The position numbers were made by a program, and so were the translations under genes. Below the pieces are notes generated by a model, which saw only the letters and a list, made by a program, of their open reading frames with translations, was not told the origin of the DNA and made no database searches. This document shows, piece after piece, positions 1-64,000 of a stretch of DNA of 64,000 nt. Location of the stretch: positions 1 through 64,000 of the forward strand of contig CANJBL010000001.1 in the NCBI GenBank assembly GCA_947472795.1. The letters are read 5' to 3'. Within the stretch, counting starts at the first letter, position 1. Each line of letters starts with the position of its first letter. This DNA is from Fidelibacterota bacterium (GTDB taxonomy: Bacteria; Pseudomonadota; Alphaproteobacteria; Rhodospirillales; Rhodospirillaceae).

Positions 1-25
1 GCTCAGCAGGCGCCTTCGTGGTCAT

Positions 26-76
26 GGGTTTTGATCTCATCTTCGTTCCTCCGTCACTGCGATGAGACCAAAACCC
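26..76 (-). repeat. Inverted repeat / hairpin beyond the guaA stop
   Basis: Two 16-base arms (26-41 and 61-76) are complementary apart from one position, separated by 19 bases. On the minus strand the odd position becomes a G:U pair, so the hairpin folds best in RNA read from the guaA strand, about 105 bases after the guaA stop. There is no T-run after it, so it is not a textbook terminator; it may protect the 3' end or be a dispersed palindrome. Confidence 0.35.
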
Positions 77-181
77 TCCTTAACTCACCACCCCAATTCG
101 GTCCCATAGGCGCTGACGCCGTACAAGCACCGCCAGAGGGTGCCCCGCGCAGGACGACGAAGCGAAGCCCTGCTGCACCTC

Positions 182-1759
182 TCACTCCCACTCAATCGTC
201 CCAGGCGGCTTTGACGTCACATCGTAGGTGACGCGGTTGACGCCCTTCACCTCGTTGATGATGCGGTTGGCCACGCGGCCCAGGAAGGTCATGTCGTAGG
301 GGTAGAAGTCGGCGGTCATGCCATCGGTTGAGGTGACGGCGCGCAGGGCAACAGCGTAATCATAGGTGCGGCCGTCGCCCATGACGCCAACGGTGCGCAC
401 AGGCAGCAGCACGGCGAAGGCCTGCCAGATGGCGTCGTATAGCCCAGCGTTCCTGATCTCTTCGAGGTAGATCGCATCGGTCTTGCGCAGAATGTCGAGG
501 CGCTCGCGCGTGATCTCCTGCCCAGGAATACGAATAGCGAGGCCAGGACCCGGGAACGGGTGGCGGCCCACCATCTCCTCGGGCAGGCCCAGCTCGCGGC
601 CCAGCTCGCGCACTTCGTCCTTGAAGAGTTCGCGCAAGGGTTCCACCAGCTTCATGTTCATGCGCGCGGGCAAGCCGCCGACGTTGTGGTGGGATTTGAT
701 GGTGACGCTGGGCCCGCCGTGGAAGGAGACGGACTCGATGACATCCGGGTACAGCGTGCCTTGGGCGAGGAAATCGGCGCCGCCGATTTTCTTGGCCTCT
801 TCCTCGAAGACGTCGATGAAGGTGGCGCCAATGGTCTTGCGCTTCTTTTCCGGGTCAATCTCCCCCGCAAGTTTTCCGAGGAACATGTCGGAGGCATCGC
901 GCGCGATGAGGCGCACGTTGAAGCGGTCGCGGAAGACCTTCACGACCTGCTCGGTCTCGCCCATGCGCATGAGGCCGTGATCGACCAGAACGCAGGTGAG
1001 CTGATCGCCGATGGCTTCGTGGATAAGGGCCGCGACAACGGAAGAGTCCACGCCGCCGGAAAGCCCGCAGATGACTTTGCCTTTGCCCACCTGCTTGCGG
1101 ATGGCGTCAACGGCCTGAGCGCGGAAGGCGCCCATGGTCCAATTGCCTGTGCAGCCGCAGATGCCCAGCACGAACTGGCGATAGAGTTCCTTGCCGTGGG
1201 GGGTATGCACCACTTCGGGGTGGAACTGCACGCCGTAGAATTTACGGGCCTCGTCGGCGATGGCGGCGAAGGGAGCCCCTTCGCTTGTGCCCACGACCTT
1301 AAAGCCGGGCGGAAGGGATACGACGCGGTCGCCGTGACTCATCCACACCTGTTCGCGGGCCCCGGCTTTCCACTTGTCCGTGGTGCCGGCGAAAAGCGCG
1401 CAGGAGTCTTTGACGTCGACAAAGGCGCGGCCGAACTCGCGGTGGTCATGGCTTTCCACCTTGCCGCCCAACTGCGCCACCATGGTCTGCTCGCCGTAGC
1501 AGATGCCGAGCACGGGCAGGCCCATGGTGAAGAGAGCGTCAGGCGCGCGCGGCGTGTCGATATCGAGCACCGAAGCAGGCCCGCCGGAGAGGATGACGCC
1601 CTTGGGTGCGAAGGCCTTGATGCTGGCCTCGGAGACCTTGTTGAAGGGGTGGATTTCGCAATAGACGCCGATCTCTCTCACCCTTCTTGCAATGAGCTGG
1701 GTGACCTGGGAGCCGAAGTCGATGATGAGAATGCGGTCTGGGGTCTGGGCGGTCATCAA
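182..1759 (-). CDS. guaA: GMP synthase (glutamine-hydrolysing)
   Basis: Converts XMP, ATP and glutamine to GMP, the last step of guanine nucleotide synthesis, in the cytosol. The 525-residue length is normal for the family. The class I glutamine amidotransferase domain comes first, with its nucleophile Cys87 in GICYGEQ and the His180-Pro-Glu182 pair. The ATP-pyrophosphatase domain follows with the P-loop SGGVDSS at 234-240, and the C-terminal dimerisation domain ends in the usual PPGTIEWE. The partner gene guaB lies about 2 kb upstream on the same strand, with a methyltransferase gene between, an order often seen in alphaproteobacteria. A palindromic repeat sits in the gap upstream, so independent transcription is possible. 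Confidence 0.98.
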
Positions 1760-1786
1760 AAACCTTCAAACGATGCGCGGATAAGA

Positions 1787-1899
1787 CCCCCTCACCCCAA
1801 CCCTCTCCCCACGCGCGGTAAACGCGCGTGAAGGTAAGTATAGACCGGCCTTCGGCCGGGTGGGGAGAGGGTGCTGAGCGAAGCGAGGCGGTGAGGGGG
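1787..1899. repeat. Intergenic palindromic repeat element between guaA and the rsmB-like gene
   Basis: A C-rich arm at 1787-1811 (CCCCTCACCCCAACCCTCTC then CCCA) is answered by a G-rich arm within 1861-1899 (TGGGGAGAGGGTG ... GGTGAGGGGG). A second short palindrome around 1810-1860 lies inside (ACGCGCGG/CGCGCG and CCGGCCTTCGGCCGG). The whole unit can form a long branched hairpin. This CCCTCACCC...GGGTGAGGG design is a common dispersed intergenic element in alphaproteobacteria, as far as I recall. It occupies almost the entire gap between the two genes. Confidence 0.6.
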
Positions 1900-1926
1900 A
1901 AATATGCCGCAAAGGGAGGTGGGCGG

Positions 1927-3219
1927 TCATGGATTTACGCGTTCCAACACGGCCACAAAGAACCCGTCGGTGGCGGTGCGGGCGGGGCTGAGGGTGAGAA
2001 CGTCAGCGGTTGTGGGGCAATCGCCGGGAAGTGCGCTTTTCCACACGTCGGCGATGGGGATGAGTTTGAACCCGGCGTGGCGCGTGAGGAACGCCGTCAC
2101 ACGGTCTTGGTTTTCTTCGGGCAATTGCGAGCAGGTGGCATAGATGAGCCGCCCGCCCAGCTTCACCAAGGGCGCGCCCTGGTCCAGCACGCCGTCTTGG
2201 GTGGCGCGCAGGCTCTCGAGGTTCTCGGGCTTCAGATGCCAGCGGGCATCGGGGTTGCGGCGCCAGGCGCCCGTGCCAGAGCAGGGCGCATCCACCAGCA
2301 CGCGGTCGAAGGTGCCGGCCTGGCGCTTGATCCACTTGTCGTTGTCTTCCAGCACCCGCAGCGTGGCGTTGTGCACGCCCGCACGGCGCAGACGGAGTTT
2401 TGAACGCTCCAGCCGCCCGACAGAGACATCGCAGGCGATGATCCGGCCCTTGTTCTGCATGGTGGCGGCGACAGCCAGGGTTTTACCGCCCGCACCCGCG
2501 CACAGATCCATCACATTCATACCCGGCTGGGCATCGATGAGCTGCGCGCAGAGCTGCGAGGCTTCGTCCTGCACTTCGAAGAGGCCATCGCGGAAGCCAG
2601 CGTGATCGCCGAGGCTGATGCGCGCAGGCAGGCGCACACCGATGGGCGACAATGGCGTGGGCGTGGCGTCGAGACCTTCGTCTTTCAGATTGGCGAGAAC
2701 CTGCTCGCGGCTGGCCTTCAGCGTGTTGACGCGCAAGTCCAGCGGCGCTTCGACGCCGAGGGCGCCCAGTTCCTTGTCGGCCTCCGCGCCGAAAGCTTCG
2801 TCGAACTTCTGCAAGAGCCACCAGGGCAGCTCGAGCTTTGCCTCGCGCGGCATGGCTGCGGTATCGCGTGTGGCGGCGCGCTCAACCAGGCGCTTCTCGT
2901 TGGCGGCCATAGGCGACGGGCCGTTCTTCGCGCCGGAATAAAGACCAGCCACGTGGTCCACCGATTTGCCTTCGCCGCGCACGAGGTTGGCGGCGATCAA
3001 CAAACGGCCCGAGGGGTGATCGACACCCAGCGACCAGCCCAGGCGCGCGCGGTGACGCAAGGTGCGCCACACCTGATCGGACACGGACCGCCGGTCGCCG
3101 GCGCCAATGAAACGCCGGGTGCGGAAGTAAGCAGAGATCACGCCGTCGGCGGGACGGTCGGTTCCCAGCACTTCGTCGAGCAGTTCGATGGAGGCTTGCA
3201 AGCGTGCGGCGGGGGTCAT
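1927..3219 (-). CDS. RsmB/NOP-family RNA (cytosine-5) methyltransferase
   Basis: Predicted S-adenosylmethionine-dependent methyltransferase that makes 5-methylcytosine in RNA, probably 16S rRNA. The SAM-binding motif DLCAGAGGKT lies at 238-247. Both cysteines of the family mechanism are visible: the nucleophile Cys363 in ATCS and the release cysteine Cys313 in APCSGTG. The first ~150 residues match the helical NusB/RsmB-type N-terminal region in position but are divergent. At 430 residues it is a usual length. It sits between guaB and guaA on their strand. The exact target base cannot be read from sequence, so rsmB is not assigned firmly. Confidence 0.9.
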   Translation of the reverse strand: MTPAARLQASIELLDEVLGTDRPADGVISAYFRTRRFIGAGDRRSVSDQVWRTLRHRARLGWSLGVDHPSGRLLIAANLVRGEGKSVDHVAGLYSGAKNGPSPMAANEKRLVERAATRDTAAMPREAKLELPWWLLQKFDEAFGAEADKELGALGVEAPLDLRVNTLKASREQVLANLKDEGLDATPTPLSPIGVRLPARISLGDHAGFRDGLFEVQDEASQLCAQLIDAQPGMNVMDLCAGAGGKTLAVAATMQNKGRIIACDVSVGRLERSKLRLRRAGVHNATLRVLEDNDKWIKRQAGTFDRVLVDAPCSGTGAWRRNPDARWHLKPENLESLRATQDGVLDQGAPLVKLGGRLIYATCSQLPEENQDRVTAFLTRHAGFKLIPIADVWKSALPGDCPTTADVLTLSPARTATDGFFVAVLERVNP

Positions 3220-3755
3220 GTCACACCGATGTCATCCTGGGCCTTGCGCCCAGGATCCAGGGTTACTGCATGCAGTATTTGCGGCAACGTCGATACGGGT
3301 AACGAAATGCAGGACTTCGTTACTCTGGGTCCTGGGAATAAATCCCAGTACGACGTCTGAGCGTAGCCGGGATGACGGTTAGTGTTTTTGAGGCGCGCAG
3401 CGGGGGTCATGTCACACCGATGTCATCCTGGGCCTTGCGCCCAGGATCCAGGGTTACTGCATGCAGTATTTGCGGCAACGTCGATACGGATAACGAAATG
3501 CAGGACTTCGTTACTCTGGATCCCGGATCTGCGGCGCGCTGATGCGCGCCTCGTCCGGGATGACGGTTGGTGTTTGTGAGACGGGCGGGGGTCAATGTCA
3601 CACCGATGTCATCCTGGGCCTTGTGCCCAGGATCCAGGGTTACTGCATGCCGGGTTTGCGGCAACGTCGATACGGGTAACGAAATGCAGGACTTCGTTAC
3701 CCTGGGTCCTGGGAATAAATCCCAGGACGACGTCTGAGCGTAGCCGGGATGACGA
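3215..3755. repeat. Three tandem copies of a ~165 bp intergenic element
   Basis: Copies lie at about 3215-3380, 3406-3567 and 3591-3755, period about 185-191 bp. Each opens with GTCATGTCACACCGATGTCA, a CCTGGGCCTTG-GCCCAGGATCC palindrome and a GTTACTGCATGC stretch. Each holds an internal inverted pair (GGTAACGAAATGC / GACTTCGTTAC) and closes with CCGGGATGACG, which is complementary to the GTCATCC opening. Copies 1 and 3 share the same right half (CTGGGTCCTGGGAATAAATC); copy 2 has a different right half (GCGGCGCGCTGATGCGCGCC), so the ends vary in a modular way. They fill the guaB to rsmB-like gap; I see no gene in this 590-base stretch. Confidence 0.85.
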
Positions 3756-3812
3756 TGAGAGTTTGTGGAGAGAGCGGGAGTCATGGTGATACCCGCAGAT
3801 GCGGCCCGAAGA

Positions 3813-5342
<1,530 letters not shown>

Positions 5343-5400
5343 TTATGCCACGATTCATATGGGGTGACAAGGCCAGTGCGCCAGGGCCTGATATGCGAAA

Positions 5401-6126
5401 TCAGCCTTTAAAATCAGTGCCGATCACATAAACCTCGGCCGAGTCCTTACGGCTGGCGGGGGGCTTGGCGTGGCGCACGGTGCCGCAGCGCGCCTTGATC
5501 TGTTTCAGAAGGCTGGCCTCGGTGCCGCCCTGGAAGACCTTGCAGATGAACGCGCCGCCGGGCGCCAGGACCTCTTCGGCGAAGGCCCAGGCGGTTTCGG
5601 CCAGGGCCATGATGCGGATGTGGTCGGTGGCGCCGTGGCCCGTGGTGGGGGAGGCCATGTCCGACAGCACCAGGTCGGCCTTGCCGCCCAGAGCTTCTCT
5701 CAAAACGTCCGGCGCCGTGGGGTCGAGGAAGTCGAGCACGATGCAGGTGGCGCCTATCACCGGAGCCCATTCGTTGATGTCGAGGCCCACCACCGTGCCG
5801 CCGCCGGGCTTGCCGGCCTGCACACGCTCCACAGCCACTTGCGTCCAGCCGCCAGGCGCTGCCCCCAGATCGATCACCTTCTTGCCGCGTGCGAGCACAT
5901 GAAAGCGGTCGTCGAGTTCCATGAGCTTGAAGGCCGCGCGGCTGCGCCAGCCTTGCGCCTTGGCCTGGGCGACATAAGGATCGTTCAACTGGCGCTGCAA
6001 CCACGCTTGTGAACTGGTGCGCCGGCCGCGCGCGGTTTTCACGCGCACGTGCAGACCGCGCCCGCTGCCGGGTGTCAGGGCAGAACTCGGTTTCTTTCCC
6101 TTGGGGCCGCGCTTGGTCGTCGTCAT
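5401..6126 (-). CDS. rlmE: 23S rRNA (uridine 2'-O) methyltransferase RlmE (FtsJ/RrmJ)
   Basis: Methylates the 2'-OH of a uridine in the A-loop of 23S rRNA (U2552 in E. coli). The SAM-binding motif IDLGAAPGGW is at 85-94. The K-D-K-E catalytic tetrad is intact and correctly spaced: Lys67, Asp156, Lys196 and Glu231. A basic N-terminal tail of about 40 residues precedes the fold, as is common in alphaproteobacterial members. It follows ppx/gppA by about 50 bases on the same strand, so the two may be co-transcribed. Confidence 0.96.
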   Translation of the reverse strand: MTTTKRGPKGKKPSSALTPGSGRGLHVRVKTARGRRTSSQAWLQRQLNDPYVAQAKAQGWRSRAAFKLMELDDRFHVLARGKKVIDLGAAPGGWTQVAVERVQAGKPGGGTVVGLDINEWAPVIGATCIVLDFLDPTAPDVLREALGGKADLVLSDMASPTTGHGATDHIRIMALAETAWAFAEEVLAPGGAFICKVFQGGTEASLLKQIKARCGTVRHAKPPASRKDSAEVYVIGTDFKG

Positions 6127-6175
6127 TGAGACGAGGTGCTCGTGGCAGATAAAATTTTCATGGGAACAATATTTT

Positions 6176-7348
6176 TCACGAGGGGCGAAGCGGCGCGTGC
6201 GCCGGCACTTCGTGCATGCGCCCGGGTTTGACTTGCAGCGTGGCGGGATGAATCAGGTCCATGAGCAGGCCCTCGCGCAAACCACGGTCCGCGACCCTGA
6301 GCCGGCCCACGGGCCACATGCGGCAGATGGCTTCAAGAATGGCGCACCCGGCGAGCATAAGATCGGCACGCTGCCAACCGATGCAAGGCTCGGCGGCGCG
6401 CTGCTGGAGGGTCTTGTTGCAAAGCGACTTGCTGGTGGCGTGCAGGGCTTCAAAGTCGAGCGTGAGGCCATCAACCGCTGCGCGGTCGTAGCGCTCGAGC
6501 CCCAAATGCAAGCCGCCCAGTGTGGTGACAGTGCCCGACGTGCCGATCATCTGCACCACGCCGCTCGCGATCTTATCGCGGATGGCGTGAACAGCTTCGA
6601 AGGACTCCAGCAATTTCTGCACCCGCTCGGCCACGGCCTGATAGGTGCGCCCGCAGAGATCGCCGCCGCCGCAATCTTCCGCGACCGTGACCACGCCCAT
6701 GGGCAGCGAGATGCAGCCTTCGACCGCGAGTGCGCGCTCGCTATTGATATGCACAAAGAGCACTTCGGTGGAGCCGCCGCCGATATCGAAGATGAGTGCG
6801 TACGGTGTCGCGAAGTCGAGCAGCGCGGCGCAGCCCTTGAGGGCCAGCGTGGCTTCCTCGTGCGCGCTGATGATCTCCAGCGAAAGGCCGGTCTCGCGCG
6901 TGACGCGGTCTAGAAATTCCGCGCAGTTGACCGCGCGGCGGCAAGCTTCCGTCGCCACCTGGCGCGAGGCACTCACACGACGGCGCTCCATTTTGTCGGC
7001 GCAACACTTCAAGGCATCGATGGTGCGGTCCATGGCATCCGTGGACAGGCGGCCCGAGCCGCTGACACCTTCCCCCAAACGCGTGATGCGCGAGAAGGAA
7101 TCGATGACACGGAAATCGTTGCGCGCACGCGGGTTGTTGGCAAGGCTCTGGTCGGGGCGCGCCACCAGCATGCGGCAATTGTTGGTGCCGAGATCGATAG
7201 CGGCATAGATCGAGCCGGTGCTGCACGGCGGCGGACTGGCGCAAGGTTGCGCCACAGAGGCGGGGCCGCCGACCCCTTGCGGGATCGTGGCGGACAGCCC
7301 ACCGGTGACAGGGCCGTTCTCCTGGCCAGATCGTCGGTCGTTCGTCAT
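6176..7348 (-). CDS. Ppx/GppA family exopolyphosphatase / pppGpp phosphohydrolase
   Basis: Member of the ASKHA phosphatase family that cleaves polyphosphate or pppGpp; sequence cannot separate the two. The phosphate-1 motif AAIDLGTNNCRM and the phosphate-2 region IFDIGGGSTE are clear, and the acidic and glycine-rich motifs of the actin-like fold follow. I chose the ATG at 7348 (MTNDRRSG) because GGAAAGGGTGAG lies just upstream; an in-frame start 18 codons earlier adds an unconserved basic stretch. The next gene downstream on the same strand is rlmE, a pairing seen in several alphaproteobacteria. Confidence 0.9.
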   Translation of the reverse strand: MTNDRRSGQENGPVTGGLSATIPQGVGGPASVAQPCASPPPCSTGSIYAAIDLGTNNCRMLVARPDQSLANNPRARNDFRVIDSFSRITRLGEGVSGSGRLSTDAMDRTIDALKCCADKMERRRVSASRQVATEACRRAVNCAEFLDRVTRETGLSLEIISAHEEATLALKGCAALLDFATPYALIFDIGGGSTEVLFVHINSERALAVEGCISLPMGVVTVAEDCGGGDLCGRTYQAVAERVQKLLESFEAVHAIRDKIASGVVQMIGTSGTVTTLGGLHLGLERYDRAAVDGLTLDFEALHATSKSLCNKTLQQRAAEPCIGWQRADLMLAGCAILEAICRMWPVGRLRVADRGLREGLLMDLIHPATLQVKPGRMHEVPAHAPLRPS

Positions 7349-7590
7349 CTCACCCTTTCCAGAAGGCCACAGCGCCCGGCGCCAGCGGCTTTCGGCTCGC
7401 AATTCGAAGGTTTCTACGTGTGGTCATGCTATCGGCTTCCCCCCATGAGGAAAAGGGCCCCGGCATTCGCTAAAAAAGCGGCAGAGAACCCGGAAAAACC
7501 TTGAATCAGGCGCGGGTTTCGACAAGTATCCCGGCCTTCCACGTCCCGGGCTCCTCTCTTATTGTATATAGTGAGAGACGGCCCGCTTGG

Positions 7591-7664
7591 TGGGGGATCG
7601 TCTAACGGTAGGACCGCGGACTCTGACTCCGCTAGTCTAGGTTCGAATCCTAGTCCCCCAGCCA
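7591..7664 (+). tRNA. tRNA-Gln (anticodon CUG), CCA encoded
   Basis: A complete cloverleaf can be drawn: acceptor TGGGGGA/TCCCCCA, D-stem GTC/GAC, anticodon stem GCGGA/TCCGC with loop CTCTGAC (anticodon CTG at positions 34-36), T-stem CTAGG/CCTAG with loop TTCGAAT, discriminator G and an encoded CCA. The 71-base body plus CCA ends at 7664. It reads CAG codons. Its last 24 bases are duplicated at 12836-12859, marking it as the integration target of the island that follows. Confidence 0.97.
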
Positions 7665-7766
7665 GCATTTTCCTTCTCCCGAGCCACTCACGATGGACGC
7701 GCAGAAACAGGGCGTTCTGCGGGCATTTCTGCATATAATTTTGCTCGGATAATTCTCCGGGAGGCC

Positions 7767-8012
7767 GTCATCCGCATTTCCGCGGCATGAGCCCCTGTTT
7801 TTCTCCGGAGCTGGTTTTGGCACTCGCGTTCTCAGCATTTTCGTCGGCTAAATTTGAGGTCGAATTCGCGAGTTGTTGCAGAGCAACACCACTACCCGCC
7901 AAGCGAGAGCTTCGGTTCAAGTCGGTGTTCTCTCTTATATATGCGAGTGGCGGAGAGAAACTCCGCGTCAGACTGCCCGCTAGTGCGAGTCCGAATCCGG
8001 GTGGGACAGCCA
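7767..8012 (+). repeat. Left flanking repeat of the island, ending in a degenerate tRNA-Gln 3' half
   Basis: This ~246-base segment is an imperfect direct repeat of 12620-12859. Both start at CGTCATCCGCATTTC, share TTGGCACTCGC and TTCTCAGCA, then GCGAGTGGCGGAGAGAAA, and end in a 42-base block GACTGCCCGCTAGTGC...AGCCA. The final block resembles the tRNA-Gln 3' half (GACTCCGCTAGT...), but in this copy the terminal part reads GTCCGAATCCGGGTGGGACA then GCCA, so it is decayed. It looks like an older attachment remnant. Short open frames crossing it on the minus strand are tRNA-like shadows, not genes. Confidence 0.65.
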
Positions 8013-8312
8013 ACTTTCCAAAGTCCTGAGAATTCAACGCGTCCCGCGCAATACAGTTCGGTGAGACATAGCGACGGCGTAGCAGATATGCGTGAGGACC
8101 CTTTATTCACAAGCGGGTACCGGGACGTCGCCGGCGACGCAAGGTATAGGGCGCATTCGCTCCTCGCGTGCAAACAACTGGACGATCAAATTTACCAGCG
8201 ACAGACTCATGGCCAATTTTGGCGAGGAAGAGCTCATCGAATACGTTCAGTCGTACGTCCGCAGTCAAGGGATTAACTGGAAGTCGGAATGCGCCGCATG
8301 GGTGCCCGCAAT
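8013..8312. other. Intergenic stretch, nothing firm
   Basis: About 300 bases between the left repeat and the flippase stop. A plus-strand frame (8092-8316) ends in a plausible but unrecognised peptide with an acidic helix-like stretch and could be a remnant 3' end; it overlaps the flippase stop codon. I see no RBS, promoter or family similarity that would support calling it. Confidence 0.3.
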
Positions 8313-9617
8313 CTAAACCGGCGGAGTAGCGAGCGTCGGCTGCGGATACAGCATCGGCCAGCATACCCGTAGGCGATATAGGTTTCCGATCAGCGCAGCC
8401 GTGACCGAGATTAAGGCAATGCCTTCGATCCCGCGCGAATTTCCAATCACCGTCACGGCAACTAAGTAAACGACCAGCGTTGCAACCGAGGCCGCAGGAT
8501 TTATCGCCGGACGGGCGACAACCAACGGCAAACTCGAAAGCGCGAGAATATCGTTCACGAGCGTGCCGACCGCCAGAATCGCAAGCACCATTGCGGCCGG
8601 GCCAAAGCCCTTGCCGAACAGCTCTAACAGCCACGATCCACCGGCGATAAACAAGAGGACGAGGAAACCCTCCAACGCAGTTTGACGCGCCGCGACCGAT
8701 GCCAGCGCTGCTCGGACGCGCTTAAAATCGCCGCGATTCATGGCATGGGACACTACGGGCATCGCGATGGGGACGAAACTCTTGCCGACTTTGTCGGGCA
8801 AAGTAATGAACTGTTGCGCCATGCCGTAGAGGCCGACCTGGCCAGCCGAAAAAAAGTGCCCGATCACGAACATGTCGAGCCGTCCCATCAAAATAGCTAG
8901 GAGATCGAATAGGCTGGTGCGTGAGGAGACCTTCGACATACTCCACATGCGTTTGAACTCGATTCGCCCCCATAGCTCCCGCAGACCGAACTGATCGCCA
9001 TATCCCCACGCGGCGGTCAGCGCCGCGGCAATCAGCGCTGCGGCATACGAAATCGCCAGACCCCATTCGATGACGCCGGCAAGATAAAGGCTTCCCGCAA
9101 CGATGATCTGTACGACCGGTTCGGCGACGCAGCGCGCCCATATGTCGTAGCCCAAACGCCGGTTGAAGAACGTCGCGGTCAGAAAAAGGTCGGTGATCAC
9201 ACTCACCGGCGCGATCCATGCGAGCAGCGCAAGTTTGCCTGCTCCTCCGGCGATGCCGAGCAGCGGTGCCAGAAAAGGCGCAAGCACGGTCAGCGCCAGA
9301 CTCAGGATGCAGGCTCCGCCAATCCCGATCAGGAGGGCGTGACGCACGGCGATTCCGACGTTGCCTTCGCTTTCTCCGCTTTCCTGCATAAAGGTGAACA
9401 GAGTGCGTTTGAAACCCAAGGTCGCCGCGGCGGCCAGAGTCTCCACGACGCTCGTACAAATGATGTATTCGCCATAAAGCGTAGGGCCGTACGCACGCCC
9501 CGCAATCAGCAGCATGGGCACCCGCGCACCGAGGCGCAGCAGCAGGCCGGAGATGTAAATCCAAGAACCACGCGAGATATGCCCGTGATCGGCCTCCGCC
9601 TGTGACATCGCGCTCAT
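8313..9617 (-). CDS. Oligosaccharide/lipid-linked flippase, Wzx-like (MOP superfamily)
   Basis: A 434-residue polytopic membrane protein with about 12 predicted hydrophobic segments spread evenly, as in Wzx/MurJ-type flippases that move lipid-linked saccharides across the inner membrane. The N-terminus (SRGSWIYISGLLLRLGARVP) and the charged cytoplasmic loop around KRMWSMSKVSSRTS fit the polysaccharide-biosynthesis flippase family. It is divergently transcribed from the CDP-alcohol phosphotransferase and lies in the tRNA-Gln island, so the cargo could be an inositol-containing lipid or glycolipid made by the neighbours. No polymerase or glycosyltransferase accompanies it, which is unusual for a Wzx system. 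The substrate is inference. Confidence 0.82.
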   Translation of the reverse strand: MSAMSQAEADHGHISRGSWIYISGLLLRLGARVPMLLIAGRAYGPTLYGEYIICTSVVETLAAAATLGFKRTLFTFMQESGESEGNVGIAVRHALLIGIGGACILSLALTVLAPFLAPLLGIAGGAGKLALLAWIAPVSVITDLFLTATFFNRRLGYDIWARCVAEPVVQIIVAGSLYLAGVIEWGLAISYAAALIAAALTAAWGYGDQFGLRELWGRIEFKRMWSMSKVSSRTSLFDLLAILMGRLDMFVIGHFFSAGQVGLYGMAQQFITLPDKVGKSFVPIAMPVVSHAMNRGDFKRVRAALASVAARQTALEGFLVLLFIAGGSWLLELFGKGFGPAAMVLAILAVGTLVNDILALSSLPLVVARPAINPAASVATLVVYLVAVTVIGNSRGIEGIALISVTAALIGNLYRLRVCWPMLYPQPTLATPPV

Positions 9618-9638
9618 TCTTTTGCTGCGCCTCGTCTC

Positions 9639-9680
9639 ATGATATTGCCGTTCCGTGTCAGTGCGGCCTGAGATATCATG
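9639..9680. promoter_or_regulatory. Inverted repeat in the divergent flippase / phosphotransferase promoter region
   Basis: CATGATAT at 9639-9646 and ATATCATG at 9673-9680 form a perfect 8-base inverted repeat with a 26-base spacer in the 127-base divergent intergenic region. Its place between two opposed starts makes it a candidate operator. No regulator gene is in the island. Confidence 0.3.
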
Positions 9681-9744
9681 CCCGCACCTGCGTGAGTAAA
9701 TCTACATTGCATTTAGAATCCATTTTTCAACCGAAATATTCAGC

Positions 9745-10596
9745 GTGACATCGGTCAATAACGACGTTCGCCGCAACCGGGAGATAGAGGAAGCTACCAA
9801 TCTCTATTTCATTCATCCCCTGAGCGCGCGTCTCGTGCCTTTGCTTGCGCGCGCCGGTGTGCATCCTAATACCGTTTCGATCGCAGGGGCCCTGTGCGGC
9901 ATTGCCGCGGGTATCGCATATTATAAGCATTTTATTTTTCTCGGCTTCGCGCTGATGATCGCGTGGCACATCTTCGACGGAGCGGACGGCCAGCTTGCCC
10001 GTTTGACCAACAAAACGTCGCCATCGGGCCAGGTTGTCGACGGTGCCTGCGACTACATTACCTTCGGTGCCATCTACCTCGCTATCGCGCTGACACTTCT
10101 GAACACTCACAAACTCTCGGTTTTAATTCTGGTCGTTGCGGCGGCGGCGAGCCATGCGGTTCAAGCGGCTGCTTTCGAGCATCAGCGGGAAGTGTATCTC
10201 TCATGGCGCAAAATGGAGTCGGCTTCCGTCGCGGATGTGACGGCACGCATGTCGTCTCCCGCAACTTTGGCGATGCGCTACTACGCCTGGATACAGCGGC
10301 CATTCCTATCGTTGCCGCCCGCGCTCAAGCACGATTTGATGGAGCGCGCGGGACGGAGTGAGGCGGCAGAAATCGGGGCGAAATACCGCGAGGTCTATCG
10401 TGGGTCGGTGAAGCTATGGTCCATTTTAAGCGCCAACAATCGCTCGATTGCAATTTTTATCGCGTTTCTGCTGAATTGGCCTGAAGGATATTTATGGCTT
10501 GAGGTCGTCGCCCTCAACTTGATGGTCGTTGGCCTCATGCGTATGAACGCCGCGTCGGGCAAGCGCTTAGCGGTACTTACCGGGGAGGCGGCGTAG
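9745..10596 (+). CDS. CDP-alcohol phosphotransferase (PI/DIPP-synthase-like)
   Basis: Integral membrane enzyme of the CDP-alcohol phosphatidyltransferase family, which joins an alcohol to the phosphate of a CDP-activated partner and releases CMP. The full catalytic signature is present: Asp78-Gly-Ala-Asp81-Gly, Ala85-Arg86, Gly95, Asp99 and Asp103, set between hydrophobic segments. About six membrane helices are visible over 283 residues. Start is a GTG at 9745. The neighbouring gene would supply CDP-inositol, so the likely reaction is transfer of phosphoinositol to inositol-phosphate, a diacylglycerol or an ether lipid. It converges tail-to-tail with the fusion gene with only 4 bases between stops. 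Acceptor specificity cannot be read. Confidence 0.88.
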   Translation: MTSVNNDVRRNREIEEATNLYFIHPLSARLVPLLARAGVHPNTVSIAGALCGIAAGIAYYKHFIFLGFALMIAWHIFDGADGQLARLTNKTSPSGQVVDGACDYITFGAIYLAIALTLLNTHKLSVLILVVAAAASHAVQAAAFEHQREVYLSWRKMESASVADVTARMSSPATLAMRYYAWIQRPFLSLPPALKHDLMERAGRSEAAEIGAKYREVYRGSVKLWSILSANNRSIAIFIAFLLNWPEGYLWLEVVALNLMVVGLMRMNAASGKRLAVLTGEAA

Positions 10597-10600
10597 ACTT

Positions 10601-12427
10601 TTAGCCTGCCGCCTTGCTCACCAAACTCAGGGATTGGCGATGGGCTTTCGGATCGTCGACATCGATCCATTCCAGCGTGCCGATATCCACCGCTTCGACT
10701 TTGCCTATGCGGCCCAATTCGCGGATACCGCCGGACAACGAATCATCATTGTGGACGTTGATGCTGCGTTCGATCGCGCCGAACAGCGCTGGCGTGCAGT
10801 AGAAGAAGCCCGTATCGAAGGCGTTGTACTGCTCGATATTCTTGCCGATGTCGGCGACGAGGTTGTTTTGCTGACGCACCTTGGTGACATCATTGATGTC
10901 GACGAACGGGTTGGACAAGTTCGTGTCGATGGCCAAACGAACTTCACCGTCGTGGAGCGGTTTGGCCCGAAGAGCCCGCAGAATCGCGGGATCGAAGATG
11001 TGATCGGCCATCATGAGATGGAATGGTCCGTCGAGCAGTGCGCGCGCCGCCAAGACCGAGCGTCCATTGCCCTTGTTCCAGGCGTCATTGGTGACGCATT
11101 GAATATTGACCTTCAACTCTTGTGACAGCTTTTCGAGGAACGCTGTCACTTCCGCGGCCATATAACCGACAATGACGACAAATTCGTTTATGCCGGCCTC
11201 TATCGACTGGCGCACGGTGCGTTCGATCAACGGAATGCCTTCCACCTTAGTCAAAGGCTTGCTATCGCCGAGTTCACGCAAGCGCGAGCCCAGGCCCGCC
11301 GCCAAGATCAGAGCTTTTATCGGTGCATTGCCTGCGAGTGGAGCGATGAATGACTCCGTCATCGCGTATGCGATGTCATCGGTGTATTGGGTCGACGGGT
11401 GCTTGCAAAAATAGGCCGAAGGACCGCCCAGCACGCCGCCGATGCCGCGATCGCGCGCCAACTTTACGCAGCGGATCATGTCGATGGCGACACCGGCCGA
11501 ATTGGGCGAATCTTCGACCGACAAGCGCAGCTCGATGTTCATTGGCACATCGCCGAACAAGCTGCCTTCCATGCGGATAAAACACAGCTTGTTGTCTTTC
11601 TGCCACGGCACGTAATCGCTGGGTCCGACGTGGATGTTCTCATCGGCCATACGGTCGCCCGCGACCGAACGCACCGCTTCGGTCTTGGAGAGTTTCTTCG
11701 ACTGCAGCCGCGAGCGGTCGAGCATGTTGAGGAAGTCCGTATTGCCGCCGGTGTTCAATTGGTAAGTGCGGTGCAGCTTCACCCCGCGCTTGGCGTACAG
11801 GTCGGTCAACACACGGTGCACGATGGTGGCACCTACTTGCGACTTGATGTCGTCGCCGATGATGGGAACATTGCGCTCGGCGAACTTTGCGGCCCACTTC
11901 GCGTCAGAGGCAATGAACACCGGAATACAGTTCACCACGCCGACGCCAGCTTCCAGCGCGCAGTTCATGTAGAACTCGGCGGCGTGCTGCGAGCCGACCG
12001 GTAGGTAGCTGATCAGGACATCCGCTTTGGTGTCGCGCAACACCTTCACGACGTCGGCTTGGGTCGGTTCGGTGACGTCGGCTTTTATGAAGCGGCGCTC
12101 GACCGGATAATTTTCCATATGGTCCGCAAAGCCGTCGAGCACATGGCCCATCTGCACTTTCACGCCCGTTGGCGGCACATTCTTTTCAAAGAATGTGGTG
12201 CAGTTGGGCAATGCATATATGGCTTCGTTTACATCCCGGCCGACTTTGCGGGCGTCGATGTCGAAGGCAGCGACGACTTCAAGGTCGGTGACATTGTAAC
12301 CGCCGATGTTCCAGTGCATCACCCCGATTGCTTCGTCGGAAGATTTCGATTTGTAATAATGAAGCCCTTGGATCAGGGAACTCGCGCAATTCCCAATACC
12401 GATGATCGCAACCCGAACCACACCCAT
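10601..12427 (-). CDS. Fused inositol-1-phosphate synthase / CTP:inositol-1-phosphate cytidylyltransferase
   Basis: A 608-residue two-domain protein. Residues 1-366 are a short, actinobacterial/archaeal-type myo-inositol-phosphate synthase: NAD-binding GIGNCAS at 10-16, the GDDIKSQVGAT active-site block with Lys195, and the LNTGGNTDFLNM motif at 224-235. This domain converts glucose 6-phosphate to inositol 1(3)-phosphate. Residues 370-608 are a nucleotidyltransferase with LAAGLGSRL at 375-383, Lys390 in SKPL and MADHIFD at 473-479, matching the inositol-phosphate cytidylyltransferase type (CDP-inositol formation). In known di-myo-inositol-phosphate pathways the cytidylyltransferase is usually fused to the phosphotransferase; here it is fused to the synthase and the phosphotransferase is the adjacent gene. 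A strong AAGGAG precedes the ATG. Confidence 0.88.
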   Translation of the reverse strand: MGVVRVAIIGIGNCASSLIQGLHYYKSKSSDEAIGVMHWNIGGYNVTDLEVVAAFDIDARKVGRDVNEAIYALPNCTTFFEKNVPPTGVKVQMGHVLDGFADHMENYPVERRFIKADVTEPTQADVVKVLRDTKADVLISYLPVGSQHAAEFYMNCALEAGVGVVNCIPVFIASDAKWAAKFAERNVPIIGDDIKSQVGATIVHRVLTDLYAKRGVKLHRTYQLNTGGNTDFLNMLDRSRLQSKKLSKTEAVRSVAGDRMADENIHVGPSDYVPWQKDNKLCFIRMEGSLFGDVPMNIELRLSVEDSPNSAGVAIDMIRCVKLARDRGIGGVLGGPSAYFCKHPSTQYTDDIAYAMTESFIAPLAGNAPIKALILAAGLGSRLRELGDSKPLTKVEGIPLIERTVRQSIEAGINEFVVIVGYMAAEVTAFLEKLSQELKVNIQCVTNDAWNKGNGRSVLAARALLDGPFHLMMADHIFDPAILRALRAKPLHDGEVRLAIDTNLSNPFVDINDVTKVRQQNNLVADIGKNIEQYNAFDTGFFYCTPALFGAIERSINVHNDDSLSGGIRELGRIGKVEAVDIGTLEWIDVDDPKAHRQSLSLVSKAAG

Positions 12428-12619
12428 ATAAACTCCTTGCCATTTTCAGAAGGAGAGCGCGCACCCTCCGGCGTCTTCTTGCATGGGACGGACTTTATCA
12501 TGTGAGGATTACTGTCACACCACTGTAATTCAATCGGTGTTCGGGACTATGTGCCTTTAACGGTCAACGGACGCGCTTTCACAAATTCTGCCAAGCGGGA
12601 TGTCCTCAACCACGCGCTC

Positions 12620-12859
12620 GTCATCCGCATTTCGGCCGCATGAGGCCGTGTTTTCTCCGAATCGAAGTTTGGCACTCGCCTTCTCAGCACTTTTTGGGAG
12701 TCAGTTTGTGAACGAGTTCGTGAGTTATTGCGGTGCAACATGCCTAGCCGTCAAACGAGACTCGTTCAACTCCGTCTTTTCTCACACATGCGAGTGGCGG
12801 AGAGAAATTCCACGTCAGACTGCCCGCTAGTGCACGTTCGAATCCTAGTCCCCCAGCCA
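12620..12859 (+). repeat. Right flanking repeat of the island with intact att core
   Basis: Imperfect copy of 7767-8012 that ends in GACTGCCCGCTAGTGCAC followed by the exact 24-base tRNA-Gln 3' end at 12836-12859 (core attachment site). The 190 bases before it (12428-12619) hold the promoter and leader of the inositol fusion gene and nothing else I can recognise. The D-arm and anticodon arm are not conserved well enough for a functional tRNA. Confidence 0.75.
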
Positions 12860-12977
12860 AACGTCACCAGACCGGAGAGTTGTTCTCTCAAAACTGAAGG
12901 AACCGGCGAATGCCGGAGTTCCTCGCAGCGGCACCCAGCTTCGCGTGGGTCCGAACGGTCTCGTTGAAGAACGTGAC
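12860..12977. other. Gap downstream of the island with a short hairpin
   Basis: GGAACCGGC-GAAT-GCCGGAGTTCC at about 12899-12922 forms a near-perfect stem without a clear T-run. It lies past the stop of the 12978-14267 gene on the minus strand and could end that operon. No gene is seen. Confidence 0.35.
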
Positions 12978-14267
12978 CTAATTGAAAAAGGTCACCGTGC
13001 GCCAGTAGAAGCCGGCGCCAGCCCCTCTGACGTCGCCGACGGCAACCGAGAAGTCGGGCGTGTTGGTCTCGCCGAACACAACGTCGTGGATGTTGTTGCC
13101 GTTGGTGTCGCCCGGCTTTTTGTCCGTCTTGTTCGTGTAAAGGGCAACGCCCTTATAGGCCCACTGTTTCGAGCCGTCGGGCCGCGTGATGACTTCCCAG
13201 TACCCGGATGACTGGGCATCCGCGGGTGCTGCCACAGGCGTCCAGGTCTTGAGGCACGCATCGACACAGCCTTTTCCGCCCACGGCTTTCCCGTCGTTGT
13301 AATCGGGACGGTATCCGTCGCGGGTTTCCCGGCCACCATACATAATGGAATAACGCGCCTGGGTGTAAACCGTCATGCCCTTGGCGGTGGTCATGATCGG
13401 TCCCCGCGTGGGAATAAATCCAACGGTAATGTCCCGCGGCTGGAAGTGGCGATAGGCCAGCGCGGGTTCAGCGTCCTTTTCCACCAGAGCGCCGCTAAGA
13501 TCAGTGTCGCTGTGGTCGTCATTGTACGTAAACAGAGGCTGGTTCTTGTATGCCCACTGCGGCTTACCGTCTTCGCGCATGACGATCGTGAAGTCACCCA
13601 CCGGCAAGCCGAGCGCCGGCGCATAAGCGGGCGTCCACGCATTCGGGTTTTTCTGCGAGCTCTTCATCACGTAAAGCGGCAGCTTCGTCTGGGCGAGGAT
13701 GAAACCGTAACCGTTCGCCACGGGTAAGCTCGCCATCTCGATACCCGCCGGCGTCGGGTTCGCGGGTTCCGGGATGAAAGCTGCCGCGCGCCAGCCGGCT
13801 TTCGGCGAGAAGGCGTCGCTCGCGGGATCTGTGAGGCCGTCGGTACGCACGAGACCGCGGTCCCCCGTCGAGGTTTCCTTAATTTTGTTCGGATCCTGGC
13901 CCGTATAGCGGTAGAGCGGTTTGCCTTGATACGCCCACTGGCGACCACCTTCCCCGGCCACAAGTGTCCAGTCACCCGTCGCGACGGCGCCGCGCGCGCT
14001 GATGTAAGGCTCGAAGTCCTTGGTGCACGCACCAACACATGTGGGAGCACCACCCACGGTGTCGCTGTCGAAAGTATAGAGCGGCTTTCCGTTCGCATCG
14101 GCAAGGCGTGTCCACAGGAGTTGGCTGCGGTACGTCACGTGCCGAAGCGTGAGTCCCATGGGCGTAGACGGCGGCACGGGTGCCGGGGACGCGGCGGAAG
14201 CCACGCCGGGAAGCGCTGCGAGCAGGCTTACGACGGTTGCGGCGATCAACGCATTTTGCTTCGTCAT
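12978..14267 (-). CDS. Secreted repeat protein (COG4315 / Lipoprotein_15-like)
   Basis: A 429-residue exported protein with an N-terminal signal peptide cut near VASA-AS. The mature part repeats a unit of the form GKPLYTFD ... CVGACTKDFEPY ... GDWTLV...GRQWAYQGKPLY. About four such units can be seen, with the cysteine pair conserved in the first and last (CVGAC, CVDAC) and lost in the middle ones. This Y-x-(F/W/Y)-x-x-D / QWAYKG pattern is that of the PF03640-type secreted repeats, whose function is unknown; there is no lipobox cysteine here. Last gene of a four-gene operon, 14 bases after the DUF1552 gene. Confidence 0.8.
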   Translation of the reverse strand: MTKQNALIAATVVSLLAALPGVASAASPAPVPPSTPMGLTLRHVTYRSQLLWTRLADANGKPLYTFDSDTVGGAPTCVGACTKDFEPYISARGAVATGDWTLVAGEGGRQWAYQGKPLYRYTGQDPNKIKETSTGDRGLVRTDGLTDPASDAFSPKAGWRAAAFIPEPANPTPAGIEMASLPVANGYGFILAQTKLPLYVMKSSQKNPNAWTPAYAPALGLPVGDFTIVMREDGKPQWAYKNQPLFTYNDDHSDTDLSGALVEKDAEPALAYRHFQPRDITVGFIPTRGPIMTTAKGMTVYTQARYSIMYGGRETRDGYRPDYNDGKAVGGKGCVDACLKTWTPVAAPADAQSSGYWEVITRPDGSKQWAYKGVALYTNKTDKKPGDTNGNNIHDVVFGETNTPDFSVAVGDVRGAGAGFYWRTVTFFN

Positions 14268-14281
14268 GACCTATGTCCTTT

Positions 14282-15625
14282 CTAAGCTAGAACTTCGCTG
14301 ATCGGCGAGGTGACGCGGTTCGAACCCTCACCCCAGGCGCTGACCGGAAGGCCCATCGCCTGCTGCGCGGTGAACCCGATGCGCACGGTCGTGTCGCCCG
14401 GACGCGGCACGTGCATGCCGGTTTTGAGGCGGCCATTGGCCGTGCCAAAGAACATCAGCGGATAGTTGCGCACGGAGTGCAGGCGCGGCGCGCCATGGTC
14501 CGTGAACGCGAACACAAGCATGCGGTCCAGCATGCTCTTATCGCCTTCCTTGATGCTGTCCATGGTGACTAAATAGTCATGCAGCGCCTGCATGTACTGG
14601 TCGTGGAACCACTTCACTTTCACCTGATAACCGAGCACGGGGTCGATGGCTTCTTCGTGAGTATAGGCATGATGGTTGGTCGATTCACCCTCGCGGCGCA
14701 GCGGCGAGATGCCCTGGGTGAGCGCCAGGTTGACCACGCGGGTCTGGCCGCACGCCAAGGTATGCGCCAAGAGCTGGGCGAAGAGGCCGGCGCGGGCCAT
14801 CGCTTCGGTGGCAAGGGTCAACGCGCCCTTGTCCACGCCTTCCATGGCCGCCGGTTTGGTGCAGGCTTCGAGCGGATCGGGCTTCTGCAGTTGGATCTCC
14901 AGCTTCTGTTCCAGCGAGCGGAGCGAGGTGAAGTAATTGTCGAGCTTCGCCCTGTCCGCCGCACCCAATTTCGCGTTCAGCGCGTCACGTTCGTCTTTGA
15001 CACCCGACAGCACGCTGTGGCGGACCATGACCTGCGGATCGGGCTTGAACTCCCCGGCGTTGGGATCGACGTATTCCGGCCCAAAGATGCGGGTATAGAG
15101 CTTGATGGGAGAGATTTCGGCCGGCTGACGCCCCTGGCCCTCGCGCACGCTCCAGGTCGCGCCCGGATCACCCGCGCATCCCACTTCGATCGAGCGGAAA
15201 CGGGTTCCGCGGCCGATATGATCACCGATGATGGTGTCGATGCTGGCCTTGAACTGCTTATTGACGTCACCCTGCGTGATGCCCATCGCGCCGGTGGTGT
15301 GGGTGTTGTTGTTGGCGCCGTCGAGCATGATGTTCGAGCCGCTGAACAGCAGCATGCGCTTCTGGAAGGGCTTGAGCGCTGAGAGCTGCTCCGGCAGCTC
15401 ATAGTCCGCGCCGGCGGCCTTGGGCACCCAGTTGCCCTCGCCGAGGCCGCAGCCCCAGAACCAAGTGGCGAAGCGCTCCGGGATCGCTTTGCCGGTGGCG
15501 GCGAACGCATTGCCGTTCTCGTTCAAGACGCAATCCAGGATCGGCAAGCCGACCGAGACAGCGCTGCCCGCCAGCATGCCGCGCAGAACCTGTCTGCGGG
15601 CGAGGATGGACGTTTCCATTTTCAT
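14282..15625 (-). CDS. DUF1552 domain protein with Tat signal
   Basis: A 447-residue protein with a twin-arginine leader (ARRQVLRGMLAGSAVSVGLP), so it is folded before export and may bind a cofactor. The body matches the DUF1552 family: the early TWFWGCGLGEGNW region, SEVG-like SIEVGCAGD, GQGRQPAEISP and FTDHGAPRLHS near the C-terminus. The family is common in planctomycetes and myxobacteria and is almost always next to a DUF1592 gene, as here (6 bases apart). No catalytic role is established. It resembles DUF1501/sulfatase-like folds in the TDHG motif, which is inference. Confidence 0.85.
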   Translation of the reverse strand: MKMETSILARRQVLRGMLAGSAVSVGLPILDCVLNENGNAFAATGKAIPERFATWFWGCGLGEGNWVPKAAGADYELPEQLSALKPFQKRMLLFSGSNIMLDGANNNTHTTGAMGITQGDVNKQFKASIDTIIGDHIGRGTRFRSIEVGCAGDPGATWSVREGQGRQPAEISPIKLYTRIFGPEYVDPNAGEFKPDPQVMVRHSVLSGVKDERDALNAKLGAADRAKLDNYFTSLRSLEQKLEIQLQKPDPLEACTKPAAMEGVDKGALTLATEAMARAGLFAQLLAHTLACGQTRVVNLALTQGISPLRREGESTNHHAYTHEEAIDPVLGYQVKVKWFHDQYMQALHDYLVTMDSIKEGDKSMLDRMLVFAFTDHGAPRLHSVRNYPLMFFGTANGRLKTGMHVPRPGDTTVRIGFTAQQAMGLPVSAWGEGSNRVTSPISEVLA

Positions 15626-15631
15626 CTCTCC

Positions 15632-17299
15632 TTACTTCGCTGCGGCGACTTCGACCGGCGACACAGCATAGAACATGTCGCTCAGCGCGATCTGACGCAT
15701 CAGATTGAGGACCTTATAGCCGTCTTGGCCAAACTTCTTTTCGATCGCCGCCCACTCTTCCGATCCGCGTTCGGATGCGCGCGGCGGCATCTTGCCGGTG
15801 CCGAAGGCATAGATTTTGCGGGAGACGCAAGACACCAGCGCCGGGTCGTTGCGGATCAGCGGCAACAAGTCCGACACGCCCTTGAACTTCACGCTGTTGA
15901 GGACGCCGCTGGTATCGATCTGGGCACCGTTCTCGCTCGTGCGGAACCCGCCGGCGGCATCAAAGTTCTCGAGCGCGAGGCCGATGGGATCGGTGATTTT
16001 GTGGCAGCCCGCGCACGCCGGGCTCGCCGAGTGCGCGAGCAGGCGGTCGCGCCCGGTCTTGAGGACCTGGTTGGAGGTGTTCTCGACCGCCGAGAAGTCA
16101 ACATTGCCCGGAGGTGGCGGCACTGTCTGGCACAGGAGGTTCTCGCGCAGCGCCTTGCCGCGCAGGGTTGGCGACGTGCGCGCGGAATGCGAATTCAGAG
16201 CGATGAAGCTCACCTGCGCGAGGATGCCGGCGCGAGGATCGCCTTCGGGATAGGTATAGCTGATGAAACGGTCGGGCTCGCCGTTGTCGGTCGTGTCGGC
16301 GAGCGGCACGCCGTACAGCGCGGCAAGGCTGCGCGTCAGGTAGGTGCTGCGCGTCGTGATCAGGTCGCGGTAGTCCTTATTGGCGCGCACGTGATCGACG
16401 ATCGTGCGCAAGGTCTGTTCCTGCGCAAGGTCGTTGATTTTGGTGGTGTAGCGCGGAAAGAAAGTCGTGTCCTTCGCGACAGTCTGGAAGTCGCTGAAGT
16501 GCAGCATGTCGGCGAAGAAGGCGCGAATGCCGCTTTCCATCGCGGGCGAACTGATCATGCGGTCCACCTGGCGGCGCAGCCCTTCCGCAGTTTGAAGCTC
16601 TCCCTTCTCGGATGCTTTGATCAACTGGTCATCCGGCGTCGAGTTCCACAGGAAATAACTGAGAGCAGCCGCTTTGGAGTAGCTATCCAGGCGCTTTTCG
16701 TTCGGTTTCGTGGGGTCGGTCTCGACGGTGCGATAGCGGAACAGGAAATTCGGCGAGATCAACATGTCGGACAGCACCGACGAGAGGCCGATGTAAAAGT
16801 CCTTGGTGGTTGCCGTTGCGTCGGCCGCGAGTTTCACGCGGGTCGCGACTTCCTGTTCGCTCAGCGTCCGGCGGTACAAGAGCCGCCCGTACCCGCTGAT
16901 GAACGCGCGCGCGCAGGCGTCGTCCGCGCCCGTTTCCGACTTTGGCTTGCACGAAATCAGCGTGCCGCGGTTCTTCGGGCTTACCACCTGCGCGGCGATC
17001 CCGCGCGCCAACTCGTCATAGCGATCCATGCCGGTGTCCGAGACGTTGGCCCAGCGGGCGCCGATGGCCAGCAGACCCTGCTCGCGGACTTCAGGCTCGA
17101 AGCGACCGTCGATAACAATGTTGGTTCCGAATATGTCGGCGATCGTCTGTCGGTACTGAGCGGGACTCAGGCGCAACGACAGCGCGCTGGGGTCGCCGCC
17201 TAAGTTTTCGGCTGCGTACGCCGACGAGAAAGCGATCGGCAGCAGGCCGGCGGCGACGCACAGCGCGCGGCGAAACGATTTGGTAGTGGACTGATACAT
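15632..17299 (-). CDS. DUF1587/1592/1595/1588/1585 multidomain secreted protein with CxxCH
   Basis: A ~555-residue exported protein of the planctomycete-type DUF1592 family. Recognisable blocks in order are LSPAQYRQTIADIFG (DUF1587-like, near the N-terminus), LYRRTLSEQEV (DUF1595), ALSYFLWNSTPDDQL (DUF1592), RAGILAQVSF...RTSPTLRGKALRE with CAGCHKITDPIG (DUF1588, carrying a CxxCH that could bind haem c), and a C-terminal DUF1585 block with FGTG. I prefer the ATG at 17299 because AGGAAA lies six bases upstream and a good signal peptide follows; an ATG at 17329 overlaps the previous stop. Probably acts with the DUF1552 partner in the periplasm or at the cell surface. Confidence 0.85.
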   Translation of the reverse strand: MYQSTTKSFRRALCVAAGLLPIAFSSAYAAENLGGDPSALSLRLSPAQYRQTIADIFGTNIVIDGRFEPEVREQGLLAIGARWANVSDTGMDRYDELARGIAAQVVSPKNRGTLISCKPKSETGADDACARAFISGYGRLLYRRTLSEQEVATRVKLAADATATTKDFYIGLSSVLSDMLISPNFLFRYRTVETDPTKPNEKRLDSYSKAAALSYFLWNSTPDDQLIKASEKGELQTAEGLRRQVDRMISSPAMESGIRAFFADMLHFSDFQTVAKDTTFFPRYTTKINDLAQEQTLRTIVDHVRANKDYRDLITTRSTYLTRSLAALYGVPLADTTDNGEPDRFISYTYPEGDPRAGILAQVSFIALNSHSARTSPTLRGKALRENLLCQTVPPPPGNVDFSAVENTSNQVLKTGRDRLLAHSASPACAGCHKITDPIGLALENFDAAGGFRTSENGAQIDTSGVLNSVKFKGVSDLLPLIRNDPALVSCVSRKIYAFGTGKMPPRASERGSEEWAAIEKKFGQDGYKVLNLMRQIALSDMFYAVSPVEVAAAK

Positions 17300-17328
17300 A
17301 CGGTTTCCTGAAATCCTGGTGTCTCTCA

Positions 17329-18525
17329 TCAATTGGTCTTCAACCGCGGCGGCTCTTCGCCCCCCTTCGGCCGAGCCTCGGGTGTTTTTCTCATCATTGC
17401 GGAGACCGCAGACGCATCTGCTGCGGGCGACGCCATCACTTTCGAATCCAAGGTCATATGGAATGCAGGCACTGCTTCCATGCGGAAGGTCATTGAAATT
17501 TGGGTATTCTGCCCGGTCTTCGGATCGGGAGCGGCGTCAGCGAAGCGCTTCAGCGCATGATAGAGGCCAAGCACATCAGCACCGCTGCCGGGGCGTGAGG
17601 TCAGCATATAGGCGTAGCGCTTCCAGTCGGTGTAACCGCCCCAATAGCCGAAAAGCTTGCCGTCCGGCATCACCTGGAAGCGCAGTTGCGCTTTGTTCAG
17701 TTCGATCTCGGGAAAAAACGGCATCTCGGACTGGAGATAGAATTTGTCAGTCGTGGCGATTGTCAGAAAGCCGTTCTTGATCTCGCCCTTGAGAACGTTA
17801 TGCGACCTGCCCTTCGGATCGATCATATAGGTGGCGTGGGTCATGATGTTGCCGTTGGCATCACGCTCGAGATGTTGCGTGGCGCGTTCGAACGTCACGG
17901 TGACGGGACCGTCCTTCGCCAGGTCTTCGCCCGTGATCGACAGCATCCAAGCGGGCGCCGTATCGATCGTAACGGCCCAGCTAATTTCTTCGGTGAAGGG
18001 CAATGACGGCGGAATGAACCTGAAGTTCTCGCTGCAACCCACCGCGCGCCAAAGCTGGTTATCGACCTTCGCGCCTGTGTCGGGATCGGTGAATTTGCTG
18101 TCGGTGGCCTTACCGCCCAGATCGAACCCGAAGGCTTGCGGACCGACGACCGTTTCAATCATCGGCGGATTAGGAACCGCCTCGGGAGCGCTGTAGTAGC
18201 TGGCCGGCTTGCCGTTGACCATCGCGCGCATGATCAGACGCCCCGCGATGTCCTTCGGCACACTTTCCTCGTCGCCGCCCTTCACGATCTTGTCGGCTTC
18301 CGCGGGGGTGAGGCCGATGGCGATGAGGTCGCGCCGGCGGACGTCCAGGCCGTGGCCGTTAATATTCTGCGGGCAATTGGCGTTGTAGTCGTTCCATGTG
18401 GCGGTCGATAACGAACTCACCACGTAGCCGTATGTTTGGGCGGCCATCGCTCCGCTTGCCGGCAACACTACCGCCGCCGCCAGCAGGCCCGCGCGCACGC
18501 GAAATCCGGTCGTTCTAAAGTCCAT
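17329..18525 (-). CDS. Secreted protein of unknown function, first gene of the DUF1592/DUF1552 operon
   Basis: A 398-residue protein with a clear signal peptide ending at AMA-AQ. I do not recognise the family. The mature part is rich in beta-prone and aromatic stretches, holds only two cysteines (CPQN near the start and VGCSENF mid-protein), and ends in a Pro/Lys tail. The gene overlaps or abuts the DUF1592 gene (its TGA is shared with a possible ATG), so co-expression is nearly certain. The position suggests a soluble partner of the DUF1592/DUF1552 pair. It starts the operon, with a ~340-base divergent promoter region upstream. Confidence 0.7.
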   Translation of the reverse strand: MDFRTTGFRVRAGLLAAAVVLPASGAMAAQTYGYVVSSLSTATWNDYNANCPQNINGHGLDVRRRDLIAIGLTPAEADKIVKGGDEESVPKDIAGRLIMRAMVNGKPASYYSAPEAVPNPPMIETVVGPQAFGFDLGGKATDSKFTDPDTGAKVDNQLWRAVGCSENFRFIPPSLPFTEEISWAVTIDTAPAWMLSITGEDLAKDGPVTVTFERATQHLERDANGNIMTHATYMIDPKGRSHNVLKGEIKNGFLTIATTDKFYLQSEMPFFPEIELNKAQLRFQVMPDGKLFGYWGGYTDWKRYAYMLTSRPGSGADVLGLYHALKRFADAAPDPKTGQNTQISMTFRMEAVPAFHMTLDSKVMASPAADASAVSAMMRKTPEARPKGGEEPPRLKTN

Positions 18526-18865
18526 CCCGATCCTCCCAAATCAGAGACGCCATCTTATAGCATTTTCGCTCACTGCGCAGCTTTGCGCATGGTGACTTTT
18601 TTGTCCGACTACCTCTACTTCATCACCGATAAACGAGAGAAAACAATGCATTGTGGGTCCAGGGGCTATGGCGAAAGTGGTGTTCGATGGGCTTGCTCTC
18701 GCGTGGGATGAATGCGCCCTGGATGAGCGGAATCTTGATTTCCCTGTTTTAACAGGGAGAATTCCCGCCGGCGCTGGGCCGCGGGTGCACTCTTTGAATT
18801 GTGATTGGTATGCTGGCGCTAAAGTGCGCGACTCTCTTTTCGTGACGCAATAATGAGGGGACCAC
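18526..18865. promoter_or_regulatory. Divergent promoter region, DUF operon / LPMO-like gene
   Basis: About 340 bases without a gene between two opposed transcription units. A near-palindrome TCCCTGTT-TT-AACAGGGA lies at 18741-18758, about 107 bases before the LPMO-like start, and is the only structure that stands out. No -35/-10 pair could be called with confidence. Confidence 0.4.
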
Positions 18866-19471
18866 ATGAGAATTCATCCGGCTTTTCTTGCGCCCTTCGT
18901 CCTTCTCCTTCCGACGCAGGCGAGCTCGCACTTTCTGATGATGGAACCGACGCCAACGCTCGTCCTCGATGAGCGCGGCAATCCCCAGAAGCCAGAGCCA
19001 TGCGGCGGAACGACGCACGGCTCCACGCCGGCCTCCAACGTGGTGACGCCCGTTCGTGGCGGCACGCAGCTTCATATCAAGGTGATGGAGACCGTTTATC
19101 ATCCGGGGCACTACCGTATTGCCCTCGCGGCTGATGCAACGGGTCTGCCGGAGGACCCCGAAACCGTTACGCGCAATACCGAGAAAGGCCCCTTTTCCGT
19201 CTCGGCCAAGATCGACAAAAATCCAAAGCCTCCCGTTCTGGTGGATGGCCTGTTCGCCCATGCAGAGCGTTTTCCGTCCGGTCACATTTGGGAAACCGAT
19301 GTTCGCATTCCGAATATCGACTGCGAGAATTGCACGCTGCAGGTCATCCAGTGGATGGCTGAGCACGGCTACAATCCCGAGGGCGGTTATACCTATCACC
19401 ACTGCGCTGAACTGAAGATCAGTGCCGATCCTGCGTTGCCGCGCGATCAAGGGTGGGCTGGAAAGAAATAG
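18866..19471 (+). CDS. Secreted LPMO-like copper protein (SCE4755-type)
   Basis: A 201-residue exported protein. Signal peptidase cleavage after QASS would expose His22 as the first mature residue, as needed for a copper histidine brace. A second candidate ligand lies in the YHPGHYRIAL stretch (His79/His82) and another in YHHC (178-179). Four to five cysteines (CGG, CENC, HHC) could form disulphides. The family, described as polysaccharide monooxygenase-like, shares this N-terminal His and HPGHYR pattern with AA10/AA11 folds; activity is unproven. GGGG before the ATG is a good RBS. It is divergent from the DUF1592/DUF1552 operon. Confidence 0.68.
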   Translation: MRIHPAFLAPFVLLLPTQASSHFLMMEPTPTLVLDERGNPQKPEPCGGTTHGSTPASNVVTPVRGGTQLHIKVMETVYHPGHYRIALAADATGLPEDPETVTRNTEKGPFSVSAKIDKNPKPPVLVDGLFAHAERFPSGHIWETDVRIPNIDCENCTLQVIQWMAEHGYNPEGGYTYHHCAELKISADPALPRDQGWAGKK

Positions 19472-19761
19472 GGCCCTGGTTGGCCTGCCTTGCAGGCACT
19501 GGCCATCAGTCGACAGATATTGGGGCTTTCCCGAGGCGGCTGCGTAACAAACCACCGATTTTAGCCATTTTCCTCGATTTACCGGCGCAAACAGCAGGCA
19601 CTCTTTTTTGAGAGTCGACCTGCAGGTGGTCCGCCATTGTATTGCCCCAGTTTCTCGTTATGCCTGGCCTTGCATAACGTGCCAAGAAATGGTTTTTTGG
19701 TGCCGGAGCCGCTGCCTTGGCGGCAGGCGTTCCTAATTTTGTATAGACGGGAGAATTCGGT

Positions 19762-19995
19762 ATGAAGACTTTGATCATCGCGGCACTCTTGGCGGGCACA
19801 GCGTTCGCTTTCATCCAGCCGTCCCAGGCTGCGTGCTCGACGTGCCAGATCCAGACAAAAAAAGCGTCCGCGACAGCGGGCAAGTTTGATTACAGCATCA
19901 GCTGCACCGACGATTCGAGCGGCGATGAAAAGATTTCAAAAGTAACCGCCGGCAGCGACGAAGAAGCCATCAAGATGGCGCAGTCGAAGTGCTAA
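19762..19995 (+). CDS. Small secreted cysteine protein, unknown
   Basis: A 77-residue peptide with a textbook signal sequence (cleavage near SQA-AC) and a ~53-residue mature part with four cysteines (CSTC at its N-terminus, one mid-chain, one at the last residue). GGGAGA lies about nine bases before the ATG. No family recognised. The paired cysteines and very small size fit a periplasmic structural or stress peptide. The 290 bases upstream hold no other gene. Confidence 0.65.
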   Translation: MKTLIIAALLAGTAFAFIQPSQAACSTCQIQTKKASATAGKFDYSISCTDDSSGDEKISKVTAGSDEEAIKMAQSKC

Positions 19996-20051
19996 TGAGA
20001 CGCGGGTAAGAGCTACTCTGAATATGGGCGCCCCGCGTGGCGCCCATATTT

Positions 20052-21032
20052 TTAGATGGTCTCCGATGCGGCCTTCGGAGGAGAGTTGACCGAAGGCGAA
20101 GCGCTTTCGGCTGAAGGTGCGGGCTCCGGCTTCTTGGTGATGATGCTCTCCAGCCACTGAATGATTGCGGTGTGGTCCGCGCCCCAACCGATCTTTTGTT
20201 CGGCCATTTTCCACGAGACCCGCGCTGCCTGAAGAAGCGGCACAGAGACTTCGGCGGAGGCGGCCATGGCCGATGCCAAATCCAAATTCTTGCGAAGCAT
20301 GCCCAGCGGCAATCCGGACTTGAAGCGGCGCGTAATGACCTCACTGCGCAGGACGCGATCCACTTCGCCGCCTCCAAGCGCATCCCAGATATCCAATAGA
20401 TTTGCGCCTTCGAAGCCGAATTTCTCGCCCAGCCTTAAAGCTTCGCTGGTGGCCTGCAGCTCAACAGCCCGCATATAATCAACAATGGCACTGGCCGCTT
20501 GCGCTGAACCGGATGCGCCGGCGCGAAGGATTTTACTGCCAACAGTTTCAAGAACTGGCTTGCACCGGGCGATGGCTGCGTCATCGCCGCCAACGATCAG
20601 CGTCAGCTTGCCTTCCTTGGCCTGTTCGGGCGCACCGAAAGCCGGAGCATCCACGAGATGGATTTTCCGCGCCTCCAATTCCTTTGCCAATGCGAGAGTC
20701 TCGACGGGATCTGTCTGGCCGAAATCGATGATGACCCCGCCGGGCGCCAGTCCCTCGGCCAGCCCTTCCCACCCGAAACAGGCGCGGCGCAAGTCAGCCG
20801 CCGAGGGTAGGACAGTGACGACAACGTCGCACCCTTGCGCCATTGAGGATGGCGAAACGCCGATTGTCCCGCCATAATTGTTGCAAAAATGGCGGGTGGC
20901 CTGATCGAGGTCGTCATAGACCTGGAGGGTGTGAAATCCCGACCACAGAAGCCGGGTCGCAATCCGCGTCCCAAAGGCGCCGAGGCCAATTTGGCCAATG
21001 CGAAGGTCCGAGGTCGTCGCAGTTTTATTCAC
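20052..21032 (-). CDS. NAD(P)-binding protein of the 3-hydroxyisobutyrate dehydrogenase family, catalytic Lys replaced
   Basis: Rossmann-type dehydrogenase of 326 residues with GQIGLGAFGTRIA near residues 13-25 and the family's DAPAFGAPEQAKEGKL substrate loop. The usual catalytic lysine motif (G-x-G-x-x-x-K-x-x-N-N) reads GASGSAQAASA, so the lysine is glutamine and both asparagines are lost; normal beta-hydroxyacid chemistry is doubtful. The C-terminal ~25 residues are a Pro/Ser/Ala tail outside the fold. It is the last gene of the molybdenum hydroxylase operon, 40 bases after the preceding gene, so it may serve that enzyme (maturation or product handling), which is inference. Confidence 0.8.
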   Translation of the reverse strand: MNKTATTSDLRIGQIGLGAFGTRIATRLLWSGFHTLQVYDDLDQATRHFCNNYGGTIGVSPSSMAQGCDVVVTVLPSAADLRRACFGWEGLAEGLAPGGVIIDFGQTDPVETLALAKELEARKIHLVDAPAFGAPEQAKEGKLTLIVGGDDAAIARCKPVLETVGSKILRAGASGSAQAASAIVDYMRAVELQATSEALRLGEKFGFEGANLLDIWDALGGGEVDRVLRSEVITRRFKSGLPLGMLRKNLDLASAMAASAEVSVPLLQAARVSWKMAEQKIGWGADHTAIIQWLESIITKKPEPAPSAESASPSVNSPPKAASETI

Positions 21033-21071
21033 GGAATGCCTGATCCCACAGCGTTCGAGACAGGCCCGAGA

Positions 21072-21485
21072 TTAGGCGCCGCTCACTTTAAGGGACTCAT
21101 CGAGCAGGAATACATCCGTCAACAGTGCCCGCACATGAATGGACGCATTCAGATTATCGATGATCTGCGAGCCAATTCCGCCTGCGAGCACAAAGCGAAT
21201 GGCAGCGCCTGCTTTGAAGGCGTCATCGCGGATGACGTCGAGAAACTTGGCAGCAGGGCCCGTCACTTTCTTGCCGGCTGGCCCCAGGCCGTCAGCCGTA
21301 ATGCCTTCAAGCACGGATAGGGCGGCTGATGCGCGCTCGAGATAGTCTCGGATGCGCGATCCAGGGTCGTCCTCTTCGCGGCGCACACCGCGCGCGGCAT
21401 AGGACAACATGAACTCGTAGGTCTCTTCGATCATATCTATCGCTTCGGCCACGGTCTTGGGGCCCGCGATGGGGGGCGATGTCAT
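21072..21485 (-). CDS. Hypothetical helical protein in the molybdenum hydroxylase operon
   Basis: A 137-residue soluble, mostly helical protein with no signal peptide and no cysteine. Not recognised. It lies between the cytochrome b gene (78-base gap) and the dehydrogenase-like gene (39-base gap), all on one strand, so it is likely co-expressed. A cytoplasmic assembly factor for the exported enzyme is one possibility. Confidence 0.65.
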   Translation of the reverse strand: MTSPPIAGPKTVAEAIDMIEETYEFMLSYAARGVRREEDDPGSRIRDYLERASAALSVLEGITADGLGPAGKKVTGPAAKFLDVIRDDAFKAGAAIRFVLAGGIGSQIIDNLNASIHVRALLTDVFLLDESLKVSGA

Positions 21486-21562
21486 TCTTTGTCCTTTCGG
21501 AAACTCTTTAGACTATCTGCGGCGGCCAGCGATGCCGCCCGCGCGGCTGTGGGGTAAGTCCG

Positions 21563-22213
21563 TCACTTCTCGGTGTCGGGTACCCAGCGCAGGGTGTCAT
21601 GATGGCTCTCATATTCCTTACGGGTCATCCAGCCGCGGAACATGGTCCGCGTGAGATGCCATTCGTCCGGACGCAGCGCGAAATATATGTGAATCATGAT
21701 CATGGCGACAATGCCCATCGCCGCAAATCCATGCACCGTATAGATCAGGCCCCATTGCTCATCGGTCAGGACATAGGGATTGCGCTTCCAGAAGGGGGTG
21801 TCGATCTTGAACAGCATCGCGCCACCCGTACCCATCAGGGTAAGAATAACGATAGCGATTCCAAGGTGATAGAACTTCTGCGCGACATTGTATTTGCCGG
21901 GCTTCGCGGGCGCGCGGGTGTCGGCGAAAGCACCGACGAGTGTGCGCCACGCGCCGACGATATCCTTCCCATCCGGCACCATGGCCATGAAATTCTGCCA
22001 AATAATGGCACGGAAGATATGCAGCACCACGATCACGCCGAGCACAATGCCCGAGATCCAGTGGGCGGTGAGCCATTCGAATTTGATGCCGAATTTCGGA
22101 AGGAAAGCCGTTCCCATCAGGATGAAAACCGCCGCCGCCATCACCCAGTGGTAAAGACGGTCAATAAGATCATGGCGCGGAACCGCTTTGCCACTCGTGT
22201 GCGGATCACTCAT
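21563..22213 (-). CDS. Cytochrome b/b6-domain membrane subunit
   Basis: A 216-residue membrane protein of the formate dehydrogenase gamma / Ni-Fe hydrogenase cytochrome b type. Four hydrophobic segments carry histidines in the expected places (RLYHWVMAA, TAHWISGIVLG...VVLHIFR, FYHLGIAIVIL, MIMIHIYFALRPDEWHL), enough for two b haems. It probably passes electrons from the periplasmic molybdenum hydroxylase to quinone. The N-terminal ~15 residues are cytoplasmic. The gene follows the tiny membrane protein gene at 22267-22413. Confidence 0.87.
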   Translation of the reverse strand: MSDPHTSGKAVPRHDLIDRLYHWVMAAAVFILMGTAFLPKFGIKFEWLTAHWISGIVLGVIVVLHIFRAIIWQNFMAMVPDGKDIVGAWRTLVGAFADTRAPAKPGKYNVAQKFYHLGIAIVILTLMGTGGAMLFKIDTPFWKRNPYVLTDEQWGLIYTVHGFAAMGIVAMIMIHIYFALRPDEWHLTRTMFRGWMTRKEYESHHDTLRWVPDTEK

Positions 22214-22266
22214 GAGAAACTCCCCTGATAACGACTACAAAGCGCAACGACGACGGAGTGCTACGC

Positions 22267-22413
22267 TCAGCCTGACTTATAGACGGCGTGGAAGATGATC
22301 ACTGCCATCGCTGCCAGCACAAACCAAATCAGCAAATCAAACGAAGCCCCGAGCAGGACTTCGTGGCCGCCATAGGGCCCTTGGGCATAACGAAAAAGCT
22401 GCGGATGCATCAT
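22267..22413 (-). CDS. Tiny single-span membrane protein
   Basis: A 48-residue protein starting at the double ATG (MMHPQLFRY) four bases after the stop of the FAD subunit; a longer in-frame start would overlap that gene. One hydrophobic span (DLLIWFVLAAMAVIIFHAVY) ends in a short basic tail. The tight spacing between the FAD subunit and the cytochrome b gene argues that it is real. It may be a small accessory subunit that docks the cytochrome b, which is inference. Confidence 0.65.
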   Translation of the reverse strand: MMHPQLFRYAQGPYGGHEVLLGASFDLLIWFVLAAMAVIIFHAVYKSG

Positions 22414-22417
22414 TCCC

Positions 22418-23416
22418 TCACACCTTCGCGTCGCGGATGGCGCGCGTGACAAGATTGGCCATCAACGGGATCTTGAAGCCGTTGTAGTTCAGAGGCCGCG
22501 CACCGCGGGTCGACGATTGGCCGGCCAACTTGGCGATCTCTTCGCTCATGGGCTTGCCTTTCACGATCGACTCAACCGCCGTCAGGCGGCGCGGAACGGC
22601 GCTGACGCCGTTGCACACAATGCGGCAATCCTCGATGACGCCGTTCTTGACCACAATGGCTGAAGCCACGTTCACCAAGGCGAAGTCCCACGTGTTGCGA
22701 TCGGCAACCTTCTCAAAATAGAAGGCGGAGCCCGCCCACTTCTTGGGAATGTTGATGGCAACCAGAATTTCTTCGGGGCGGGTGGAGGTCAGGTGCATGA
22801 TGTCGACCTTCGGGCCGACAAAGAAGTCTTCGGCGCTCACGATGCGCTCGCCCTTTGAGCTGCGCAGAACATATTTGGCATCAAGCGCAACCAAGGCCAC
22901 AGCCGTATCCGAGGGGCTGACGGCCACGCAGCGGTCAGATTCGAACAGGGCATGCTCGCGGTTCACGCCTTCCGGCGTATCGGCAAAGCATGTGTTGCCG
23001 CCCGCGCGGTAGCACGGCAGGCCATAGCGGTAATAAAGGCAGCGCGCGTCCTGCGACACGTTGCCGCCGACCGTCCCTGCATTGCGGATCTGCGGGCTGG
23101 CGACCTTTGCCGCCGCTTCCGCAAGCACGCGGTACTTGCCCTTGATGATCGGATCGTTTTCGATCTCGGTCAGGGTCGTGAGCGCGCCAATGGTGACACC
23201 ATCGGCCGTTTCACTGATCCCCTTCATCTCGGCGATGCCGCCCAGGTCGATGACGGCCTTTGGCTGCTTATGACGCTCTTTGAACCACGACAGGCTGTCG
23301 TAGCCGCCGCCCATCTTCCAGGCGTCCTTGCCGTATTGGTCGAGCAGCGCGAAGGCATCTTTGAGCTGCGTCGGTTGATACAGCTCGAAATCGGCCATTA
23401 TATCTCTGACGATCAT
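22418..23416 (-). CDS. Molybdenum hydroxylase FAD-binding (medium) subunit
   Basis: A 332-residue CoxM/XdhB-type FAD subunit. The FAD-binding motifs are visible: GGYDSL near residue 40, TVGGNVSQDARC at roughly 120, and the C-terminal CO-dehydrogenase flavoprotein domain. It carries electrons from the 2Fe-2S clusters in xanthine-dehydrogenase-family enzymes. No signal peptide is present, so if the complex is periplasmic this subunit travels with the Tat-bearing Fe-S subunit. The start may be the internal Met of MADFELYQP rather than the first ATG at 23416. Confidence 0.9.
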   Translation of the reverse strand: MIVRDIMADFELYQPTQLKDAFALLDQYGKDAWKMGGGYDSLSWFKERHKQPKAVIDLGGIAEMKGISETADGVTIGALTTLTEIENDPIIKGKYRVLAEAAAKVASPQIRNAGTVGGNVSQDARCLYYRYGLPCYRAGGNTCFADTPEGVNREHALFESDRCVAVSPSDTAVALVALDAKYVLRSSKGERIVSAEDFFVGPKVDIMHLTSTRPEEILVAINIPKKWAGSAFYFEKVADRNTWDFALVNVASAIVVKNGVIEDCRIVCNGVSAVPRRLTAVESIVKGKPMSEEIAKLAGQSSTRGARPLNYNGFKIPLMANLVTRAIRDAKV

Positions 23417-23429
23417 GACGAAGGCTCCT

Positions 23430-25832
23430 TCAAACCGTATTTATCTGCAGCGGTTTATGAGCCGGCTGCCGTCCAGACAAGTGGTTGACGATCATATCCA
23501 CGGAAACCGGCGTGCGGTTGAAGAGGTGCCCGCCGAGAGCATCGGAGATCGCCGACGAGATGGAAGATGCGCCCGAGCCCTTCACCGGCTCGCCGCAACC
23601 CTTCACGCCCATGGGATTCTGGGGATCGGGTTTCTCGACCGCGGCCATTTGAATTTCCGCAGGAACGTCCAGATAGGTCGGCGGCTTGGATTGATAAATC
23701 ATCGCTGCTGCCGGAATGCCCAGCTTGGGATCGTACACATGGCGCTCAAGGTGGGCCATGCCGATGCCCTGGACCTGGCCGCAGGCGACGGTGTGATGCA
23801 GCGCCTGGGGATGCAGCACGGTGCCGCAATCCAGGACGCAGAGCATTTCCTTCACTTCGACCTTGCCAGTTTCGAGATCCAGTTCGATCTCGGCGAAGGT
23901 TGTGGTCAACCCAGGCGTGACGCCGACGCGCGGAAGTTTGTCCTTGGCGGCGGCAATCAGGCCAGAGCCGGCAATGAACGCCACCGCGCTCTTGGTGATG
24001 GGGTTCAGCTCGGCCGGCACTTCCTGGCCGGTGTACTTGCCACCCAGCTGCATGGCCTTTTCAACGGCCTGCTTATAAGTGATGGACCGGCCGCCGTTCT
24101 TGCTGACGACCTTCTCGTTGCCGAGGTCATAATCCGCGGGCGCGCCGCCCAACATCTGGGCTGCGATCTCCTGCAGCTTGGCCTTCATATCCACGGCCGC
24201 GACATACATTGTGCGCGACTGAGTGGAGGCCGTGAGACTGCCGGCCTGGATCGAATTCCAAGGCAAGCCTTTGCGCGTATCACCACGCTCGACGACGGTG
24301 TTTTCCCAATCGTAATTGAGCATGTCGGCCGCGACGCGCGCGGTGGACATTTGCGAATAGGTGCCGAGGTTGCCCACGCCGGTGTGGATGTGCAGCACGC
24401 CATCGGGCGTGATGCGCAAGAGGCCGTCGAAGCCGTTACCGCCGGCGGTGTGATAGCCCTGACCAATGCCAATGCCGGTCACTTTGGTGCCGTTGCGCTG
24501 GCCCGAACGCTTCTTGCGCTCGTCCCAATTGAAGATCTGTGCGGCCTTTTCCAGGGCGTCCTTTTGGAAGGCGCTGGTGAGCGGTCCGCGATCCGGACCG
24601 ATCTTGCTGCTGGAGTCTGGCGCGTTGATCTTGCGGATTTCCATCCGGTCGATGCCGAGCTTGCGCGCGGCACTGTCGAAGATGGGTTCCATGACCGCCA
24701 CGAACTGATTTTCGCCGGGGCCGCGCATGGCGCCTTGCGGCATCGTGTTCGTCAGCACCGGAACGTTGCGGAAGCGCATGGCCGCCGGCTGATACACCAT
24801 GCTCATGGCGGTGCCTGCCGCGCGGAAATCGCCGGTGCCAAGCGTCGGTCCGTTTTCCTGCACAATATAAAGGTCACACGCCAGAAGCTTGCCGTCGGCG
24901 GCGAAGCCCAGTTTCGCACGGCCCTGGAAGTGCGGACGGGCCATGGCGATCGAATATTCTTCGAGGCGGGTAATGCGGTGCATCACCGGCCGGTTCAGCT
25001 TCTTCGACATCAGGGCCGCGATGGCCATGTTCGGATAGCCGGGGATCTTGCTGCCGAAGCCGCCGCCGCAATATTCGGCGATGAAGATCAACTCATCCGG
25101 CTTAATGCCGATCATGCGCGCGATATTGGCATGCGCGCCGGTTTGGCTCTGGTTGGATCCGTACAGAAGGCACTTGCCGTTCTCCCACGTGGCGAAGGCA
25201 GTGCGGGTTTCGAGGCAGTGATGCGAATAGCCGCCGGACACGAAGCTCTCGTCAATGACCAGCTTTGCGTCTTTGAAGCCGGCGTCGAGGTCGCCATAGG
25301 TCCATTCTTCGGCGGGCTTGCCCAAAGGCAACTTGTCTTCGCCGGCGTCGGCAAAATCCTTCGCATCCCATTTGAGGGTTTGCAGATTGATTTGCGAGGC
25401 GGCGACGTTACCGGTGGAGCGCGCGTCGGGACCGCCGGGGAACAAGCTTTCCAACGGATCGGTCACGTGCGGAAGCTGTTCAAAATCAATTTTAATGGCT
25501 TCGATCGCATCAGCGCAGATGGCTTCGCTCTCTGCCGCAACAGCCAGGATGGGCTCGCCGACAAAGTAGACTTCGTCTTTGGCCAAAATCGGCGACTGCG
25601 GCGGCGGGAACTGCGGCACTTCGTCGGCCGTGAGGATTGCCAGCACGCCCTTCATGGCGAGCGCGGCCGAAGTATCGATGCTGCGGATTTTTGCGTGCGG
25701 GATCGGGCTGGTCAGAGTCTTACAGAAGACCATGTTCTCAGCGCGAAAATCTTCCGCATATTTTGCACGGCCCGTGAGTTTCGCAATGAGATCGGGCGGT
25801 GTGAAATCTTTACCGACGAGTTTATTTGCCAT
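23430..25832 (-). CDS. Molybdopterin-binding large subunit, xanthine dehydrogenase/aldehyde oxidase family
   Basis: The 800-residue catalytic subunit that binds the molybdopterin cofactor and hydroxylates or oxidises its substrate. The N-terminal aldehyde oxidase a/b hammerhead (GRAKYAEDF...) is followed by the two-part molybdopterin domain with GGGFGSK, RGPGENQ and the C-terminal GCGEPVKGSG that holds the catalytic glutamate. Substrate cannot be predicted; aldehydes, N-heterocycles and purines are all possible. There is no signal peptide. It lies 3 bases after the Fe-S gene, in the order S-L-M. Confidence 0.93.
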   Translation of the reverse strand: MANKLVGKDFTPPDLIAKLTGRAKYAEDFRAENMVFCKTLTSPIPHAKIRSIDTSAALAMKGVLAILTADEVPQFPPPQSPILAKDEVYFVGEPILAVAAESEAICADAIEAIKIDFEQLPHVTDPLESLFPGGPDARSTGNVAASQINLQTLKWDAKDFADAGEDKLPLGKPAEEWTYGDLDAGFKDAKLVIDESFVSGGYSHHCLETRTAFATWENGKCLLYGSNQSQTGAHANIARMIGIKPDELIFIAEYCGGGFGSKIPGYPNMAIAALMSKKLNRPVMHRITRLEEYSIAMARPHFQGRAKLGFAADGKLLACDLYIVQENGPTLGTGDFRAAGTAMSMVYQPAAMRFRNVPVLTNTMPQGAMRGPGENQFVAVMEPIFDSAARKLGIDRMEIRKINAPDSSSKIGPDRGPLTSAFQKDALEKAAQIFNWDERKKRSGQRNGTKVTGIGIGQGYHTAGGNGFDGLLRITPDGVLHIHTGVGNLGTYSQMSTARVAADMLNYDWENTVVERGDTRKGLPWNSIQAGSLTASTQSRTMYVAAVDMKAKLQEIAAQMLGGAPADYDLGNEKVVSKNGGRSITYKQAVEKAMQLGGKYTGQEVPAELNPITKSAVAFIAGSGLIAAAKDKLPRVGVTPGLTTTFAEIELDLETGKVEVKEMLCVLDCGTVLHPQALHHTVACGQVQGIGMAHLERHVYDPKLGIPAAAMIYQSKPPTYLDVPAEIQMAAVEKPDPQNPMGVKGCGEPVKGSGASSISSAISDALGGHLFNRTPVSVDMIVNHLSGRQPAHKPLQINTV

Positions 25833-25835
25833 GAT

Positions 25836-26474
25836 TTAAGCCTCCTGCGACGCGCGCATGATTGCCTTCAGATAGTGGTCGTAGGCGCCGCAGCGGCAGA
25901 ACACGCCGGACATCCCAACACGCACTTCTTGTACTGTCGGCTTTGGATTTTTCTTCAGGAGCGCTACGGCCGTGACGACCTGCGCCGGAGTACAGAAGCC
26001 GCAAGCGGGCCCCATCTCCACGATCATTGCTTTTTGGACTTTATCCAACTCGCCATTCGGGCCTTCGATGCCCTCGATGGTCGTGATCTTGCGGCCACGA
26101 ACAGAGTGCGTCAGCGTCGAGCAAGCATAAGTCGAGACATCGTCGATCATGACGCTGCAGGCGCCGCACTCGGAATGGTCGCAGCCGAGCTTCGTACCGG
26201 TGAGGCCGAGTTTGTAGCGGATGGTGTGGACCAATGTTTCCTGAGGCAGGACATCGACGCGCCGCTCGCGGCCGTTGACGTTCAGCGTCACGAGGCGCTC
26301 GACAGTGCCCGCCGATTGCTTGCCACCGTTACCGCGTCCCATGACGACATAGCCGGTCGCCGAGACGGCAACGCCCGAGGCAATAACGCCTTTGATGAAC
26401 TGGCGTCGCGACGCCTTGACGTTCGAACCTTCTGAGGCTCCCGCGTTATCGCCGTGCGTATGATTATCCGACAT
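25836..26474 (-). CDS. 2Fe-2S small subunit with Tat signal
   Basis: A 212-residue subunit with two [2Fe-2S] clusters: the plant-ferredoxin motif GCDHSECGACSV...AC, and the helical domain CGFCTPAQ...CRCG. Unusually for this family, it begins with a twin-arginine leader (SRRQFIKGVIASGVAVSATG), so the assembled enzyme is expected in the periplasm, in keeping with the cytochrome b partner. First gene of a seven-gene minus-strand operon that runs to 20052. The 224-base gap upstream separates it from the Sel1 gene. Confidence 0.93.
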   Translation of the reverse strand: MSDNHTHGDNAGASEGSNVKASRRQFIKGVIASGVAVSATGYVVMGRGNGGKQSAGTVERLVTLNVNGRERRVDVLPQETLVHTIRYKLGLTGTKLGCDHSECGACSVMIDDVSTYACSTLTHSVRGRKITTIEGIEGPNGELDKVQKAMIVEMGPACGFCTPAQVVTAVALLKKNPKPTVQEVRVGMSGVFCRCGAYDHYLKAIMRASQEA

Positions 26475-26698
26475 GACTTTGCCTTTCGAAAACCGAGGGG
26501 TACGCCTGATGTGCGTGAAGACCCCCGACGGAAATTACCGGAACCGGTCCCATTCGCCAATCTATTCCTGATGCATGCGTAGTCTGTAGTGCGCTCACAG
26601 AAAAAATCCTGGCGCAGAGAATGAAAACGAGTGGAACAAAGCCCGGGAATCAACTGGATTCGGCGGACTCACATTTTTTCATCCTGCGTGGAAATTCT

Positions 26699-27232
26699 CT
26701 ATCGAGATCGCAATATACGGTCGCGCAATTCGATGCCGAGCCGCTGCGCTTCACTTTGTTCTTCAGCTGATTTGAGACCTTGCGATGCCGCTTCCCGGCA
26801 TAGAAACGCGTCGGATTGGCCGCTCTCTTGAGCGATATCACACCAGGCAAATGCGTAGATGTAACTCTGCGCCACACCTTGACCGTAGAAGTAGAGACTT
26901 CCCAATAAGAGCTGGCCTTCAGCTTGGCCATGTTCGGCGGCCTTCGTGAGCCAGAGGACGGCCTTACGCTCATCCACCTTCGTGCCCATGCCGTGGTGGT
27001 ACAGGAAGCCGAGACCGGCTTCCGAGCGTGGATCGCCGCTCTCGGCGAGTTTGCCCCAAACGCGAAGTGCCTCATCAAATTTGCCAGCGTTGAACGCTGA
27101 TAGTCCCTGCCGGAATTCGAGATCCGCTGAAGCCGCGCGCGCGCCGGTGGCGGCGGTGACGAAGATGATAACGAGAAATAAGGGTAAGAGCGCGCGTTTG
27201 GCCATCAATTGTATGTGCTGCATCGTCGGCAT
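26699..27232 (-). CDS. Sel1-repeat secreted protein
   Basis: A ~177-residue exported protein with a signal peptide (cleavage near ARA-AS). It has three to four Sel1-like repeats of about 36 residues (WGKLAESGDPRSEAGLGFLY; WLTKAAEHGQAEGQLLLGSL; and a third around AFAWCDIAQESGQ). Such solenoids act as protein-binding scaffolds in the periplasm. The start is uncertain among several in-frame ATGs (27232, 27223, 27205); all give the same mature protein. Confidence 0.8.
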   Translation of the reverse strand: MPTMQHIQLMAKRALLPLFLVIIFVTAATGARAASADLEFRQGLSAFNAGKFDEALRVWGKLAESGDPRSEAGLGFLYHHGMGTKVDERKAVLWLTKAAEHGQAEGQLLLGSLYFYGQGVAQSYIYAFAWCDIAQESGQSDAFLCREAASQGLKSAEEQSEAQRLGIELRDRILRSR

Positions 27233-27500
27233 TGAGTCTGCCTGCCCTGATCGTCGACATCTGTTGGAAGCTCCAGACTGTCCGGGGCACAGATGAAACA
27301 CCAACTCGAACTGATCTTACAGTGACTTCAAGGGTGTTGCGACAATGTCATCTTTGGCCAGTGTTTCCGGGCCTAACCTGAGATGCGGGGAGTGACGTTT
27401 TCGCAGCATTTTGCTTGAAGCCGCGCGAAACCGTTCGGGTTTGTACGACGCGGTTATGCGTCGCCTCGGGAAGTTCCTACGAATTGCCCGCTTACAAAGC
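27233..27500. other. Intergenic stretch upstream of the Sel1 gene
   Basis: Together with 27501-27616 this is a gap of more than 300 bases. It holds the promoter side of the Sel1 gene. No reading frame on either strand is convincing and no RNA gene is recognisable. Confidence 0.4.
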
Positions 27501-27551
27501 AAAGCCCGCTAAAAGCAAAAGCCCGCTAAAAGCAAAAGCCCGCTAAAAGCA
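27501..27551. repeat. Three exact 17-bp tandem repeats fused to a terminator
   Basis: AAAGCCCGCTAAAAGCA occurs three times head-to-tail at 27501-27517, 27518-27534 and 27535-27551, followed directly by AAAGCCCG of the terminator stem. On the minus strand each unit reads as a terminator 3' half-stem plus a T-tract (AGCGGGCTTTTGC), so the repeats look like iterations of the cold-shock terminator's tail. Confidence 0.9.
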
Positions 27552-27579
27552 AAAGCCCGGCTTTTAAGAGCCGGGCTTT
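27545..27579 (-). terminator. Rho-independent terminator of the cold-shock gene
   Basis: A 10-bp perfect stem AAAGCCCGGC (27552-27561) / GCCGGGCTTT (27570-27579) with an 8-base loop. On the minus strand it is followed by TTTTGCTTTT. It starts 37 bases after the stop of the cold-shock gene. Confidence 0.88.
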
Positions 27580-27616
27580 CCTGTCAGACGTCGTAATTCT
27601 AACGATGGTCGAAAGG

Positions 27617-27820
27617 TTACGACACCTTCAAGTTAGCAGCTGCGTCTTTGCCACGCTCGTTCACGACGTCATAGTTGATCGCCTGACCTTCGTTGAGGGT
27701 CGACAAGCCAGCGCGCTCAACGGCGCTGATGTGCACGAACACATCTTTTCCGCCGGTGCTGGGTTGAATGAAGCCGAAGCCCTTTTGAGCGTTGAACCAC
27801 TTAACTGTTCCTGAAGCCAT
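27617..27820 (-). CDS. Cold-shock domain protein (CspA family)
   Basis: A 67-residue single cold-shock domain with both nucleic-acid-binding motifs: RNP1 KGFGFI at 13-18 and RNP2 VFVHIS at 27-32, on the standard five-strand barrel. It binds single-stranded RNA/DNA and melts structures in mRNA. Typical alphaproteobacterial length. The ~200 bases upstream are free of genes and could hold a long 5' leader as in E. coli cspA, though I cannot identify a cold-box. A strong terminator follows. Confidence 0.96.
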   Translation of the reverse strand: MASGTVKWFNAQKGFGFIQPSTGGKDVFVHISAVERAGLSTLNEGQAINYDVVNERGKDAAANLKVS

Positions 27821-28021
27821 GTTTAATTATCCTTCTATAAGAAAACGCATGAATGCGCACGGGCTACGCGAGGTCGCGCGGCCTCTGATCTTGTATCCAT
27901 CGTCGTCTTGGGAAGGTCCCGAAGGACATTAAGCAAGGCAGGCGTAGAACTAGACTGTCCCCAGCATACGCTGGATTTGGCTTTTTTCAACCCTACCGAA
28001 TATAGGGGTTTAAGGGGCCTC

Positions 28022-28411
28022 CTAACCCCCCCGCGCGTCACGCCGGGCCTGTCGGGCCGCGTATTTAGCGTCTCGGCCGGCCTTTTGTTGGGCCTTGAGG
28101 GCCAGGGCAGCCAATTTGTCCTTGTTTTTTTCCGCTTCAAGTGCGGCCAGACGGGCTTCTTCGGCCTCCTGCGCGGCCCTCTTTGCCTCTGCTTTTTGCT
28201 CGTCAGCGAGGGCTAGAGCGGCTTTTTTACGCTCGGCGGCTTCGGCCCGGCGCGCATCACGGGCCTCATTCAGTGCAATGCGCTCTGCCTGTTTCCGATC
28301 GAAATCGGGTGACTTGTTCGCCACTTTCTCGAGAAAGCGTTCCAATTCGCGTTTTTTAGCGGACTTAGCGCCATCAAGACGGTCGCTCAGTTCCGCTCCG
28401 TTTTTCGCCAT
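28022..28411 (-). CDS. DUF6481-like charged helical protein
   Basis: A 129-residue protein made almost only of Ala, Lys, Arg and Glu, predicted as one long charged helix or coiled coil. No signal peptide or cysteine. The composition, size and N-terminal block resemble the DUF6481 proteins found beside cold-shock genes in alphaproteobacteria; that assignment is from memory. AGGAAG sits six bases before the ATG. Basic charge suggests RNA or nucleoid association, which is inference. Confidence 0.6.
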   Translation of the reverse strand: MAKNGAELSDRLDGAKSAKKRELERFLEKVANKSPDFDRKQAERIALNEARDARRAEAAERKKAALALADEQKAEAKRAAQEAEEARLAALEAEKNKDKLAALALKAQQKAGRDAKYAARQARRDARGG

Positions 28412-28548
28412 TCTTCCTGTTCCCTAAAAGCATTGAGGGCGAGGTCAATACAGGTTTTTCGTGGAGAATGGAACGGACTTACTGAAAGGCTGCCAGGCAG
28501 GGATATGGGGGCTTTTCTACCCTTGCTAAGTAACACGCCGCCGCACTG

Positions 28549-30189
28549 CTAACGCGCGAGTGGCTTTGTTTCGAGAGCGGTGTTGACGATACGGGGCGGC
28601 AGCGCCGGCGCGAGATCGTTCGCATAACTCAAAAGCGTGCTTTCGCTCCACAGGGCGCCAACAAAAATAAGGGCAAAGGGCTTTCCATCCGCATAGGCGC
28701 CGCTCGGCAGGATGACACCTGGTAGCCCGGCAATATTGATCTCCGACACGGTCGTTGCGTTGACATGGCCACCTTTGAGATCGCCCAGGGGGGCGAATTG
28801 CTGCGGGAACAGCAGCGCATCGAGATTTTTCTGTTTCATCACGGCGTTGAAGACACGCAAGTAGTTGGCCCGCAGCCGCGCGAAATCGGTCATATCCGGC
28901 GGCACGGTCGGGTCGGCAAGAGACAGGGCCAGCGTCGGTAGGCTTCTCGTGAAAACACGCAATGCCCCTTCCGGACCGAAGAGGGGTTTTGTCGCCCGGT
29001 CAAGATCTGCGAGGCTATGCACAGCGGATGATGGGCCCAGGTTTCGCAAGTACTGGTCCAGTTCATAGGGCAGCGCTTCAGACCCGCGCCAATCGTAGCC
29101 GGCTCCTTTTGCGAGATCGGCAAAACCCGAACCCGCGAAGGGATCCTCGACCACAATCGCGCCTTTGTCGGTGAGGGCCGCAAGTGCGCGCGCATAAAGC
29201 GTCTGTGTCTCCGGCGTCAGTTCGCGACCACTCGCGTGCCATCCCGGCCCATAGAGTCCGATCCGCGCACCCTTCAACGGTTTTGATGACAATGCCTTGG
29301 CGTAACCCTCCGGCGGCAGGTTGCCCAGAGAAGCCGTCGTCTTCAGATCATCGAGCGAATAGCCGGCGAGCACATCCAGCATGATGGCAGCGTCTTCAAG
29401 GGTCCGCGCGATGGGGCCGAACACATCGCGCGTTGAGCCCGCTTGGGGAAGACCCCCGGCATTGGGGACAAGCGCAAACGTCGGCTTGATGCCTACAAGG
29501 CCCTGCGCCGCTGCCGGATTCTGGATCGACCCACCTGTTTCCTCGGCGATGCCGGCAAGAGCGAAGCCCGCAGCGACGGCGGTCGCTGTTCCCGTCGATG
29601 ATCCGCCCGGCGCCCAATTGCGGTTCAGCACGTTGTGCGTCGGGCCGGCAGCGCTGTCGTTGGCATTGTCTCCACTGATCGCGAACACAGGCAGATTCGT
29701 TTTGCCGAGGATGATGGCGCCGGCGGCGCGCAGGCGACGGACAACAGTGGCGTCACGGCCCGGAATGGCGTTCACGCCGCCGGCGGACGCCGTAAGCCCG
29801 GCCCAGCCTGCCGTGGTCGGAAGACCGGCCATGTCGAGCGAATCCTTCACCACCACAGGGATTCCAGCCAGCGGGCCCAGAACCTCGCCGGCCGCGCGCC
29901 GCTTGTCGATCGCCCGCGCTTCGTCGAGCGCCGTTGGATTCATGAGAATGAATGCGTTGTAGGCAGCCTCGTACTTTTCGATGCGCGCGAGGAATACCCG
30001 CACCAGGGCCTCTGAGGTCATCGCCCTGGTTGTGAACGCCGCTTGCGCTTGCACGATGGTGAGCGTCGCCGGATCAAGAGCGGTGGCGGCAGCGCGCGCG
30101 CGTTGCCCGGCGGCAAATGCCGGAAGCGCTGTGGCGGCGGCCAGCGTCAGGCCCACCGTCAGAACAAGACCTCTCATGGCGCGCATCAC
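28549..30189 (-). CDS. Amidase-signature family hydrolase, exported
   Basis: A 546-residue amidase with an N-terminal signal peptide (cleavage near AFA-AG), so it acts outside the cytoplasm. The Ser-cisSer-Lys triad can be placed: Lys in PVVVKDSLD, cis-Ser in the GGSSTGTATAVAAG signature, and the nucleophile in the following ETGGSIQNPAA block. It hydrolyses amide bonds in an unknown substrate (peptide amides, aryl amides). Neighbouring genes give no context. It is divergent from the TPR/oxygenase gene with a ~145-base gap. Confidence 0.9.
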   Translation of the reverse strand: MMRAMRGLVLTVGLTLAAATALPAFAAGQRARAAATALDPATLTIVQAQAAFTTRAMTSEALVRVFLARIEKYEAAYNAFILMNPTALDEARAIDKRRAAGEVLGPLAGIPVVVKDSLDMAGLPTTAGWAGLTASAGGVNAIPGRDATVVRRLRAAGAIILGKTNLPVFAISGDNANDSAAGPTHNVLNRNWAPGGSSTGTATAVAAGFALAGIAEETGGSIQNPAAAQGLVGIKPTFALVPNAGGLPQAGSTRDVFGPIARTLEDAAIMLDVLAGYSLDDLKTTASLGNLPPEGYAKALSSKPLKGARIGLYGPGWHASGRELTPETQTLYARALAALTDKGAIVVEDPFAGSGFADLAKGAGYDWRGSEALPYELDQYLRNLGPSSAVHSLADLDRATKPLFGPEGALRVFTRSLPTLALSLADPTVPPDMTDFARLRANYLRVFNAVMKQKNLDALLFPQQFAPLGDLKGGHVNATTVSEINIAGLPGVILPSGAYADGKPFALIFVGALWSESTLLSYANDLAPALPPRIVNTALETKPLAR

Positions 30190-30335
30190 AATGCCCCCCC
30201 GCGATCAACAATAAGCCTAGCTGTTGTGATTGACGCCCGAGAGCCCTAAATCCCGCATTTTCCCAGTTAAACAAGGAAAACGAGGTCGGGTACACTGCCT
30301 CCAGTGCGTGGGAACGCGCGCTCAAAGGTGGGGCT

Positions 30336-31829
30336 ATGAATTCCAATACCAACGCTGGGGCACTGATCGACCTGGGCCTGTCGCATCGCGCGCAAGGCGA
30401 CATCGAACAGGCGCGCGCCATCTTCGAAAAGATCGTGCGGCAAGACCCTGAGCACCTTGGCGCCTGGGTCGAGCTTGGCACGTTGCTGACGGAGCACTTC
30501 GGCGCTTACGACGCAGCCGTCACGGCTTTGGACCGCGCGTTGGCCATTGCGCCGGATGACAAACACGCCCTTCGCGGGCGCGCGCGCGCCGAGGCCGAGC
30601 GCGGCGGCGACGCTCTCGCCTGGTACCGGAAGTTACGCAACGCGCATATGAATGATCCCGAGGCGCGGCTCGATCTGGCCGGAGCTCTCTATCAAGGACG
30701 CGATGACGCGGGCGCACGCGCCGAACTGTCTGCGCTGACTGCGATGCGTCCCGACTGGGTCAAGGGCCACGGCGCCCAGGCCCTTCTCCGTTGGCAATTG
30801 GGTGAGTGTTCTCTGTTCGATGGCTTCGAGGACGCGCTGGCGCACGATCCGTCCAACAAGGAGCTTTGGCTGACGTGTTTCGATGCGTTGTCGCGCGCAC
30901 CGGATTACGCCGGTATGCTGCAATGTGCGGAGCGTGCGCAGAGCGTCTTCAAGGGCGCGCATTTTCTCGACCGCTACGAAGCCATGGCGGCGAGCGAGAC
31001 CGGCGATATCGCCCGCGCCGACGCGGCCTTTGCGCGCTTGGGCCCAATGAACGATATGAAATCGGGCGATATGGAAATGGAAGTCGCCCTCATCCGCCAT
31101 TTGCTCCGCGCAGGGCGAACCGCAGAGGCGGCGCGCTTGGCCGAGGTCACGGTCACCAAGCCCGGCGGCGCGGTGGCGTGGTCTTACCTTGGCACGGCGT
31201 GGCGTCTGTTGGGCGACAAACGCTGGGACTGGTTGGAGGGCCCGCCCAATCTGGTGTTTGCCGCCGATGTGAACGTTGACCTGGCAGCCCTCGCCACCGT
31301 CCTCAGGCGCCTTCATACGTGGCGGTGCGCGCCCATCGGCCAATCCGTGCGCAGCGGTACACAAACCGCCGGACCGTTGTTCAACCGTCCGGAGCCGGAG
31401 ATCGTAAGACTGAGGCGTGCGATTGAAGACTGTGTGCAGCGCTACGTCGATCAATTGCCGCCGCGCGATCCGCGTCACCCTTTCCTCGGCGCGCCGCGCG
31501 GCGAGCTGGGATTTGCCGGCTCGTGGTCCGTCCGCCTCACGTCCGCCGGCTTTCACATCAATCACACGCATCCCCAAGGCTGGATCAGCTCGGCGATGTA
31601 TGTGGCGCTGCCCGCTTCCATCGGTGCCGATGAAACCAACCCGGCCGGTTGGCTGGCCTTCGGCCAACCTCCGCCGGAATTAGGATTGGGACTCGCACCG
31701 GCGCGTTTGATCGAACCCAAGCCGGGCCTCTTGGTGATGTTCCCCTCGACGATGTGGCACGGCACCGTGCCCTTTGACGCAGGCGAACGGCTCACCGTCG
31801 CCTTTGATGTGCTGTCGCGCGGAGTTTAG
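30336..31829 (+). CDS. TPR protein with C-terminal putative 2OG-Fe(II) oxygenase domain
   Basis: A 497-residue cytosolic protein. The first ~280 residues are tetratricopeptide repeats (LSHRAQGDIEQARAIFEKIV and following). The C-terminal ~200 residues match the 2-oxoglutarate/iron oxygenase type found attached to TPRs: an iron-binding region FHINHTHPQG and a second histidine in STMWHGTVPF, with a following arginine for 2-oxoglutarate (GERLTVAFDV). It may hydroxylate a protein side chain selected by the TPRs. AGGTGGGG precedes the ATG. No partner is apparent. Confidence 0.8.
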   Translation: MNSNTNAGALIDLGLSHRAQGDIEQARAIFEKIVRQDPEHLGAWVELGTLLTEHFGAYDAAVTALDRALAIAPDDKHALRGRARAEAERGGDALAWYRKLRNAHMNDPEARLDLAGALYQGRDDAGARAELSALTAMRPDWVKGHGAQALLRWQLGECSLFDGFEDALAHDPSNKELWLTCFDALSRAPDYAGMLQCAERAQSVFKGAHFLDRYEAMAASETGDIARADAAFARLGPMNDMKSGDMEMEVALIRHLLRAGRTAEAARLAEVTVTKPGGAVAWSYLGTAWRLLGDKRWDWLEGPPNLVFAADVNVDLAALATVLRRLHTWRCAPIGQSVRSGTQTAGPLFNRPEPEIVRLRRAIEDCVQRYVDQLPPRDPRHPFLGAPRGELGFAGSWSVRLTSAGFHINHTHPQGWISSAMYVALPASIGADETNPAGWLAFGQPPPELGLGLAPARLIEPKPGLLVMFPSTMWHGTVPFDAGERLTVAFDVLSRGV

Positions 31830-31888
31830 CGCGCGAGCGGGACGGAGGGTGAAAGCGCCGCGCGCGCCTCACCCTCCGCACATCTCAG

Positions 31889-34254
31889 TTACATCTTGAA
31901 GCGGATGCCCGCACGGAACACGCGGCCAAATACTTCGTATTTGCCCTGGCTGGTCAGGATGTTCGTGTAAGCAAATCCGCCGCTGTCCCCGGCGATAAGG
32001 ACGGGGTCCGTTCCCAAAACGTTTCTGATATTCAGGAAGGCCGTCATGTTCGTGGCGCCCACGTCGAAGTTGTAACTCATGGACGTATCAAAGTACCACG
32101 CGCCGTCGATGTGGTTGTTGTCGATGGTGCGGTTCTGCGCCGTCGAGACCGGGCAGCCCGTCGTACATTCGATCCAGTTCGGATCTTGCACACCGTCGCT
32201 GAAGCCGCGGGCAGTCAGGGCCGCATTCCATCTATCGTAGCTGTAGTCGAACGTCATGGTCATGCGCCAGTACGGTGCGCCGTTGCCGCCGTTCTGACCC
32301 ACGCTCTGGGTGGTCACGCCGATGCCGGGGTTAGTGAAGTTGCTGATATTCTTGGTAGCATTGGCATGGAAGCCCAGATCACCGGGCAGCGAGTCAGAGA
32401 TCACGGCCAGCGGCATCTTGTAGCTGGCTTCGAAGTCGATGCCGGAGACCTTTTGCGTGGCGAAGTTCTGCCCCGCGGACGTCATGAAGGTGATGACGCC
32501 GTTGGTGCGTTCGATCAAGCTACAGAACTGCTGAACACCCGCGAAGCACAGGTTGATGGCGTTCTGGTCACCCAGGTTGGAAATACCGTCTTTCAGATTG
32601 ATGTGCCAGTAGTCCGCCGAGAAACTGAATCCCGGAATGAAGGAAGGCCGCACGACCGCGCCGAAATTGATGGTATCGGCTTTCTCAGGCTTCAAGTTCT
32701 TGTTGCCCAGCACGCGCCGGAAGAACTGCGGCGAGGTGTTGGTGAACGGATCGAAGGCGCTGCCGAAGCCGAGCAGATTGTTGGCGAACAGATCTTCGAT
32801 GGTGGGCGCACGGATGTCGCGTGACGCCGTGGCGCGGAAACGGATATCCGGAATCGGTGCAAAGGTCGTACCGGCCTTCCACGTGGTGACGTAACCCGAG
32901 ATCGAGTAATCCGTGGCGCGCGCCGCGAGGTTCACATCCCACGCCATGGTGGAGCCCTGACCGAGCAGCGGCACCACCGTTTCGATCGCGGCTTCCTTCA
33001 CCGTGTAGACACCGTGCAGCGGCTGATAGTTGCCGGCGCGGAAGCTGTTGGCCGCCGATTCCGCCGAGGGTTTGTTGGTGCCGCGTTCCTGACGCCATTC
33101 AGCGCTAAAGGCGAGAGACACTGGGCCCGCCCAGGTGGAGAACGGATTGCCCGTGAGCGAGGCCGCGGCCACGTTCTGCACGGCGCGCTGGTTGATGTGC
33201 GGATCGCCGAACAGATAGTTTTCAGCCAGCTTATCGTTGACGCCGATGCCGAGGTAGTTCCAAGGCACGCAGCGCTCGCCGGTGTTCAAGGTGACGCGGC
33301 AGACGATGGTGCCCGTTTTCGGATCACGCACCGCATCGAGCGCTTTCGGGTAGTTGATGGTGTTCACGACGTCGTAAACGTACTGACTGCTGCGCGTGAC
33401 GCTGTTCTGGGCATAGGCTTCCCACGACCAGTTGGTCTCGAAAGCATCGAACTTGCCTTCGGCGCCAATCAGGTTGCGCTGGGAGACGCGCCGTTGACCA
33501 CGGCATAGAGGGGGTTTTGCATGATCCCGATGCCGCCCTGGTTCCAGGCGCGGCCGCCGGTGCCGTTCACCTTGCTCTGGAAGGTGAACTCGCCGCTGGC
33601 GAGGATGTGACCACGGCCGTTGGAGAAGGGAATCCCGGCCGAGAGAATGACCTTGCCGTTCTCGGCGTCGCCGTGATCAGTGATGCCGCCGGAGATTTCG
33701 CCTTTGACGCCGGTGTAGTTGCGATCGAGCACGAAGTTCACAACGCCCGAGACGGCGTCAGAGCCGTACACCGCCGACGCACCGCCGGTGACCACGTCGA
33801 CACGGGACGTCAGTTGTTGCGGGAAGGTGTTGATGTCGACGGTGCCGTTCGGAAGCGTCTGCACGACGCGGTGGCCGTCGATGAGCATCAGCGTTCTGTT
33901 GGTGCCGAGGTTGCGCAAGTTGAGCGCGTTGATACCGGCGTTGCCCGAACTGGGGAGACCCGAACCGCTCTGCGGCGCGAAGCTGCCGGCGAACACGGGC
34001 ATGGTGTTGAGGGTTTCGGCCATGGAAGACGCGGTCTGCATCCGTTGCAGCGCTTCAGTGTCGACGACGGTCAGCGGGGTCGGCGCTTCGTAACCGTCGC
34101 GCACGATGCGTGTGCCCGTGACGATGACTTCTTCAACGCCGGGCGCCTGTGCGCTCTGCGCAGCTTCGGCGGCGTGAACGGTGGTGGGCATTGTCGTGAG
34201 TAGCGCGATGACACTTGCTGCTGTAGGTGCAACGAACGTTCCGAACTTCTTCAT
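31889..34254 (-). pseudogene. TonB-dependent receptor, broken by internal deletion and frameshift
   Basis: The N-terminal part (34254 to 33469) has a signal peptide, the TonB box region VEEVIVTGTRI and the plug with GSDAVSGVVNFVLD. The C-terminal part (from about 33495 to 31889) has the barrel and the terminal FRAGIRFKM. They lie in different frames meeting near 33485-33495. Compared with the intact receptor at 39086-41998, NPLYAVVN is joined almost directly to a segment equivalent to RLSRRLFRT...WSWKAYY, so about 180 codons of barrel are missing and the remaining frames do not match. The start codon, signal and C-terminus are otherwise well kept, so the loss is recent. A short plug-only product could still be made. 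Confidence 0.82.
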
Positions 34255-34695
34255 CTCAGACTCCCCAAAAGTTGTGTGGTTAAATAATCAAGCGTAGTCA
34301 GAACCAGAGATCGCTCAGCATGTACGGAAGAGGCGGACCGCCTGAGTGGCGACCGCCCAAGGCAAGACAAAGCCGTGGGCAAAGGCCCACTGTGGGAAAG
34401 GCTTAAAGACCATGCGACGTCAGGATCGACGCCGCGCGCTGATTGGAATTTTTGCGAACCTTCAGGTCCCTCCCACCTGTCTGAACGCCGATTCGCCCCC
34501 CGCGTTGAGTTTAGATCATATTGACATCATTATGAAGAAATCTGTTTGCACACGTATACGTGCGTGAGTCTCCGACGCTTTGGCGCGGCGTGGGCCATTG
34601 ATGAATTATGATGCTGAATCAATTGCTTAGAGTCTGGGGGTGCGAACGCGCGCACCGGGCCCGCGTCCTGCACGCGCTTGGTCCGCCAGACGACG
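34255..34695. other. Intergenic stretch with a 12-bp palindrome
   Basis: About 440 bases upstream of the broken TonB receptor. The perfect palindrome CACGTATACGTG at 34551-34562 is the only clear feature and could be a regulator site. No gene is recognised on either strand. Confidence 0.4.
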
Positions 34696-34790
34696 CTAGC
34701 GGTTGCGCGGGAGAGACGTTCACGGGCGACGCGAAGAACCTGCGCTTAAGGCCGTACTGAAGTGCGACACGTTAGAGAGGCCGCTGAGGC
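34696..34790 (-). pseudogene. 3' stump of a FeaR-like AraC regulator gene
   Basis: About 95 bases align with the last ~30 codons of the intact AraC gene at 35819-36802, from the same TAG stop (CTAGCGGTT) through CGGCGAC, GTGCGCTTAA, GGCCGTACTGAA and GCGACACGTTAGAGAGGCCGCTG. One base is lost in the AAA of GCTTAAAGG and four are gained near the stop. The rest of the gene is missing. It marks a former regulator gene next to the broken receptor. Confidence 0.72.
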
Positions 34791-34817
34791 GCTGCGCCCC
34801 ATCGCAGTCCCCGCGGG

Positions 34818-35306
34818 TTATGGCTTGGGTGGCGCCGGATTAAAGACCAGATGCGAGGTGTTTGTGACCTTGCCTTGCGCGTCAAAATCTTCGAGCTCAC
34901 TGACGAGCGTGTCGCCCGCACGTGACCGCGTGAGACGGCGCACAACCTTTCCATCGACCATATGTTCGATAACTCTATGGGCGGCGTCGACACGCCGGCC
35001 GCGCACCGACATGACCCTCTGGCTGATGGATCCATCCGGCGCAACGATGAATGAGTGTCCCGGGACAGGCATGTTGTCGTAGCGCACAACGAAGGTCAGT
35101 ACGCTTCGCTGCCCCTGCGCACTGAACAGCTCGGAGAGATAGGTTTCCTCTTCTCCTCGCACAGTGATCGTCAGTCTTTGGCCCTGCTTCCCACCGCTCG
35201 ATTGGTAAGCCGTGTTGGCCCACACGCCGTTGAACGGGTCCTGATCAGCCGCCGAAACTGGCCCGGCCAGAAACAAAACCGCAGCCAGAACGATAAATCT
35301 CATCAT
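34818..35306 (-). CDS. Small secreted protein, unknown
   Basis: A ~162-residue exported protein, start taken at MMRFIVL because a signal peptide (cleavage near SAA-DQ) follows directly. The mature part opens with DPFNGVWANTAYQSSGG, then beta-rich sequence; no cysteines. It resembles in size and general plan the two secreted paralogues at 47702-48740 (N-terminal short W-containing motif, then beta strands) but similarity is weak. It lies among decaying genes yet has an intact frame. Confidence 0.65.
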   Translation of the reverse strand: MMRFIVLAAVLFLAGPVSAADQDPFNGVWANTAYQSSGGKQGQRLTITVRGEEETYLSELFSAQGQRSVLTFVVRYDNMPVPGHSFIVAPDGSISQRVMSVRGRRVDAAHRVIEHMVDGKVVRRLTRSRAGDTLVSELEDFDAQGKVTNTSHLVFNPAPPKP

Positions 35307-35360
35307 ATGAAATCTCCCTTTTGTGACCGACGACAAAATACTTTTAGATACGATGCACGC

Positions 35361-35657
35361 TCATGCGATGGCTCGCCGAGGCGGCGTCAGCGACGCACGC
35401 GCATTGAGAGCGTGAGGATCGAAGCCCGCGACGCGTTTATAGTTTGAGGCCACGGCTTCGAGTTCTTCGCGGCTGAAGACTTCGCTCACGTCTTTAAGGC
35501 CTTGCGGCGCGCGCTCTTCAGCCAAAACGTTGATGCCGACGCCGAGCGGTTTCAGTTTTGGAACGGCCTCATAGACTTCGGCATCAATGCCGGCAGCCTG
35601 AAGGCTGAGCGCCAGTGTAAGTCCGCCTGGACCCGCCCCAACGATCACAACACGCAT
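35361..35657 (-). pseudogene. FAD-dependent monooxygenase reduced to its two ends
   Basis: The ~98-residue frame opens with an FAD-binding GAGPGGLTLALSLQAAG and continues to LGVGIN, then switches to a piece (EERAPQGLKDVSEVFSREEL...AGFDPHALNARASLTPP) that looks like the C-terminal end of salicylate-hydroxylase-type flavoproteins of about 400 residues. Around 300 codons between the two are missing, yet the frame is kept. The protein cannot fold as a monooxygenase. It supports a deletion-prone history for 31.9-35.7 kb. Confidence 0.68.
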
Positions 35658-35818
35658 GACTGCTTTGCCCGTATCCTTGCGAAAATTCAGCCTAGGCGCC
35701 CATATCATAGGCGGCAAGCGCGATGTCGACGCGGTGTTTTTCGAGAGCGCCGCGCGCTTGCTTTTGCACCAGCAAGGTTCGGTACGGGTGGCAGAACGGG
35801 TGACTTGGCCAGGCCGCT

Positions 35819-36802
35819 CTAGCGGTTACGCAAGACATCCACCGGCGACACCGAGAACGTGCGCTTAAAGGCCGTGCTGAAATGCGAGACGTTGGAGAAA
35901 CCGCTGGCAAAGCAGACGTCGGTCACGCGCGTGGTCAACGGCGAGCCGATCTCCAGCATGCGCCGTGCCCGGCGCAAACGCTCGAACATGATATATTCGC
36001 TGATGGTCTGGCCGTCGTCGCGGAAAAGGTTGTGCAGATACCGCAGCGACATGCCGCACTCTAGCGCGATGTTCGTTAGAGACAGATCAGGATCCTCGCA
36101 CCGCGTGCGAATGATGCGCTTCACACGCGTGAGATTTGCCGAACGCACCGGGCTCGCACCCGACTTGACGTCGGAGAGCTGACCCAAGGTCAGCACGATC
36201 AATTCACTGAGGATGCTGATCGACTTCTGGAAATCGTGCGGGCTCATGTCGCTCGCCTCTTCCTGAAGCGAAGCCATGGAGGTGAACACCAACCGCTGCA
36301 AACCGCTGGGACCTTCAAGCCGCCGCGCGCAGATGTCTTCAACCTTGGTCAGGCGCTCTTCGACAAAACTGCTGGGCAGCAGGACCGTCAGTCCGTCGTG
36401 GTCTGATACCTTCTTGAAGGAGAGCGGCTCCGATCCCGACGTCATGACCATGGAGCCGGTGGGGCAGTGCACTTCGCGCCCCAGCTGTTTCACATCGGCA
36501 GCGCCGCCGATATGAAAATTGACCGCATACCGCCTGAGCTCATCGCCCTGGATATCCGAGACAGTGCGGTCGCGCTGGATGTTATCGCCCTGCGTTTTCG
36601 AACGCAGGATCGTGAAGCGCTCGGCGTTGAACGCCCGCGCTATGACACTGAAGTGAGGGTCCGGCGGAAGCTTTGGCGCTTCTGCACGGATGAGCTTGGC
36701 CGAAACATTGCAAATATTGGCAGCAAAGAATTGTAGATAAGTGCCCCTATCGCGCGTGTGCACCTCATCTATCGGCTTTTGGACCAGACTGAGCTGTCCC
36801 AT
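35819..36802 (-). CDS. AraC-family regulator, FeaR-like
   Basis: A ~327-residue transcription factor. The N-terminal ~200 residues match the AraC_binding_2 ligand domain as in FeaR (aromatic amine response). Two helix-turn-helix motifs occupy the C-terminal ~100 residues (LTNIALECGMSLRYLHNLF and VTDVCFASGFSNVSHFSTAF). Start at 36802 is preferred over 36865: GAGGGGG lies six bases upstream and it matches the N-terminus of the paralogue at 46396-47418. It probably controls the broken receptor, the intact receptor or the amine dehydrogenase genes; which one is inference. Confidence 0.9.
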   Translation of the reverse strand: MGQLSLVQKPIDEVHTRDRGTYLQFFAANICNVSAKLIRAEAPKLPPDPHFSVIARAFNAERFTILRSKTQGDNIQRDRTVSDIQGDELRRYAVNFHIGGAADVKQLGREVHCPTGSMVMTSGSEPLSFKKVSDHDGLTVLLPSSFVEERLTKVEDICARRLEGPSGLQRLVFTSMASLQEEASDMSPHDFQKSISILSELIVLTLGQLSDVKSGASPVRSANLTRVKRIIRTRCEDPDLSLTNIALECGMSLRYLHNLFRDDGQTISEYIMFERLRRARRMLEIGSPLTTRVTDVCFASGFSNVSHFSTAFKRTFSVSPVDVLRNR

Positions 36803-36865
36803 GACGTCCCCCTCGACGAAACGGCCGCGACGGACACATAACCGCACTCGTTCCGTAACTGTCAA

Positions 36866-37084
36866 CGACCGCTAGGGCGCCGCCTCATGAGAGGCCACCT
36901 TTAAAATTCGCCGTTGCTGTGGGGCAACAGATTGTAACAACTGTAACGCTTGGCGAAAACCACTGAATGTGCCCCGCAGTGTTGTGCTGGTTTCACGCCA
37001 TCTATCTCCAGGCACAGTGAAAAGCGGCGTTATGTAGGTTTGTATATAACGCTACTTTTGCCAGAAAACGAGAATGCAGAGCCG
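36866..37084. other. Gap between the AraC gene and the ggt terminator
   Basis: Together with the terminator this gap is about 300 bases. A TGTAACAACTGTAACG direct repeat near 36935 is the only pattern noted. No gene seen. Confidence 0.35.
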
Positions 37085-37126
37085 CAAAAGAAAACGCCGC
37101 CAATGTTCAAAGAACATGGCGGCGTT
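37085..37126 (-). terminator. Rho-independent terminator after gamma-glutamyltransferase
   Basis: AACGCCGCC-(A)ATGTTC / GAACAT-GGCGGCGTT forms a ~15-bp stem at 37093-37126 with an AAA loop. On the minus strand it is followed by TTTTCTTTTG. It lies about 40 bases past the ggt stop. Confidence 0.85.
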
Positions 37127-37165
37127 GCCTCAGATTATTGATCGGCGCGGACGCGACTCTCGCGC

Positions 37166-38959
37166 CTAGTAGCCGACGGACACGCCATCCTTGCGGTGAT
37201 CGGAGGCGCCATGCAGCAGGCCCGTCGCTGGATCGCGGCTGATAGCCTGGTAGCCGCCCATGGCTTGACCCGTGGCCGGATGCACGTCGTGCCCCATCGC
37301 CTTCATGTCGTTGCCGATGAGATTGTAGAGCTCGGTCTCCAGGTTCAACCTGTTGCCGCGCTGGTTGTGATTGAAGCGCGCGGCATCGCTGGCGGCCTGA
37401 ATGTTGGCGCCGAAGTCGATCATGTTCAACAGCACCTGGGCATGGCCTTGCGACTGCTGGTCGCCGCTCATGAGACCAAAGGCCGTGAGCGGCTTGCCGT
37501 CTTTCATGATGAAGCCCGGGATGATCGTGTGGAACGGACGCTTGCCGCCCTTGATCTCGTTCGGATGGCCAGGCGTGAGGTTGAACTGCGCGCCACGGTC
37601 GTTGAGCAGGAAGCCGTAGCCCGGGATCGTCACGTCGGCGCCGAAGAAAGAGAAGACGCTGTAGATGAACGAGACCATGTTGCCGTCTTTATCGGCAGCC
37701 GCCATGTAGGCCGTGCCGCCCGTCGGCATGGGCTGCGTGGCCGGCGTCGAAGCCTTGGCCGGGTTGATCTTGGCGCATTGTTCTTCGGCATATTTCTTCG
37801 AGATCAACTTATCCACGGGGATCTTCGAGAAGGTCGGATCGCCGTCATAAGTTTCAAGGTCGGCGTAGGCCAGCTTCTTGGCTTCCACCAAGAGGTGCCA
37901 GAACTTCGGCGAGCGCGGACCGGCGGTCTTGACGTCAAAGCCCTGCTTCGGCGCGCAGACTTCCATGATGTTCATCATCTCAAGAACAGCGAAGCCCTGC
38001 GTGTTCGGCGGCATCTCGTAGATGTCAAAGCCGTGGTAGTTGGTGGAGATCGGCGTTTCCCAGTTGCCTTTGTGAGCCGCCATGTCCGCCATAGTGAAGG
38101 CCCCGCCCAACTTCTGGGACTTGGCGACGATGGCTTGGGCGATCTCACCCTTATAGAAAGCATCACGACCCTTATCGCCGATCAAACGCAACGCCTTGGC
38201 CAAGTCGGGGTTCTTGAAGATCGTATAAGGCATCGGCGCTTTGCCGCCGGGCAGATACACGCGCGCCGAGTCCTCATCGGTGCTGAGGTTGCGCACACGC
38301 AGCTGCCAGTCGTTGCCGATGCGCTCTGTGACACCGAAACCTTCATCGGCGATCTTGGCGGCCGGCTCCAACACCTGCTTGAGACTCATGGTGCCATAGG
38401 ACTTCAGCAGCATATCCCAGCCGTCGACGGCGCCCGGCACAACCGCAGAGTCGATGCCGATCTGGGGAATTCGGTCCAAGCCCTTCTTCTTGAAGTAATC
38501 GATCGACATGGCGCCCGGCGCGCGGCCGCTGCCATTGAGCGCGATGAGTTTCTTGTCCTTGGCGGACCAGGCGATGACGAACACGTCGCCGCCGATGCCT
38601 GTCGCTTCCGGCTCAACGACGTTGATGACCGCGGCCGTCGCGACGGCCGCATCAAAGGCGTTGCCCCCTTGTTGCAAAATCTGCAGACCGGTCTGCGCGG
38701 CCAGTGTCTGGCTGGTGGTGACCATGCCGTGCAGGCCGAGTGTTTCAGAGCGCGTCTGACCCAGCCATCCGTTGGCGCGGTCGCCGCGCACAGCGGTAAA
38801 CGATGACCCGATTTCCGGCTGGCCGTCGGGGACACCACCCCCCGCTCCACGAGCGGGCGCAGCAGGAGCTGCGGCCGGCGCCGGAGCAGCGGCATCAGCC
38901 GCCATGCCCACGCCGAGGGCCATGCAGAACAGAGAAGCGCGGACCGTCATACGTTTCAT
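37166..38959 (-). CDS. Gamma-glutamyltransferase family protein
   Basis: A 597-residue secreted N-terminal-nucleophile hydrolase that transfers or hydrolyses gamma-glutamyl groups, or acts on related amides. A signal peptide (cleavage in the AADA region) is followed by a Pro/Ala-rich spacer. Autocleavage would expose Thr416 in PTGGT-AYMAAADKDGN, giving large and small subunits. The PGYGFLLNDRGAQFNL and FGLMSGDQQSQGH blocks fit the YwrD-like clade rather than classical Ggt. It lies 126 bases after the intact TonB receptor on the same strand, so import and periplasmic processing of one substrate is possible. Confidence 0.9.
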   Translation of the reverse strand: MKRMTVRASLFCMALGVGMAADAAAPAPAAAPAAPARGAGGGVPDGQPEIGSSFTAVRGDRANGWLGQTRSETLGLHGMVTTSQTLAAQTGLQILQQGGNAFDAAVATAAVINVVEPEATGIGGDVFVIAWSAKDKKLIALNGSGRAPGAMSIDYFKKKGLDRIPQIGIDSAVVPGAVDGWDMLLKSYGTMSLKQVLEPAAKIADEGFGVTERIGNDWQLRVRNLSTDEDSARVYLPGGKAPMPYTIFKNPDLAKALRLIGDKGRDAFYKGEIAQAIVAKSQKLGGAFTMADMAAHKGNWETPISTNYHGFDIYEMPPNTQGFAVLEMMNIMEVCAPKQGFDVKTAGPRSPKFWHLLVEAKKLAYADLETYDGDPTFSKIPVDKLISKKYAEEQCAKINPAKASTPATQPMPTGGTAYMAAADKDGNMVSFIYSVFSFFGADVTIPGYGFLLNDRGAQFNLTPGHPNEIKGGKRPFHTIIPGFIMKDGKPLTAFGLMSGDQQSQGHAQVLLNMIDFGANIQAASDAARFNHNQRGNRLNLETELYNLIGNDMKAMGHDVHPATGQAMGGYQAISRDPATGLLHGASDHRKDGVSVGY

Positions 38960-39085
38960 CGTGTGTCCCCTTCGAAATATTGCCTGTTAAGCGTCCGGCC
39001 CGCGGAGGCTTCCCCACGGGCCGGAGTCTCTCTCAATTCTAGCCGAAAACGCTTAGCAACGCACTTTCACGGTCATCATGTCCGC

Positions 39086-41998
39086 TTAGAACTTCGCGCG
39101 GATACCAACCCGGTAAGCCCGCCCGAGGGTGTCCCAAATCGCGCCGCGCACCGGGGTGAAGTAATAAATGTTCGAACCGGTGGTCCCAGCGACGGATGGG
39201 ATGTTGGGCGGGGCCTGGTCCATAACGTTGTCGACGTTACCGAAGACCTGGAAGTTCTCGTTAATAGTATAGGAGGTGCGCAGGTCGAGATAAGCCAACT
39301 GCGGCACCGTGTTGTCGTCGATGTCCTTGGAGGTAAAGGTATTCGCCAACTTGGACTTACCGATGAAGCGGGTCTGGGCGGTGAAGGAGGCCGGGCCCTG
39401 GTCATAGGTCAGTGAGAGTGTGGCGCGGAGCTTCGGTACGCCGGTGCACCCAGCATCAACACCCGATGCCCCATCGCAGCGCTGGACTACGCCAAACAGC
39501 GTGCGAGTCTGCTTCATGATGTAGTTGCCGAGGAACCGGGTGGTGAGATCACCCGAGAGCAGCGGCATGGAATAATCCGCCTGGAAGTCCAGACCCCGCG
39601 CCGTCTCTTGCGATGCGTTGAGCGAGCCGGTGTTGATCTGGCTGAGGGTCGCTGGCCCGCCCGGAGTCAGGGGCGGGTTTGAGTAGATGAGCTGATTGCA
39701 ATAGACGGTCTCGCCGGCATTGCAGCGCTGCAAGGTCTGGGTGCCGTTGACCACGACAATCGCGTTCTTGATCTTGATGTCGTAGAAATCGAGCGAGGTC
39801 GTGAAGCGCGGCGCGAAGGACGGTGTCAGCACGACGCCGACCGACTTGGTATTGCTGATCTCGGGCGTCAGGTTCGGGTTACCCCCCAAAACGGTATAGA
39901 TGGGGACGTTCGTGTTGTAGTGCGGGTCGACCGCCGAGTTGGTGGACGCCACGCCGGTGCTGAACAGCTCGTTCAGGTTCGGCGCCCGGATGTCGCGAGA
40001 GAGTGTGCCGCGCACGCGGATGTTCTCGTCGACCTGGCTGGTGAGGCCGGCCTTCCAGGTGTTCACCGTGCCGCTGGTCGTATAGTTGGTGATGCGCATC
40101 GCCGCATTGGCGCTCAGCGACTGCACGAACGTGTTCCTCAAGAGGGGAACATCGATTTCCCCGAAGCCTTCAGTCACGGTGTATTTGCCGTAGAAGGCGC
40201 CGAAGTTGCCAAGCGCATACTTGCGTACGGCCGCTCCGGCATCGACGACGGTCGTGCCTTGTTCACGGCGGCGTTCTGCGCCGAATGCCAAGGCAGGGTT
40301 GCCCGCCGGTAATGCGAAGGGCAGCTCGCCGTTGAAAGCCAGCGAGAAGACGTCCTGGTGGAAGTGCTGATCCTGGAAGTTTTCACCGTCTTCAACGTTG
40401 ATATAGCGGATCGTCGCCTGCGAGACCGTGCCCGTGCCGAAGACATTGAGCGGCACGCAGCCGTTGGTCGGAGCAGTCAGCTGTGAGCGGCAGATAATTG
40501 TGCCTTGGGGAATGCCCGCGAGGCCCGCCGGCGCTACAATCGCGTCGGAGGCGGCGGCCAAGTTGGCTGTGATGTTGTTGTTCGTGCTCGTCTGGTACAT
40601 GTGGGTGCGGCCGCGCTGGTAGTAGGCCTTCCAGCTCCACTTCTGACCGTAGAACCCATCCTCAATTTCACCGTCGAAGCTGAGGACCGTACGGAACAGA
40701 CGCCGCGAAAGCCGGGCGACCGGTACGCCGACGGTGTTCTGAAGGTTGTCCCAGTTCCAATCCTTGGGGTTTGTCGGCAGGTTGTTGAGGTAGGTGGTGC
40801 CCATGAGCAGGGTCGGGATGTTCTGCGCTACCATCTGCGCCCTGAGCGAATCCGGCAGATAAGCATTGTCTCTCGCAATGCGCAGGCTGCCGAAGGCCGT
40901 GTTGGGAACGCTGTTGTTCCAAGAGATCGCCCGGCCGTAGTTGACCTGGAGCGACGCCTTGATCGTGTCGGTGACCTCGTAAGAGCTGTAGCCGAACAGC
41001 GTGGTCGACTTGAAGTCCACCGTCAGGTTGTCGAGCGCGGCGTTCTCGACCTCGGCGCTGCAGTTGCCGCAGACGGGGCCTTGCACGATGCCGAAGTTGA
41101 AGGGCTGTTGGGTGGCGCCTGGTCCAACGAACTGAATGCCGCGGAACGGTGAGCCGGTCGTGACCTGCGCACCGGCGTTGGTCACATGCCCGACGATCAG
41201 GCCGCCGTTGGTCGCCTGGGACAGGCCAACGTTATTGACGTGGATATATTTCGGCTCGTTGTTGGTGGCGGTGTAGGCCGGGTTCGGCAGAAGCTGGCGA
41301 TAGGTGTTCCAGTCGCGCTCGCCCGCGTAGACCACCTCGGGGCTGTTGGTGTAATTGGCCGCCGCGATCACGTGGCCTTTGCCACCGGCAAAGTCGGTGC
41401 CGACCGCAGCTTGGGCCTTATAGTTCTTATGGTCCCAAAGGTCGGTGTTGCCGTAATCGATGTTGACCTTCACGCCATTGAATTTCTTGTCGAGGATCAG
41501 GTTGACCACGCCGGAGACGGCGTCCGAACCCCACGCGGCCGAAGCGCCGCCGGTCACCACGTCGATGCGCTGGACCAAGATGCTGGGCATGGTGGAAAGG
41601 TCGACTTCGCCGGTGACAACCGACTGGCTCACGCGCTGACCGTCGAACAGGACCAGGGTGCGGCCGGTGCCAAGCTGGCGCAGGTTGATGGTGTCGAGGC
41701 CGGCGGTGCCGGCGGCGATGACGCCGCTGCCTTGCGTAAAGGGCGAGGCGCCGCCGGTGACAGCCGGCAGCGAGCGGATCGCGTCGCCGATCGAGATCTT
41801 GGCGTCGCGTTGCAGGACTTCTTCGGAGACGACAGTGACGGGAGTCGGCGCTTGATAGCCAGAGATGGTAATGCGCGAGCCGCTGACGATGACTTCTTCG
41901 ACATCATTCGCAGGAGCGGCTGCCGTCTGCGCGGCCCAAGCATTGGCCATAGGCATCGCAAGCATAGTCGTGGCGAGAAGGTATTGATGAAATTTCAT
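39086..41998 (-). CDS. TonB-dependent receptor
   Basis: A ~970-residue outer-membrane receptor. Signal peptide (cleavage near AWA-AQ), TonB box VEEVIVSGSRI, plug domain with GSDAVSGVVNLILD, then the 22-strand barrel ending in YRVGIRAKF with a terminal aromatic residue. The start at 41998 (MKFHQYLL) is favoured by the signal peptide and an upstream GGGGAAAG. It imports an unknown ligand using proton motive force. It is the closest intact relative of the pseudogene at 31889-34254 and sits between ggt and the amine dehydrogenase genes. Confidence 0.95.
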   Translation of the reverse strand: MKFHQYLLATTMLAMPMANAWAAQTAAAPANDVEEVIVSGSRITISGYQAPTPVTVVSEEVLQRDAKISIGDAIRSLPAVTGGASPFTQGSGVIAAGTAGLDTINLRQLGTGRTLVLFDGQRVSQSVVTGEVDLSTMPSILVQRIDVVTGGASAAWGSDAVSGVVNLILDKKFNGVKVNIDYGNTDLWDHKNYKAQAAVGTDFAGGKGHVIAAANYTNSPEVVYAGERDWNTYRQLLPNPAYTATNNEPKYIHVNNVGLSQATNGGLIVGHVTNAGAQVTTGSPFRGIQFVGPGATQQPFNFGIVQGPVCGNCSAEVENAALDNLTVDFKSTTLFGYSSYEVTDTIKASLQVNYGRAISWNNSVPNTAFGSLRIARDNAYLPDSLRAQMVAQNIPTLLMGTTYLNNLPTNPKDWNWDNLQNTVGVPVARLSRRLFRTVLSFDGEIEDGFYGQKWSWKAYYQRGRTHMYQTSTNNNITANLAAASDAIVAPAGLAGIPQGTIICRSQLTAPTNGCVPLNVFGTGTVSQATIRYINVEDGENFQDQHFHQDVFSLAFNGELPFALPAGNPALAFGAERRREQGTTVVDAGAAVRKYALGNFGAFYGKYTVTEGFGEIDVPLLRNTFVQSLSANAAMRITNYTTSGTVNTWKAGLTSQVDENIRVRGTLSRDIRAPNLNELFSTGVASTNSAVDPHYNTNVPIYTVLGGNPNLTPEISNTKSVGVVLTPSFAPRFTTSLDFYDIKIKNAIVVVNGTQTLQRCNAGETVYCNQLIYSNPPLTPGGPATLSQINTGSLNASQETARGLDFQADYSMPLLSGDLTTRFLGNYIMKQTRTLFGVVQRCDGASGVDAGCTGVPKLRATLSLTYDQGPASFTAQTRFIGKSKLANTFTSKDIDDNTVPQLAYLDLRTSYTINENFQVFGNVDNVMDQAPPNIPSVAGTTGSNIYYFTPVRGAIWDTLGRAYRVGIRAKF

Positions 41999-42268
41999 TT
42001 GGCTTTCCCCAAAGCTACGAGTGAGCCGTTCCATTGTGCACGGCATGCTCTGGCGTTCCGCTACCCCCCGGCGCGCTTACGATGCCCCCTCCGACACCGC
42101 AAAACCACGAACCGCCAAGCAAAAAGCTAAAATATCTACCTGATGCGAACTTTATCTAGAGCGCCCAGTGCTTTCTTCAAAGTGAACAGATGTGAAATAA
42201 ACTTTAAGGGTGATAGAAATGCCCGTGAAAATAGAGCGGTGCGGCTTTTCCTTATTTTATCAATTAAA

Positions 42269-42754
42269 TCAGTACCCTAGGGCTGGCCGTGCCATTGTAT
42301 CGGGCGCTTTGCACGCCTGAATCATCTCGCCCACTACCACTTTACGGTAGGCGCGCAGGCCGGGTGCGTTCAGTGGATGGGCGCGCAGGTCCTTCACTTC
42401 TTCAGGTGTGTAACGTTTTGCCGCCGCCGGAGCGCTGGCTCCGCCCAGGCCAAACGCCACGAAGTTCATCATCTCCGCCAGTTCCGCGTCGGACCATTTG
42501 GCGAAGGCAACATTGGGAAGCCGCACGATGTAGCCACGGCCTTTTTCCGTGCACAGAAAATATCCGGCGCGGTCTTTCAGCGGCGGGATAATACCATCGG
42601 CGGAAATACCCTGGATACCGTGGCACCCGCCGCAGCTTTCGAGATAGCTCGATTCCGCATGAGTCAGAAGACGCTCGTCGGCGCGCGCTGACGGCAATAC
42701 CACAGCGGCCAAAACCAGGAGAGTTCCAAAACCAATGGCGGATGCGGCTTTCAC
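42269..42754 (-). CDS. c-type cytochrome, small, in the amine dehydrogenase operon
   Basis: A 161-residue exported protein with signal peptide (near ARA-DE) and a single CxxCH haem site (ESCGGCHG). A distal methionine candidate is present in the EMMNFVAFG region. Its start overlaps the stop of the preceding cytochrome gene (ATGA), so the two are translationally coupled. It probably takes electrons from the TTQ enzyme toward oxidase. An azurin/amicyanin gene is not present. Confidence 0.85.
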   Translation of the reverse strand: MKAASAIGFGTLLVLAAVVLPSARADERLLTHAESSYLESCGGCHGIQGISADGIIPPLKDRAGYFLCTEKGRGYIVRLPNVAFAKWSDAELAEMMNFVAFGLGGASAPAAAKRYTPEEVKDLRAHPLNAPGLRAYRKVVVGEMIQACKAPDTMARPALGY

Positions 42755-43248
42755 TTGGGCAACGCTCCACTGGCTTCCAGCTGTTGGCGCATGGCGTGCA
42801 CATCCGCCGTCGAAAGCGGCGGGTCTTTGCGTTGAGCATTCACTTCAGCGGCCGTGAAGGACATCACCTTCCCACGCGCGCCCCCACCAGCGCCCAGGCG
42901 CACGGCATAGTTCAACACATCGGCCAGCGCGCCATTGCTGTACGTCGTCGCAAAGCCCGGCATGACGCCGACGATCGGCGTGCCATCGACGGTGATGGAA
43001 CCGCTCATGCCGTAGAGCACGAGGGAGATCATGTATTTGCGCCCATCGGGCGTTTGCGCGATGTCGCGCGCACGATCCGCGAGGCGCGGGAACTGCCCGG
43101 CAAGGCCGGCACCTTGCGTCTGATGGCAAAGCGAGCACACATCATTGAAGGTCTTTAAGCCCGGGCCGCCGGCGCTGGCTCCCCACGCTGCACTCGATGA
43201 CAAAACAAGAAAACAGCCGGCAACAACACCAAAACGCATTTTCTGCAT
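42751..43248 (-). CDS. c-type cytochrome in the amine dehydrogenase operon
   Basis: A 165-residue exported protein (signal peptide ending near WGA-SA) with one CxxCH (CSLCHQ) and a methionine-rich distal region (MPGFATTYSNG). The start is the ATG at 43248, right after the light-chain stop; a longer frame extending into the light-chain gene is an out-of-frame shadow. The VLNYAVR and LGA blocks fit small class I cytochromes c. Likely electron acceptor for the amine dehydrogenase. Confidence 0.86.
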   Translation of the reverse strand: MQKMRFGVVAGCFLVLSSSAAWGASAGGPGLKTFNDVCSLCHQTQGAGLAGQFPRLADRARDIAQTPDGRKYMISLVLYGMSGSITVDGTPIVGVMPGFATTYSNGALADVLNYAVRLGAGGGARGKVMSFTAAEVNAQRKDPPLSTADVHAMRQQLEASGALPK

Positions 43249-43249
43249 A

Positions 43250-43819
43250 TCAGGTCGCAAGCCCCACGAGCGCTGCCGTCGAGCAGTGATAGGACATGGA
43301 AGAGGGCGTGCCGAAGCACCAGATGATGTCGTTGTTGGCCTGAGGCTTGTAAATCGGCAACTCGCGGTCGGTCTCGTTGCAATCGCATTCCTTGGTGGGC
43401 GTGCACCCCGTCTTGCCGCAGCAATCGCGGTACGCGATGAGGTACGCCTTGTTGTCGTCGGGATTGACGCACGTGCCAACCCACGATGTCGGCGAGGGTT
43501 CCGCGCCGGGCGGGCATGTATGCACCCCGCCGCCGCAACATGTGCAGAGGTACCCGTCGATGGCGCAATAACGCCAGTAGGTGCAGGTGTTCGGATCCTT
43601 CGACTGCGCGTGCAGGAGGAAATCGCTCTTGGGACCGGTGGCGTTGCCCATGCCGGCCGTCTGCGCCATGGCGGTGCCGCGCACCACCGGCAGGAGCGGC
43701 AACATAGGAGCGGCGACCAGCGCCATGCCCAGACGGGTCAACGCACTGCGCCGCGAGGTATGGCTTGCCAACCGGCGGACGAGGCGCTCTCCCAGTTTGT
43801 CAAATCGCGTCAGATTCAC
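43250..43819 (-). CDS. aauA: TTQ amine dehydrogenase light chain (aralkylamine-type)
   Basis: The 189-residue subunit that carries the tryptophan tryptophylquinone cofactor. The long leader holds a twin-arginine motif (SRRSALTRLG), so it is exported by Tat. The TTQ tryptophans are Trp113 (TSWVGTC) and Trp167 (DIIWCFG), and the catalytic aspartate is Asp132 in YRDCCG. The mature chain has 14 cysteines; aralkylamine dehydrogenase has 14 as I recall (with the CxCCGG and CCGKT patterns seen here), while methylamine dehydrogenase has 12. So aromatic/aralkyl amines (tyramine, phenethylamine) are the likelier substrates, though NDIIWCFG is methylamine-dehydrogenase-like. Start is GTG with AGGAG upstream. 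Confidence 0.9.
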   Translation of the reverse strand: MNLTRFDKLGERLVRRLASHTSRRSALTRLGMALVAAPMLPLLPVVRGTAMAQTAGMGNATGPKSDFLLHAQSKDPNTCTYWRYCAIDGYLCTCCGGGVHTCPPGAEPSPTSWVGTCVNPDDNKAYLIAYRDCCGKTGCTPTKECDCNETDRELPIYKPQANNDIIWCFGTPSSMSYHCSTAALVGLAT

Positions 43820-43840
43820 GTTCTCATCTCCTGCTTCAAA

Positions 43841-44446
43841 TTAGCGCCGAATCACCGAAATCTTCTTGTCCGTAATATACGACTGGATGGACGCATACCC
43901 GGTCTCGTGGGACACCACCAAACTTTCCAGATGTTCGCGGCTGTTCACGAGACCTTTGCCCGCGATGACGCCTTCCGCATCGATTAGCACCGCATAGGGC
44001 AGCTTGCCGACTTGGTAGAGCATGCCGATCTCGCGGTCGTTGACGAAGGTCGCGGGATCGATGCCGTATTCGGCAATCATGGCGCGCTGCTCGGCGTCGG
44101 CGCTATCGCCGACGAAGATCACATCGAGCTTCTCCGAGCGCGCGAAGCCTTGCGACACCGGAATCAGCTTTTTGCAAATAGGGCAGACCGCCGAGACAAA
44201 AAAGAGGAGTTGCGCTTTTCCCGTCGCGGTCTTTCCGCCGATCTGCACTTTCGTGGCGGACATGGAATCCACGACAAGACGCGGCGCTGGCTTGCCGATT
44301 TCGGGCCCCGGACCCGTGGTCAGCGCGCCGATGGGCGCCAAGCGTTCATGCAGGACGCCGACCTGACGTGCGAGCGCCAGGATCACCAGACCCATCAGAA
44401 GGACCGTGATCCAGAGCAAACCCTGAGAGACGATAAGAGCCGTCAT
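43841..44446 (-). CDS. mauD: MauD, amine dehydrogenase maturation thioredoxin-like protein
   Basis: A ~201-residue membrane-anchored periplasmic thioredoxin-fold protein. One N-terminal membrane span (LLWITVLLMGLVILALA) is followed by a thioredoxin domain with the active site CPICK. MauD is needed to form or stabilise the many disulphides of the light chain. I use the ATG at 44446 (MTALIVSQG), next to the MauE stop, rather than one 13 codons upstream inside mauE. Order B-E-D-A matches aau/mau clusters. Confidence 0.92.
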   Translation of the reverse strand: MTALIVSQGLLWITVLLMGLVILALARQVGVLHERLAPIGALTTGPGPEIGKPAPRLVVDSMSATKVQIGGKTATGKAQLLFFVSAVCPICKKLIPVSQGFARSEKLDVIFVGDSADAEQRAMIAEYGIDPATFVNDREIGMLYQVGKLPYAVLIDAEGVIAGKGLVNSREHLESLVVSHETGYASIQSYITDKKISVIRR

Positions 44447-44450
44447 ACGT

Positions 44451-44993
44451 TCAAATCCCCGAAATCCTGATATCGCGGCTTTCAATCGGCCCGATGGCCA
44501 GAAGCGAATTCATGGCGAGATACGTGATGAACAGCACGAGCCCCGCCGCACCGCCAACGATCACCACTTCCGCTTCCAGCATGCGCGGCATCACAGTCAC
44601 GACCGCGAGCGCAGCCAGGATGCAGTTGCGCACTACCAGCGCCCACCGCAGCTTCTGGCTCAATGTCGTTTGATGGCAACCACAATCGATATACGCTCGG
44701 CCGCGTTTGAGATTGACTGCCATGGCCGCCGCGAAAACCAGCAAGAGACCGCTGCCAATAGGGGCCGCCACTTCCGGCACGGCGATGAAACCGATGCCCA
44801 CAGTGAATTCAGCCAGCGGCAGCAATCGCTGCGCGGGCGCCAAGGCCCATTTCGGAAGCAGCTTGTAGTTCTGCAGCACGCCGAGGAAAGCATCCCAATG
44901 ACGCATCTGCCCCACGGCCGCCGTGACGAAGATCAACGCCAAGACGACGCGCAGCGCAAACAGGATCGGTGTGTCATCGAAGAACGACATCAT
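44451..44993 (-). CDS. mauE: MauE, amine dehydrogenase biogenesis membrane protein
   Basis: A 180-residue membrane protein with four hydrophobic segments of the MauE/DoxX-like type, and the CGCHQTTLS motif after the third segment. It is required with MauD for biogenesis of the TTQ light chain, probably as a redox partner in disulphide formation. The gene lies six bases after the heavy chain gene and abuts mauD. Confidence 0.92.
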   Translation of the reverse strand: MMSFFDDTPILFALRVVLALIFVTAAVGQMRHWDAFLGVLQNYKLLPKWALAPAQRLLPLAEFTVGIGFIAVPEVAAPIGSGLLLVFAAAMAVNLKRGRAYIDCGCHQTTLSQKLRWALVVRNCILAALAVVTVMPRMLEAEVVIVGGAAGLVLFITYLAMNSLLAIGPIESRDIRISGI

Positions 44994-44999
44994 GTGCCC

Positions 45000-46157
45000 T
45001 TAGAAACCCGGGACCCACAGCGTATGCCCGGCCACAATCTTACCCATCACCTTGGTCGCGCCCGTCTCAGCATCCAGCACGTTGAGCTTGCCCTTTTCGG
45101 TCAGGGTATAGAGCAAGGCATCGTTGTCCTGGCTGACGGCGATGGCCAGCGCGTCCTTGTCGAGTTTCAAGCGCTTGATCATCGTGTGATTGGCCAAGTC
45201 CAGCACCCACACTTCCGAACCCGCCTTCTTATGAGTCCAGTGATTGCCGGCATGCATCAACACATAGATGCGGCCCTTGCCCTTGTTCCAGGCGATGGTC
45301 TGCAAGCCACCTGGACGCCAGGCCAGCTCCTGCACGCCCGTACCCGCCGCAGGCAGGCCGGCGGCAGCCTGGATGGACCAGGGCTTGTCGATGGTCGGCG
45401 TGGCGCCAAGCTGAGCCGTATAGATCAACCCTGTGAATGAAATGAACACGGCTTTGCCGGTGGCGTGATCGGTGAGGCTCTGCTCGAAGATGGGGTCATT
45501 GTTGGAATCGAAGAAGGGCGCCGAGTGCGTGACCGTCGCTTTGGTGCCGTTGAGGACGGCGGTCGCCAGCGAGCCGTCGCCACACAGCGAGGAGAAGCCG
45601 TTTTCGCCCCAGGCAAAAGCGAGTGCGCAACCGGGGACTTCCACGGTGCTGGCGACTTTGCGCTTTTCCAGATCGACCACAATCACCGACGACGCCGGCG
45701 ACATATTGTAGACAAAGCCGAGCTTACCGCTGGCGTTGATGTCGAAGAGATGCGGACGCTGATCGATAATCAGGCGACCGGCGAGCGGAATTTCGGTGAC
45801 GAGCTTCAGTGTCGCGCCGTCATACACAGTCACCATGTCCTGGCGCGTGCCGCGATTGCCTTTGGTCCAGATGGACTCAGAGACATAAAAGTATTTGCCG
45901 CTGGGATCGAAGTTGAAGACGGCGTATTCCGATGTCGGCACCGCGGCTTCGTAAGCGCCGGTATCGCCATTCAGAATCTTCACACCCGTGCCTTCAAAGC
46001 CCGCTTGCACAAACACGCGGTGCGGATAGGCGGGTTTGAGCGTCGTCACGTCGCTCTGCTCGGTCGCCGGCACGGGGCTAGAAGACTGGGCCATAGCGCC
46101 GCTGAAACCCGTCATCAACAATGCAGCTAACAATGCCGGCTTGATCGGTGTCTTCAT
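45000..46157 (-). CDS. aauB: Amine dehydrogenase heavy chain
   Basis: A ~385-residue periplasmic seven-bladed beta-propeller with a signal peptide (near AMA-QS). It forms the a2b2 enzyme with the TTQ light chain. Repeated blade motifs (VYDGATLKLVTEIPL, VVDLEKRKVASTVEVPG, VLDLANHTMIKRLKL, VLDAETGATKVM) are visible. First gene of the B-E-D-A-cyt-cyt operon; GAGGAC precedes the ATG at 46157. The adjacent FeaR-like regulator lies upstream on the same strand. Confidence 0.92.
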   Translation of the reverse strand: MKTPIKPALLAALLMTGFSGAMAQSSSPVPATEQSDVTTLKPAYPHRVFVQAGFEGTGVKILNGDTGAYEAAVPTSEYAVFNFDPSGKYFYVSESIWTKGNRGTRQDMVTVYDGATLKLVTEIPLAGRLIIDQRPHLFDINASGKLGFVYNMSPASSVIVVDLEKRKVASTVEVPGCALAFAWGENGFSSLCGDGSLATAVLNGTKATVTHSAPFFDSNNDPIFEQSLTDHATGKAVFISFTGLIYTAQLGATPTIDKPWSIQAAAGLPAAGTGVQELAWRPGGLQTIAWNKGKGRIYVLMHAGNHWTHKKAGSEVWVLDLANHTMIKRLKLDKDALAIAVSQDNDALLYTLTEKGKLNVLDAETGATKVMGKIVAGHTLWVPGF

Positions 46158-46395
46158 GCAATCGTCCTCACGTTTTAAAGCGCAAAACTCTGTTGAAGGC
46201 CTTGCCGTCACGCTAAGCAAAGCCGCCGTTGATGCTTTATCCCGCGCGTACTTGACCTTAGTCCCGGCGCATAATCGGTTAAAGCCACTCTGGCCTCGCG
46301 GGCGCCAATCACGCGCCCATGCGTAAGCTCGGCGTCATGAACGCGCGACGGGCGGCGAAGCTGCTGGAATGCAAAGGGAAACAGGTGCGAGGCGT

Positions 46396-47418
46396 TTATT
46401 CCCCCTGCAAACGCGTGCGTTTTCTCAAGACATCCCGCGGTGCGACAGAGAAGGCCCGGCGGAAAGCCGTACTGAAATGCGAGACATTGGAGAAGCCCGA
46501 GGCCAGGCTCACTTCCGTCACCCTGGTGGTGAGTGGCGAGCCCACTTCCAGCATGCGCCGTGCGCGGCGCAAGCGTTCATACATTATATACTCACGGAAG
46601 GTGCGCCCATCGTCCTGGAACAGATTGTGCATATAGCGCAGCGACAGGCCGCATTCGTTCGCCACTCCCTCGAGCGTCAGCTCGGAATCCTCGCATCGGG
46701 CGCGGATGATGCGCTTGGCGCGCATAAGATTGGCCGAGCGCACAGGGCTGGCACTTGAGCGGACATCGGCGAGGTTGCCCAGTGCAAGCAGCACAAGTTC
46801 GCTGACGATGCCCACGGCCTTCTGCAGTTCATCGGGCGTCATGCTGGCCGCACCGTCCTGAAGAGCGGCCGCCGAAGTATATACCAGCCGCTGCAGCCCG
46901 CTGGCTGGCGAGGCGCGCGAGCAAATGTCCTCGGCTTTGATGATGCGGGCTTCAACAAAATCCGCCGGGAGAAGAACGGCCAGAGCATCGCTCTCGGCCG
47001 ATTTGCGAAAGGACAGCGGTTCGCTGCCCGACATCATAATCATCGACCCCGGGGAACACCCTGTCTCGCGGCCCAGCTGCTTCAGTTCGACACGCCCAGC
47101 AACCGGCATGCTGATAGTGTAGCGGCGCTGTGTATCGGCGTAAATTTCCGCAGAAGTGCGAACGGACTGAATCCTGCCGCCCTCGGTCTTTATACGCAGG
47201 ATTGTAAAGTCACCGGCAGTGAATGCACGCGCATGGGCGTTGAACCGGGCGTGAGTCACAACACCGTCGTCGCGTTGCACCTTGGCCGAGACATTGCAGA
47301 GATTGGCGGAAATGAAACGCAGATACGCGTTTGCATCCTGCGTCTGGAGTTCATCGAAAGCTTTGCGGCTCTCCACGTGGGGAGCGATCTCTCGTTGACG
47401 CGACTCTGTTTCGGTCAT
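46396..47418 (-). CDS. AraC-family regulator, FeaR-like, upstream of the amine dehydrogenase
   Basis: A 340-residue paralogue of the regulator at 35819-36802: AraC_binding_2 ligand domain, then two HTH motifs (LEGVANECGLSLRYMHNLF and VTEVSLASGFSNVSHFSTAF). FeaR in E. coli activates tyramine oxidase and aldehyde dehydrogenase genes in response to aromatic amines, so this one is a good candidate activator of the aauBEDA-type operon about 240 bases downstream. The ATG is at 47418. Confidence 0.9.
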   Translation of the reverse strand: MTETESRQREIAPHVESRKAFDELQTQDANAYLRFISANLCNVSAKVQRDDGVVTHARFNAHARAFTAGDFTILRIKTEGGRIQSVRTSAEIYADTQRRYTISMPVAGRVELKQLGRETGCSPGSMIMMSGSEPLSFRKSAESDALAVLLPADFVEARIIKAEDICSRASPASGLQRLVYTSAAALQDGAASMTPDELQKAVGIVSELVLLALGNLADVRSSASPVRSANLMRAKRIIRARCEDSELTLEGVANECGLSLRYMHNLFQDDGRTFREYIMYERLRRARRMLEVGSPLTTRVTEVSLASGFSNVSHFSTAFRRAFSVAPRDVLRKRTRLQGE

Positions 47419-47636
47419 CGGGCAACCTGTGTTTGCGTCGCATGAGATTTCCGCGACGTGCCGGCCCTCGCTGCTGATCCGAAACTATAAACCTTCACGC
47501 GACGGGGCAGTATGACCCTCGACGGTGCCGAATTTACGCAAGGTCATAGCCTAAAAGGCACCACGGGCTCGCGTCGTGAGAACATCGCGCGGACGTACGT
47601 ATGCATATGAAAGCGGTGCATATGAAAACAGCACAA

Positions 47637-47672
47637 AAGAAAAGGCCGGCCAGATTTCTCTGGCCGGCTTTG
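47637..47672 (-). terminator. Rho-independent terminator after the secreted paralogue pair
   Basis: GGCCGGCCAG (47644-47653) pairs with CTGGCCGGC (47660-47668), a ~9-bp GC-rich stem with a short loop. On the minus strand it is followed by TTTTCTTTT. It lies just after the 47702-48220 stop. Confidence 0.85.
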
Positions 47673-47701
47673 ACTTGTCGCGTTGCGCGGGGGGAGAGGG
47701 C

Positions 47702-48220
47702 TTACGGACGACGATCGAAGACTTGCGATTCGTCGTTGCAAGAGCGCGTCAGGTACTTCGCGGTCTGCGTCATGGTCTGTCCATCGACGGACACGGTACG
47801 CACGTAGTCGGCCGTCTCCTTGTTGTCTTTGGACCAGTGTTGGAATTCGACGCGCGTGGCGCCGACCTGCTTCCAGGTGATGGCTTCGGTGGCTGCTGAA
47901 TCGATACCACCGCCGGGATATTTCTGGCCATCATAGCGATAGAGGTACCGAGTCCGGTTGGGCTGGCCGCCCTCGCGCGTGGTGTTCATGGTGACGAGGA
48001 TCATGCCCCAGCCCATATCGACGATGTCGCGGGTGGCTTTCTGTACGGGCTTTTCTTGCGCGTTGGCCGGCGCGCAGAACTTCGACTTAGCCACGTTCAA
48101 TTCCCACTTGCCCTGAGTCCAGTCATTGGGATTGGGCGGTGGAATGAGCGCGGCCCAAGCAGAACCGGCGGTCAGCATCGCGACAGACGATGCCAGGCCG
48201 AGTATGCGGATGGATTTCAT
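47702..48220 (-). CDS. Secreted protein, unknown, copy 2 of a tandem pair
   Basis: A 172-residue exported protein with signal peptide (near AWA-AL). It is a paralogue of 48234-48740: shared blocks are NPNDWTQGKWELNVAKSKFC / NPKDLTQGMWELNHAKSKFC, RYLYRYDGQKYPGGGI / YVYRYDGDKYPGGGI, and VEFQHWSKDNK / VEFVHWSKDNK, ending in a conserved ESQVFDR. Two cysteines are conserved. Both share an AATAGAGGAG leader. No known function; the QGxWxLNxxKSKF opening recalls small secreted lipocalin-like DUF families. Confidence 0.7.
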   Translation of the reverse strand: MKSIRILGLASSVAMLTAGSAWAALIPPPNPNDWTQGKWELNVAKSKFCAPANAQEKPVQKATRDIVDMGWGMILVTMNTTREGGQPNRTRYLYRYDGQKYPGGGIDSAATEAITWKQVGATRVEFQHWSKDNKETADYVRTVSVDGQTMTQTAKYLTRSCNDESQVFDRRP

Positions 48221-48233
48221 CTGAGTGGCTCCT

Positions 48234-48740
48234 CTATTTCGGATTAGCGAGACGGTCGAACACTTGCGATTCCTCGCAGGGGCGCGATTCCGACTTGAAG
48301 TTCTGCGTCAGGGTCTGGCCGTCGGCCGACACGGTGCGCGTATAAGTTCCGGTCTTCTTATTGTCCTTGGACCAATGGACGAATTCCACATGGTTCGGAT
48401 CGATAAGCTTCCAGGAGATAGCTTCGATGGCGGGAATTTCGATGCCGCCGCCGGGATACTTGTCGCCGTCATAGCGATAAACGTACTGACGCAGTTCCGG
48501 CTGGCCGTCTGCTCTAATCATGTCCCAGGTGACCAGGACCATGTCCCAACCGATGTCGCGCACGTAGCGCGTGGATTTCTTCAGCGGTGTACCGCAGAAC
48601 TTCGACTTGGCATGATTGAGCTCCCACATGCCTTGCGTAAGGTCCTTAGGGTTCGGCGCCTTCACGCTTGCAGCGTGCGCGTCCATGGTGGCGAAGCAGG
48701 CGAGTGCAGCGACTGCGCCCAAAGTGCGAGATAATGTCAT
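48234..48740 (-). CDS. Secreted protein, unknown, copy 1 of a tandem pair
   Basis: A 168-residue exported protein with signal peptide (near AHA-AS). First of two tandem paralogues, 13 bases apart. GAGGAGG precedes the ATG. The pair likely arose by tandem duplication and then diverged. See the downstream copy for the conserved blocks. Confidence 0.7.
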   Translation of the reverse strand: MTLSRTLGAVAALACFATMDAHAASVKAPNPKDLTQGMWELNHAKSKFCGTPLKKSTRYVRDIGWDMVLVTWDMIRADGQPELRQYVYRYDGDKYPGGGIEIPAIEAISWKLIDPNHVEFVHWSKDNKKTGTYTRTVSADGQTLTQNFKSESRPCEESQVFDRLANPK

Positions 48741-48873
48741 AGGAGCCCTCCTCTATTAGTGTCTGCGGAACGAACTATTCGTCATTCCGGCACCTTTGCT
48801 ACGGTGCGGAATTCGCGCACGGCATAACAAAAAAGTCACCACCTCGGTGACAATCGGATGCGCGCTCACATGC

Positions 48874-50424
48874 TCACTCGAAATATTGCTTAAAAGCACT
48901 GTTGACCGAAAGGCGTGCCTGTTCGGGACAGCGCGAAACATCATCGTCGCAGCTTTTGAATTGAGCGCGCTCGAAGGCCGAGAAGCCGTCGAGCGTGAAG
49001 CCGAATTGCTCGAGCGCGACCGGCGCCAGCAAGGTGATGTCGAGCATACGGCCGACGCGGTCGGGAATGACGTCGTTGGCGCAGGTAAAGTTCACGCAAC
49101 GGATATCGTAAGCCGTGGAATACCACAGGGCGTGGTTTTCACGGTCGGCCATGAACTCGGGCTGATGATCGCCGAAGGTCATCACCCCGGCGGGACGGCC
49201 GCGTGCCTCCAATGCCTTCAGGAATCCGGCGTAGGCATCGTCGCTCTGCTTGAAGCGCGACACATACTCCGCGAGCGGATCGGGCTCGTTGTGCGGTCCG
49301 TGCTGATTGATGGTCAACATCATGGCGACGACGGGTTTGTCCGACGGCGGCAACTTCTTCAGCATGGCTTCGTAAAGTTTGGAATCGGGAAGCTTCCAGT
49401 CCCAGCCCTCGCTAATGCCCAGCGATTGCGGGTCGTAAAACTCGTCGGCGCCGATGGACGCATAGAAGTTGCGCGCGTTGATAAAGCTACCGGGCACCGG
49501 ATAGAAAATGACTGTGCGGTATCCCAACTCTTTCAGGCGCGTGAAGATCGATTGCTTGATGCGGCCTTCGAGCTGGTAGAACACATAAAGGCCGTCACTG
49601 CCGAATTCCTGCGGGCGCATCTGTGTCGTGACAGAGAACTCGCTTTTCCACGTCACGCCGGCAAAGGTGTGCACGTGAAGAAGGCCACTATAACCCCCGG
49701 GGGCCGTGAAGATTGTGTGCGGCTTATAGGTCGCACCTGCATTCTCGGGCAGGAATGTGGATTCCTGCAGAATAATGAAAATGTCGGGCCGCGTGGCGGC
49801 CGGGGCGCCAAGCTTGGAGAATTCATGAATCGGTTGCGCGGCTTGCGCGCTCGAGAGCACATGCAGCTCGGGACGCGGCATGCGCATGGACGCGATGAAG
49901 GTGCGCAAGCTGGGTTTCGCGAAGCTCTGCTCCCAATTGGGGATGTCCTGATCCCAGCCTTGCAGGGCAACAAGACAGGCCAGTGAGGCCACACCCAGTC
50001 CGAGCAGTGTGCGCTTCTCGAACCGCGAGAATGCACCACGGCCGGACAGCAGGGACTTGAAGTAAAACCCGATGCCGACAACCGTCAGGCCAAGGGCCAG
50101 CGCCACACGCCAGTCGTTGTAGCCCAATATCACAATGTTCTCGCGCAGGAAGTGATGGTCGTACGTCACTAGTGGTTGACCGGTGACGTAAAACTTGACG
50201 GCGCTGCCGGCCAGGATGAACAGGCCCGGAATCGCGGCCAGGGCAAGCAGCGTCAGCGGATGCTTGCCGCGCGCGCAACCCAGAGCGAAGAACGGTGCAA
50301 CGGCCAGCGCGGCATAGGGATCAAGATAGACCACAGCATAGAGCGTGAGCGCGGCGATGACCGCAAACGCAAGAGCCCGGCGGGGCTCAACCCGCGCGGC
50401 CGCCTGCGCCAATCGCTTTAGCAT
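48874..50424 (-). CDS. LTA-synthase-like sulfatase-fold phosphotransferase
   Basis: A 516-residue inner-membrane protein: four to five N-terminal membrane spans (to about residue 155), then a periplasmic alkaline-phosphatase-superfamily domain. The nucleophile region is DIFIILQESTFLP with a candidate Thr/Ser, and a metal site lies in MLTINQHGPHNEPD and VMTFGDHQPEF. Such enzymes move phosphoglycerol or phosphoethanolamine onto glycans or lipids. Its start overlaps the stop of the methyltransferase gene, so they are co-translated, hinting at lipid head-group modification. Confidence 0.86.
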   Translation of the reverse strand: MLKRLAQAAARVEPRRALAFAVIAALTLYAVVYLDPYAALAVAPFFALGCARGKHPLTLLALAAIPGLFILAGSAVKFYVTGQPLVTYDHHFLRENIVILGYNDWRVALALGLTVVGIGFYFKSLLSGRGAFSRFEKRTLLGLGVASLACLVALQGWDQDIPNWEQSFAKPSLRTFIASMRMPRPELHVLSSAQAAQPIHEFSKLGAPAATRPDIFIILQESTFLPENAGATYKPHTIFTAPGGYSGLLHVHTFAGVTWKSEFSVTTQMRPQEFGSDGLYVFYQLEGRIKQSIFTRLKELGYRTVIFYPVPGSFINARNFYASIGADEFYDPQSLGISEGWDWKLPDSKLYEAMLKKLPPSDKPVVAMMLTINQHGPHNEPDPLAEYVSRFKQSDDAYAGFLKALEARGRPAGVMTFGDHQPEFMADRENHALWYSTAYDIRCVNFTCANDVIPDRVGRMLDITLLAPVALEQFGFTLDGFSAFERAQFKSCDDDVSRCPEQARLSVNSAFKQYFE

Positions 50425-50984
50425 GTATAGCTCCAGAGGAAGGCCGGCGGCAGGTTGAGAAGCTCAAGCCCAATGCGTTCGCTTTTCGCGAAGATGCCGG
50501 CGAAGGGATCGACGGGGAAATACGTGTACGTCACGAGGTGTTTCACGGTGCCCGCTTTACTGGCGCGCGCGACACTAGCCTTCAGTTTTGCGAACTGGGG
50601 ATTGTTCACATTGGGGATGCTGCTGAGGATGACAGTGGGTTCGCGGATGTCCGCCAGGAAAGCTACGGCGCAGTCGCTTAGGATCGTGCGCTCCGGGAAA
50701 TTCTGCTTCAGATATAGGAAGCGCTTTTCCTCGCGCTCAATGCTGACGGTGCTCTCGGGAAGAAAGCGCGTGACGGAACCGAAGCCGGCACCCAGTTCAA
50801 CAATCGGCAACCCGCTCAGTTCAGCTTCGCGCGCCATGCGCCGCGAGAGCCAGCGCGATGACTCGCACAAGGCGCCGATGGAAGCACGCGATGACAGGAA
50901 CGATGCAAGACGTTGCGGCAGGCTGCTGGGCGCAAGCCCCACATCCGTCAGGGCTGCCGAATATCCCCCCAAATCCGAACTCAT
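50418..50984 (-). CDS. Class I SAM methyltransferase, PmtA-like (phospholipid N-methyltransferase type)
   Basis: A ~188-residue cytosolic methyltransferase. The SAM motif ELGAGFGSVTRFL and the SIEREEKRFLYLKQ block fit the Rhizobium PmtA/KsgA-like fold. Post-I motif acidic residues are present, but the ILSSIPNVN region differs from NPPY enzymes. Start at 50984 (MSSDLGGY) has GGGAGAG upstream. Overlap with the LTA-synthase-like gene suggests a shared lipid target. Other small-molecule or lipid acceptors are possible. Confidence 0.72.
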   Translation of the reverse strand: MSSDLGGYSAALTDVGLAPSSLPQRLASFLSSRASIGALCESSRWLSRRMAREAELSGLPIVELGAGFGSVTRFLPESTVSIEREEKRFLYLKQNFPERTILSDCAVAFLADIREPTVILSSIPNVNNPQFAKLKASVARASKAGTVKHLVTYTYFPVDPFAGIFAKSERIGLELLNLPPAFLWSYTC

Positions 50985-51228
50985 ACTTTTCGTCTCTCCC
51001 AACGTGCATACCTTTGAAGGCCGGGAGTGTAGCGGAAAACGAGTCACAAAACCGTAATCACAATGTCACCACAATTGGCGTCCGCGGGCGGCCCACTTGC
51101 TCTCGCGCTGATCCTGTCGGAGTATGCGACAGGGACGAGCGGCTAAGCCGGAACTCATTGAAAATGCTTATATTATTCAAACTCTCGGCACCGCCGAACG
51201 ATGCCCATCTTCTGGTCAGGTTGGCGTT

Positions 51229-53166
51229 ATGACACGTCCTCACGCCGGTGATGCTGGCGCCGCACATGTCATAAAAGTCACAGCGGATGAAGCCAGGATC
51301 CTGCTTCAGGAAGGCTTTGCGCTTCAACAACAGGGCGCCTTGGATCAGGCCGCAGCCTGTTATCGGCGCGTGCTGGAACTAGCGCCGTCGCAGTTTGATG
51401 CCTTGCATCTCTCGGGTGTCATCGCCGCGCAGAGAAAGAACTTCACCGATGCTGTTGCCTTGATCGGGCGCGCGATTGCTGTCGATCCCAACCATGCCGG
51501 CGCACATTATAATATGGCACATGTGCTGGAAGATCTGCGCCGCACCGACGCGGCGCTGGCCAGCTACGACCGCGTTCTGGTGCTGAAGCCTGATTATGCC
51601 ACGGCGCACAACAATCGCGGCGGCGTGTTGTTTCGTCTGCGCCGATATACCGAAGCGGCGGCGAGCTATGAGCGCGCCATTGCTCTGGAGCCCGCTTATG
51701 CCGACGCCCACTACAACCGCGCGATGGCATTGATGGAACTGGGGCGCTTGGCCGACGCCGTGACGGCCTTCGATGCAGCCCTCGCGATTGCGCCCGATTA
51801 CCATTTTTTGCCCGGTCTGCGGCTTTACGCAAAGATGCGTATCTGTGACTGGCGCCACTACGACGCCGAAACGCGCGCACTGGTGGACGACGTCAACAAA
51901 GGGCGCCCCGTGACGCCACCCTGGCCGCTCCTGGCGATCAGCGACGCACCTGATGTGCAGCAGCGTGCAGCGGCACTCTGGACGGCTGCGAAATTTCCCG
52001 CCGATGCAACGCTCGGCGCTTTGCCTTTACGCAAGGCAAAGGACAAGATTCGCCTTGCTTACGTTTCCATGGATTTCCGCCAGCATCCAGTCTCGGCCCT
52101 TATTGCCGAGGTTATCGAGAAACATGATCGCGCGCGGTTTGAGATTTTCGCGTTCTCCTTCGGGCCCGACACAGGCGATCCTTTGCGCAAAAGGATGGAG
52201 AAAGCCTTCGATCATTTCATCGACGTACAGCAACAGGCGGACCACGACATCGCAGCGCAGATTCGCGCGCAGGAGATCGACATCGCCATCGATCTTGCGG
52301 GCTACACCACGGACTCGCGCCCGGGCATTTTTGCCCTGCGGGCAGCGCCTATCCAGGTGAACTATCTGGGCTATCCCGCGACCATGGCCGCACCCTATAT
52401 GGACTACATCGTGGCGGATCAGACTGTCATCCCCGCCAGTCAACGCAATGCCTACACTGAGAAGGTTGCGGCCCTGCCCTGCTTCCAGGCCAACGACAGC
52501 CAACGCCCCGTCGCCACGAAGACCTTCACGCGCGCCGAACTTGGTCTGCCCGCGACCGGCTTTGTATTCTGCTGTTTCAACAACACGTTTAAACTCAACC
52601 CCGATGTCTTCGCGAGCTGGATGCGGATCCTGACCCAAGTGCCCGACAGTGTGTTGCTGCTTTTTGCCGAGAACTCGCAAGCTGCCGCGAACCTGCGCGC
52701 CGCAGCGGATGCGGCCAATGTCGCGCCCGCGCGGCTGGTGTTCGCGGAGCGCATTCCCATGGCGGAACATCTTGCCCGCTATCGCATTGCGGACCTGTTC
52801 CTCGATACCTGGCCCTTCAATGCCGGCACAACCGCCAGCGACGCGCTGTGGTCCGGCCTGCCCGTGCTGACACGGCAGGGCAAAAGTTTCGTGGGCCGCA
52901 TGGCTGCGAGCCTTCTGGGCGCCGTGGGTCTTGCGGAACTTGTGACCTCGTCCGCCGCCGACTATGAGGCCATGGCCGTAGCTTTGGCGCGAGATACTGC
53001 GCGCTTGGCCGGGCTCAAGGATCATTTGGAGAAAAACCGCGACACTGTTTTGCTGTTCGACAGCACGCGCACAACGCGGCACTTGGAGGCGGCCTATACC
53101 AACATGATCACCCGCCTGGATGCAGGCTTGCTCCCGGAGCACATCGATGCGGTCCCCGCCCAATGA
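51229..53166 (+). CDS. TPR O-GlcNAc-transferase-like glycosyltransferase (SPINDLY/GT41 type)
   Basis: A ~645-residue cytosolic protein. Residues ~20-230 hold five to six TPRs (DAVALIGRAIAVDPNHAGAH and similar). From ~273 follows the GT41 catalytic region: RLAYVSMDFRQHPVSAL with the catalytic-type His, the LNP block CCFNNTFKLNPDVF with the nucleotide-binding lysine, and FLDTWPFNAGTTASDALWSGLP near the end. Such bacterial enzymes O-glycosylate proteins, for instance flagellins or adhesins. Start at 51229; a longer frame begins at 51124. The next gene overlaps by 4 bases. Confidence 0.9.
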   Translation: MTRPHAGDAGAAHVIKVTADEARILLQEGFALQQQGALDQAAACYRRVLELAPSQFDALHLSGVIAAQRKNFTDAVALIGRAIAVDPNHAGAHYNMAHVLEDLRRTDAALASYDRVLVLKPDYATAHNNRGGVLFRLRRYTEAAASYERAIALEPAYADAHYNRAMALMELGRLADAVTAFDAALAIAPDYHFLPGLRLYAKMRICDWRHYDAETRALVDDVNKGRPVTPPWPLLAISDAPDVQQRAAALWTAAKFPADATLGALPLRKAKDKIRLAYVSMDFRQHPVSALIAEVIEKHDRARFEIFAFSFGPDTGDPLRKRMEKAFDHFIDVQQQADHDIAAQIRAQEIDIAIDLAGYTTDSRPGIFALRAAPIQVNYLGYPATMAAPYMDYIVADQTVIPASQRNAYTEKVAALPCFQANDSQRPVATKTFTRAELGLPATGFVFCCFNNTFKLNPDVFASWMRILTQVPDSVLLLFAENSQAAANLRAAADAANVAPARLVFAERIPMAEHLARYRIADLFLDTWPFNAGTTASDALWSGLPVLTRQGKSFVGRMAASLLGAVGLAELVTSSAADYEAMAVALARDTARLAGLKDHLEKNRDTVLLFDSTRTTRHLEAAYTNMITRLDAGLLPEHIDAVPAQ

Positions 53167-56100
53167 CCGGCGCCGCGCAATCTTTGCAGCAAGCCTTTGA
53201 CGCCTTCCGTCAGGGCGACCTCGACGGCGCGAACGCGCTCTGCACGGCCGTGCTCAAAGATATGCCGCAGTCCTTCGAAGCCTTACATCTTCTGGGTGTG
53301 ATCGCCTTTCAGAAGGGTGCGCCACAGCAGGCCGCGACGCTCTTTGAGAAAGCCGTTGCCGTGCAACCAGAGAATGCTTCAGCACGCGGCAACTTGGGCG
53401 CGGCCCTGGAAACCATGGGTCAGTGGGAGGCAGCGCTTGATCAGTATGAGCGGGCCATCGCGCTGGCACCCAACGCCAATACCTTTCTCAATCGCGGCAA
53501 TGTGCTGGGCCGTTTGAGGCGGACCGATGCGGCTCTTGCCAGCTATGAGCAGGCCATAGCACTTCAGCCCGCGCACGCAGACGCGTATCTGAACGCAGGC
53601 AATCTGCTGCGCGAGATGAGGCAGTCTGAAAAGGCCCTCGCCTTCTATGAGAGAGGTATCGCGGCGGTGCCGCGCCATGCCGGTCTGCACAACAATCGCG
53701 GCATAGCCTTGAAGGATGTGGGGCGGCTGAACGATGCAGGTGCGGCTTATGATGCCGCCATCGCACTCGATCCAGCGCTCGCCGATGCGCATTACAATCG
53801 CGGCAATGCGCTGAGGGCCCTCCTTCAGGAGCGGGCCGCACTCGAGAGTTACGACGGCGCCATTGCCGCGCGCCCCAGCTTCGCAGCGGCGCACAATAAT
53901 CGTGGCAATGCGTTGCGGGCTTTGCGCCGGTTACCCGAAGCGCTCGCGGCTTATGAGCACGCCATTGCGCATGCCCCCGGATATGCCGAGGCTTTTTATA
54001 ATCGCGGCGCCCTGCTGGGCGACCTCCAGCGTCACGACGCAGCAGTGGCGAGCTATGATCAGGCGATTGCCCTGCAACCCCATTATCCCGAAGCGTACAC
54101 CGCGCGCGGCGTCGCGTTGCGCGAAGTGGGCCGCCAGGAGGAAGCACGCGCGAGCCATGTCACCGCGCTGCGGCTTGCCCCCGATCTCGCGCAAGCGCAT
54201 TGGGATCTGGCGCTGTGGTGCCTTCAGAACGGCCGCTTCGCCGAAGGCTGGCAGGAATACCAATGGCGCTGGAAGAATGCGGACCTGAAGCTCGATCCCC
54301 GCAACTTCCCACAACCGATCTGGGGCGGAGAAGATATTCGCGGCAAGACCATCCTGCTGCACGCCGAACAGGGCTTAGGTGACACCTTGCAAGCCTGCCG
54401 GTATGCACCGCTGGTGGCGAGCTTTGGCGCCCGCGTCATCCTGGAAGTGCAGGAGCCTTTGGCGGAGCTGATGAAGTCCCTGGCCGGCGTTGCCGCCGTC
54501 ATCATCAACGGTCAACCACTGCCCGCTTTTGATGTGCACTGTCCGTTGCTCAGTCTGCCGGGTTTCTTCAAGACAGAGACAACAAACATCCCGGCGGCAG
54601 ACGGTTATCTCGTCGTACCGAAGGACCACCTTGCCATATGGCAAAGCAAACTCGGCACCGCCACCGCGCGCCGGGTCGGCATCGTCTGGCGTGGCAACGC
54701 CAGCCACAAGAACGATCTCAACCGCAGCATTCCTTTGCCTGTGTTTCTAAAAGCGCTGCCCCCTGGGCTTGACTACATCAACTTGCAGAAAGACCTGACG
54801 GACGAAGAAAGCGACCTGCTGCGCACACGGACTGATATCAAACATGTTGGCGACAGCTTGCGCGACTTCTCCGATACCGCCGCCGTCTGCACGTTGGCTG
54901 ACATTGTCATCACCGTCGACACCAGCGTTGCGCATCTTGCCGGGGCTTTGGGGCGTGCTTTCTGGGTGATGCTGCCGTTCAACCCCGATTGGCGCTGGCT
55001 TCTGCAACGCACCGACAGCCCCTGGTACACGGGCGCCAAACTTTATCGGCAAGAAACGCCGGGCGATTGGACGCCGGTGACGGCGCAGGTTTCCGCTGAC
55101 CTGATGGCCTTCGCCGGCACATCCGTTACCGCAGAGGCCCACAACGAACACGGTATCGCGCTTTACGCCCAAGGCGATTTCCAGGGCGCCATCGTCAGCT
55201 ACAGCCGCGCGATAGCCTTGAAGCCCGACCTTGCCGTGGCCTTTATCAATCGCGGCGTCGCCTACCGCGAACTTGAATACCTGGCCGCTGCCCTCGCCGA
55301 CTATGACCGCGCGCTGACCCTGGACCCGCACCACGCAGGCATCCTCAACAATCGCGGCATCGCCTTCAGTGATCTCGGTCGTTACGCCGATGCCTTGCGG
55401 GATTTCGAGGCGGCCATCGCGTTGCAGCCGGATAGTGCGGAAGCCTATTACAATCGCGGCGCCACTTTGACCCGTTTGAACCGCCATACCGAAGCCCTGG
55501 CAAGTTACGAGCGCGCCATCGCGATCCGCCCACATTATGCCGAGGCTTATAATGGCCGTGGGTTGGCCTTGCGCGATTTGGGGCGTCCAGAAGATGCCAT
55601 CGCCAGTCACAGGGACGCGCTGACGGTGTCGCCCGACATGGCGCAAGCTCACTGGAGTCTGAGTTTCGCTTTGTTGCAGGTGGGCAACTTTGCCGAAGGA
55701 TGGCGCGAGCAGGAGTGGCGGTGGCGCACGCGCGAGCTCAAGCTCACGCCGCGCGCGTTCGCTCAACCCCTTTGGCACGGCACGGAATCGCTGCAGGGCA
55801 AAACCATTCTGCTGCACGCCGAACAGGGCTTTGGCGATACCTTGCAATTCTGCCGCTACGCCACACTGGTTTCTGAGCGCGGCGCAAACGTATTACTGGA
55901 AGTGCCAGCACCTCTTGTCACTCTTTTGCGCGGGCTCGAAGGCGTCGCCGCTGTGATCGCAACCGGCGATCCGCTGCCGGCTTTTGATCTGCACTGCCCC
56001 TTAGCCAGCTTGCCGTTGGCCTTCGGGACGGACGAACATTCCATTCCGTTTGCGCGTGGATATCTGAAAGCGCCGCCAGAAAAGACTCCCGAAAAAGGGA

Positions 56101-56573
56101 CAAGGCGGCGTATCGGCATCGTTTGGCGCGGCAATGCTGTGCACAAGAACGACCACAACCGCAGCATTCCTCTGTCCGATTTTCTGACCGCGCTGCCCGC
56201 TGGGCTGGACTATGTAAGCTTGCAGAAGGACCTGACGCGCGAGGAAGAAGCGTGTCTGACCGCGCGCCCCGACATTCATCACCTTGGCGACGCTTTGCAT
56301 GACTTCAGCGATACCGCCGCCGCTCTCGCGAGCCTGGACGTGATTGTGAGCGTGGATACGAGCGTGGTCCATCTCGCGGGGGCGCTGGGCCGCCCCGTGT
56401 GGATCTTGCTGCCGTTCAATCCCGATTGGCGTTGGCTGCTAAACCGCGCCGATAGCCCCTGGTATGCGAGCGCCATTCTTTATCGGCAGCAAGGGCCCAG
56501 CGACTGGGCATCAGCTTTGTCGCGGATCGCCACCGATCTTGCGGCTTTTGCCGCGGACAATGCCGCACCCTGA
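53163..56573 (+). CDS. Tandem-duplicated TPR-glycosyltransferase (two complete modules)
   Basis: A 1136-residue protein that is two copies of one architecture. Module 1: TPRs over ~1-380 (about ten), then a GT-B/heptosyltransferase-like domain from ~388 with ILLHAEQGLGDTLQACRYA and VDTSVAHLAGALGRAFWVM. Module 2: TPRs from ~655 to ~860 (five), then a second GT domain from ~875 with ILLHAEQGFGDTLQFCRYA and VDTSVVHLAGALGRPVWIL. The D-T-S-V-x-H-L-A-G-A-L-G block is that of GT9-like ends. Both GT copies keep the same motifs, so both may be active. ATGA overlap with the upstream GT41-type gene. Sugar and target are unknown. Confidence 0.88.
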   Translation: MTGAAQSLQQAFDAFRQGDLDGANALCTAVLKDMPQSFEALHLLGVIAFQKGAPQQAATLFEKAVAVQPENASARGNLGAALETMGQWEAALDQYERAIALAPNANTFLNRGNVLGRLRRTDAALASYEQAIALQPAHADAYLNAGNLLREMRQSEKALAFYERGIAAVPRHAGLHNNRGIALKDVGRLNDAGAAYDAAIALDPALADAHYNRGNALRALLQERAALESYDGAIAARPSFAAAHNNRGNALRALRRLPEALAAYEHAIAHAPGYAEAFYNRGALLGDLQRHDAAVASYDQAIALQPHYPEAYTARGVALREVGRQEEARASHVTALRLAPDLAQAHWDLALWCLQNGRFAEGWQEYQWRWKNADLKLDPRNFPQPIWGGEDIRGKTILLHAEQGLGDTLQACRYAPLVASFGARVILEVQEPLAELMKSLAGVAAVIINGQPLPAFDVHCPLLSLPGFFKTETTNIPAADGYLVVPKDHLAIWQSKLGTATARRVGIVWRGNASHKNDLNRSIPLPVFLKALPPGLDYINLQKDLTDEESDLLRTRTDIKHVGDSLRDFSDTAAVCTLADIVITVDTSVAHLAGALGRAFWVMLPFNPDWRWLLQRTDSPWYTGAKLYRQETPGDWTPVTAQVSADLMAFAGTSVTAEAHNEHGIALYAQGDFQGAIVSYSRAIALKPDLAVAFINRGVAYRELEYLAAALADYDRALTLDPHHAGILNNRGIAFSDLGRYADALRDFEAAIALQPDSAEAYYNRGATLTRLNRHTEALASYERAIAIRPHYAEAYNGRGLALRDLGRPEDAIASHRDALTVSPDMAQAHWSLSFALLQVGNFAEGWREQEWRWRTRELKLTPRAFAQPLWHGTESLQGKTILLHAEQGFGDTLQFCRYATLVSERGANVLLEVPAPLVTLLRGLEGVAAVIATGDPLPAFDLHCPLASLPLAFGTDEHSIPFARGYLKAPPEKTPEKGTRRRIGIVWRGNAVHKNDHNRSIPLSDFLTALPAGLDYVSLQKDLTREEEACLTARPDIHHLGDALHDFSDTAAALASLDVIVSVDTSVVHLAGALGRPVWILLPFNPDWRWLLNRADSPWYASAILYRQQGPSDWASALSRIATDLAAFAADNAAP

Positions 56574-56696
56574 CGGACGTCGCGCCGGGCGCGCCCGACT
56601 CTTCACTATACAAAGCAGGTAGAGGCCGCTTACACCTTCAGGAGGAGCGCGGCCGGAGCGACCTCGGCAGTATATAAATTTTTGCATGCGATAGAG

Positions 56697-58145
56697 ATGA
56701 ACCAAGACACACCCACCACCGGCGAGCAGATTGAGAAAGGCACCGTTCCCACCGGCACACAAGAGAAGGCCGTGGTGGAGGCGACGGAGTTTGTCGATGC
56801 GCGCGTGGCGCCGCGCGGCAGCCTAGAGAACCTGTCACACGAAGAGGTTGCTAAACTGCTCGATCGGGGCCAGGGCGGCCTGTATCCCGTTTTCCGCCAA
56901 TGTGCGCTCGCCGTGCTCAACTCGGGCAGCTACAGCGACGACCCGCGCGCGCTGTTCGAAAAATACCGCGCCTTCGAACTGAAGATCGTGCAGCAGGCCT
57001 GGGGCATCAAGCTGGAGATGACACACGCGCCCGCCGGTGCCTTTGTCGATGGCGAGATGATTCGCGGTGTGAAAGAGCACTTGTTCGCGGTCCTGCGCGA
57101 CATCGTCTACATCTCCAACGAGATCATGGAGAGCGGACGCTTCGATCTGGGCACGCACGACGGCATCACCAACGCCGTCTTCTGTATCCTGCGCAACGCA
57201 GGTGTTCTGGAAACCAAAGGCCAACCCGATCTTGTTGTCTGCTGGGGCGGGCATTCCATCAGCCGCGAGGAGTACGACTACACCAAGCGCGTGGGCTACG
57301 AGCTGGGCCTGCGCTGCCTGAATGTGTGCACAGGCTGCGGCCCCGGCGCCATGAAAGGTCCCATGAAGGGCGCCACCATCGGCCACGCCAAACAGCGCTT
57401 CGATGTTGGGCATTACATCGGGCTCACCGAGCCCGGCATCGTGGCCGCCGAGCCGCCCAACGCCATCGTCAATCACCTCGTCATCATGCCCGACATCGAG
57501 AAGCGCCTGGAGGCCTTCGTGCGCCTGGGCCATGGCATTGTGGTGTTCCCCGGCGGCGTCGGCACCTTGGAAGAAATTCTGTACCTGTTGGGCGTGTTGC
57601 TGGACCCTGCGAACGCCGACCAGCCCATGCCGTTGATCTTCACCGGACCCGCCTCGGCCGCGTCTTATTTCCATCGCATTGACGAATTTGTGAGCCTCAC
57701 TTTGGGACCCAAGGCCCGCGAGCGCTATCAGATCATCATCGATGACCCCGCTGCCGTCGCCAGGGCCATGGTCTCAGGGTTGGAGCGCGTGCGCCACCAC
57801 CGCACCGTCACGGGCGATGCCTATAATTTCAACTGGACGCTGCATATCCCACGCGAACTTCAGGCACCTTTTGTGGTGAGCCACGAAAGCGTGGCCGCCC
57901 TCGACCTGCATCTGGACCAGCCTGTGCACGCACGTGCTGCCAACCTGCGCCGTGTGTTCTCGGCCCTTGTGGCGGGCAATATCCGAGCACCCATGATCCG
58001 GCTGGTGGAAGAGCGCGGGCCTTTCGAGATCAGCGGCGATGCTCGCCTCATGCAGGCCATCGATGCCCTGTTGGGCGAGTTCGTCGCGCAAAAGCGCATG
58101 AAGCTCTCGGGCGACTATCACCCGGTGTACCGCATCGTCGCTTAA
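56697..58145 (+). CDS. ppnN: Pyrimidine/purine-5'-nucleotide nucleosidase PpnN (LOG family)
   Basis: A 482-residue enzyme that cleaves nucleoside monophosphates at the N-glycosidic bond, linked in E. coli to (p)ppGpp control of nucleotide pools. The Rossmann-like LOG core carries GCGPGAMKGPMKGA and the catalytic-type motif GHGIVVFPGGVGTLEE (around residue 285); N- and C-terminal extensions give the long PpnN form (E. coli 454). I chose the ATG at 56697; a TTG five codons upstream is weaker. It starts a plus-strand group of five genes. Confidence 0.92.
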   Translation: MNQDTPTTGEQIEKGTVPTGTQEKAVVEATEFVDARVAPRGSLENLSHEEVAKLLDRGQGGLYPVFRQCALAVLNSGSYSDDPRALFEKYRAFELKIVQQAWGIKLEMTHAPAGAFVDGEMIRGVKEHLFAVLRDIVYISNEIMESGRFDLGTHDGITNAVFCILRNAGVLETKGQPDLVVCWGGHSISREEYDYTKRVGYELGLRCLNVCTGCGPGAMKGPMKGATIGHAKQRFDVGHYIGLTEPGIVAAEPPNAIVNHLVIMPDIEKRLEAFVRLGHGIVVFPGGVGTLEEILYLLGVLLDPANADQPMPLIFTGPASAASYFHRIDEFVSLTLGPKARERYQIIIDDPAAVARAMVSGLERVRHHRTVTGDAYNFNWTLHIPRELQAPFVVSHESVAALDLHLDQPVHARAANLRRVFSALVAGNIRAPMIRLVEERGPFEISGDARLMQAIDALLGEFVAQKRMKLSGDYHPVYRIVA

Positions 58146-58186
58146 TCGGTTAGACTTCCAATAGAACCAGAATAGGGAGCCAAACA

Positions 58187-59158
58187 GTGCCGCGTGGCGA
58201 TGCCTTGTGGTATGCGGGCCAAGACCGCGTCGAACTGCGCACTGAACAGGCGTGCGCCCCCGGCGCGGGCGACGTCTGCGTCGCGGCGCGCTTTTCGGGC
58301 ATCAGCCGAGGCACGGAACGGCTCATATTTTCCGGCCGCGTGCCCGCATCCGAATACCAGCGCATGCGCTGCCCGCATCAGGCGGGCGACTTTCCATTTC
58401 CCGTGAAATACGGCTACGCCCTGGTGGGCGAGGTGGAACAAGGCCCCGCCTCTCTCATGGGCAAATCCGTTTTCCTGCTTCATCCGCACCAGAGAAAAAT
58501 GTGCGTGCCGGCAGGCAATGTGCATGTCATCCCCGAGGGCGTGCCGCTGAAACGTGCGGCGCTCGCGGCCAATATCGAAACCGCGCTCAACGTCACGTGG
58601 GATTCCGGTGCGGCCCCCGGCGACAAGGTGTTGGTGGTGGGCGGCGGTGTGCTGGGGCTTCTGACGGCGGCGATCATCGCCGGCATTCCCGGAACGACTG
58701 TGACGGTGGCGGACGTGGACCCCACGCGTGCGCCTATCGCCGCGAAATTGGGCGCCGCTTTCACCCTTCCCGACGCCGCGCCACGCGACCAGGATATTGT
58801 GATTCACACCAGCAGCACCGCAGCCGGTTTACAGGTAGCGCTCGCCAGTGCGGGCACGGAAGCGCGCGTGGTCGAAGCCAGCTGGTACGGCGACAAAGAT
58901 GTAGCCGTCCCGCTCGGCGAGGCTTTTCATGCCCGGCGTTTGCAGCTCATCTCCTCACAGGTCGGCGCTGTGCCGCCCGCGCGGCGCGCGCGTTGGACAA
59001 CAGCACGGCGCATGGCGTCTGCACTCTCTTTGTTGCGCGATAGCCGCTTCGATGCCCTGATCACGGGCGAGATCGCCTTTGACGATGCCGTGACGGAAGT
59101 GCCAAAAGTCCTCTCCGGCGGCAGCGCAGGTCTCATGACCGTGCTGCGCTATACCTGA
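58187..59158 (+). CDS. BchC-like MDR dehydrogenase lacking zinc ligands
   Basis: A 323-residue medium-chain dehydrogenase/reductase. The GroES-like half has FSGISRGTERLIF where zinc enzymes have a Cys, and YGYALVGEV where they have GHE, so the catalytic zinc is probably absent. The Rossmann half has VVGGGVLGLL. This subset resembles bacteriochlorophyllide-type BchC dehydrogenases. A GTG start is preceded by AGGGAG. The genes that follow (PTPS-like, GT4, methyltransferase) suggest it oxidises or reduces a small aromatic intermediate. Confidence 0.8.
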   Translation: MPRGDALWYAGQDRVELRTEQACAPGAGDVCVAARFSGISRGTERLIFSGRVPASEYQRMRCPHQAGDFPFPVKYGYALVGEVEQGPASLMGKSVFLLHPHQRKMCVPAGNVHVIPEGVPLKRAALAANIETALNVTWDSGAAPGDKVLVVGGGVLGLLTAAIIAGIPGTTVTVADVDPTRAPIAAKLGAAFTLPDAAPRDQDIVIHTSSTAAGLQVALASAGTEARVVEASWYGDKDVAVPLGEAFHARRLQLISSQVGAVPPARRARWTTARRMASALSLLRDSRFDALITGEIAFDDAVTEVPKVLSGGSAGLMTVLRYT

Positions 59159-59181
59159 TCACCAACCAAGGAAACCGACCC

Positions 59182-59583
59182 ATGTACGCCGTAGAAGTGC
59201 GCGACCACGTCATGATTGCCCATAGCATCAAGGGCGAGGTCTTCGGCCCAGCTCAGAATCTTCATGGCGCCACGTATGTCGTCGACGTCTGCTTCATGCG
59301 CCGCGAACTGGACGAGAACGACATCGTCGTCGATATCGGCCTGGCTCTGGATGTCGTCAAAAGCACGCTCGCCATTATCAATTACAGCAATCTTGATGAG
59401 CACGTTGAGTTCAAGGGCCGGCGCTCCACCACCGAAGCCGTGGCTTTCTGGATCTTCCAGAAAATCAAAGCCGCCGCCGGCGCGGGCAAGCTTGGACCCA
59501 ACGCCAAGGGGCTCGCGCGCCTGAAAATCACGCTGCACGAATCCCACAACGCGCTGGCCTCCTACGAAGCCGACCTGACGTAA
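59182..59583 (+). CDS. 6-pyruvoyltetrahydropterin synthase / QueD family, active-site degenerate
   Basis: A 133-residue T-fold protein. The family zinc site is normally three histidines (AH ... LHGH) with a catalytic Cys before LHGH and a Asp-His pair later. Here AH is kept (His14), LHGH has become LHGA, the Cys region reads FGPAQN, and the LDHxxLD catalytic region reads INYSNLDEH. A glutamate in LHESHNA is kept for the pterin ring. So pterin binding may persist while QueD/PTPS chemistry is probably lost or changed. Its place with RibA/RibD-like genes points to pterin or pyrimidine chemistry. Confidence 0.83.
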   Translation: MYAVEVRDHVMIAHSIKGEVFGPAQNLHGATYVVDVCFMRRELDENDIVVDIGLALDVVKSTLAIINYSNLDEHVEFKGRRSTTEAVAFWIFQKIKAAAGAGKLGPNAKGLARLKITLHESHNALASYEADLT

Positions 59584-59596
59584 GGGAGCTTTGCCG

Positions 59597-60643
59597 GTGC
59601 CCGATGTCTGGTTTGCCATCCCGGGCGACGTAGCGACCCTGACCGGCGGTTACGGCTACGCACGCCGACTGATGGAAGCCCTGCCACGCGCAGGGTGGAC
59701 AGCGCATCACCTGCCGTTACCCGGAACTTTCCCGTCGGCCACACACGAAGACCTCATGGCAAGCGCACGCCTGTTTACCGCCCTGCCGGAAGATGCGCTG
59801 GTCCTGGTGGACGGCTTGGCATACGGCGTTTTCCCGCACGCGATGCTCGAACAAGTGCCGGTACGTTTCGCAGCCCTGGTGCATCATCCGTTGGCGCAGG
59901 AAACTGGTTTGGAGGATGCCGACGTCGCGCGTCTCCGCGTGAGCGAACGCACGGCGTTGTCCTATGCCTCCAGCGTCATCGTCACCAGCCCGCATACATT
60001 GCAGACGCTTGCGGCAGATTACGGCGTGGACCGCGTGCGCCTGTTCCTGGCCGAGCCCGGCACGGACAAGGCATCACGCGCGCCCGGCGGCCATGCCGTG
60101 CCCAATCTTCTCACCGTCGCCACGCTGACACCGCGCAAGGCGCACGACGTTTTGATTGCGGCTTTGGCGCGGATCAAGGAATTGCCCTGGACCAGCACGC
60201 TCGTGGGCAGCCTGGAACGCGACCCGTCCATGACCGCGTGCGTGCGCGCCCTTATCGCCCAGCACGGCCTTCAAGACCGCATCGCCTTGCGCGGTGAATT
60301 GAAGGACGACGCGTTGGCGGACGCTTATGACGCCGCCGATGTTTTTGTTTTGCCGTCGCGTCATGAGGGCTACGGCATGGTGTTCGCCGAAGCCCTGGCG
60401 CACGGCCTGCCGATCGTCGCCTGCGACGCGGGTGCGGTGCGCGGCACAGTGCCGGCCGAGGCGGGGCTTCTGGCTCCGCCCGATGATGTGGATGCCTTGG
60501 CGGACGCTTTGCGGCGTGTGCTCTCGGAGCAAGACTTGCGCCGCGCACTGCGTGATGCGGCTTGGGCCTATGGCCAGACTTTGCCGACGTGGGACAATAC
60601 GGCGGCGTGTGTCGCCGAAGCCTTGTGGGCAGCGCTGCCGTGA
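59597..60643 (+). CDS. Glycosyltransferase family 4
   Basis: A ~348-residue GT-B glycosyltransferase with the C-terminal E-x7-E motif (HEGYGMVFAEALAHG) and an N-terminal GGYGYARRL acceptor region. I prefer the GTG at 59597 (eight bases from AAGGGAG) over TTG at 59591 (two bases). It probably adds a sugar to the small molecule made by the surrounding enzymes. Its stop overlaps the next gene's GTG (GTGA). Confidence 0.9.
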   Translation: MPDVWFAIPGDVATLTGGYGYARRLMEALPRAGWTAHHLPLPGTFPSATHEDLMASARLFTALPEDALVLVDGLAYGVFPHAMLEQVPVRFAALVHHPLAQETGLEDADVARLRVSERTALSYASSVIVTSPHTLQTLAADYGVDRVRLFLAEPGTDKASRAPGGHAVPNLLTVATLTPRKAHDVLIAALARIKELPWTSTLVGSLERDPSMTACVRALIAQHGLQDRIALRGELKDDALADAYDAADVFVLPSRHEGYGMVFAEALAHGLPIVACDAGAVRGTVPAEAGLLAPPDDVDALADALRRVLSEQDLRRALRDAAWAYGQTLPTWDNTAACVAEALWAALP

Positions 60644-61476
60644 GCGGCTTCTCCCCCGAATGGCTGGCTTTGCGTGAGCCTGCCGATCAGCGCGCGCGCA
60701 GCCGCGATGTCTTTGCAGCGTGCGCGGCGGCCTTCAAGGACCGTGCAGACCTGAACATCTGCGACATGGGGGCCGGCACGGGCGCTTCGGTACGCGCCCT
60801 GGCTCACCTGCTGCCGGCCCGCCAGACCTGGACCTTGGTGGATCATGATGCAGCCAACCTGACTGCATCACGCGATGCGCTGCGCGCTTGGGCAGACCGC
60901 GCGGAAATGGAAGGCGATGCACTCATCCTTCATCACCAAGGGCAGCGCATCGTTGTCTCAACGCGCGTGCAAGATTTCGCCAAGGCGCCGCGCTGCTGGA
61001 ATGAAGATACGCATTTGGTCACGGCCTCGGCGCTGTTCGACCTCGCCTCTGCCGGTTGGATTGCGCGGTTTACGGATGCCCTCGTCAAAGAGCGTGTGGG
61101 ACTTTTCGCCACCCTTACGGTCGATGGCATCATGCAAGCGGTGCCTGAACATCCTCTGGACACACACGTGTTCACACGTTTCCGCGACCATCAAACCGGC
61201 GATAAAGGTTTTGGACCATCCGCAGGCGGTGAAGCGGCGCGCCTTCTTGAAGAAGCCCTTGTCGCGCGCGGTTATCATTTAACAGCCGGCGATAGTCCGT
61301 GGATCCTGGAAAACACCGACGCCGCTTTGATTGCGGCCCTGATCGATGGCATCGCCGGCGCGGCGGGGGAAACCGGCATGGCGGCGGGGCAGCTGGAGAA
61401 TTGGCGCGCCGCGCGGCGGCTTGACACTCATCGCCTTGTCATCGGCCACCGCGACGTTTTTGCGGTGCCGACTTAG
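60640..61476 (+). CDS. Class I SAM-dependent methyltransferase
   Basis: A ~278-residue methyltransferase with the SAM motif NICDMGAGTGASVRAL and acidic motif II (TLVDHD). Start taken at GTG 60640, in a GTGA overlap with the glycosyltransferase. The C-terminal half has an aromatic-rich acceptor region. With the GT it would modify the same scaffold. It ends convergently, overlapping the cytochrome b561 stop by 4 bases. Confidence 0.85.
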   Translation: MSGFSPEWLALREPADQRARSRDVFAACAAAFKDRADLNICDMGAGTGASVRALAHLLPARQTWTLVDHDAANLTASRDALRAWADRAEMEGDALILHHQGQRIVVSTRVQDFAKAPRCWNEDTHLVTASALFDLASAGWIARFTDALVKERVGLFATLTVDGIMQAVPEHPLDTHVFTRFRDHQTGDKGFGPSAGGEAARLLEEALVARGYHLTAGDSPWILENTDAALIAALIDGIAGAAGETGMAAGQLENWRAARRLDTHRLVIGHRDVFAVPT

Positions 61477-62012
61477 GAGCCGGGCAGCATGCGGCGCAGG
61501 GTTTCGTCCTTGCGCACAAAATGGTGCTGAAGTGCCGCCGCAATGTGTAACGCCACAAGTCCGCACAGGATGAACGCCAGCGTCATATGTGTGTTCAGCA
61601 ATAGGGTTGCGAGTTCCTTGTTGGGCTCGACGAGGTCGGGTAGCTCGAACAATCCAAAGACCACGATGGGTGCGCCGAAGGCCGACGTTCCCGTCCAGCC
61701 CACCAGCGGCACGGCAAACAGCAGAAAGTAGAGTGCGCCGTGCGTGATGCGCGCCGCGTGTTCCTGCCAGATGGGCAGATCAGCCACCAAAGGCGGCGGC
61801 GGAGAATATAGCCGCCAGATCAGGCGCAGACCCGTGAGGAAAAGGATGGTCGCGCCGAAGGATCGGTGCAGGTCGAAGACCTGATTTTGCGATGGCCCCG
61901 GCTGCATGTTCAGCATGGTGATGCCGAGCGTCACGCCGCACAGGACGCAGACGGCGGTGAGCCAATGCAGGATTTTGGCGGGCGCAGAGTAAGACGCAGG
62001 TGCCATAGACAT
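61473..62012 (-). CDS. Cytochrome b561 family protein
   Basis: A 179-residue four-helix di-haem membrane protein of the prokaryotic b561 (CybB) type. Histidines at LHWLTAV, DLHRSFGATI, ITHGALYF and ALHIAAALQHH are placed as haem ligands. It moves electrons between quinone and a periplasmic partner or superoxide. It follows the RibD-like gene 3 bases away on the minus strand. Confidence 0.9.
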   Translation of the reverse strand: MSMAPASYSAPAKILHWLTAVCVLCGVTLGITMLNMQPGPSQNQVFDLHRSFGATILFLTGLRLIWRLYSPPPPLVADLPIWQEHAARITHGALYFLLFAVPLVGWTGTSAFGAPIVVFGLFELPDLVEPNKELATLLLNTHMTLAFILCGLVALHIAAALQHHFVRKDETLRRMLPGS

Positions 62013-62015
62013 CTC

Positions 62016-62795
62016 CTAACGCGAAAAGGCGCAGTCGAACAACATATCGCCGCCGGGCAGTGCGTGCACGCTCACGTGCGGACGCAGTGCTTTTTCCAAT
62101 GTGTCGATGACCGGAAGTTGAGCGCCGGCAGGCCCCGACCCGATAATCATCGGTGCCGTCATGACATGAAGCCGGTCGAGGCATCCCGCTCCCAGAAAGC
62201 GCGACAGGGTCGCCGGGCCGCCTTCGATGAGAAGGCGCTTGAGGCCAAGACCGCGCAACGCTGCAATCACATCGCCGGCAATAAAACCCGCGCGCGAAGC
62301 GGGCAGGGATATGTGCTCGACGCCGGCGACCTTGGGCGGCGCGCCGACAACGATGCGCCGCGCACCATCATTGGCGAGGCATTTAGCGGCGGACGACATG
62401 CGCCCCTGAGGGTCAATAATAACGCGGGCCGGTTGCGGCCGGCCGGGCGCTTTTGCCGCGCGGCGCACCGTCAGCTGCGGGTCATCGGCAACGACAGTGC
62501 CGACGCCGACCACAACCGCATCCACCAATGCGCGCAACCGGTGTAGGTGCACGAGAGCTGCCGGGCCGTTTATATAATGTGAGTGCCCTGTAGGAGTGGC
62601 CACGCGCCCGTCCAGCGACTGGCCGATCTGGCCGATCACGAAACTTTGATCTTCAGGCAGCGTTGCGACCAAGGGCCCATAAATGGGCCACAGGAAATTA
62701 CCGGAAAAAGCGCGGTTTTCGCCGCAATTCCCGGCTATTGCACATATCTCCAGCCATTGCGGAGTGTCCCGCTCCCAGTCCACAATGGTGTCCAT
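62016..62795 (-). CDS. RibD C-terminal reductase-domain protein (dihydrofolate reductase fold)
   Basis: A 259-residue stand-alone RibD_C reductase. Core motifs are IGQSLDGRVAT, NGPAALVHLHRLRALVDAVVVG and the C-terminal RLLIEGGPATLSRFL, the NADPH-binding region of riboflavin-pathway reductases. The deaminase half of RibD is missing, so it needs a separate deaminase or uses another substrate. I use the ATG at 62795 (MDTIVDW); upstream in-frame codons run into ribA on the opposite strand. Divergent from the GTP cyclohydrolase II gene with a 28-base gap. Confidence 0.85.
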   Translation of the reverse strand: MDTIVDWERDTPQWLEICAIAGNCGENRAFSGNFLWPIYGPLVATLPEDQSFVIGQIGQSLDGRVATPTGHSHYINGPAALVHLHRLRALVDAVVVGVGTVVADDPQLTVRRAAKAPGRPQPARVIIDPQGRMSSAAKCLANDGARRIVVGAPPKVAGVEHISLPASRAGFIAGDVIAALRGLGLKRLLIEGGPATLSRFLGAGCLDRLHVMTAPMIIGSGPAGAQLPVIDTLEKALRPHVSVHALPGGDMLFDCAFSR

Positions 62796-62823
62796 GTCAC
62801 TTTCTTGAAATGTAAGGTTACGC
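62796..62823. promoter_or_regulatory. 28-base divergent gap between RibD-like and RibA-like genes
   Basis: The two starts are only 28 bases apart, too short for two full promoters, so promoters must overlap or lie within the opposing coding regions. AAGGTTA before the GTG of the + gene is its RBS. The arrangement ensures joint control of the two genes. Confidence 0.45.
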
Positions 62824-63966
62824 GTGCCCAACGAAGACGTGAAGATTGGTACCGTCGACGTCGACTTGGCAAGGTGGTTCGGCAACCCCGGACGCCTGAC
62901 CATGCAGCGCGCCATCGCCGAGCTGCGCGCCGGCCGGCCCGTGCGCGTCATCGGCACCGATGGCTCCGCCCTCACCGTTGCGGCTGCGGAAATGCTGGGT
63001 GGCGAGCGCATCGCGGCCTGGAACCGGGCCACGGGCGGCGCGCCCGGCCTGATCCTGCCCGCGCCGCGCCTGGCGCACTTGGGCGTTGCCGTACAAAGTC
63101 ATGCCTTCCTTTCCCTGGCCGGTCTGACCGATGAGGAGATTGACACCATCCTGCGTGGTGTCGAACCGCGGGTGCCGGTGTTCGAACACCGCCCAGCGAC
63201 CGCGCATGAAGAAGCCGCCCTGGAGCTGGTGAAGCGCGCCTATCTTCTGCCGGCCGCCGTGGTGCTGCCGCCGGCCGCCGCCGATGAGCAGCCCGCGCTG
63301 GCCGAAGTGAGTGTATACGCGGTCATGAACTTCCACGAGCAGTCGGCGCGCGACCTCACCATCGCCGCGCGCACGCGCGTGCCGCTGGCGGAAGCGCATG
63401 ATGCCGAATTCGTCATCTTCAGCGGCGGCGACGGCCTGCGCGATCAGGTCGCCATCGTCATCGGCAATCCCGATCCGCAGAAGCCCGTGCTCACCCGTTT
63501 GCATTCCGCTTGCCTGACGGGCGATCTGTTCGCCAGCTTGAAGTGCGATTGCGGCGATCAGTTGCGCCTGGCCGTCGGCGAAATCGCGGCGGCGGGCAGC
63601 GGCGTGCTGCTGTATCTCGATCAAGAAGGCCGTGGCATCGGCCTCCTGAATAAAATGCGCGCCTACGGTTTGCAGGAATTGGGCCACGATACCTTGGACG
63701 CTGACGCGGTGCTGGGGTACGGACCCGACGAGCGCCGCTATGCCATTGCCGGCGCCATGCTGTCGCTGCTCGGCTTTCGCCGCATCACGCTCATGACCAA
63801 CAACCCCGGCAAGATTTCAGCGCTGGAAAGTTTCGGCGTCAACGTCACGGGCCATCAGCGCATCATGGGTGCGGTGAACCCGCACAATCAGAATTACTTG
63901 CAGACCAAGGAGCGGCGCGCCGGCCACCTCTTGGGTCAGCTTCGGCGCGAGCCTCCCAAGACTTAA
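62824..63966 (+). CDS. ribA: GTP cyclohydrolase II with degenerate RibB-like N-terminal domain
   Basis: A 380-residue protein. The C-terminal ~200 residues are a complete GTP cyclohydrolase II: zinc ligands Cys230, Cys241 and Cys243 and the DQEGRGIGLL active site at 267. It opens GTP to the diaminopyrimidine that starts riboflavin and related compounds. The N-terminal ~180 residues are similar in place to RibB (DHBP synthase) but read RVIGTDGSALTVAAAEM where RibB has the acidic ENEGD motif, so that activity is likely lost. GTG start. A normal RibBA copy may exist elsewhere; this copy clusters with the RibD-like and PTPS-like genes. Confidence 0.93.
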   Translation: MPNEDVKIGTVDVDLARWFGNPGRLTMQRAIAELRAGRPVRVIGTDGSALTVAAAEMLGGERIAAWNRATGGAPGLILPAPRLAHLGVAVQSHAFLSLAGLTDEEIDTILRGVEPRVPVFEHRPATAHEEAALELVKRAYLLPAAVVLPPAAADEQPALAEVSVYAVMNFHEQSARDLTIAARTRVPLAEAHDAEFVIFSGGDGLRDQVAIVIGNPDPQKPVLTRLHSACLTGDLFASLKCDCGDQLRLAVGEIAAAGSGVLLYLDQEGRGIGLLNKMRAYGLQELGHDTLDADAVLGYGPDERRYAIAGAMLSLLGFRRITLMTNNPGKISALESFGVNVTGHQRIMGAVNPHNQNYLQTKERRAGHLLGQLRREPPKT

Positions 63967-64000
63967 TTATTTCTGTCCTGGTTTCCACGGCGCCGCCGCG

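Follow-up and report, generated by a model that had tools for sequence, protein, structure and literature searches.

A widely conserved bacterial gene cluster around a PTPS-IV protein which probably makes a GTP-derived small molecule

The genes at the end of the window, i.e., the whole 64-kb stretch of DNA that was analysed, belong to a real gene cluster which is widely conserved in bacteria, and according to co-conservation counts its genes are found together more often than expected by chance. This cluster probably makes a small molecule which is derived from GTP and is not riboflavin, and we assign a probability of roughly 0.6 to the reading that it is a conserved biosynthetic cluster running the route from GTP to a glycosylated product proposed below. 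In our best reading the product would be derived from a diaminopyrimidine or pteridine, glycosylated and methylated and perhaps linked to a lipid. A glycosylated and methylated compound of this type had been suggested in a preliminary description of the locus, and the mix of predicted enzymes is compatible with it.

Layout of the locus

The seven genes listed in the preliminary description are all present with the families given there (Table 1), as judged from Pfam or NCBIfam matches and, for the methyltransferase, from motif and fold. Also the described arrangement was recovered: the GT4 and methyltransferase genes overlap by 4 bases, and the 28 bp between the RibA and RibD_C genes separate the start codons of two genes lying head to head. 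The two groups of genes converge since the b561 gene shares 4 bases with the end of the methyltransferase gene. Genes for envelope and lipid functions are also linked with the cluster, which the preliminary description missed. The window end cuts the cluster, and three more of its genes continue beyond.

Table 1. Genes of the cluster in and beside the window (positions of the 64-kb window, except for the last line)
Gene product	Position	Strand	Evidence or remark
MDR-type dehydrogenase, distant likeness to BchC	58187..59158	+	family matches below cut-off
PTPS-like protein, a PTPS-IV T-fold protein (FGPAQxLHGATY)	59182..59583	+	PF01242, 76.9 bits
GT4 glycosyltransferase	59591..60643	+	PF00534, 104.8 bits
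Class I SAM-dependent methyltransferase (MT)	60640..61476	+	motif and predicted fold
Cytochrome b561-type membrane protein, facultative member	61473..62012	-	PF01292
RibD_C-type pyrimidine reductase without deaminase domain	62016..62795	-	PF01872, 120.4 bits
GTP cyclohydrolase II (RibA) fused to degenerate RibB-fold domain	62824..63966	+	PF00925, 166.8 bits
Creatininase-family, sulfatase-like and CDP-alcohol phosphatidyltransferase genes (three)	C1:63967-67167		past the window end

Conservation of the gene set

Conservation, which the preliminary description had raised as a question for the Alphaproteobacteria, extends well beyond this class, as seen in a set of 80 loci and in 20 actinomycete loci. 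The best-matching 80 loci, which according to their record titles stem from alpha-, beta- and gammaproteobacteria and actinomycetes, contain GT4 in 79, MDR in 77, MT in 74, RibD_C in 60 and RibA in 39 cases. The HMMs were built from this set, and some of its genomes also occur in an even sample of the Pseudomonadota, for which 26 loci were drawn and about 10 kb around the PTPS-like gene were analyzed. Here MDR is present in all 26 loci and in 11/11 families, followed by GT4 (25/26), MT (24/26) and RibD_C (22/26), and RibA is linked in 11/26. The CDP-alcohol phosphatidyltransferase occurs in 12/26 loci coming from 3 of the 11 families, OpgH in 12/26, the flippase-like protein in 11/26, FkbM in 8/26 and b561 in 7/26; creatininase occurs in 6/26 and the sulfatase-like protein in 5/26, the latter with a p of 0.05 when the loci are treated as independent. 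Cluster genes over the threshold were found in 0 of 19 control windows, which we had chosen ourselves at round coordinates, an FkbM match in these controls being over the laxer threshold used and under the stricter one. Sub-threshold matches were seen in one control window each for GT4 (89 bits), RibA (60), creatininase (59) and FkbM (64).

The actinomycete class is represented by 20 loci from 20 of the 37 matching genomes, with MDR and GT4 in all 20, flippase in 19, RibA and CDP-alcohol phosphatidyltransferase in 18 and MT in 16; OpgH was detected in none of these 20 loci, which keep MDR, PTPS-IV and GT4. The flippase co-occurs with the CDP-alcohol phosphatidyltransferase in 11/11 and 27/29 loci and in the actinomycetes in 18/19. 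The protein distances within the cluster correlate with r between 0.71 and 0.93, part of which is due to species history. At the genome level 398 genomes were drawn evenly from the Pseudomonadota, and 27 of them, the genome of the window being counted, gave a strong PTPS-IV match; in the class to which Actinomycetospora belongs this protein was found in 37 out of 246 genomes. Four weak PTPS matches in the Pseudomonadota survey had no cluster genes nearby and were left out of the counts, and two of the eight annotated plasmid loci (L109 and L110) carry PTPS-IV without other cluster genes.

PTPS-IV and the other core proteins

With the FGPAQ signature, which is invariant in 11 aligned proteins, the PTPS-like protein falls into the PTPS-IV subfamily of COG0720, and its closest solved relative is SCO6650 of Streptomyces coelicolor (3d7j, E 1.9e-59, best PDB match). 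Neither the catalytic Cys nor the HGH zinc motif of PTPS and QueD (PTPS-I, II) is intact. In a profile alignment with PTPS (1b66) the Cys is replaced by Ala, the second His by Ala and Asp-His by Asn-Tyr, positions which we take to be the catalytic Cys, Asp and His and one zinc His; Glu120 is conserved. In deposited records PTPS-IV cluster genes are named after queuosine and riboflavin enzymes.

The MDR protein scores 56.7 bits against the NCBIfam BchC model, for which the cut-off is 291, and is not assigned to BchC. By our reading of its conserved columns against the ADH motifs it appears to be devoid of the usual catalytic zinc ligands. In the GT4 protein the E-x7-E motif is intact with E259 and E267 conserved. 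The methyltransferase gave no Pfam or NCBIfam match; its predicted model (pLDDT 95.8) resembles 3mgg with a Z score of 19.5 and an rmsd of 3.2 over 233 residues, and we assign it from motif and predicted fold as a class I SAM-methyltransferase.

RibA, RibD_C and the riboflavin question

Aligned to E. coli RibA (2bz0) the RibA of the window keeps the zinc cysteines C230, C241 and C243, the catalytic tyrosine as Y281 (position 105 in E. coli) and the arginine as R304, and judged from these residues it is a GTP cyclohydrolase II. Of the 39 cluster RibAs 20 were aligned, and all of these have the zinc cysteines, Tyr and Arg; the RibA of locus L052, outside that alignment, has Ile at the Tyr position. 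The His in 'LGHDT' was considered as the E. coli Tyr105 switch leading to a formylated product, but was rejected for the window because the alignment places Tyr105 at the Tyr of 'RAY', which is kept. As had been described, the RibB half looks dead: the N-terminus is predicted to adopt the DHBP-synthase fold (Z about 13) without a RENEGDL-type motif, and the DDxxRENEGDL motif of a bifunctional RibBA is not intact. Likewise, PF01872 is the sole domain found in the RibD protein (best PDB match 6p8c), and the deaminase domain of a bifunctional RibD is absent.

Riboflavin is probably not the purpose of the cluster, because the rib genes of the own genome lie elsewhere and because genome G166, which is listed as 100% complete, keeps the cluster RibA and RibD_C while no full RibD, RibE or RibH was found in it. 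The own genome encodes elsewhere RibD, RibE, RibB and RibH, another RibA with the zinc motif (C1:342842) and a fused RibB-RibA in which the RibA zinc motif is absent; its sole RibE and RibH matches lie on contig 10 and not near the cluster. The preliminary description would have been refuted by a genome without another ribA or ribD and by neighbors that are not co-conserved; this does not apply, as other ribA and ribD genes exist. Its argument from the dead RibB half fails, however, because the RibA at C1:342842 has the same degenerate RibB-half architecture. A search for FMN riboswitches in 110001 bases found none, which says little since the canonical rib genes on L103 show none either.

Creatininase and sulfatase-like neighbors

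The creatininase beside the window reaches 23.6 bits against ArfB (cut-off 180) and 106 bits against MftE (cut-off 172) and is not assigned to the ArfB FAPy deformylases. For the sulfatase-like protein there was no PDB sequence match and no NCBIfam match, and the Pfam sulfatase match is below cut-off. A cluster RibA is present in 18 of the actinomycete loci, and a creatininase lies nearby in 14/14 where this RibA is without the Tyr and in 0/4 where it has it; the Fisher p of 3e-4 overstates this association because the tree places it on one or few splits. Other sets show no such rule, with 28 loci of Tyr-type RibA having and 23 lacking a creatininase, counts in which the sets share some genomes and the window gene is counted twice. 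Beyond those loci L052 (Ile) and L108 (Met) have a creatininase and L047 (residue unread) has none; the RibA of L134 has Tyr where the pattern had called Leu. In Proteobacteria the creatininase accompanies Tyr-type RibA, which counts against the explanation proposed.

Proposed route and alternative explanations

From the observed gene content, its conservation, the motifs and the separation from the riboflavin genes we infer the following reactions, their order, the product and its lipid link. The core would consist of MDR, PTPS-IV, GT4, MT and RibD_C with RibA as a frequent extra, and further members would be the CDP-alcohol phosphatidyltransferase, the flippase-like membrane protein, creatininase, the sulfatase-like membrane protein, OpgH, FkbM and b561. 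RibA would open the GTP ring to give 2,5-diamino-6-ribosylamino-pyrimidinone phosphate, and RibD_C would turn the ribosyl part into a ribityl chain by reduction, or else act as reductase on a close analogue. PTPS-IV, whose Glu we equate with the pterin anchor and which appears to have lost the catalytic residues and one zinc ligand, might bind the pyrimidine or pteridine ring and carry out a new step, e.g., ring closure or deamination. The ring product could then be oxidised or reduced by MDR, methylated by MT and glycosylated by GT4, and where present the CDP-alcohol phosphatidyltransferase and the flippase-like protein might anchor it in the membrane and transfer it outward. That the product is lipid- or envelope-linked is a tentative suggestion with somewhat less than even chances. 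Points which speak against the explanation proposed are the limited linkage of RibA, CDP-alcohol phosphatidyltransferase, creatininase and sulfatase-like genes in the even sample, the Ile in the RibA of L052, the two plasmid loci having PTPS-IV alone and a possible riboflavin role of the cluster RibA in G412 and perhaps G131 and G334. A speculative and rather improbable extension is a new class of membrane lipids: the CDP-alcohol phosphatidyltransferase would attach a GTP-derived pteridine or ribityl-pyrimidine as head group, GT4 would add the sugar, and the molecule would be flipped outward and perhaps exchange electrons with b561. With a correct assignment many annotations would be mended and PTPS-IV would obtain a function; a cofactor, pigment or lipid derived from GTP and new to science could also come to light.

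The product could instead be a soluble pterin glycoside, secreted or intracellular, with the envelope genes as mere neighbors. Pterin glycosides are known from cyanobacteria, and no envelope gene is as constant as the core of MDR, PTPS-IV, GT4, MT and RibD_C; yet genes for the CDP-alcohol phosphatidyltransferase, the flippase and the sulfatase-like protein are found repeatedly in both Actinomycetes and Proteobacteria, in varied arrangements, and in 0/19 controls, and we regard this explanation as unlikely. Still less credit is given to a cluster for an envelope glycan similar to the periplasmic glucans, where the homologues of RibA, RibD and PTPS would have other, unrelated substrates. The frequency of OpgH (12/26) and FkbM (8/26) and the missing PTPS catalytic residues of PTPS-IV would suit it, but the window RibA retains its zinc cysteines, Tyr and Arg, and the actinomycete loci do without OpgH (0/20).

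An auxiliary or redundant supply of riboflavin is very improbable, given the complement of RibD, RibE, RibB, RibH and zinc-motif RibA elsewhere in the own genome and the retention of the cluster in G166; moreover, we know of no role for GT4, MT or PTPS-IV in riboflavin synthesis. What speaks for such a supply is that the cluster RibA could be shared in a few genomes. In G412 the sole other PF00925 gene is without the zinc motif, so that the cluster RibA may also supply riboflavin there; perhaps this applies as well to G131 and G334, since their other PF00925 genes are one without the zinc motif and one 57-bit match outside the motif check, leaving no further zinc-motif gene among those examined.

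Relation to known systems

In the open papers searched we found no demonstrated activity for any enzyme of the Pseudomonadota cluster and no assigned product for the PTPS-IV cluster. In the archaeal FAPy route (ArfB, ArfC) a creatininase-family protein and a RibD_C-type reductase act after GTP cyclohydrolase; both protein types are shared with the cluster, although the creatininase beside the window is below the ArfB cut-off. The cluster resembles cluster-node 62 of AGeNNT, which comprises 561 sequences of PTPS-IV with the FGPAQ signature and PF00925 and PF01872 neighbors (PMC5445326). In contrast to our assignment PF00925 is called GTP cyclohydrolase I (FolE2) there, and the text on node 62 mentions neither a pathway nor genes for MDR, GT4, MT or the envelope (PMC5445326). 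Another small-molecule cluster with a PTPS homologue is the pepteridine cluster of Photorhabdus, which differs in that it employs an NRPS-like enzyme together with GTP cyclohydrolase I, and for which the description of the cluster mentions no RibA, RibD or glycosyltransferase (PMC5384830). On a plasmid of S. fungicidicus the genes for CDP-alcohol phosphatidyltransferase, MDR, PTPS-IV, GT4, MT, flippase, creatininase and RibA are found together. This RibA is a stand-alone protein with Met at the switch position, whereas the window RibA has Tyr and the RibB-fold half. In SCO6655 of Streptomyces coelicolor Met at this position reportedly leads to the formylated product.

The gene cluster and its surroundings

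The preliminary description had placed seven genes in this part of the window, and their positions and named families were borne out, as were the convergence of the two gene groups, the overlap of the GT4 and methyltransferase genes (4 bases) and the 28 bp between the starts of RibD_C and RibA, which lie on opposite strands. The methyltransferase has no match in Pfam or NCBIfam; its predicted structure (pLDDT 95.8) is that of a class I SAM methyltransferase. The cluster is cut by the window end and runs on along the same contig (C1). Upstream lie a PpnN nucleosidase gene, probably local synteny since PpnN is present in 2 of 80 related loci, and genes for two large TPR proteins; one of these has a domain of the GT41 (O-GlcNAc transferase) type, and the other matches GT9 weakly.

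Locations of the cluster, its neighbours and the RibA homologues in the source genome
Feature	Location	Remark
Two TPR proteins	window 51124-56573	upstream
PpnN nucleosidase	window 56682-58145	upstream
Seven-gene cluster	window 58187-63966	
Cluster RibA	window 62824-63966	zinc motif; RibB half degenerate
Creatininase-family gene, sulfatase-like membrane protein, CDP-alcohol phosphatidyltransferase	C1:63967-67167	contig continuation past window
Second RibA	C1:342842	zinc motif; RibB half degenerate
Fused RibB-RibA	C10:66193	RibB motif intact; RibA zinc motif absent

Conservation

The cluster is real and conserved; parts of it are already in print, and no assigned product was found in the literature searched. 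Within the order, 14 of the 120 genomes carry the methyltransferase, and in 12 of the 13 besides our own the PTPS-like gene adjoins it; the thirteenth is a weak match, to a stretch 1727 bases long. Scanning with the PTPS-like alignment yielded at least 583 relatives, and among the best 80, counted with contig ends uncorrected, we found GT4 in 79, MDR in 77, the methyltransferase in 74, RibD_C in 60, RibA in 39 and b561 in 23. Because these 80 are best matches only, an even sample was added: 31 of 398 evenly drawn Pseudomonadota genomes have a PTPS-like match, strong in 27 including our own genome. The strong loci apart from our own, 26 in number and mostly 19.5 kb long, contain MDR (26), GT4 (25), the methyltransferase (24), RibD_C (22), CDP-alcohol phosphatidyltransferase and OpgH (12 each), a flippase-like gene (11), FkbM (8), b561 (7), creatininase (6) and the sulfatase-like protein (5); RibA, at 11, is a lower bound, as genome G308 for example has a like RibA (L179) on another contig. 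None of 19 control windows from 18 sampled genomes and our own had cluster families over threshold; single sub-threshold matches were to GT4, RibA, creatininase and FkbM.

Matches also occur in the class of Actinomycetospora, where 37 of 246 genomes have one. Twenty loci examined there hold MDR and GT4 (20 each), flippase (19), RibA and CDP-alcohol phosphatidyltransferase (18 each), methyltransferase (16), creatininase (14), sulfatase-like protein (7) and RibD_C (7, five below 100 bits). Pairwise distances of the cluster's proteins are correlated (r 0.71-0.93), partly owing to species history. Two Streptomyces plasmid loci (L109, L110) carry PTPS-IV alone, the remainder of the cluster being absent within 10 kb. 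At seven loci (L044, L052, L054, L082, L083, L097, L101) PTPS-IV has a YceI-like periplasmic protein, so named by sequence reading, some 2.5 kb upstream of it.

Riboflavin or another product

The C-terminal half of the cluster RibA is a GTP cyclohydrolase II with metal and catalytic residues present. The preliminary description took its dead RibB half as a sign against riboflavin synthesis. The N-terminal half indeed has the RibB fold and lacks the RibB motif; this is, however, not diagnostic, because the second zinc-motif RibA shares the decay. The three RibA homologues of our genome thus show complementary decay. Riboflavin genes do exist elsewhere, RibD, RibE and RibH lying on contig 10 like the fused RibB-RibA. 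Outside the cluster a PF00925 (RibA family) match is present in every one of the 26 sampled genomes, and the fused PF00925 proteins examined from them lack the zinc motif. A second RibD_C occurs in 21 of the 22 sampled genomes with a cluster RibD_C. The exception, G166, provides the strongest evidence, from one genome, that the cluster RibA and RibD_C serve a product other than riboflavin: no full RibD, RibE or RibH was found in it (listed as 100% complete), and it retains RibA and RibD_C within the cluster. G505 (L170), G378 (L171), G381 (L172) and G214 (L173, L183) have RibD_C outside the cluster, yet no zinc-motif PF00925 match.

The PTPS-like protein and a possible pathway

The closest solved structure to the PTPS-like protein is SCO6650, which reportedly has neither zinc nor PTPS activity and keeps the pterin-binding site. 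Alignment to PTPS 1b66 shows other residues in place of the catalytic Cys, Asp and His and of one zinc His, except that one of the 11 aligned proteins (L013) keeps the Asp. Glu120 is invariant and, as we read the alignment, may be the pterin anchor. The signature FGPAQxLHGATY is the PTPS-IV signature given in PMC5445326, where a PTPS-IV node of 561 sequences neighbours PF00925, there labelled GTP cyclohydrolase I, and PF01872 (RibD_C). PMC5041015 places PTPS-IV in archaeal F420 synthesis, citing unpublished work.

In the most likely reading RibA would convert GTP to a diaminopyrimidine, RibD_C would perform a reduction and PTPS-IV a new step on the ring, followed by tailoring by MDR, methyltransferase and GT4.

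The flippase-like gene is accompanied by CDP-alcohol phosphatidyltransferase in 11 of 11 loci of the even sample, 27 of 29 of the 80-locus set and 18 of 19 actinomycete loci, a pairing which suggests that the end product is membrane-linked in those lineages. A different, partly overlapping set of lineages is marked by OpgH and FkbM; both CDP-alcohol phosphatidyltransferase and OpgH are present in 4 of the 26 loci and in 10 of the 80.

Among the examined actinomycete loci 14 of 18 cluster RibA proteins lack the catalytic switch Tyr, each with creatininase, and the four with the Tyr have none. Such a pattern would be expected if RibA of the non-Tyr kind makes a formylated intermediate, as reported for SCO6655, and creatininase removes the formyl group. 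According to the tree few independent events lie behind it, and in Proteobacteria the rule is not followed. The creatininase matches MftE rather than ArfB, both under cut-off.
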